NCBI GenBank assembly: GCA_023334545.1
Contig: JAADVB010000212.1
Location: 1-32,904, forward strand
From: Salisapilia sapeloensis
Lineage: Eukaryota; Oomycota; Peronosporomycetes; Peronosporales; Salisapiliaceae
Length of the DNA stretch: 32,904 nucleotides
Direction: 5' to 3'
Part shown: positions 1 to 32,904 of the stretch, piece after piece
Layout: every line of letters starts with the position of its first letter
How positions within the stretch are numbered: position 1 is the stretch's first letter
Notes under the pieces: generated by a model
The model's input: only the letters and a program-made list of their open reading frames with translations
Databases searched by the model: none
Told to the model about the DNA's origin: nothing
Translations under genes and position numbers: made by a program

Positions 1-254
1 AGTTGCGCGAACAACGCTCGATCAGCTTGGTACTTCAAATCTTCCTGCATCCAACATTACAGTATGATCTTGTGATAGCAAATCGCCGGAAAGAGATGCA
101 AAAGTACCTTTTTGATGCGTTGCAACTCCTTTCGGAGTGTGGCTTCGCTTACAAGAACACGTTTTTGGAAGCTCTTTCGCTCAGCTCTAGCTTTTTCGAG
201 TATCGACCGAAGTACTTTGACTTCTTGACCAAGCTATTACAAATGATCAAATAG
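1..254 (+). CDS. 3' end of an unidentified protein gene (partial at left edge)
   Basis: A reading frame is open from the window edge (first full codon at 3) to a TAG stop at 252-254, giving 83 C-terminal residues with no in-frame start that must be the true start. The sequence is leucine- and phenylalanine-rich and looks helical, with a segment around LLQIF/ALQLLSECG and the ending TKLLQMIK. Codon choice resembles that of the other genes here, so I think it is real coding sequence rather than chance. I do not recognise the family. It runs convergently toward the small minus-strand gene that ends at 355, leaving about 100 bp between the two stops. A helical-repeat or complex-subunit protein is possible, but that is a guess. 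Confidence 0.5.
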   Translation, partial: LREQRSISLVLQIFLHPTLQYDLVIANRRKEMQKYLFDALQLLSECGFAYKNTFLEALSLSSSFFEYRPKYFDFLTKLLQMIK

Positions 255-354
255 GGTAAAAGAAAGTAATATGGATCACCGACATACCTTCTCTCTTGAT
301 GTGTTTGTTGCAAAGGTCAATGCCTCGGTTTTCGCGACCTGTGGAAACCTGGCA

Positions 355-779
355 TTAGACTAAGCAATGATGAGCAATGATGGAAAAGTATGGGCCTGCC
401 TGTGCTTTTTCGAGCAAATCTTCAATTCGTTTTAGCTCTCCATCATCGATTGTTAAATACCTGAAATATAGTCACATCGAAATGGGAGTGCTTTGTAGAG
501 TAAGGATATTTCATGGATATAATGACGTACCCAGTTTGAATATCTGTTTGTGTTGGTGAAAGTGCATTTGCTTGGTTCATTTTCGACCGTAAGAGAACGT
601 TTTCGGCTCGTAGGAGATTGAGCTCTTCGCGTTCATGAAAAGATAAGGCGTCTACAGTATGATTCATGAATCAACGCGTTACTGTCGAGTACGTCAATAG
701 AGATAGCAGGACCATCCATTTCGTTTCGGTGCTCATCGATTTCACCATTGCTTTCATGAATGTCATTTTCCTCCGACAT
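355..779 (-). CDS. Small spliced gene for an acidic coiled-coil protein of about 85-106 residues, function unknown
   Basis: I read an exon from ATG at 779, an exon around 651-531 and a last exon 460-355 ending in TAA. The intron 530-461 (70 nt) is convincing: it starts GTACGT, ends TTTCAG, contains frame-breaking sequence, and joining it restores a frame that reads GYLTIDDGELKRIEDLLEK. The middle exon has a leucine-rich stretch typical of a coiled coil (EREELNLLRAENVLLRSKM). The first junction is uncertain: donors at 745, 712 or 682 with the acceptor ending at 652 all keep the frame and give introns of 94, 61 or 31 nt. Alternatively translation starts at ATG 667 in the middle exon. The N-terminus begins MSEEND and is acidic. 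I do not recognise the family. Confidence 0.5.
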
Positions 780-1137
780 TATAGACGACTATTATCTAAG
801 ATTAGGAAGAGGTTGAGTTAATACGGCAGCCGTTTCAAAACGTGCAGCTCGAACACTCTACTTCGCAAGTTCATCTTTACTCTTTCTTTGCTTATCCAGG
901 CCTTAAGACATGATGATAGATGCAAATGTCCTTCCATAGGACCAAGAAGATTTACTAGAAACTAACCTGATAATGCTATATCAATTATTTGATTCAAGTA
1001 AATTAACAATAAATTAACATGAACTGTTCAATTATGTACTGTAATTACCTCCAGTATCCACCAGCCTTTTAGAAAAGGATTAAGGACAACCGAACGATTA
1101 ATTTTGCTAACCGGGCTGTCATTTTGATGGTCACTGC

Positions 1138-1408
1138 TCAGTCTGGATCCTTGTTCATCTTTAGAGACGAGAGGGATCCGATAAAAAGACGGTAATATAA
1201 ATAAATGATATTGAGTTTATCCGATAGCTACCTCGGCAGTAAAGCAGCCTTCTATATTCATCTGTATTCGCATGTGATCATCTACATCTAGTCTATGCGG
1301 TGATGCAGACACTCGGACACTCAAAAACGTGTTAATGAAACTTTGCACTCGCGTGGAAGAAGACATCAAGAAAGCCAACAAGATATCAAGAATGTAGGCT
1401 TTTATCAT
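1138..1408 (-). CDS. Tiny two-exon gene candidate, about 65 residues, function unknown
   Basis: Exon 1 runs from ATG 1408 to 1232 and reads as a short protein with a hydrophobic N-terminus (MIKAYILDILLAFLM) followed by a polar segment ending NIEGCFTAE. A GTAGCT donor at 1231 and an acceptor CTAAAG ending at 1159 give a 73 nt intron in phase 0; exon 2 adds MNKDPD and a TGA stop at 1140-1138. The intron length and boundaries resemble the other introns in this window. The protein is too short for a family assignment by eye. It could instead be one exon of a longer transcript that includes neighbouring minus-strand exons, since a CTCTAG acceptor-like site lies just upstream of the ATG. Confidence 0.35.
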
Positions 1409-1658
1409 CCGTGCTCTAGAGGCTGTATTATATGGCGAGTTTGGGTATTCTAGTAGACTAGGAGTACGATGCTTGCGGGAATATGCGTGTTAGCATTAAA
1501 GGATAAGCGTGCTTAACGCTTTTCTATGTAGTAATAATTTGCGAGGTCTCCAAGCTATCCGTGTCCACTGATGTCCCCTCCGTGACATTGTAGGTGATCG
1601 TGATGTGTGTGTGGTGCAAAGAAAACCACACGCTCAAATCTTGATAGACGTTTCGACG

Positions 1659-2074
1659 TCAAGCGAAATACACGCGCCTACAACTTGCGACATCTTGATT
1701 GGATAGCATCGGAGTTTGATTCCATGATCTTATCCATTCGGCATGTCTGAACTTTGTGTAGTAGCCGTGCACCATGGCACCGATATCGCCGGCGTCTAGC
1801 TCTGCACTGGGAAATGGCCCTACACCTTTCTGTGCTTGGACTGATTTATAGTATCCTTTCGGCAAAAGGAAAGCAGTATAAGTACTTGTACTACCTGTAC
1901 AAAAGCATCGGAAATTGCATGCGAGAGCCCTTATTGCAACGGACAGAGCACGCGCCTCATGGATTAAAATCAGACCCTTCTACAACGCATCAAAACCAGC
2001 CGTATGATAGGATAGTACTGGCTAGCGCGTGCGCGAGCTCGCGTGGGCAGCTTCTCACCAGTCGATCCAACCAT
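1659..2074 (-). CDS. Small two-exon gene candidate, about 84 residues, function unknown
   Basis: An ATG at 2074 starts a short exon (MVGSTG) that meets a GTGAGA donor at 2058; an acceptor TTTGTACAG ending at 1895 joins in frame to an exon open to TGA at 1659. The intron would be 164 nt, longer than the others seen here. The second exon reads like real protein, for example FLLPKGYYKSVQAQ and GDIGAMVHGYYTKFRHAEW. The aromatic-glycine segment GYYTKF is faintly like the YG box of SMN proteins, but nothing else of SMN is visible, so I do not make that call. The first exon is the weakest part; translation could also begin inside the second exon. Confidence 0.35.
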
Positions 2075-2832
2075 TGCTGATTACAACGACTATTTCTAAT
2101 TCTAAAGAGCTCAATGTAGCGATAGCGTGGTAGATCACGAAGTCGGTCGATTTTGGATAGTACACTACTCTTTTATTTTTGCATCTTTCTTTGGTAGCTT
2201 AAAGGACTCGCAACTGCCCAGGCATCACGCCGGTACTTTGTTTTGGTAGTCGACAAGTTTTGGCAGTCGTCGACTTTTGGTAGTCGAAGGTGAATCAGAC
2301 GATTAGTCATCTTTTCTGAGCACGTCATATTGAGCCGGGAACGGATCCTGCCATCTTATCCATTCACATAGATGGTTAGGGTTAAAGATTGAGTTACCAA
2401 ATCGGCGATATCGAATTAAAGGCTACTAGTATCCACGATTAAAGTATCAAAATCTATCAAGGTCTGCCATAAATACTGCTGGAAAGCCCTAAAGGGAACC
2501 AGTCACCGGACCTTTCTGATGCCATGCACCATCTCTTGGTGGCGCTAGTCACGTCCCGGACCGAGTGGCTGTGCTCAGAGTATGTTTAATATGCCGATCG
2601 CAGCGATAATAATCAAATACCCAATCGCACGGCGTGGTGGCACGGTCCGCTGCGCATAAAAGGGATGGTCTGATGAGCCGTCTCACGAAACGCGTGCCTT
2701 CAAGCCTATCAAACCATGCAAGTAGAAACCTCGTTGTAGTACGTTCTAAACGGACCATTAAGTTGCAAAGAGCAGCGCAATGGATCTGCAGAGTGTCGAC
2801 CAGTCAATGCCGGACTCGGGCCGGTCACCTAG
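2075..2832. other. Non-coding stretch upstream of the multicopper oxidase gene
   Basis: I see no supportable gene here. It contains three imperfect copies of a short unit TTTTGGTAGTCGAC at 2240-2287 (see separate entry) and otherwise unstructured sequence. The frame of the downstream gene happens to stay open back to 2634, but that part has poor coding character and overlaps the predicted promoter, so I treat it as untranslated. Confidence 0.5.
2240..2287. repeat. Three imperfect copies of a TTTTGGTAGTCGAC unit
   Basis: Units lie at 2240-2254, 2257-2274 (with an extra GTC) and 2275-2287. The first and third share TTTTGGTAGTCGA exactly. They lie about 550 bp upstream of the predicted promoter of the multicopper oxidase gene, so they could be a small cluster of protein-binding sites or just a decayed tandem duplication. 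Confidence 0.5.
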
Positions 2833-2852
2833 GCTCCCATTCCGCAATTTCC
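2833..2852 (+). promoter_or_regulatory. Oomycete initiator plus flanking element for the multicopper oxidase-ZIP gene
   Basis: The sequence CCCATTCCGCAATTTCC matches the oomycete core promoter consensus YCATTYYNCAWTTT. It lies about 90-100 nt upstream of the ATG at 2940, inside the in-frame open upstream sequence, which argues that translation starts at 2940 and not further up. Confidence 0.6.
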
Positions 2853-2939
2853 AACTTGCTTCACAAGGCCAACTGCCTGATCTACCCCAGACTACCAGCT
2901 TGGCCAGACAAATCTAAATTTGTCTACTCTTCACCACGC

Positions 2940-5678
2940 ATGATGCACCGAGTCCAAGTCATTGCATTCGTACTCGCGTGTGCGCTGTTGGAAATTGCGC
3001 AAGGTCAAGCGAACCTTAAGACCGATTGGGAAGCCTATGCGTCTCCACTGGTAATCCCGGAAGTCATCGACATGACCAAGGGTGGCCATGTTGACATGCA
3101 GATGGGACGTGCAGAGCACAACTGGACGTCTGACGGAGAGTTCAGTGGCATCACCTACGGTTACGGTCTCCGCAACGGCTCCGCTACCTTCCCTGGCCCG
3201 ACGTTCAAAGTCGCTCGTGGTGTCCCCATTTCCGTCACATGGTATAACGAACTCGGCGCGAAGCATCTTCTCGACGACCGTGTCGACTTGACTCTTACGA
3301 AGGAAGAGTCTGGCTGCTACCCTCGTTGCGGTGTTCCTGCCGTCGTCCACGTCCACGGACTTGAATCTGCTGCCGTGGATGATGGACTTCCCATTTCGTC
3401 GGTCTATGCGAACCAGAGTCAAACGGCTTACTATCGAAACAACCAGTCTGCTTCGACGAAGCTTTACCACGACCATGCGGCTGGTTTGTCTCGAATGAAC
3501 GGATGGGCTGGACTCCTCGGTGTCTACATCGTCGATGATCCCGACACGGAGCAGGAGTACAACGTGGATGTGGACACCGACATCCCACTCATGTTCGCCG
3601 ATCGTTTGGTAACAAACGATGGAGAGCTTCGCTACTCTGAAGACAGCTGCATCGGTCTGGAAAACGATGCGTGGGTTCCTGAATCCTTCGGTGTGGTGAA
3701 CACTGTCAACGGTGTTGTCATGCCGTACGTTGAGGTACCACCAGCGCAGACTCGCTTCCGTGTGATCAACTATGCCAACGCCCGAAACTACAACTTTTCG
3801 ATCCCGTTCGCCGACAAGTGCAAACTGATCGCCAAGGATTCTGGCCTGGTTGCTCACACCGAGCCAATCCCGAGATACCTGAACTTGTTCCCGTTCGAGC
3901 GTATCGAGATGATCTGCGACTTTAACGGTGACAAGGACGGAAAGAAATACGAGGTGACGGACATCCCGACCGTTGAACAGGACCAGCCGTATGATCCGCG
4001 CATTCTCGAAGTTCGCATTTCGGAAGACCTGCTGACTGATGACATGGTCCATCGCGAGATTCCTGACAAGCTTGTCGAGTACAAGAACTTGTCCAAGCTG
4101 TTTAATGAGCTCGGAGGTAAGAACCGAGCGCTGATGTTGGGTGAAAACGAGTACAGCTACCTGTGCCCTGAGCGCTCGATGATTGTCTACAACACGAAGG
4201 AGATCAACACGACGGACATTTGGAACACGCTTGCTTGCACGAAGGGAACGGTCGAGAAGTGGCACTTCAAGAACCCGACGGACGACCCTCACCCCTTCCA
4301 CTGGCATATTGTGAACGCTCAGTGCGGACCGACGGAAGAAGAAATTGACACGAACGGATTTAAGGACGTTGCCGTTATCCCGAATGCGAACGCCACGAAG
4401 GACAACCCGTCGGGTGTGACGCAAGTGTGCTACGTCGCCTGCACGCCACAAGAGTATCTGATTGAAGGCTCGGAGTGGGGTCCTCGGGACTACAGCTTCG
4501 ACACATCTGGTAAGTATGTTGCCCACTGTCACATCATGGAGCACGAGGACAACAGTATGATGGCCTGGTTCCGTATCACTGACCAAGACGACGGTATTCC
4601 TGACGACGATGGAACCGTGGTCGGTGGCTTCATCACTAACACGGTTATCGGTACGGCTATGGGCATGAGTGTATTGGGTGGTCTCGCCATGACGGCGTCT
4701 GTGCTGGTCATCTCCGTCGATCGCCTCAACTTCCTCGCCAGTCCGATCCCGCTTTCCATTGCCTTCGCCCTGTCCGCTGGTGTCATGGTGTTCATTTCGC
4801 TCGCCGATCTCTTTGCCGAAGGCATTGCGTTCTTCACAGCTACTTTCACGGTCGGTGGCAACCCTGACCCGGAGGCCTACGAAAAGGGTGGCTCCGTTGA
4901 CCCTGGTGTGTGTGACACGACGTGTATCGGCAATGCTTGGGCTGCCACCATCGGAAGTCTGTTCGTTGGTGTTGCGATCATTTTGGCCGTCGAGTACATT
5001 GTCCACCAGGTCATTGAGAAGAAGTATGGTGCTGGCCACGACCACGGTAACGATGGGCTTTCACCCGCTCACAGTCCGAACGCCAAGGACGCCCTGCGCT
5101 CTCCGGCGGCCTCGAACGGCTATGAAGACGATAAGGTAAAGGCGAACGACAATGAGACTGGTACCGAGGAGGATGACTCGCTCGTCGGCCAGAATGAGGA
5201 AGTCAAGAACGAATTCAAGCGTGCGGGTATGATGACGGGTGTTGCCATGGCAATCCATAACTTCCCGGAAGGTCTAGCCCTCTTCGTCTCGTCTCTCCAA
5301 GGTCTTCGCACGGGTGTTGTGCTGTCCATCGGTATCATCCTCCACAACCTGCCGGAAGGTCTGGCTGTTGCAGCGCCAGTGTACTACGCGACTGGCAGCA
5401 AGTGGGAGAGCTTCAAGTGGTCAGCCATTGCCGGTGTTGCCAACCCCATCGGTGCTGCTATCGGATGGGCTGCTATCTCCGGCGGTCTCCCGTACTGGCT
5501 TGAAGCATTCTTGTACAGTATGGTCGCTGGTATGCTCATGACGATTACGATTCAGGAGCTGCTGCCTGGTGCGTACAAGTTCGACCCGAGTGGCAAGTAC
5601 TTCCTCCCAGCGTTCTTCACCGGATTTTTAATCATTGCCCTCAGTGTGATGGCTCTGCACTACGCCGGATCTGGTTAG
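2940..5678 (+). CDS. Multicopper oxidase fused to a ZIP-family metal transporter (912 residues)
   Basis: Intronless. The start at 2940 begins a clear signal peptide (MMHRVQVIAFVLACALLEIA). Residues about 30-545 form a CotA/bilirubin-oxidase-like multicopper oxidase with every copper ligand motif: HVHG (H137, H139), YHDHA (H177, H179), HPFHWH (H451, H454, H456) and HCHIMEHEDNSMM (H529, C530, H531, H535, axial M540). From about 562 to the end there are eight hydrophobic helices of a ZIP transporter, with HNFPEG (H773-E777) in helix 4, HNLPEG (H802-E806) in helix 5, QELLP in helix 7, and a long charged loop with GHDHG between helices 3 and 4. The ZIP part looks like the ZupT/GufA branch. I infer a surface or vesicle membrane protein whose oxidase lies outside and handles the metal (iron, copper or manganese) that the ZIP part moves; substrate is not proven. 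A start at 2634 (1014 residues) is possible but would bury the signal peptide. Codons strongly favour C or G in the third position, suggesting high expression. Confidence 0.9.
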   Translation: MMHRVQVIAFVLACALLEIAQGQANLKTDWEAYASPLVIPEVIDMTKGGHVDMQMGRAEHNWTSDGEFSGITYGYGLRNGSATFPGPTFKVARGVPISVTWYNELGAKHLLDDRVDLTLTKEESGCYPRCGVPAVVHVHGLESAAVDDGLPISSVYANQSQTAYYRNNQSASTKLYHDHAAGLSRMNGWAGLLGVYIVDDPDTEQEYNVDVDTDIPLMFADRLVTNDGELRYSEDSCIGLENDAWVPESFGVVNTVNGVVMPYVEVPPAQTRFRVINYANARNYNFSIPFADKCKLIAKDSGLVAHTEPIPRYLNLFPFERIEMICDFNGDKDGKKYEVTDIPTVEQDQPYDPRILEVRISEDLLTDDMVHREIPDKLVEYKNLSKLFNELGGKNRALMLGENEYSYLCPERSMIVYNTKEINTTDIWNTLACTKGTVEKWHFKNPTDDPHPFHWHIVNAQCGPTEEEIDTNGFKDVAVIPNANATKDNPSGVTQVCYVACTPQEYLIEGSEWGPRDYSFDTSGKYVAHCHIMEHEDNSMMAWFRITDQDDGIPDDDGTVVGGFITNTVIGTAMGMSVLGGLAMTASVLVISVDRLNFLASPIPLSIAFALSAGVMVFISLADLFAEGIAFFTATFTVGGNPDPEAYEKGGSVDPGVCDTTCIGNAWAATIGSLFVGVAIILAVEYIVHQVIEKKYGAGHDHGNDGLSPAHSPNAKDALRSPAASNGYEDDKVKANDNETGTEEDDSLVGQNEEVKNEFKRAGMMTGVAMAIHNFPEGLALFVSSLQGLRTGVVLSIGIILHNLPEGLAVAAPVYYATGSKWESFKWSAIAGVANPIGAAIGWAAISGGLPYWLEAFLYSMVAGMLMTITIQELLPGAYKFDPSGKYFLPAFFTGFLIIALSVMALHYAGSG

Positions 5679-5741
5679 ATGTTTCATTAAGGCTTTTAGT
5701 TCTCGCATGTTGTGTATCGCGATCGTGGCTGCATGACAAAA

Positions 5742-5747
5742 AATAAA
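5742..5747 (+). terminator. Polyadenylation signal AATAAA after the multicopper oxidase-ZIP gene
   Basis: AATAAA lies 64 nt beyond the stop codon at 5678, in AT-rich sequence, at the usual distance for a 3' end signal. Between here and the stop of the convergent MetAP2 gene (5937) I see no other gene. Confidence 0.45.
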
Positions 5748-5936
5748 ATTGATTTTGAGCTTGCAAAGAGTATACGTTCTCATATCCATGTGCTCACTCG
5801 AGATGTATCGGTAGCACTCATGTGTCGAAGCGATCATTCCCAATCGGATCATAGAAATCTTGTTGTTATCAAGTAAAGCGTGTGCATTCATTTTGAAGCC
5901 TTACTACTTGGTAGCTTCGGCAAGGGAAGACTGAAA

Positions 5937-7373
<1,437 letters not shown>

Positions 7374-7424
7374 GGTGAAAGTAGCTAGGAAGGAATCGGT
7401 TTGTTTGGCTTGCGTCCTCGGCGG

Positions 7425-7441
7425 CGAATTCGGAAGTGAGA
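7425..7441 (-). promoter_or_regulatory. Oomycete initiator-like core promoter of MetAP2
   Basis: On the minus strand the sequence TCTCACTTCCGAATTCG resembles the oomycete initiator plus flanking element (YCAYTYYNNAATTY). It lies 52-68 nt upstream of ATG 7373, implying a short leader and supporting that start. Confidence 0.5.
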
Positions 7442-8543
7442 TCTCCAAGACCTCCGCAGTCCATCGAGTCGCCTGGAAGAGGCTCTACCTCTCGTAGCGA
7501 CATCCAACTTCAAGAATTTGTTGGGAGGCATGATTGAGTCATCCTCCCTGTTACTTCTTTTCAGTATGGCAACCCAATATCGGCGATTGCATCATCGGCC
7601 TGAACCCAACTGTCGGAGGAACTGACAAGTCACTTCATCGGCTGGAAACGGATACGTTCAATCTTATCATGCACAGGCCAGCAAATTCTCGTATGCTCGC
7701 GTTTGAAAGAAGAAACACTCATGAAAATAGAAAAAAAGTTGATCGTTTCCACTCTCTTTGACAGACCCTGGTGCATAGTGTTGAACTTCTGTATCAATGT
7801 TTCTGAAGCTCCTTTCACGTTTGACTAACCAGGCAGCACGTTTATTGGCTTTCGATGTACCACGTTGCATAATGAGCTACAGGTGCGATCTCCATTGTGA
7901 TTCCTGTGCGACCAAGTCACGGCTTTCGTGTGTATATCAAAGGCACCAGCACCATACCTCGCCTCATACAGCTATTGATCCAATGGAAATCTAGCCGATT
8001 GACAGCGTTTACGTGGCCTCGCTCGCTCTACTCGTTCGTAGCATTGATTGCACCTCTTTTGCATATATCTTCGACAAGGACAATGCTCATGAAGCTGTTT
8101 GATCAATAAGAATTTATTATTTTGCGAAGACATACTTCATTTCGCGTCGTGCTAAGCTTTCGTAGTCTGCACAAGTGGCCTTTTCTGTATGTTATGTTGG
8201 TACCAGAAGCGACCCATCGGCTACCTCTATTCGCGCGACAACATCTTACCACGAAGAAATACAGGCTCTTCGCTACCATATATATAATCATAGAGATGAT
8301 CACTCTGCGACCAATCACCTCAACCAAGTGTAGGACGTAAAAGTAGTGTTTGTTTGCCCCAATACTGGACTATCCAGTGTATATTAAATGAGCAGAGTTG
8401 TACCTTGACATCCTATACAACTCCTAGAACCGTTGCAAAGCACTTTGCGAATTGTATCGGCCATTGTGAACCGCTCAGGACCGTATCTCCAACTTACCGC
8501 TGGACAGTCCAATGTAGACCTACTTTACATGCCATCTTTTACA
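7442..8543. other. Non-coding stretch between MetAP2 and the giant gene
   Basis: About 1.1 kb separating the promoter of MetAP2 from the 3' end of the giant gene. Open frames here are short, overlap one another on both strands and have no coding character or splice structure I could support. I saw no tRNA-like or transposon-end sequence. Confidence 0.5.
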
Positions 8544-11500
8544 CTAAGTCGTGTCTTCCGGTTGTGCTTGCTTTCGTATCGGAGGCAATGTAGTGGATTT
8601 CTTGCGTGACTCAGCTAAGCGACGATAGAGTGACGAGTTCCTGTATGCGTTCTTTTTTATGTGGGCTTTTTTGTTCATATCTTGCTCTGAGTCGGTATGC
8701 TCAGCGTTACCTTCCACCTGTTGCTGATTGTTGCTTCCAACCATCGCTTCATCTTTGCTAGCTTCCAGATCTTTCGAGTCGTGGGGAGTACAATACACGT
8801 CGACTCGACGTCTTTGAAATTGTGCCATATCGTCTGATGTGAAGTGAGGACAATGCGTCACGTCCAGCGTTGACAACAGTTTCAATCTATCGTAGATAGC
8901 TTGAAAGCTTTGACTCGTGAGTTTCTTGCATGAAGACAAATTCAACGACTGAAGCGCTTCCGCTTGTGCTACGATACTAAGCAGCCCTTTGTCTGAGATT
9001 TTGATGCACCGCGCCAAATTGAGTTCTTCTAGCCACAAATGTTTCGCGATGGATTCCAACGCAACGTCCGTCAAGTTCCGACAAAAGCTGATATCTAGAC
9101 GGATGAGTTTAGAGCAAGTTTGGACAATATCTGCCACGTTTTCGTCTGTAAGGTAGCTACAGCCTGCCAACTTGACAGTGGTAACGTCGGTGCATTTCAT
9201 CACGACCGCCTTGATGCCGTCTGCGGACAACTGCAAACAGAAGCTCAGGTCAACAGCTTCCAAACTTATGTCTGTTGGTTTCCCACTAAGGTTGTCACAA
9301 AAGAGCCAGCGAAGTCCCTGGTCAGTCACACCGGAGCAGCGTGATATGTTGATTGACTTTAACCGACGGGCGCGATGGCCAACATGTCCGAGCAATACGT
9401 CATCAATGGATGCACCACCGGCAACGCTCAGCTCAATGATGTTTGTCAGCATCTTTCGATCAACGATATCCCGCCCATCGTTCACTTGATCGAACATAAA
9501 GCTCGTCGACGAAATTGACATGACATCTTCCGCTAACAGAGTATTAATCTTGACGCAGTTATGTGTGATGCGCTTGAGCGACTTGTCTGTCAGTTTCTCA
9601 CATTTATTGACATTAAGATGCCGTAGTTCAGGGCAATGTAGAGCTACATTTAACAAGGCAATGTCATCTAGACGTTGACATCCACTGAAATTGAGCTTTA
9701 GAAGTGTGGATGGATCCTGCATCTTCTTCAGCATTCCTTCGACACCAGTACTTCGAATCTGCACACACATCTCAACATCGAGCGTATGCAGCTTACGCAC
9801 GTACTTTGCAAGGAACAAGAGAGTATAGTCGGTGACATGTGAACAGTAAGAAAGACCAAGTTCTCGTAGCTTGGCATTGGATCGAGCTAGTGCCTCGATA
9901 CCAGTGTCTGTTAGGTTATAGCAGTGCGCTAGCCACACCCGTTGCAATTTTGTACAGACACGACCGATATATTGAAAAGCAGTGTCTCCTAGCTGATCGC
10001 AGTAAGAGAGCTCAAGCTCTTCGACATGAGACAATGATTGAAAAGCACGTCCAATCCCTTCATCAGACAATAATCGGCAGTTATTTGCTTTTAAAGACGT
10101 GCAAAACGTATTGTTGCGAGCGATTATCTCAAAATCATGGTCATTGATGTCCAATACATGTTTCAAGTCGATGCATCGAGGGTCTTCACCGCTTTCACTC
10201 GCAAGGATGAAGTAAGCGATGGCTTTTTGGTTTTGCAAGCTTCGAACCCACGAAAGATTCGTCAGCTCATCTCCATAATATGTAGGAAACACTTCTAGGA
10301 CTCTGCATACCACATCTGTAAATACATGTAGCATACTTTCTTCCGTACTCTCGATGTCATCTTTATCGTCACACTTAAGACAACCAAGTGAATAGGCTGT
10401 TTGAGAACCAAAGAAAAAATCAAGCGGCATGCGTGCGAGGTCTGGTAGACTAAGGCGACATTGATCACTTTCCGTGGCTTGAAAGTACTGTGAGTCCATT
10501 TCAAGTACACTACGATAGCAGTGGATAAACAAGTCACTAAAAGCGATGTCTCGAGGTAGACTCTTTAATATCTCAGCAATGCCATGCACGTTTTCACTCG
10601 TAAGAAGAGGTACGAGACCACATCGAACTTTTTTCTTGTACATGTTTTGCGCATACTGCTGATCCAAGTCGTACTTGAGGGATGCACAAATGTTATCTGC
10701 AAACTTGCGTAGCATAAGCTTATCGTCCGGAGCAAACGAAAGTGCTTGCTGGAAACGACTTGCTGAAAGACTAAAGAAGTAGTCAGACTCATTTGCTCGA
10801 TCGCGCGTGCCCATGACAAAGTGAGAGTTGATCTCGTCGTGACTGAGCGTGTGCCCATTGTAATACGCAACATGCGCAATGCAGCCATGAAAGAAGCGCT
10901 TACCATCTTTCCGTCGTGCTGACGATAAGCATCCTATTCTGAGCGGTCGATTGCCCTGTGTAGCTTGTTCTGCCAAATCATTTTCGATTTCCAAATTCAC
11001 TCGGTTCCTCATTTCCTCGTATTCTTTCACGACAACCTTTAGACGTTCCTCATACTCGGATCGAATTGACTGTTTTTTTGCCAGTGGCTCAAAATCTAGA
11101 TAAGATACTTTCGACAAGTCTTTCATCGTTTTTGCCTTTTGTTTGGTCTGTAGACGCGAATCCTCCGCTGCACTGGCAACACTTCCTTGGGAAAGCCGCG
11201 ATCGAAATTTGTGTTCTTCGCACAATTTTTGACTCATCGCTTTTATATTTTTCTTGCCTTCCTTTGTCACAAAGTAAGTTTGCATTTCACTTTCGACATC
11301 TTTAAAGCAAAGCGCCTTGGCATCATCCTCTAGCTGGTTAATATCGTCACGCTTCTTTTGGATCATAGCCTCTCTCTTGGCAAGTGCTTGGTCTACAACA
11401 GCATCCACTTCCAATTCATGGCAAAGATATCCATCGGCATAGAACCGCATGATCGTACCATCGAACGTTCCCACAAGGTACACCCACTTCCCAAAGACGA

Positions 11501-14500
11501 CTCGTGGTCCTTTTGCCGACAAGTCAATGTCTTTAAAACTACCGCTAAATGCCCATCGATTGCTTTTGAGAGCGCTAAGTGAATACCGACCAACGGTCAC
11601 AGCAACTCGGCGTGTGCTTTCATGACCGTCACATTTACACCATGCTTCAACAGAAACCTTTGCATCTGGTGATGTCGGGTAAAAGCGATCAATGTATTTA
11701 AATCGCACGTAGCTTCGGTTCTTCTTATCTAACTGAACAGCACGATTGAATGCCACATTGCATACAGGACCATCCGCTTCTAGCCTGCATCCAGGTAAAA
11801 AGTCTCCGATCCAATCCTTACTGTATGTACCCATATTCGCGGCAATTAGAGTTCCTCGCCGCTCACACAGTGTCCAGTAACCGGAGGGTTTATGAGAAAC
11901 AATGAGATCAGAATAAGAAGTCGCTTGCTTCACAACTGCTTGTAGCAGTAGAAGAGATGCCATGGAAAAGTGAAGCATCGAAAGATTGTGCTTAATGTGG
12001 CAGTAGTCACCATCGAGTAGGTCATCGGCTATAAACGTATAGCTGTCTGGTAAGAGGCTGAGTCTTTCCAAGCATTTGGATTGTAGCTTTATTCCAGTCA
12101 TCGATACAAGTCGGTCTATCATATACCGCATCTTAGGTACTAAAGTGCGTCGGAGACTCGGTTTCTCTACTTCGGATATCGATCTAACACCGAAACGCTG
12201 ACGGATACCAACATACATGTGCGTCGTCCAAAACCATTCACTAATGTCTCCACTTCCACAAAGCAAGTTTAGACAGTAGACAATGAGTTTTGCATGCAGA
12301 CCTGCTGTAAATCCTGCTCCGACCATCTTTGATGTGCTGCGTAGAAAGTGGCGAAGTATGTTCTTAAACGTCCGTACAGCTATCTCGGCAAGAATGAGCA
12401 GTCGAATGTCGGCTGCATGCTGCTGGCATTCAAGCCACCCGCTATAAATGTCAACATTTTGTTCCGAGTGATCTGGATGAACTCGATCTAAAGTTATACA
12501 CGTTGCATCAAATCGGTGGCGTCTACTCATACTGACTTTAAACTGCTTTCCATGGATGATGATCGGTCCACCTCGCTCTACTTCTCTCGTGAAATCATCC
12601 GTGGATGCAACTTCAGCTGTGCCATACTGAAGTGTGACTGTGCCTGTGAGTTGGAACACAAACTTGGATCGTAATAAACCAAGGTGTCGCACGTTAATAC
12701 CGTGTCGATGGAGCTCTGTTGTCAAGTAGAAGGCTTCAGAGGTAAAGTATCGCTCTTTCTGTGATAACTTGACGGCAAAATTGTGAAGGACATCACCTAG
12801 CAAATATTTCGTAGCTTTTTCCACACCTGATGCTTGCTCTTGCCAATCCGGTGTGCAATACGTCATATACGATAGTGCATCTGATGATAGTGGCTCTTCG
12901 TTCATTGCGACAAACTCCGGTCGTAGCTGTCTCCATAAAATAGACAGTCCTCTTGTCGATTGTGGTAGGTGGATGGTAAGACTCGGGTCTTCCGGTGGCA
13001 TCGCTCGAGCGAACTGAAGTAGTGCAAAACCTTTCTCTGTCGTTGCGTATCCCAACATGTCTGCAGGTCCATGGAAAACCTTGGATGTTAAATCCTGGTA
13101 ACCGCGTGCGCTGTGACGTTTTAGGTTTAGACGACCTGCAGCATCTTCTAGTATCTTGGACATCTCTTTACTCTGAGAGATCATCGTTTTACCTCTGCTA
13201 TCACTCCCGCAAAGCAACTGCTTGGTGCGTTTCTGTATTGCCGTACCAGCTTCATTCCAAGTGATGGTCTCGATCGGAAGCTTAGCCACACATAGCAGTC
13301 GGAAACCTGCATAGTCAACGGTACATTGGAGTGGGAGCAAAAGGTTTTGAACGTGGCTTAAGTGCCTGAAATATAATGCCGAGTTTCGGATCTCATGAGA
13401 CGCATACTTGGCCGCGTACTCGTCTGAATTTTCAAACCGGCCATGATCGTCGGTGCAAAATTGAAATCGAATGTTATGGCATTCATATGTATGTCGATAA
13501 GTCGATCGAACGTCATCCTTCCGTCCATCGACTTCAGAAGTGGTAGTTGGCAAGATAGATTTATCTCGAAGAGGTAGCGGGTACTCTCGAATGAGTATCA
13601 TGCCAATAGCACGCGCTGTCTCAACAAAATCATGACAGACATTCGACAGCTCCGTGTATTTCTGAGAAGCTTCTTCTGCGGTACTATCAGGTGTGCGCAA
13701 AGCGTTGTAAAAGCGCTCCGTCCATTTGACTCGATCTGCCGAGAGTATAGGATATTTAGATTGCTCTTTGAGCTGCTGCTTTTGAGTGTGCAGTAACGCA
13801 ATTTCGGCTTCCTTCCAAGCTTTCATCGCTTCCATAAGTTGTTTGTGAGTATCATCTACTTTCTTTCTCTTTTCATTAAGTTCAAAAAGATTTGCATGCT
13901 CTAGAGCAGCCATTGAATCCACTTCTTCTGTTTGCTTCTCTTCGCTTTCAATGTGTGCTGCCGCTAACACGTCTTTCTTGTATCCCATGCGAATGAGTTT
14001 CTTTTCAATCATAGTGGCATTCGCTTTCGTCTGTTCTGATGCTTGGAAAGTGACTAGATTTTGTAGTATAGAATCATTTATTTCAAGCACTCGATGCATA
14101 AGCTCTTCCGCCACTCCAAACTCCATGTCGGTAGTAAAAATACGAACAAAACCTTGTGCAAGATCCTCTGCACCACGAATAATACGGAAGTGATCGAACA
14201 AGTCTGTTTCCAATCGGTTCATGTCAAATGTCCCATCCGACTTGCGGAAAGCTTGTACATAAGTGCAAAGGTGCCGCTTTGATGGTAGCTCTTGAAGCAT
14301 CTCTTGCAGTTTTAAATCTGTCAACCCACGACACATACTCTGTAATCGGTTTTTAAAGTCAACTAAAGCAGTGTCTGTACATCCTAGACGTAACTCTGTT
14401 CCCACTTCGTCTCTTGTTAGCCCTTTACCATATGCGATGGCATCAAAGCGTCCTCTGACCATGTCATCCTGTCTCTGACGACTAGCTTCAAGTCGAATTT

Positions 14501-17500
14501 CCCGTTCCTCTTCATCGACAAAATGTAAAGAAGTTTCACGCGCAACCTTGTCATCCTCTTCCACTTCTTCCCAATGCTCTTTTGTGTCCTTGGTTTCATT
14601 TATCGCAATCATCTCTTTCATGATAGATATATCTGCTGTGGCTTCTTTGGCTTTTACGACATTATCAACAAGTTCTTTAGAAACAGTGCCTTCTAAATAG
14701 ACGAGATCGGCATGCGGTTTCTCTACCAAATCCTTATGCGTCACATAGCCGAGCGATTCCTCCATCTCTCGAAACCTATTTTCCACTTCCTTTTGCGCTT
14801 GCTGGACTGCTTCCTCCCGCATTAACGCCATGACTTCGTCTCGGCTGAACGTATTTCCCTTTGTACGTAGCTTGACCTGACGCATCCGAATCTTTGCTTC
14901 AAACCTCATCTTTTCCACCGAGTGACCGGGTTTTTCATCCTTCTCTTGCCACTCTGCCTCGATAGTGTCTCTCGCTTCTTGCAACTCTACGCCTCGAGCA
15001 TGGTAAAATGCTTGCTTTTCAGCTGCAAAACGAGCCATTTGACGCCCTCGTTTGGCTCGCCAACCTGTTTGGAGTTTGATAGCAGCACGTAGCATCATAT
15101 CCATGCGGAAGTTAATGAGATTTCTGTAGCCACCATGATCTAACGGAACGACTTTGGATAGCAAGTTGGAATGACGTTTGGGTAAGTACTTGGAATAATC
15201 TGTTTTTAGCGGGTCATTTTCACCCATGGCAAGTGCTCTTGTGTGTATGACCTCTTTCCTATACATGGAAAGCTGTTGGCGGCAATGAGCAGATTCGTAT
15301 GCGATAGCATACTGGAGATCGCTCATGTTGATTAAACCGAGTCGATAGCGATGTACCGCACTCATATGTTGGATCACGAACCGACTCAGTTGGTCATACT
15401 GCCACACGTGATGGAAGATGTCACACAAATATTTCGATTGCTCCACCGTTCCAATACAATAGCGTTCAAATTCTAAACTAGTCATACCATCGATTCGTTG
15501 TCCACTTGCATGCGCCTTCAGTTCACCAGTAGGTACACCTAGCTTTAGGAATTCACGATCAGCTAAACGTAGTAGAAACTCACGCGTGAGTCCGCGAGGC
15601 AAGTGAAGATCTTGTATACGAATGATCAAGTCCACTGCTAATCGCAATATTTCTGCAAATGCGTTTCGCGATAGAACTTGAATTGTAGTTTTACGATTGC
15701 AAAAGAGGCGAAAGACGAATTGAGTTCTTTCATGAAGGCTGTTGGCGGCGCTGCCTATGATTAATGCTATTGCGAGCTCCAACAAGGTACATCGGATTTG
15801 ACCTTCACCATTCTTAGACTTGGTTAAACAACTATAAAGCGGAAGAAATATCTGTTCTTGGTGGTAGATCGCTTCGCCTCTTTTAAGTAAAAACAGTTCT
15901 TCATCGTACATTTTGCAGATCGATTCCAATTCCTTTTCTTTCGACGTGATTTGGTCTTGCGCGAATAAAAGTTGAGACCGGTTTTTCGCGTCAGACCCTC
16001 CAATCACTTTGCTTTTGGCGTTTTGAAGAGCTACGAACTCTTCCTTTGCTATTCGAAGCGCCTGTTTTGCCTCTTCCATGTCGTGCTGTAGCTTGGACAT
16101 CTCGCTTTCGTGAAACTCGAGCCGATGACGGCCGATTGGTTCATCCACACGCCGAACACGCTTAATTTGGCCTAGTAGTTCATCACACTCCCGTTGTGCT
16201 GTTGAGATCTTTTCCTCGACTTTTTTCGTTTGCTGTTCCAACTCTTCGTCTTCTCGATCCCATTGCTCCTGCAATCGTTTGCTTTGAGCTTGAAACGTAC
16301 GAAAGAATGTGTCGTTCGGGTCAAGCTCCTTCTTTGCTCGATCGAATTCATTCTGACGTTGCTGACGCTGCTTCTGCCTTTTAGCTTCAACATCTTCTTT
16401 TCGCTCCTTTAAAATTTGTCCTTTACTCCTTTCGCTCCCGATGTTCGTCTCCATACGTTCATAATAATATTTAACTTTCTTATCAAACAGCTCATCTTCC
16501 TGTGCCTGTACTGCATCTTGAGCTTGTATCACGGTCTCCATCTCATTAGAAGCTTTCTTTAATGTGTAGCCAAAGAAGATAGGACTTCGGATCGTTGGAT
16601 CGATCGATTCAGGTAATTTTCGTTTAATCACGCGAGGCTGCTTTAATGATAAAAGATAAGGAGTTAATTCGTTTGCTTCTGCCTGTATTTCGTTTGAGGC
16701 CGACTGTGGATCAGGTATCGAACTCTCATCTATCAAACCTTCCTCTGTCTCTTTCTCCTCTGCGTCATCTGTCGCTGCTGGCTTTGTAGCAGGTATAATG
16801 TCGTCGTCTTCCTCACTCTCTTCATCAGAATCAACGATTCTCTTCTTTTGTCTGGAAGTCTGGGGATTGTTCTCTACATCTACATCTTCCTTTTCCTCTT
16901 CGTCTTCACTATCGTGTTCACTTTCATCTACGCTTGCAGCAGAGCTACTGGCACTATCGTCCGTAAAACCATCAATCTCGTGACGCTCTGGAGGTGGTAG
17001 CACAGTGTCTCCTGTACTGTATTCGTTGAACAGAGTTACTGCAGCTGGGTCCTTGTCCATTGCATATCCAGATGCTGAAGGATGCCAGCTCTTTGTCGCT
17101 GCAGCATGTGACTCCAAGTCTTCCTGCATATGAACCTGTGTTGCTGCTTTAATATAAGGAGCCCAGCAAACGATACGATGTAGATCGACACCATCAAAAG
17201 AAGCTAGTAGATGGCTTTCCATCTCCTGTACTAGTAGCTGGTGTTGTCGTAATGAAGTAGTAACTGCTTCTTTACGCTGCATGAGTTCCGTTCGAGAGAC
17301 TAGAGTCAAACGTTCATCCTCATTACCCCCCATGTGGGTGTCCAATTGTTGTAACTCGGACTCTACATGATCTAAAATGTCTATTTCTTGCTGAACAGTG
17401 AGATGCAATACATCAACCTGATCTTTGACACTTGACAAGTCGATTCGAGTCGCGAGTTCCGAAGAATTGTGGGCATCAAACTGCATATACCATCTCAACA

Positions 17501-17678
17501 TAGATGTGATCCGATCCGTACTCCAATTGAAGCAAAAAGAAAAGATCTGCTGCCGCTGCGCTACATCATTTTCCGATCGTTTCGTTTGTTCCGTACGAGG
17601 CGAATCGTAGTTGGAAATGACACCATTCATTTCTTCCTTTGTATCCTCTTCCAGAAACTTAGATATTTCACCACCCAT
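8544..17678 (-). CDS. Giant intronless protein (about 3044 residues): coiled coils, IQ motif, Clu/TIF31-like region, LamG-like region, AMN1-type leucine-rich repeats
   Basis: Start ATG 17678 (MGGEISKFLEED) is 40-50 nt below an initiator-like promoter; stop TAG at 8544. In order: an acidic Ser/Asp/Glu segment near residues 235-300; long charged coiled coils around 430-560 and again after 880; an IQ-like calmodulin site near 864 (IKLQTGWRAKRGRQMAR); a region about 1380-1670 resembling the Clu domain of TIF31/CLUH, with VDYAGFRLLCVAKLPI, ARAMPPEDP, LRPEF and the hallmark HRHGINVRHLGLLR near 1657; a concanavalin/LamG-like part about 1920-2285 (SGYWTLCERRGTLIAANMG, FGKWVYLVGTFDG, FFHGCIAHVAYYNG) split by a coiled-coil insert; then some 14 cysteine-containing leucine-rich repeats from about 2530 to 2940 (LRELGLSYCSHVTD, LNLSSCKKLTS) of the F-box/AMN1 kind. 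No F-box, signal peptide or membrane helix seen. Function unknown; size, IQ and coiled coils would suit a cytoskeletal or flagellar scaffold, which is inference. Confidence 0.85.
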   Translation of the reverse strand: MGGEISKFLEEDTKEEMNGVISNYDSPRTEQTKRSENDVAQRQQIFSFCFNWSTDRITSMLRWYMQFDAHNSSELATRIDLSSVKDQVDVLHLTVQQEIDILDHVESELQQLDTHMGGNEDERLTLVSRTELMQRKEAVTTSLRQHQLLVQEMESHLLASFDGVDLHRIVCWAPYIKAATQVHMQEDLESHAAATKSWHPSASGYAMDKDPAAVTLFNEYSTGDTVLPPPERHEIDGFTDDSASSSAASVDESEHDSEDEEEKEDVDVENNPQTSRQKKRIVDSDEESEEDDDIIPATKPAATDDAEEKETEEGLIDESSIPDPQSASNEIQAEANELTPYLLSLKQPRVIKRKLPESIDPTIRSPIFFGYTLKKASNEMETVIQAQDAVQAQEDELFDKKVKYYYERMETNIGSERSKGQILKERKEDVEAKRQKQRQQRQNEFDRAKKELDPNDTFFRTFQAQSKRLQEQWDREDEELEQQTKKVEEKISTAQRECDELLGQIKRVRRVDEPIGRHRLEFHESEMSKLQHDMEEAKQALRIAKEEFVALQNAKSKVIGGSDAKNRSQLLFAQDQITSKEKELESICKMYDEELFLLKRGEAIYHQEQIFLPLYSCLTKSKNGEGQIRCTLLELAIALIIGSAANSLHERTQFVFRLFCNRKTTIQVLSRNAFAEILRLAVDLIIRIQDLHLPRGLTREFLLRLADREFLKLGVPTGELKAHASGQRIDGMTSLEFERYCIGTVEQSKYLCDIFHHVWQYDQLSRFVIQHMSAVHRYRLGLINMSDLQYAIAYESAHCRQQLSMYRKEVIHTRALAMGENDPLKTDYSKYLPKRHSNLLSKVVPLDHGGYRNLINFRMDMMLRAAIKLQTGWRAKRGRQMARFAAEKQAFYHARGVELQEARDTIEAEWQEKDEKPGHSVEKMRFEAKIRMRQVKLRTKGNTFSRDEVMALMREEAVQQAQKEVENRFREMEESLGYVTHKDLVEKPHADLVYLEGTVSKELVDNVVKAKEATADISIMKEMIAINETKDTKEHWEEVEEDDKVARETSLHFVDEEEREIRLEASRQRQDDMVRGRFDAIAYGKGLTRDEVGTELRLGCTDTALVDFKNRLQSMCRGLTDLKLQEMLQELPSKRHLCTYVQAFRKSDGTFDMNRLETDLFDHFRIIRGAEDLAQGFVRIFTTDMEFGVAEELMHRVLEINDSILQNLVTFQASEQTKANATMIEKKLIRMGYKKDVLAAAHIESEEKQTEEVDSMAALEHANLFELNEKRKKVDDTHKQLMEAMKAWKEAEIALLHTQKQQLKEQSKYPILSADRVKWTERFYNALRTPDSTAEEASQKYTELSNVCHDFVETARAIGMILIREYPLPLRDKSILPTTTSEVDGRKDDVRSTYRHTYECHNIRFQFCTDDHGRFENSDEYAAKYASHEIRNSALYFRHLSHVQNLLLPLQCTVDYAGFRLLCVAKLPIETITWNEAGTAIQKRTKQLLCGSDSRGKTMISQSKEMSKILEDAAGRLNLKRHSARGYQDLTSKVFHGPADMLGYATTEKGFALLQFARAMPPEDPSLTIHLPQSTRGLSILWRQLRPEFVAMNEEPLSSDALSYMTYCTPDWQEQASGVEKATKYLLGDVLHNFAVKLSQKERYFTSEAFYLTTELHRHGINVRHLGLLRSKFVFQLTGTVTLQYGTAEVASTDDFTREVERGGPIIIHGKQFKVSMSRRHRFDATCITLDRVHPDHSEQNVDIYSGWLECQQHAADIRLLILAEIAVRTFKNILRHFLRSTSKMVGAGFTAGLHAKLIVYCLNLLCGSGDISEWFWTTHMYVGIRQRFGVRSISEVEKPSLRRTLVPKMRYMIDRLVSMTGIKLQSKCLERLSLLPDSYTFIADDLLDGDYCHIKHNLSMLHFSMASLLLLQAVVKQATSYSDLIVSHKPSGYWTLCERRGTLIAANMGTYSKDWIGDFLPGCRLEADGPVCNVAFNRAVQLDKKNRSYVRFKYIDRFYPTSPDAKVSVEAWCKCDGHESTRRVAVTVGRYSLSALKSNRWAFSGSFKDIDLSAKGPRVVFGKWVYLVGTFDGTIMRFYADGYLCHELEVDAVVDQALAKREAMIQKKRDDINQLEDDAKALCFKDVESEMQTYFVTKEGKKNIKAMSQKLCEEHKFRSRLSQGSVASAAEDSRLQTKQKAKTMKDLSKVSYLDFEPLAKKQSIRSEYEERLKVVVKEYEEMRNRVNLEIENDLAEQATQGNRPLRIGCLSSARRKDGKRFFHGCIAHVAYYNGHTLSHDEINSHFVMGTRDRANESDYFFSLSASRFQQALSFAPDDKLMLRKFADNICASLKYDLDQQYAQNMYKKKVRCGLVPLLTSENVHGIAEILKSLPRDIAFSDLFIHCYRSVLEMDSQYFQATESDQCRLSLPDLARMPLDFFFGSQTAYSLGCLKCDDKDDIESTEESMLHVFTDVVCRVLEVFPTYYGDELTNLSWVRSLQNQKAIAYFILASESGEDPRCIDLKHVLDINDHDFEIIARNNTFCTSLKANNCRLLSDEGIGRAFQSLSHVEELELSYCDQLGDTAFQYIGRVCTKLQRVWLAHCYNLTDTGIEALARSNAKLRELGLSYCSHVTDYTLLFLAKYVRKLHTLDVEMCVQIRSTGVEGMLKKMQDPSTLLKLNFSGCQRLDDIALLNVALHCPELRHLNVNKCEKLTDKSLKRITHNCVKINTLLAEDVMSISSTSFMFDQVNDGRDIVDRKMLTNIIELSVAGGASIDDVLLGHVGHRARRLKSINISRCSGVTDQGLRWLFCDNLSGKPTDISLEAVDLSFCLQLSADGIKAVVMKCTDVTTVKLAGCSYLTDENVADIVQTCSKLIRLDISFCRNLTDVALESIAKHLWLEELNLARCIKISDKGLLSIVAQAEALQSLNLSSCKKLTSQSFQAIYDRLKLLSTLDVTHCPHFTSDDMAQFQRRRVDVYCTPHDSKDLEASKDEAMVGSNNQQQVEGNAEHTDSEQDMNKKAHIKKNAYRNSSLYRRLAESRKKSTTLPPIRKQAQPEDTT

Positions 17679-17710
17679 CTCACCTGGTCTAATAGCAATT
17701 ATATAGCTAC

Positions 17711-17730
17711 CAAGGTGCAAAGAATGAATC
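17711..17730 (-). promoter_or_regulatory. Initiator-like core promoter of the giant gene
   Basis: Minus-strand sequence ATTCATTCTTTGCACC fits the initiator half (YCATTYY) of the oomycete core promoter, with a weaker flanking half. It sits 35-50 nt upstream of ATG 17678. The gene shares its roughly 240 bp upstream region with the divergent metallopeptidase gene starting at 17920. Confidence 0.4.
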
Positions 17731-17919
17731 AAATAGATCGGTAAAAAGGCTTGTATAAGAGAAAATGGGCGTCTCCTCGCTCCATCATTAAGTTTGTTTC
17801 AGACGTTGTTGAAGAGACGCCTAGCAATCTTTTCATCCAATCATATAGACATAAACGACAAAACGATGATGCAGGTTGGATAAAATGTCTCTCTTTTCTT
17901 CAACATCCAACAGAGAAGT

Positions 17920-20817
17920 ATGCACCGGATACAGATAACGAACCTAGAGGAGAATACCTGCATCTCCTATCCGCTCGTACTATTAGAGGGGTATATCCAT
18001 GGCATTGCTGAAAAGTTTCAAGACCAAGCTACAAACTTGTTTCTTGAGGTATCAAGTGAGAATGCCACCGCTATGTTTTGGCCGGTGGCAGTACCCTCTG
18101 GTAGATATAAAGCATATTTGCTTCTGCCTTTCGAAGGCGCACACACAATCCATTTAAAGGTTGCCGGCTTTAATGAGAGGAAATTTGATATCAGCTACAA
18201 GAAACCTGAAGCAGTTGATATCATCCGCTTCTATTACCAAAAGTGTGCAGATGCAGGCGATGATCAGGGCTTCGATGCCCCTGATAATGTCGACAACTCG
18301 GACAAGGCTGCCATTTCTAAAATTCAGTTTAACGCCTTGCTTCTGCAGACAACCATGGCAGAGCTTATGCATGCGCAGGGTCTTGGCAGATGTACTTTTG
18401 TCATGGAATTGGACGCAAACAACCTCCCTATCGTCCCTCTCCTTCGTTCCAGTTTTGACAATGCTACTGCTCGGTCTATTCACGACCAAAAGCTTATCAA
18501 TCTTGTTAAACAAGATATAGAACATTATGGATACGACAAAAACATTACCGGCCGACTTAAGCACGAAGTAATCCTCGGATGCTCCACATTTAGTCGCGAA
18601 AAGCAGGCTCCGCTTGGTCACACCGCACTCGGTGGCTCCAAGGTTGGTGTCTTTGGCTCTTGCGGCCTACACACGTGGCCTAGTCACCTTGGCGAGCTTA
18701 CGGCTTGCTGCTTGGACAATCGACAGCTGGACACGAAGCGATTCTTTGACGATAGTTGCTATCGACGTACCTTTTGGTCAAACTACTCGACTGGTATCGG
18801 AGCATTCTTTCATGAAATGGGCCACACACTTGGCCTCCGACATGCCACGGACGGCATCATGTCTCGAGGTTTTGACGACATGAATCGCATCTTTAGCATA
18901 TACGAGGCAAATCATCGTTGCAAAGACCAAGCTTACAAGTCATGGGAGGTAAATGGAAGATTGGATCTCAATATGAAGCCTTTAAAAGAAGTATTGGACT
19001 GGCGAGGCGCAGTATGGAACCTTACTTCTGCCTTGAAATTGTCCAAATCGGACTGGTTGACGCACGGCCGGAAACCTCCCAAGGCAAGTGTACCTGTTGT
19101 TCGCTGGAAACAGAATGTCTGTGGTCCCGTTGGTTTTGGCGATCAAGATGGGGAACAGCATCCTTTTGGCGAATCAGCAAATGACTTTGACGTCGGAGTG
19201 ATTAAGATCAAAGCAGGAAACTCCGTCGAAAGTATTCAGTGTTTCTCACGCGACGAGGTGAAGCGTTGGGACTGGAATACTACGTTTGAAATGAATGAAG
19301 AACACATCTTTGCTCTCTTGGAAGAAGAGTATATTCTCCAGATAAATGTTCGTGCGATGTGTTGGGTTGACGCTGTACAAATTTGTACCAACATGAGAAC
19401 AACGAGATGGTATGGTGGGTGTGGTGGTCAGCAACAAACTCTGAAAGCTGCGAATGGATGGCACATCGCTTCCTTATATGGTAGTATCGGAAACCGCTTT
19501 GTGGGGACGATAGGTGCGTACTGTCAACCTGGAAGAGTACCTCTACGCCATCCTTTTAGCAAGAGGAATGGTGACTCGACACCGGGTGCTACTTATTCTG
19601 AATGCATGGGAAAAGCACGTGGAGACGGGAATCAAACTAAATTTACGTTTAATCAATCGTGCGAGGAAGGTGCCATTGTCGTCACGTGTGATGACAGGTA
19701 TGTGAAAAAACTGAGCATGAAGAACAAACAAAAGCACATGGACAATGTGGAACGACGTGATGGATGTAAAGGCTATGGACCGAAGGAGCATGTGCTAGAC
19801 CTCGTTCCGGAGGAGTATTTGACCAAGGTGGAGGTTAGAAGCGGATTCTGGATCGACGCGCTGCGTTTCCATACGAACAAGCGAGTGACGGGTTGGATCG
19901 GAGGCAGGAATGGTTCTACGACAGCATCGCTGGTTGCACCACCAGACCATAAGATATGCGGGTTCTATGGTAGTCATGGAAACAACTTTTTAGGCAGTGT
20001 CGGTGCGTGTTTTGGTCGCAGAGCTGTCAATGCCGATCTTTCGTCTGAGTTGAAGACGGGCGCGGATAGAGATGAAGAAGGGTATGAATCCTTTTCCCTA
20101 CTGCAATCTCCAGAATCTCTTTTTACCGATAAAGGATACGGAGATGGCATCAGTAGTGTGCTTGTATCTGTAAAGGATGGAGTCATTCAACATGTTGAAT
20201 CGAATGAAAACGCAGAGGGGTCAACACCTTTCCGAGCTAATATCAATCACCAGTTCGTACTGCGTAAAGAAGAGGAGGTAATTCAGCTCGAAGGCTCAGT
20301 CAATTCAGATGGAGCTCTTATCGGATTCTGTCTTCATACGACATCCAGATGCAGCTCATGGTATGGTCAACTCGATAACAATAACCTTCGATTCTATGTC
20401 GCTCCAGAGGGTCATTGCATCTCAAGCATTTCCTCCATCGCTTCAGACGGACAACTGGTTGATATTGTAGGTACTGTTCGATCATCTCCATCACCTTTTG
20501 CACCCTTGCAAGCGATTCACCAAGGCAATCTCGACCATGGCCAACGAGATGTTCGTCTAGAAGCCACAGATTTGAATGCTGTGCTGGAGTACGCGTTCCT
20601 AATGAAAAGACGTGAACGCGAGTATCTTGACTTCCGAGCTTGGCGATGGCATCAAGTGTCGTGTCAATCTCCTCCACGTCGCTGGTGTCTACCTCACAAT
20701 CTCCTGACAAGTCATTTGGATCAAGACAAAGTAAATAGCGATGAGCTCGTTCGAAACTATGCCGTTGGCGCCATCGACTCAAATGGTTATTATGGCGAAG
20801 CAACTGGATCCAATTAA
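17920..20817 (+). CDS. Zinc metallopeptidase with three jacalin-like lectin domains (965 residues)
   Basis: Intronless. Residues about 1-100 form a beta-rich N-terminal domain beginning IQITNLEENT; the catalytic part has the zinc site HEMGHTLGLRH (H298, E299, H302, H308) followed by a methionine-turn-like DGIMSRGF. This combination matches the fungal/protist putative peptidase family that includes yeast YIL108W, which also carries a jacalin domain. From about residue 405 three jacalin-like beta-prism repeats follow: one beginning CGPVGFGDQDG and ending LYGSIGNRFVGTIGAYC, a second ending FYGSHGNNFLGSVGACF, and a third beginning GYGDGISSVLV. Sugar binding by these is plausible but the typical binding loops are not clearly conserved. 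No signal peptide is visible, so it is probably intracellular or uses another route. It ends 52 bp from the stop of the convergent Nup107 gene, so the 3' untranslated regions likely overlap. Confidence 0.8.
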   Translation: MHRIQITNLEENTCISYPLVLLEGYIHGIAEKFQDQATNLFLEVSSENATAMFWPVAVPSGRYKAYLLLPFEGAHTIHLKVAGFNERKFDISYKKPEAVDIIRFYYQKCADAGDDQGFDAPDNVDNSDKAAISKIQFNALLLQTTMAELMHAQGLGRCTFVMELDANNLPIVPLLRSSFDNATARSIHDQKLINLVKQDIEHYGYDKNITGRLKHEVILGCSTFSREKQAPLGHTALGGSKVGVFGSCGLHTWPSHLGELTACCLDNRQLDTKRFFDDSCYRRTFWSNYSTGIGAFFHEMGHTLGLRHATDGIMSRGFDDMNRIFSIYEANHRCKDQAYKSWEVNGRLDLNMKPLKEVLDWRGAVWNLTSALKLSKSDWLTHGRKPPKASVPVVRWKQNVCGPVGFGDQDGEQHPFGESANDFDVGVIKIKAGNSVESIQCFSRDEVKRWDWNTTFEMNEEHIFALLEEEYILQINVRAMCWVDAVQICTNMRTTRWYGGCGGQQQTLKAANGWHIASLYGSIGNRFVGTIGAYCQPGRVPLRHPFSKRNGDSTPGATYSECMGKARGDGNQTKFTFNQSCEEGAIVVTCDDRYVKKLSMKNKQKHMDNVERRDGCKGYGPKEHVLDLVPEEYLTKVEVRSGFWIDALRFHTNKRVTGWIGGRNGSTTASLVAPPDHKICGFYGSHGNNFLGSVGACFGRRAVNADLSSELKTGADRDEEGYESFSLLQSPESLFTDKGYGDGISSVLVSVKDGVIQHVESNENAEGSTPFRANINHQFVLRKEEEVIQLEGSVNSDGALIGFCLHTTSRCSSWYGQLDNNNLRFYVAPEGHCISSISSIASDGQLVDIVGTVRSSPSPFAPLQAIHQGNLDHGQRDVRLEATDLNAVLEYAFLMKRREREYLDFRAWRWHQVSCQSPPRRWCLPHNLLTSHLDQDKVNSDELVRNYAVGAIDSNGYYGEATGSN

Positions 20818-20869
20818 GTTCAAAGCTCACTCCTAAAATGTTTTTGTATTGCGTTATAATTTCCATCGT

Positions 20870-23800
20870 CTACCTCTCACTCGATTCTCCCGACGGTTCT
20901 TCCACTGCAATCAGTGCCACCGCACTGTCATGTAGTCTCTGCAACAAGTCACGCGCTTCTTGCTTGGACATGGCACCTTGGACACCATACAAGTCGTCCG
21001 CCACGACATCGGCGATCTGTAACGACTTTTCCAACCACGGTCGAGCTAGTTCCACTTGAGGTTCTTCCGGATAGTACTTGAGACGCAACACCAACTTGGC
21101 AGACTCAAACTGGACACGGTGGAGGTTGAACACGAGCATTGGGAGGCACTTGCTCCGGACGGCATCCGCGTCCACGACGTGCTGTGGGCTGCATGCCAGT
21201 AGCCATCCACGCTCAAAGTGAAGCGCTTCTGTGATGGCGCCAGACGCACGTGCTTCTAAATGCGTAAGCTCTTCGACCATCTCCTTTTCTTCACTGTAAA
21301 CGCTCGGTCTCGCTCCATTGCTCGAAACAAAGTTTCTCCATGCATCGTACCGAGTACAGGCACGTAAGAACGCTTGCCAGCAGAGGAACTCGCGCAGAAC
21401 AAGTTCAATGTCGTCTTCCTCAAGCGACTGCTCGGACCGATGCGCCTCCACGACGCTGATCGAATCCTCTGGTATGCTTGTCTGGAAAAGCTCCTTGACA
21501 GCGTCCATCTTGCCCTGAACAGCAAACTGTCGTGACAAAGTCGAGACTGCTCGCAATGCTTCTGCGCGATGGGCTTCGTAAAAGCACAAGTACTCGATGC
21601 AGCGGATGCGACGACGGTCCTCATCACTAGTCGTGTGCGAGTGGGTGGTAATCGACTCCTCCGGCAGCCGGCATGCATCTGCCACGACAGCACGAAGCAC
21701 AGCGGACAAGAGATCCATGTCCGCATACTCGAGCAGTCTCTTGAGACACAGCTCTCGCTCGAGCACATCATCGACGAGAGCAAGCATTTGCTTGTACACA
21801 GCCACACTTCCATCGCGCGGAAGTTGGGAGGCGTAGATCGGAACGAGGGTCAACTGTCCATGTCGTACCAAGTGCCGAATGTACAGCTTCAGTAACATCT
21901 CTCCTCGTTGAGCTTCAAACTCACCACCAGTAAAGTCGACGATCAGCACCAGATGTGCTGCAAGACGTAGCAAAGATGGAGGTGCATTATCACACTTGTT
22001 CTGTGCATCCAACTCCAAGTCCCAGTGGTAAAAGTTGTCAGCCGGCAGCAACGTTGATGCCAATTCACCAACGACTGCATCCATCTGTGAAGTAGCGAGC
22101 TTTGCCTGGACACAACGCAGAGGTTCTTGCCCTTCATTACGAACGACTTGGCTGGAACTGTGCTTGAGTTCGTCGAACAGCGCATCCAAGTCCTTTTCAT
22201 ATCGACTCAGGTGGGACGTTTTGTCTAGAAGATTGCTGCATACACGCATGTACGACGCGTTGTTACCTACAACGTACTTGGATCGCTGTGCCTTCATCTG
22301 CAATAAACTACACAACGCCTGATCTTGCAGTCTTTCTCCAAGTGCCGTCACCATCGCCCAGCAATGGTGCTCCCAACTCTCACACAAAGGAGACGACGTG
22401 ATACCATGCGCATTTCCGCTTAACGCCGCATAGACTAGCTTCTCGAACTCAAGTCCTTGCTTCGTACTGCGCTTCGTGACGCTCGCTTCCTGCGCTTCAG
22501 ACAGCTTCCAACATGCTTGCTTCCACAAGGCTCTCGTCGGGTTTCCCCATCGACTGATACCATCCGAGCTCTCAGCAGCTCCGACAGGATTACCTCCCGA
22601 CAAGCTTGCCGCTCGCCATGACTGTCCAGCACGTGCGCACAAGTCGACTGCTTCGGACGTCTGGCCTGATCGAACTAAAAGCCACACGCTCTTCAACAGT
22701 TCCATCTCGTCCTCCGCATCGTCAGCCGCGAGATGCTCGTCACCTTGTCGGAAAACAGCGTCCGGGTCCATGTCCACCTCGGCTGGACTACCAGACTCGC
22801 GCACGCCATGCAGCCAACGTAGTGTACGTGCATGATCAGCGCGTTGGCGGCTTCCCATGGTCATTGCCTGCTCCACCGCTGTGGTTTCCAGCCAGTTTTT
22901 CAATGCAGAAAGCGTGGCAAACTGCTGATTGTGGGAAGACAGCCAGCTGACGGCGTCGTCGTCCACCATGTCAGTGTGCAAGGAAGAGCTGACGTCCGAT
23001 GCGACTGCGAGTGCTTGTTCATTGGTGTCAGACGGGAAGTTCGTTTGCACTTGACGAAGTTCGTACAAGAGTCGCCACGTGTTTCGTTCATCTCGAAGCT
23101 GCTTGGCTTCACTTTGCATTCGTTGCGTGAACATGTTTGAACGAGCCTGTGCATTGAGTTCACTGTCAATCTTCTCGAGACGAGATTGAAGGGTGTCGAT
23201 GTAGCCACCGAGTAACTGATCGGCATAAGCTTCCGTGTCACGCACATTCGGAAGATGTTCGTAGAAGTCGGAAAGCATATCGGCAAATTGCGCTTCCTCC
23301 GGGCGTACATGACGCGTCACGGCTTCGGACGTGGCTATTTCGCGATGGTCATTCCATTGCGTTAGACTGTTTGAAGTTTCCTGATCCTGTTCCATGCTTT
23401 CCGGCGTAGCGTACGTGGCTGAGATCGATGCTACGGACATCTGGGAGCTGGAGGCCCATGGTGGACGACGCCTACCAGCTAGAGTCGAACCAAAGGAGGA
23501 GTTCACCCACGACTGGGATTGAGATGGAGCGGCGGACTGGACAATGTACAGCGTGCCATCAAAACCCATGCCACAATCGACCGCCAGCCAGTCGTCTTCC
23601 ATGCGCTGACCGTCGATCATGACTTGCGCCTGTTGCGGTCGGAAGCCGAGGTCTCTCCATGGTTCTCTCTTCCGGCAAAAAGCGAATTTTAAGTCACCAA
23701 TTGTCGTGAATCGAGGATCGATATCGACGTATTCCACCGATTGATCTGGAAAAACACCTTTTACATGCAATCGACCGTTCTGTACTGACAGATCGACGGC

Positions 23801-24058
23801 AGACGTATCCTTTGCGTCTGGTTCCGGTTCACCTGAAGCTTCCTGGTGTGCGTGAGAAAGCAGATCGTATGATAGTGGTTGAGAGTGCGAGTGAGGAGCT
23901 AGCGTGGACGCCGTTTGCTCATTGGCCGAAGCATCCATGGCTTCGTCTAGTGAAGAGAGTATGCCGAGAGAACGATCAGCATCATCTAGCAGTCGTTGAA
24001 AGTTCCCTCGCTCGGACGTCGACAGCGGATCCCGACGTAGCTGCGTGTGGCCGGTCAT
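20870..24058 (-). CDS. NUP107: Nup107/Nup84-type nucleoporin with an N-terminal ubiquitin-like domain (1062 residues)
   Basis: A helical scaffold protein of the Y-shaped (Nup107-160) complex of the nuclear pore. Family features seen: EWRLL-like segment NTWRLLYELRQVQ, the helical pair SVWLLVRSGQTSEAVDLC followed by RAASLSGGNP, the motif NPTRALWKQACWKL near residue 505, then HCWAMVTALGERLQDQAL, and a long leucine-rich all-helical C-terminal half. Length is near the usual 900-1000. Unusual for the family, residues about 88-174 look like a ubiquitin fold: LHVKG, FTTIGDLKFAF, PQQAQVMIDGQRMEDD, GTLYIVQ. The first 87 residues are polar and low-complexity. Start ATG 24058 (MTGHTQLRRD) is the first ATG in the open frame. 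The gene ends 52 bp from the convergent metallopeptidase stop. Confidence 0.8.
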   Translation of the reverse strand: MTGHTQLRRDPLSTSERGNFQRLLDDADRSLGILSSLDEAMDASANEQTASTLAPHSHSQPLSYDLLSHAHQEASGEPEPDAKDTSAVDLSVQNGRLHVKGVFPDQSVEYVDIDPRFTTIGDLKFAFCRKREPWRDLGFRPQQAQVMIDGQRMEDDWLAVDCGMGFDGTLYIVQSAAPSQSQSWVNSSFGSTLAGRRRPPWASSSQMSVASISATYATPESMEQDQETSNSLTQWNDHREIATSEAVTRHVRPEEAQFADMLSDFYEHLPNVRDTEAYADQLLGGYIDTLQSRLEKIDSELNAQARSNMFTQRMQSEAKQLRDERNTWRLLYELRQVQTNFPSDTNEQALAVASDVSSSLHTDMVDDDAVSWLSSHNQQFATLSALKNWLETTAVEQAMTMGSRQRADHARTLRWLHGVRESGSPAEVDMDPDAVFRQGDEHLAADDAEDEMELLKSVWLLVRSGQTSEAVDLCARAGQSWRAASLSGGNPVGAAESSDGISRWGNPTRALWKQACWKLSEAQEASVTKRSTKQGLEFEKLVYAALSGNAHGITSSPLCESWEHHCWAMVTALGERLQDQALCSLLQMKAQRSKYVVGNNASYMRVCSNLLDKTSHLSRYEKDLDALFDELKHSSSQVVRNEGQEPLRCVQAKLATSQMDAVVGELASTLLPADNFYHWDLELDAQNKCDNAPPSLLRLAAHLVLIVDFTGGEFEAQRGEMLLKLYIRHLVRHGQLTLVPIYASQLPRDGSVAVYKQMLALVDDVLERELCLKRLLEYADMDLLSAVLRAVVADACRLPEESITTHSHTTSDEDRRRIRCIEYLCFYEAHRAEALRAVSTLSRQFAVQGKMDAVKELFQTSIPEDSISVVEAHRSEQSLEEDDIELVLREFLCWQAFLRACTRYDAWRNFVSSNGARPSVYSEEKEMVEELTHLEARASGAITEALHFERGWLLACSPQHVVDADAVRSKCLPMLVFNLHRVQFESAKLVLRLKYYPEEPQVELARPWLEKSLQIADVVADDLYGVQGAMSKQEARDLLQRLHDSAVALIAVEEPSGESSER

Positions 24059-24627
24059 CTTCACGCCTTTTTACGTGGTGCTTATTATTGGAGGTGGTTT
24101 GTATTCAATCAAATGCGATTTTCATCCAAAGGTTGCGCGAAAGTAACAAATGGATTCTGACGAAACGTAGGATGTCAAGTTCGAGACAGGGCGATGGTTG
24201 AGGGTCTCTTTCCCGTTCTTTCCAGTGAGACGACGTATGGCGTGCGGATCTTCGTTTCCGGCAGAGGCGGCAATGTACCTTTGGGACACGGCTACTGTTT
24301 CGCGCGTCATTTCTCGTCACTTGATATAGGCGGCCTCGGACTTGGTAACGTGGTCGAGTTACTACGAGTACAAATACCTTTCATAATCTTTCTCACCCTC
24401 TTGCAAAGCACACATGGCTTCTATTTCGATAGCTCAACCTTCTATTAAATCTTAAGAGAATCAAGCAGCATAGAGTTTGCAAGTGAAAAATCATTCGTGT
24501 GACCTCGATCGTATCATCGTATCCCTTCTGTCGCAGATTTGGTGTATCAACCGCCATTTCGAAAATCATAGTCGAGGAGCTGGTCGGACGTCAGCAGAAC
24601 GCGATACGCTCGTCCCCGCCATCCGAC
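24059..24627. other. Divergent intergenic region between Nup107 and the PH-phosphatase gene
   Basis: No gene supported. It should hold both promoters. A TCATTTC initiator-like sequence near 24308-24314 on the plus strand could serve the PH-phosphatase gene. A GTAACG donor-like site at 24345 and a pyrimidine-rich acceptor-like CCCTTCTGTCGCAG ending near 24538 suggest a possible intron in the 5' leader, which I cannot confirm. Confidence 0.35.
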
Positions 24628-26124
24628 ATGTTCCCAGATTCCAACATGCCTACTAGGCGACGGTCGCTTCCTTCCCCGCGAGCTGCCAAGCAACTCGCAA
24701 ACGAACTCTCGTCCTCGTCATCCAGTCTAGATGACGTAGAAGAAATTGAGGCAGAGGATCATGTCCATGATAACGACAAAGATGATGTTGGAGACGACGA
24801 GGACCAGGTCACTGCTGGTAAAATGGTTCGCTTTCAAGACATGGACGGCATGGACTTGGCTGAGTGCCTCTCGCAGAGCACACTGTACTATCCAACGCCA
24901 CCTGCAGCCAAGCAAGTGATACCGAACAAATCATTGCGACGCTTTGCGATCGATGAAGTGGAATTGTACTTCTCGGAAGACACGCCCGATCGACCTGTTG
25001 CACCCACGGACTACGCTGTCACGAAAATCCAAGGTCGAGACGGATATCTAGCCGCCGGTACAGTCCAAGTCAAGCGTCGTCGCATGGGTATTTCGGTCTG
25101 GAAAAGCTACTGGGCTGAATTGTTCCATGGTTTGCTCATCTTGCGACGACATCGCGAGACTGACTTGCCTCCTGAGCGAAAGCGCACGCTTATCCCTGTT
25201 GCTGGAGGCTGTCACATTGAGTTTTTGGATGTCGAAAACGCAGTCATCCAGCTCGAATATACCTACCAAGGGCACGGTGCGAAACGCGTTCTACGATTTT
25301 CAACCAAAGAAGACATGTTCACCTGGTGGTACATGCTCCATCTGTCATCCGTCTCGCACGTCGACAACAAGCTGCTGCACAAATCAGTCGGACGACCTAG
25401 TGCATCACCACGTCAGCTGCGTGAAGAAGCCAGACAGCTCGGTAGTGTCCTCTTTCCACCAGAGCTTCGTCCACCTCGTCAACGCCAATTAATCAAGATG
25501 AGTGGCAAGCCTGCTGTCTCGCATCTGATACTTGTGCGTCATGGTGAGACGGAAAATATCAACTTCCGCGTGTCCGACCGTGACAAGAAACTGACCACCA
25601 AGGGCCGACGTCAAGCTGAGTTGACTGCTCAGGCGTTGGCGGAGCAACTGCAAAAAGCAGAGGCGACGGAAGCGAATGTGTCTCTCGTCTACAGCGGACT
25701 GCGTCGCACCGTCGAGACCGCTGCTGTCCTCGTAAACGAAATGCCGTGGATCAGTCGAAAGCACGAATGCTGTCTGTTGGAAGATGGTGCCCCAAAGGAG
25801 GTAGACTCTTTCCATCGACCCGAATACCGCAGCGCTATGCACAAAATCGCGAATGAAGTCTTGTGCCGGTGGGACGACGCAGATGAGCTCAAGCCCGGAA
25901 GTGGCCAGCAACTGGAAAACTATAAGATTGTCGTGTGCCACACGAGCTTCATCCAGTACTGCATGGCGCAGTGTTTGAAAGTGACGAAAGACGTAATTCA
26001 ACTGGGCGCTCCTATCAGTCATTGCAGCATCACGCAGATCGATGTGAGTAAGGAAGACGCGATGGAGATGGTGTGCATGAATCGAGTGGCTCACTTGCCA
26101 CTCACGTACCGCACGAACGAGTGA
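24628..26124 (+). CDS. PH domain fused to a PGAM5-like histidine phosphatase (498 residues)
   Basis: From ATG 24628 the first 120 residues are polar and acidic (serine run, then EEIEAEDHVHDND). Residues about 133-240 look like a pleckstrin-homology domain: GYLAAGTVQVKRRRMG, WKSYWAELFHGLLIL, and the closing helix with invariant tryptophan, FTWWYMLHL. Residues about 297-498 are a histidine phosphatase: LVRHGETEN (R304, H305), a downstream arginine in YSGLRRTVETA, LEDGAPKEVD (like the PGAM5 segment EGAPIEPD) and the second histidine in VVCHTSFIQY (H438). The family forms a phosphohistidine intermediate; the PGAM5 branch acts as a protein phosphatase. The mitochondrial membrane anchor of animal PGAM5 is absent, and the PH domain suggests phosphoinositide membrane targeting instead. 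The frame stays open upstream to 24499 without another ATG, and an upstream spliced exon is possible. AATAAA follows at 26155. Confidence 0.85.
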   Translation: MFPDSNMPTRRRSLPSPRAAKQLANELSSSSSSLDDVEEIEAEDHVHDNDKDDVGDDEDQVTAGKMVRFQDMDGMDLAECLSQSTLYYPTPPAAKQVIPNKSLRRFAIDEVELYFSEDTPDRPVAPTDYAVTKIQGRDGYLAAGTVQVKRRRMGISVWKSYWAELFHGLLILRRHRETDLPPERKRTLIPVAGGCHIEFLDVENAVIQLEYTYQGHGAKRVLRFSTKEDMFTWWYMLHLSSVSHVDNKLLHKSVGRPSASPRQLREEARQLGSVLFPPELRPPRQRQLIKMSGKPAVSHLILVRHGETENINFRVSDRDKKLTTKGRRQAELTAQALAEQLQKAEATEANVSLVYSGLRRTVETAAVLVNEMPWISRKHECCLLEDGAPKEVDSFHRPEYRSAMHKIANEVLCRWDDADELKPGSGQQLENYKIVVCHTSFIQYCMAQCLKVTKDVIQLGAPISHCSITQIDVSKEDAMEMVCMNRVAHLPLTYRTNE

Positions 26125-26154
26125 AGACTTGGATGTATTTACATGAACAAAATG

Positions 26155-26160
26155 AATAAA
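26155..26160 (+). terminator. Polyadenylation signal AATAAA after the PH-phosphatase gene
   Basis: AATAAA lies 31 nt past the TGA at 26122-26124, within the 143 bp that separate this gene from the convergent protease gene. Confidence 0.45.
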
Positions 26161-26267
26161 AGGATGTGCATGAGGGAGCTCTCATTCGACACACGAGTGG
26201 CGCGAAGCTGTGGTTATGATCAAATTCGTGTTTCAAATTAAAATCGGCTGATAGATGTTAGCAGCTA

Positions 26268-28796
26268 TCATGTACAAATCTCATCACCTTGCTTGTCCAT
26301 GCACATGTCGCCAATGAAGGAGTTGGGAGAAGTGACTTCGATGTCCACCTTGGAATTGAACTCAACTGTATAATGGCCAGCATTAGCTTTAGTTCGGCAT
26401 TCGTATGGCGAAAGTTCGCTTGGTCGGTCTCGGTTCACTCCATCTAAAGCATCTTGTTCACTCAGCGGATACCTTCCAACAGCAAGCACATACCTTCCTG
26501 GCTCCAAGTTGTGCGAAAAGTATGGGTCTTTGGAAGTGACGGACGTACGACCTCGTTCGTAGAATAGCACATCGTCGTCTTCCTTTTCAACCAAATCTTC
26601 TTTTGTTGGCTTGCCATCGTCGGAAGGAAGTCGGAAGATGTAACCGACAGCATCAATGTACGACGGATTGCAAAACCCATTCACATTGATGTATCTGCCG
26701 TCAGAGTCTCGATGGATAGAGGACTTGACTTCAATCATCACTTCGCTCTGCTTTTGCACCGTGAAGTGGATATGGTCCACACTAGTAGAATATGCTGCAC
26801 GAGTGATGGTACCTGCCGTCGACATGCCGGTATGAGAGTCGTCTTCCAGGTGATAACGACACTTACTGTATGGCCGGCCCTTGTTACCGGAGCGACATTG
26901 GTTACCAATGTACGTATCCTCCAGAGCTTTCGAGGACTCTAGTCCATCGGATCTGATAGTCAAATGATAGTTTCCAAAAGCAGCATCTCTTTTACCACAG
27001 ACGCGAGGACTTTCACTGCCTGTCGTGTGCCCCTGCTCTGCTTCTGCTCGTGTCATGGGTGATGTACCGATTGCAACACGATACCGGCCCTGAGTAAGTG
27101 ACTTAGATATGTAGGAGTCACGATCAGATATCGAGCCGTCTTCGCGTCCGGAGCCTGATGGAGCATCGTCGTTAAGCAAAATCATGTCTCCAAGAGTGTC
27201 ATCATCCTTGACGCAGAAAAGTGCAATGCTTGAATCGATATAAGCAGCACTGCAATCTCCATTGACATCAAGATACTCTGTTTTCATATCGATCACTAGC
27301 TCTTCATACGACAAGATGTCCAACACGACATCAGCGTCCTCGTTCAATGTGAAGTCTACATAGTCGACTGTTGTCTTTGCATAGCTGAAGAATAAGGTGC
27401 CATCATGCGTATTAGTCTTTGACACAGGATAGTCCGATGGAGGCGGTGATGGGGAAGGTGAGGGGGAAGGTGAGGGGGAAGGTGAGGGGGAAGGTGAGGG
27501 AGTGGAAGATGGAGGAGTTGTAGACGCTGGAGGTGCTGTGGTGGAAGTAGCAACAGCATCTGCTGGCAAGATGTTCCTTGCTATCATGTCTTCTACGATG
27601 AACTTACTGTTTACTCCGATATTGTTTCCTCTCGAGGAAGAAGACGAACATCCTCCACAATGATGAAGTGCCACTACGACGTTATCATCGAAGTGAATAA
27701 CAGGAGATCCAGATGATCCTCCCTTCGTGTCCAGCGAGTATCCAACTTGGTTGTCGCCACAATTACTATCGCGGTCAATGGTTTCGACGGTGCCATCATC
27801 ATCGCCAGCTTTCACGGCAATGCGTTTACCATAGCCAGATGGATGCTGTGGAATGTATATCCGCTCGCCAACTGCTGCTCCTTCCCCGCTCATTTGAAGA
27901 TAACCATACTTGCTAGAAATGTCATCGCCAGCTATTTTGATTAGTGCATAGTCAAGCTCACTGTCTGCATACACGAGTCTCCCTTCCCTTGCCGCTATCT
28001 CACCTCCACACCCATGCTGGCGCGTGCAGTCCGTCTCGCATGTTGCGCCTTGGGCACGAAATTCATATCGCGTGTTTGCAGCATGCGCCGTGGTGCTAAT
28101 GCAATGGTGGTTGGTAACTAAATAGTTGTCCGAGCCGAGCAACCACCCGGTACAAAAGTAGCTACCGGCTTGCTTGTGAATAAGTAGGCGAGCCACAGCT
28201 TCTGCTCCGCGCTTGATGGTACCAAATTCATCATAAGCACACTGCGCTTCCACCGTATCATCAGTACCACAAATGGACTCAAATTCATCTTGAGAGAAAC
28301 GGAAATCGGGTATTGCTCGGTAGTGGTAGTTGTCAATGTGAAAGCCGACACAAGATTCCTCTTCTGTAGCTGACACTTCGCCACCTAACGTGACAAGTTC
28401 AATTGTTATTGAGGTGTAGTAAAGTGTTCTCGAAAAGAAGCCGCCCTCAGGCGCACTTCTTGTATACGTGACAACATCGACATCATCTCTTCCTTTTTCT
28501 GTCGGAAAGATGCGAACCTCATCGCCGTCTGGAAGGTTGAACTGGTCAAAGTGAACAGCAATAAAATCAGCATCGTCGTTTTCAATGACAAAAGTTTGGA
28601 CTGAAGCGGTAGTAGCGTAGAGAATATCGGAGCTACAACCCACACCAATATCCATGAGTTCAACGCCGGTTCGGTCATCTTCTGCTGACGTGCTCGAACT
28701 GTTTTGAGCACTTGCAGTGAATCGAAATGACGTCCACAAAGCAGGTGTCGAGAGGGTGAGAAGTAGGAGTAACTTGGCAGTTAGAGGCATCCACAT
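26268..28796 (-). CDS. Secreted trypsin/V8-like serine protease with Pro-Ser linker and two C-terminal beta domains (842 residues)
   Basis: Intronless. Starts with a signal peptide (hydrophobic core LLLLLTLS, likely cleavage near residue 31). Residues about 45-155 are a beta-rich domain of unknown role. The protease follows: VTNHHC (H231), ELDYALIK (D282) and GGSSGSP (S362) give a complete His-Asp-Ser triad, and the GSSGSP form with TNHHC resembles the V8/glutamyl-endopeptidase branch and bacterial lysyl endopeptidases. A Thr/Pro then Pro-Ser repeat linker spans about 430-452. Two related beta-sandwich units (about 459-612 and 645-815) share YLDVNG/YINVNG, a CSAAYID/CNPSYID segment and LTQGRYRVAIG/LEPGRYVLAVG, so they are an internal duplication, similar to pre-peptidase C-terminal (PPC-like) or DVUA0089-type domains used for surface or sugar binding. 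Probably extracellular protein digestion or host interaction; the target is unknown. An initiator-like promoter lies 32-50 nt upstream of the ATG. Confidence 0.88.
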   Translation of the reverse strand: MWMPLTAKLLLLLTLSTPALWTSFRFTASAQNSSSTSAEDDRTGVELMDIGVGCSSDILYATTASVQTFVIENDDADFIAVHFDQFNLPDGDEVRIFPTEKGRDDVDVVTYTRSAPEGGFFSRTLYYTSITIELVTLGGEVSATEEESCVGFHIDNYHYRAIPDFRFSQDEFESICGTDDTVEAQCAYDEFGTIKRGAEAVARLLIHKQAGSYFCTGWLLGSDNYLVTNHHCISTTAHAANTRYEFRAQGATCETDCTRQHGCGGEIAAREGRLVYADSELDYALIKIAGDDISSKYGYLQMSGEGAAVGERIYIPQHPSGYGKRIAVKAGDDDGTVETIDRDSNCGDNQVGYSLDTKGGSSGSPVIHFDDNVVVALHHCGGCSSSSSRGNNIGVNSKFIVEDMIARNILPADAVATSTTAPPASTTPPSSTPSPSPSPSPSPSPSPSPSPPPSDYPVSKTNTHDGTLFFSYAKTTVDYVDFTLNEDADVVLDILSYEELVIDMKTEYLDVNGDCSAAYIDSSIALFCVKDDDTLGDMILLNDDAPSGSGREDGSISDRDSYISKSLTQGRYRVAIGTSPMTRAEAEQGHTTGSESPRVCGKRDAAFGNYHLTIRSDGLESSKALEDTYIGNQCRSGNKGRPYSKCRYHLEDDSHTGMSTAGTITRAAYSTSVDHIHFTVQKQSEVMIEVKSSIHRDSDGRYINVNGFCNPSYIDAVGYIFRLPSDDGKPTKEDLVEKEDDDVLFYERGRTSVTSKDPYFSHNLEPGRYVLAVGRYPLSEQDALDGVNRDRPSELSPYECRTKANAGHYTVEFNSKVDIEVTSPNSFIGDMCMDKQGDEICT
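27445..27504. repeat. 12 bp minisatellite encoding the Pro-Ser linker of the protease
   Basis: Five tandem units of GGTGAGGGGGAA (plus strand): the first (27445) and last (27493) imperfect, the middle three identical. On the coding strand each gives Pro-Ser pairs. Unit length is a multiple of three, so copy number can change without loss of frame. Confidence 0.85.
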
Positions 28797-28827
28797 AGCT
28801 GCCCAAGAAGGTATCTTGTTGAAAGCT

Positions 28828-28846
28828 GGGAAGTTGAGAAATGAAA
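28828..28846 (-). promoter_or_regulatory. Oomycete initiator plus flanking element of the secreted protease gene
   Basis: Minus-strand TTTCATTTCTCAACTTCCC closely follows the consensus YCATTYYNCAWTTT. It ends 32 nt before ATG 28796, giving a very short leader and supporting that start. Confidence 0.6.
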
Positions 28847-30711
28847 TACGTCATTGATCAAGCGCCTTCACCCCATGCTATAACGTCCCTGTTCCGACTA
28901 AATGGCCATTTGAACGGTCGAAAGCTTACAATGGAAGAACAGACCTTTCAGCGATGGCTCTGCAAAGACAAAGAAGTAGACATTCGCACCATCTCGCTTA
29001 TGAGAAGATGCAAAGCAAAGTAGCAGAACGCATATTCTATTTATAGCAAGTCTTGTCCAATGTGAATGGGCAGACGGCAAAGTGTCAGTTTGTGTGTCTT
29101 TTCATCAGGAACGGACTTTTAGATGTACTCACTCGAAGGATGCGATCGTAGCACGTTACAAAGCTTAGCGGTCGTGTTTACTTTTGCTAGATGTACGTAG
29201 GTAACAAGAGGATCCCTCACTGAGCAGCACTACATATGAAAATCGAAAGTTACCATACACCTTGTCACGTGGCGACAAAATACCCAAAAGTCAATTTATG
29301 CAGTTACGAGAACACTGGGCTTGTGCATGATTTTTGCTTTCACGCTTCTCTTTCGATCAATACGCTTGTCACAAATGCGATGGAAATATCAAAACACATT
29401 TGAAACCCAAGTTGAAGCCGACGACAATGATTTTCAATAGAAATCTGGGCTGAGCATCAGTTCATGGTAACTTGAATAGGACACACTGTGACCACTATCT
29501 AGAGATTCCATGGTAGATATTGCTCGTTTGATAGAAGTGTATTGTTTTCCAATGTCTAGACTAAACGAACGCGATAGATTACTGATGTATGGAAGGAGAA
29601 ACTTCGAGCATATACAATAGAAAACCTGGTCAACCAATACAGATCAAATAAGATCGATTTATGACTTTGTTATTGACCTTTGCTGGAACTTGACATTGAA
29701 AAACGATCTATATGCATAAATAGACTGCTTGGGAGTAGAATGAGCGAGCATGACTTGCTTCGGTGCTTCGAAAGCTCATCCACACGTCCACGATCATGAT
29801 ACACTTGAAAGTTGCATGCCCAGAATTGCGATCCTTTTGTGACTTCCTGAAGGCACCACAATCTATATCCTTGTACAAGTGCGTTCCGAAGCTCGTTGAG
29901 GTTACTATTCCGGCATAAAGAAACCAAGATCCAAGCGTACTCCGCATGAGACAACTTTGACGACAAGATTACCATCTGACTAGAAAAAAGAATATCCCTA
30001 CTTCAATCATCGCTTCTGCGACACATAGACCATTTCAATCGATACCACTAGACATGCACATCCACCCCTGACAGAATAAGTACATATGCAAACCAGAGCT
30101 TCATATATTTGTTCAACAGCGAGATAATCAGCTCGAAAATGAAGTAGAAGAGACAGTCAGGGTACAGAGTTTTCAGTTAAAAACCGTAGAAAGCAGTATC
30201 ATTTATAAATGTCTTTGTATAGTTTTAAAGAACACATAGGTTGTTTTACATCTTTCGGTCAAGTCAATATTGTTAAATTGATATGAAAAAGCATAAACAT
30301 TGTATTTTATAGTAAACGACTACTCCATACGACGTACTTCGTCTGTTCCAGACTAATTGTTCACTTCGATTTCTTTGGAGATACCATAAAGTCAATTTGT
30401 GCCAGAGTAGTTTTCCTCACAGACTAGTTCGGTTGAGTGTTTTATTAGTCTGGACAAGATTATCCTTTTCATTCGATTATCAGTCTCCAGCAGACTATTT
30501 CTTCTTTTCATGGCCAGCTCTATGTGGTGGAGGAAGCTGCATAATTCTGCAAGTGACTCTCATATACATGTTGTGCTTTTCGGTCAGTATTTTCTTACCT
30601 TGAAAACTTTTGTCCTGCGCGCATTTTTTCTGATTGGCTATAATTTAATTTTTCTACCAATCGAATTACATAAACATGCGACGGATCACACAATAGGAAA
30701 TAATATACTAA
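28847..30711. other. AT-rich gene-poor stretch beside the transposon
   Basis: About 1.9 kb with many short, mutually overlapping open frames and no recognisable domain. The longest protein-like piece is a minus-strand frame at 29975-29670 (about 100 codons); it has no homologue I recognise, no promoter match and no clear splice partner, so I do not call it a gene. Confidence 0.45.
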
Positions 30712-30729
30712 GGGTCCGTCTGGTAAACC
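30712..30729 (+). repeat. Probable left terminal inverted repeat of the PIF/Harbinger element
   Basis: Starts GGGTCCGTCTGG directly after TAA at 30709-30711. The GG-rich start and target triplet are as expected for this superfamily, but its inverted partner lies outside the window, so the repeat length is unknown. Confidence 0.55.
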
Positions 30730-30841
30730 ATTTTTCGCTGTATTTCTCTGGATCCAGAGAAAAGATACTTTTTATTAATCCAGTGGAATGAAGTTGAGCT
30801 TGCTGTCTGGCATGCCAATCATCTGCTTTTCAGACACTGTT

Positions 30842-31901
30842 ATGTCCACCATCCGCTGTATTTTCGTTTTACCTGCAGAGGTATATTTTCAATCCGCTGG
30901 ATCACAACCCGAATCGATAGAAAAGAACTAGTCTGCAGTCTGGACGGAGCCACTCCGGCTCTACCTCACTTTTGCCGTGCGCAAACAAGTAGCGTACGGA
31001 AAGGGAACAGATAGTGGTCTTAAAAAGGAAGAATGGTCTACGGTACTCCATAAATTTAACCAATACAACAAATTGGCATATACAAAAACGCAATTACAAA
31101 GCCAGTGGGGTGCAATGAAGGAGTATCAAACTTTTCCAGCGCTTGTCAGCGATAGCGGATTTGGCAGGGAAGAACTCAGTAAGCTGCCGACAGGTCCTCA
31201 AGAGGTAATGCGTAGTGTTTTGTATTAAATAAACAATGCTGACATTACTCAATGTATTTTAGATATGGGACGCGTATCTCGCAGTCCATAAAGATGCCAA
31301 AGAGTTTCAATACAAGACATTACCAAACTATGATGAGCTTCATATTGTCTATGTGACTAGCGGAGCGTACCCGCAATCATGCGGTCTCGACGCCTTGGAG
31401 GATCATCGATCACAATATCAAGATTACTCGACTGATGATGCGACTGAAGGTCAGATGTCGTCTTTTATGGTTGACTAACTATCTTTTCAATCGGATCCAG
31501 CCAAGGCTACATCTCCTGCTAATATGCCACAACGCAACCTAGCACCACTATCGCCAATAGCATCAACACCAAGCACAATATCCCGAGCGCGGGACGAGCA
31601 AGTAACAGGGAATGTTCGAGAGGGAAAGCGGAAAAGGTCGTCACGTAATGAAATAGCAGACGCTCTTCGTCTCCTGGCTAAGTGTCAGCTTGAACTTGCT
31701 GCAGTTCGAAAGGAAAGTCACTCGTCTGTAATGCAGCTTGCCATACTTGACTTCAATATGCAGTTTGCCGCCCGTTCACCACGCAGCAAGATCAAATTCA
31801 CTCGCCACATTGTCTTAAATCCTAACGAAGTAGAGATGTATAACGAGCTAGATGCTAAAGTTAAAATCGAGTACGTGGCTGATGACATTGGAGACGAGTA
31901 G
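30842..31901 (+). CDS. Myb/SANT-like DNA-binding protein of the PIF/Harbinger element, four exons (about 299 residues)
   Basis: The partner protein that brings the nuclease to the transposon ends. Exons: 30842-30880 (tentative), 30932-31204, 31263-31449, 31501-31901. The introns are 51, 58 and 51 nt, all GT-AG, and splicing keeps one open frame to TAG at 31899-31901. The DNA-binding part fits the Myb/SANT-like family of these elements: WTEPLRLYL, VAYGKGTDSGLKKEEW, a segment YTKTQLQSQWGAMKEY, SGFG, and, across the second intron, IWDAYLAVHKDAKEFQYK. The C-terminal part has a basic patch GKRKRSSRNE and a helical region. No stop or frameshift is seen, in contrast to the nuclease. The first exon (MSTIRCIFVLPAE) is only a plausible choice: it joins in phase to an acceptor at AACTAG, but another start is possible. 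Confidence 0.75.
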
Positions 31902-31929
31902 GCATAAAAAGAAAAGCAACAACAGGTCA

Positions 31930-32760
31930 CTATTCTTGAGAGTTCAAGTATTGCTGATAGTCCGACCACATCTTCGTCGCTAGCCTATCGCGGAACTTCG
32001 ACGCTTCGCTATTGTCCTGACCTTCGTGCACAATGTCGCCCTCGTCACAATACTCGTCGACTGTTTCGTTTGTGCTACATATTATATCGTTGTCTTCCTG
32101 ATACCGGAGGATATACTTATGCAGGATACAGCAGCACAAAATCAGGTTAGATTGTAAATAAATGAAATATTCCGGGACTCTTTTCAAAATATCCCATCGT
32201 TTTCTAGTGACACCGAAAACTCTTTCGACGACGTTTCTGGGTGAAGAGTGACGGAGATTAAAGAGCTCCTTCTTGTCCTGCGAATGCTCATAACCTTTAG
32301 ACCATTCATTCAGACGGTATCTTACGCCTCGATGAGGAGTGAGTATATTCTTAGTAAGAGCATAACCTGCGTCGCCAAGATAAAACTACTTCTCGCCACA
32401 CTTTAGACCTTACGTCCATGCGTCCCGTAGTACCCGTCCATCGTGAGCTGATCCCTCCCATCTTGCAAGTAAGTATGAAAACGACGTATCGAAATTACAT
32501 ACTGCCAAAACATTTTGACTCAAGCTGCCTTTCCGATTTCGGAGAGCACGACTATCTATTTTACATGGTAATATGTCAATACGAGTGCCGTCTAGTGCCC
32601 CAATACATTGCTCGAAGTACAGTTGAAAGCCTGGTTTAAAGGATTTTGTTGGTCTCTGTACGACGTACTGCCGCTGCAAGGGCAAGACGGCACTCGCAAA
32701 CTCGAGTAGAGCTCTTTTAATCGTTTTCCACTATGCTTATAACGTTCTTTGTAATGGGCT
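31930..32760 (-). pseudogene. Broken DDE nuclease (transposase) of the PIF/Harbinger element
   Basis: The minus frame from about 32730 to TAG at 31930 reads as a DDE_4-type Harbinger nuclease: CIGALDGTRIDILP, SQNVLAVCNF, WEGSAHDGRVLRDAW, then FYLGDAGYALTKN, LTPHRGVRYRLNEW, LFNLRHSSPRNVVERVFGV and a closing helix LILCCCILHKY. The catalytic acids are present (Asp codons at 32592-32590 and 32373-32371, Glu at 32226-32224). Two in-frame stops interrupt it: TAA at 32412-32410 and TAG at 32388-32386, between the first and second Asp. A GT-AG pair there would span only 28 nt and does not restore the frame. Near 32730 the reading also shifts frame, the piece HYKERYKHSG (32756-32727) being in a different frame from TIKRALLEFASAV. 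The upstream part to the edge uses yet another frame. Hence a decayed gene. Confidence 0.85.
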
Positions 32761-32904
32761 AATCATTACATAGGACACAATGGCCATTGTCCTCGATGAT
32801 TTCGTACATATACATACGAAGTGAGGCGGAAGTGATGATGCACGCGTCATCATTCCAATTGCCAGAGGCTAATATGTTGAAGCCGTTATCAGGAGAAGTC
32901 AGAA

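What the first reader, a model, noticed from the sequence alone, without database searches (positions are those of the whole stretch)
2940..5678. A complete multicopper oxidase fused to a ZIP metal transporter in one open frame
All ten histidines and the cysteine that bind the four copper atoms are present, and the ZIP part keeps both HNxPEG motifs and eight helices. Known high-affinity iron uptake pairs a multicopper ferroxidase with a permease of another family (Fet3/Ftr1), as two proteins. Here the permease is a ZIP, which normally moves divalent ions, so an oxidase making Fe(III) beside it is a puzzle: it may protect against, sense or limit Fe(II) or Cu(I), act on manganese, or work in export or a vesicle. 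Both halves look like bacterial-type families (CotA-like and ZupT-like). I do not know of a described system of this kind.
Basis: partly seen in the sequence, partly recalled or inferred. Interest (0 to 1): 0.85.

Follow-up and report, generated by a model that had tools for sequence, protein, structure and literature searches.

The report
Ferroxidase fused to a ZIP metal importer
An oomycete gene makes one protein that joins an enzyme that looks built to oxidise iron to a membrane importer of metals; the same joined protein is found in many oomycetes, so it may show how these fungus-like microbes handle iron at the cell surface.

Summary
Window 2940-5678 (+) is one uninterrupted 912-codon frame: secretion signal, complete multicopper oxidase (MCO), then an eight-helix ZIP transporter. 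It is not an assembly accident. The same genome has a second copy (83% identical; dN/dS 0.09-0.16 in oxidase, junction and ZIP helices), and 77 of 99 homologues found list both a Cu-oxidase and a ZIP domain; those with organism names come from ten oomycete genera. The MCO half has the CotA fold but carries acidic residues that LPR1-type ferroxidases need and CotA lacks (two of three by alignment; a conserved Asp is a candidate for the third). The ZIP half has the BbZIP fold and an intact M1 transport site, but the M2 glutamate of ZupT-like ZIPs (107 of 108) is replaced, by Gln in 72 of 75 fusions. No FTR1 permease was found in this genome; ferric-reductase-type, NRAMP and VIT matches were. Best reading: a single-chain ferroxidase-permease at an oomycete membrane, doing the job that Fet3 and Ftr1 do as two proteins, with a ZIP in Ftr1's place. 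That the ferroxidase hands iron to the ZIP is inference. Ten literature searches (capped listings) showed no description of it.

The parts
2940..5678 (+). whole coding frame of the MCO-ZIP fusion, 912 aa plus stop
2940..3011 (+). predicted secretion signal (about codons 1-24; boundary is my estimate)
   Evidence: hydrophobic segment 1-26; helix 2-21; similar N-termini in relatives shown
3012..4586 (+). multicopper oxidase, about codons 25-549, CotA fold
3348..3476 (+). T2/T3 copper ligands HVHG (H137, H139) and HDH (H177, H179)
3681..3683 (+). E248, equivalent of LPR1 E269; E in 75 of 75 fusions; Ala in CotA
3993..3995 (+). D352, conserved linker Asp (73 D, 2 E of 75), candidate for LPR1 D370; equivalence not established
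4284..4307 (+). D449 (equivalent of LPR1 D462; 71 D, 2 E, 2 gaps of 75; Gly in CotA) and copper ligands H451, H454, H456
4524..4559 (+). HCHIMEHEDNSM: H529, C530, H531, H535 and axial M540
4587..4637 (+). junction, codons 550-566, before the first ZIP helix at codon 567; continuous in relatives
4638..5675 (+). ZIP transporter, eight helices, codons 567-912, BbZIP fold
4806..4808 (+). D623, TM2; D in 75 of 75 fusions, E in 97 of 108 ZupT-like ZIPs (6 Q, 4 D, 1 V); at the pore-entrance position by spacing to BbZIP S106 (my count)
5040..5195 (+). TM3-TM4 loop, codons 701-752, mostly low model confidence, poorly conserved (median 17% identity)
5256..5273 (+). TM4 HNFPEG, M1 ligands H773 and E777
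5343..5360 (+). TM5 HNLPEG, M1 ligands H802 and E806
5442..5444 (+). N835, TM6, at the place of the BbZIP M2 ligand E240; Q in 72 of 75 fusions (1 N, 1 L, 1 gap), E in 107 of 108 ZupT-like ZIPs

Best explanation
A single-chain ferroxidase-permease. The signal peptide puts the oxidase on the extracellular (or lumenal) face, held by the ZIP's first helix at the mouth of the ZIP. Fe(II), supplied for instance by ferric reductases, binds at E248/D449 beside the type 1 copper, is oxidised, and the electrons go to O2 at the trinuclear cluster. The tether exists so that iron (or the gating effect of its oxidation) passes directly to the ZIP, which moves metal into the cytosol by the ZIP elevator mechanism. 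It would thus work like Fet3-Ftr1 with a ZIP in Ftr1's place. Shown here: one chain, both active sites intact, purifying selection, conservation in ten oomycete genera, no FTR1 found in this genome. Inferred: Fe(II) as substrate (likely), surface location (likely), iron as the ZIP's cargo and direct hand-off (uncertain).
For: LPR1 ferroxidase needs the triad E269/D370/D462, which CotA lacks (PMC9168544, passages read). The equivalents of E269 and D462 are conserved in the fusions and are Ala and Gly in CotA; the Asp-x-His spacing to the T1 copper ligand (D449, H451) equals LPR1's (D462, H464). ZIP M1 transport site intact. No FTR1 in the 19.5-Mb genome at E 0.001 or at E 10, while 4 of 14 (prokaryotic) control genomes ring; 8 chaperonin loci, 9 FAD_binding_8 matches, NRAMP matches on 2 contigs and 1 VIT match were found. 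dN/dS 0.09-0.16 in MCO, junction and ZIP helices. Both halves show the same deep split, and the ZIP halves form one clade. MCO-only oomycete paralogues exist, but the eight separate ZIP-bearing pieces I looked at (P0102-P0109) look like fragments of fusions. Fet3 channels Fe(III) to Ftr1 (PMC11817551, passages), so a lasting 1:1 tether is what hand-off would select. ZIPs are proposed iron permeases in a fungus without Ftr1 (PMC4585334, passages).
Against: ZIPs are known for divalent ions, and the oxidase product is Fe(III). Loss of the M2 glutamate removes a negative charge, the opposite of what a trivalent cargo would suggest. The LPR1 motifs are not fully met: motif 1 has Ser where the paper's pattern has Tyr, Ala or Phe, and motif 2 is absent with a shorter linker. 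The two-acid signature is common in bacterial CotA/LPR1 relatives (E in 65, D in 68 of 80), so it is not proof of ferroxidase activity. In the Ftr1-less fungus that uses ZIPs the authors think that an MCO plays no significant part in iron uptake. No activity, localisation or expression data. FTR1 absence was tested in this assembly only, whose completeness is not known exactly.
Confidence: 0.45

Rival explanations
1. Iron-excluding or iron-gated importer. The ZIP carries Zn(II), Mn(II) or other divalent ions; the ferroxidase removes Fe(II) at its mouth, or its Fe(II)/Cu state acts as a sensor domain, so that toxic ferrous iron is not co-imported.
For: M1 site is ZupT-like and suits divalent ions; loss of the M2 Glu (Q in 72 of 75) leaves two acidic M1 side chains, matching one divalent ion (charge compensation in PMC11549095, passages). 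Fixed residue at the pore-entrance position, D in 75 of 75.
Against: By my rough estimate from recalled diffusion constants, diffusive supply of Fe(II) far exceeds an MCO's turnover, so one tethered oxidase could not deplete it locally; only a gating version survives this.
Confidence: 0.25
2. The oxidase half is not a ferroxidase in vivo but a Cu(I), Mn(II) or phenol oxidase anchored by the ZIP; the fusion serves placement only.
For: Fold is CotA's; MCOs are promiscuous; members of the family occur with other tails (Ser/Thr/Gly-rich in P0081-P0083, a hydrophobic C-terminus in P0085, seen by eye).
Against: Acidic residues kept where laccase CotA has Ala and Gly; no Met-rich run as in CueO (no M-x(1,2)-M-x(1,2)-M in codons 25-549).
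Confidence: 0.2
3. Endomembrane metal release: the protein sits in a vacuole or secretory vesicle, the oxidase acts in the lumen and the ZIP exports metal to the cytosol.
For: Signal peptide plus ZIP topology fit any secretory membrane.
Against: None found either way; I did not look for retention or vacuolar signals.
Confidence: 0.1

Closest known systems
Arabidopsis LPR1 and bacterial LPR1-type ferroxidases (PMC9168544, passages)
   Same: CotA-like MCO; equivalents of E269 and D462; Asp two residues before a T1 His
   Different: no transporter fusion is mentioned in the passages read; here the linker holding D370 is shorter, motif 2 is absent and motif 1 differs at one position
Bacillus CotA laccase (1gsk)
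   Different: CotA has Ala and Gly at the two acidic positions; soluble; no ZIP
ZupT and BbZIP (ZIP family, PF02535)
   Different: M2 Glu replaced by Gln or Asn; TM2 Glu to Asp; below NCBIfam's ZupT cut-off; carries an N-terminal MCO
Fet3-Ftr1 high-affinity iron uptake (PMC11817551, passages)
   Same: ferroxidase on the outer face beside a permease
   Different: one chain instead of two; the permease is a ZIP, not FTR1; the ferroxidase is of the CotA/LPR1 type, not Fet3's
Drosophila Mco4 (PMC12218971, abstract and passages)
   Same: iron-import ferroxidase without a known Ftr1 partner
   Different: Fet3-type MCO; its permease is not identified

Membership tests
Multicopper oxidase | ten His and one Cys in four motifs | tested here: met
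LPR1-type ferroxidase | acidic residue at E269 position | tested here: met
   E248, E in 75 of 75; surrounding motif 1 differs at one position (Ser)
LPR1-type ferroxidase | acidic residue at D462 position, motif NXTX[DEG]XHP | tested here: met
   NPTDDPHP; D or E in 73 of 75, 2 gaps
LPR1-type ferroxidase | acidic residue at D370 position in motif 2 | tested here: inconclusive
   motif 2 absent, linker shorter; D352 conserved but not shown equivalent
LPR1-type ferroxidase | ferroxidase activity | not testable with these tools
   needs enzyme assay
ZIP transporter (PF02535) | Pfam score over cut-off, eight helices, HNxPEG motifs | tested here: met
   106.1 vs 35.1 bits
ZIP transporter (PF02535) | M1 transport-site ligands | tested here: met
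   H773, E777, H802, E806; 74 or 75 of 75, the rest a gap
ZupT equivalog | NCBIfam NF003243 cut-off | tested here: not met
   165.3 vs 252 bits
ZupT equivalog | TM6 Glu of the M2 site (107 of 108 ZupT-like ZIPs) | tested here: not met
   N835; 72 Q, 1 N, 1 L, 1 gap of 75 fusions
CotA laccase | CotA fold and copper sites | tested here: met
CotA laccase | laccase/bilirubin oxidase activity | not testable with these tools
   needs assay
Fet3-Ftr1 system | FTR1-family permease | tested here: not met
   the permease half is a ZIP; no FTR1 match in the genome
Fet3-Ftr1 system | channelling of iron from oxidase to permease | not testable with these tools
   needs uptake kinetics with chelators

The most novel reading that the evidence does not exclude
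Oomycetes lost or never had FTR1 and instead run high-affinity iron uptake through one polypeptide in which an LPR1-type ferroxidase hands its iron straight to a ZIP: a ZIP that accepts iron from a ferroxidase, with a re-tuned metal path (M2 Glu to Gln, entrance Glu to Asp) that arose with the fusion.
Probability: 0.3. Interest if true: 0.9.

Novelty: new variant of a known kind. Interest (0 to 1): 0.68.

Why it matters
The ferroxidase-permease systems I know of are two proteins, and which permease partners a ferroxidase is open in some lineages (in Drosophila, Mco4's permease is unidentified; PMC12218971, passages). A natural fusion kept across a whole group is strong evidence of functional coupling between a ferroxidase-type MCO and a ZIP. 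It makes iron acquisition in oomycetes testable with one gene, and the fixed residue changes in the ZIP's metal path say where to look for altered selectivity.

Tried and rejected
Assembly or annotation artefact: rejected (second copy; 72 of 74 relatives continuous over the junction). Degenerate oxidase: rejected (ligands; fold; dN/dS). Bacterial operon precursor: a ZIP HMM found no ZIP gene in 80 bacterial or archaeal MCO loci (none even at E 10), and single-sequence searches with three other ZIP frames of this genome found none either. One scan pattern already demanded the Asp, so the count of D in 68 of 80 is biased upwards. Viral origin: one viral-contig scan matched one pattern stretch, which was no relative. 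The antisense 458-aa frame at 2931-4307 (-) has the look of a shadow frame of this gene; I did not test it. VIA-align rows for the whole model covered only the oxidase, so I folded the ZIP alone. Trees: fusions are not one clean clade in the MCO tree; nine MCO-only proteins (P0088, P0089, P0086, P0085, P0087, P0219, P0081-P0083) fall inside, which I read as losses of the ZIP or old duplicates; the root is at the midpoint, several branches are long, and finer placements (for example of the Albugo protein P0061) differ between the two trees. First counts of the ZIP sites took 110 'ZupT-like' proteins, two of which (P0108, P0109) are pieces of fusions; the recount on 108 is and is used here. In the signal peptide and the TM3-TM4 loop dS was saturated, so those two dN/dS values mean nothing. 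Papers: ten searches, of which bear on a fusion or on oomycete or fungal iron and copper-oxidase genes; none of the titles or abstract starts listed describes an MCO-ZIP fusion. One search held no paper; some searches listed only the top 20, 15, 12 and 15 of 58, 151, 52 and 33; I did not read most listed papers, and subscription journals are mostly missing. No oomycete proteome other than this genome could be searched for FTR1.

Full report

IT IS NOT AN ACCIDENT. The genome that holds the window (19.5 Mb, 452 contigs) has a second full-length copy on contig C271, 83% identical. Nei-Gojobori rates between the two (own script) give dN/dS 0.109 overall with dS 0.96; 0.092 in the oxidase, 0.159 in the 21 junction codons, 0.097 and 0.104 in the two helical parts of the ZIP; dS is saturated in the signal peptide and the TM3-TM4 loop. 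A search of 5.8 billion proteins returned 99 homologues; 77 of 99 list both a Cu-oxidase and a ZIP domain (74 near full length: P0002-P0075; plus the shorter P0076, P0079, P0084). All of these that carry an organism name are oomycetes: Phytophthora, Nothophytophthora, Pythium, Globisporangium, Lagenidium, Albugo, Aphanomyces, Achlya, Thraustotheca and Saprolegnia. The search scored only the 7994 candidates sharing most words, so the count is a lower bound. The stretch 540-580 is covered with at most four gaps in 72 of 74.

OXIDASE HALF. All ten His, the Cys and the axial Met are conserved in 75 fusions, the only exceptions being alignment gaps. The LPR1 paper (PMC9168544, passages read) shows that the plant ferroxidase needs an acidic triad E269/D370/D462, and that CotA lacks it. 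In the alignment to CotA, E248 faces Ala and D449 faces Gly. In 75 fusions position 248 is E in 75; position 449 is D in 71, E in 2, gap in 2; the linker residue 352 is D in 73 and E in 2. D449 stands two residues before the copper ligand H451, as D462 stands before H464 in LPR1. Against: the paper's motif 1 pattern is missed at one position (Ser), motif 2 is absent and the linker is shorter, so the equivalence of D352 and D370 is not shown. On D370 the paper is mixed: it calls this acid expendable for high-affinity binding, yet the D370A form had about fourfold lower affinity and complemented poorly in plants. The two-acid signature is also common among bacterial relatives (E in 65 and D in 68 of 80 GTDB loci, the latter biased by a scan pattern). 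I read the half as LPR1-type ferroxidase with good but not conclusive support.

ZIP HALF. Both HNxPEG motifs and the four M1 ligands are intact (74 or 75 of 75; of the BbZIP M1 ligands H177 and E211 come from the paper, E181 and Q207 are recalled). In BbZIP M1 is the transport site; disruption of M2 (N178, D208, E240) only modestly lowers zinc transport, though simulations in the same paper suggest that M2 metal helps release (PMC11549095, passages). At the E240 position 107 of 108 ZupT-like ZIPs have Glu; of 75 fusions 72 have Gln, 1 Asn (this window; the second copy also has Asn), 1 Leu, 1 gap. In TM2, position 623 is Asp in 75 of 75 fusions; the 108 ZupT-like ZIPs have 97 Glu, 6 Gln, 4 Asp, 1 Val. 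By spacing from the G-x-M motif it matches BbZIP S106, which the ZIP8 paper (PMC10372143, passages and section 11) places at the pore-entrance selectivity filter; the assignment by counting is mine, and the HMMER stretch behind it is not significant by itself.

HISTORY. A tree of the ZIP halves puts all 30 sampled fusions in one clade (100/100), together with P0108 and P0109, which are themselves pieces of such proteins. The MCO and ZIP trees both split the family into the Saprolegnia/Achlya/Aphanomyces side and the Phytophthora/Pythium/Albugo side, which fits one fusion before that split (oomycete phylogeny recalled); finer branchings differ. MCO-only proteins fall outside the family (P0218, P0220-P0226, P0090-P0093) and inside it (P0088, P0089, P0086, P0085, P0087, P0219, P0081-P0083). 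The eight separate ZIP-bearing pieces inspected (P0102-P0109) begin in the oxidase or its last residues, inside TM1, or later, and look like fragments. So the oxidase seems to have been kept repeatedly without the ZIP, while I found no clear case of the ZIP kept without the oxidase. No ZIP gene was found in 80 bacterial MCO loci, with the limits told under Tried and rejected.

GENOME CONTEXT. FTR1 (PF03239) is not found in this genome at E 0.001 or at E 10, while the same search rings in 4 of 14 control genomes, all prokaryotic. Eight chaperonin (PF00118) loci suggest a fairly complete assembly (the expected number, nine, is recalled). Present: nine FAD_binding_8 matches, as in ferric reductases and NADPH oxidases (the prokaryotic controls ring in 0 of 14), NRAMP matches on two contigs, one VIT match, Ctr matches at two places of one contig (controls 0 of 14), ZIP matches on five other contigs, and one more, unlike MCO on contig C149. 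Neighbouring genes in the window have no evident link to metals, apart from metallopeptidases.

HOW IT LIKELY WORKS. Signal peptide, eight N-glycosylation sequons in the oxidase and the outward N-terminus of ZIPs (recalled) put the oxidase outside or in a lumen, at the mouth of an importer. A permanent 1:1 tether would make sense for hand-off or gating; by my rough estimate from recalled diffusion constants, it would not make sense for depleting Fe(II) locally, because diffusive supply far exceeds MCO turnover. Fet3 channels Fe(III) to Ftr1 (PMC11817551, passages), so I rank a Fet3-Ftr1-like hand-off first (0.45). The main objection is chemical: ZIPs carry divalent ions, and the family has lost an acidic ligand, which leaves two acidic M1 side chains, a match for one divalent ion. 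An Fe-gated Zn/Mn importer is therefore a serious rival (0.25).

WHAT IS KNOWN. Ten searches of a 5.39-million-paper library, seven of them bearing on this, showed no paper that describes an MCO-ZIP fusion, as far as the listed titles and abstract starts go. Relevant context: Paracoccidioides lacks Ftr1 and is proposed to use ZIPs as iron permeases with ferric reductases, but its authors think that an MCO plays no significant part there (PMC4585334, passages). Drosophila has a ferroxidase for iron import whose permease is unknown (PMC12218971, abstract and passages). [quoted passage not shown] Diatoms, other stramenopiles, keep FET- and FTR-like genes (PMC4460010, passages). Database entries already carry automatic names such as 'FtsP/CotA-like multicopper oxidase with cupredoxin domain/zinc transporter ZupT', so the sequences are public while the system appears undescribed.

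I recounted the ZIP sites without two fusion fragments, searched the bacterial flanks again with other ZIP queries, and repeated the FTR1 search at E 10. The odds did not need changing.

Noticed in passing
window 8544-17678 (-): A 3044-codon frame without stops carrying CLU, Laminin_G_3, eIF3_p135 and LRR domains; very long single frame with an odd domain mix.
   Followed up: partly
window 17920-20817 (+): Putative metallopeptidase (PF12044) fused to Jacalin-like lectin domains.
   Followed up: no
window 5937-7373 (-): Peptidase_M24 gene (5937-6668) with a Lys-rich frame upstream (6822-7373); probably a methionine aminopeptidase split by an intron, a guess from memory of the family.
   Followed up: no
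G000 contig C149 (L014): A third, unlike MCO in the same genome with an N-terminal hydrophobic stretch and an HCH motif (by eye) and no ZIP in the frame read.
   Followed up: partly
proteins P0081, P0082, P0083: Phytophthora and unnamed MCOs of this family in which the ZIP is replaced by a long Ser/Thr/Gly-rich tail.
   Followed up: partly
proteins P0071 and P0086: In Aphanomyces stellatus a fusion and an MCO-only paralogue bear consecutive gene numbers (1224, 1225) on contigs listed with the same length, and are sisters in the tree: probably a recent loss of the ZIP.
   Followed up: no
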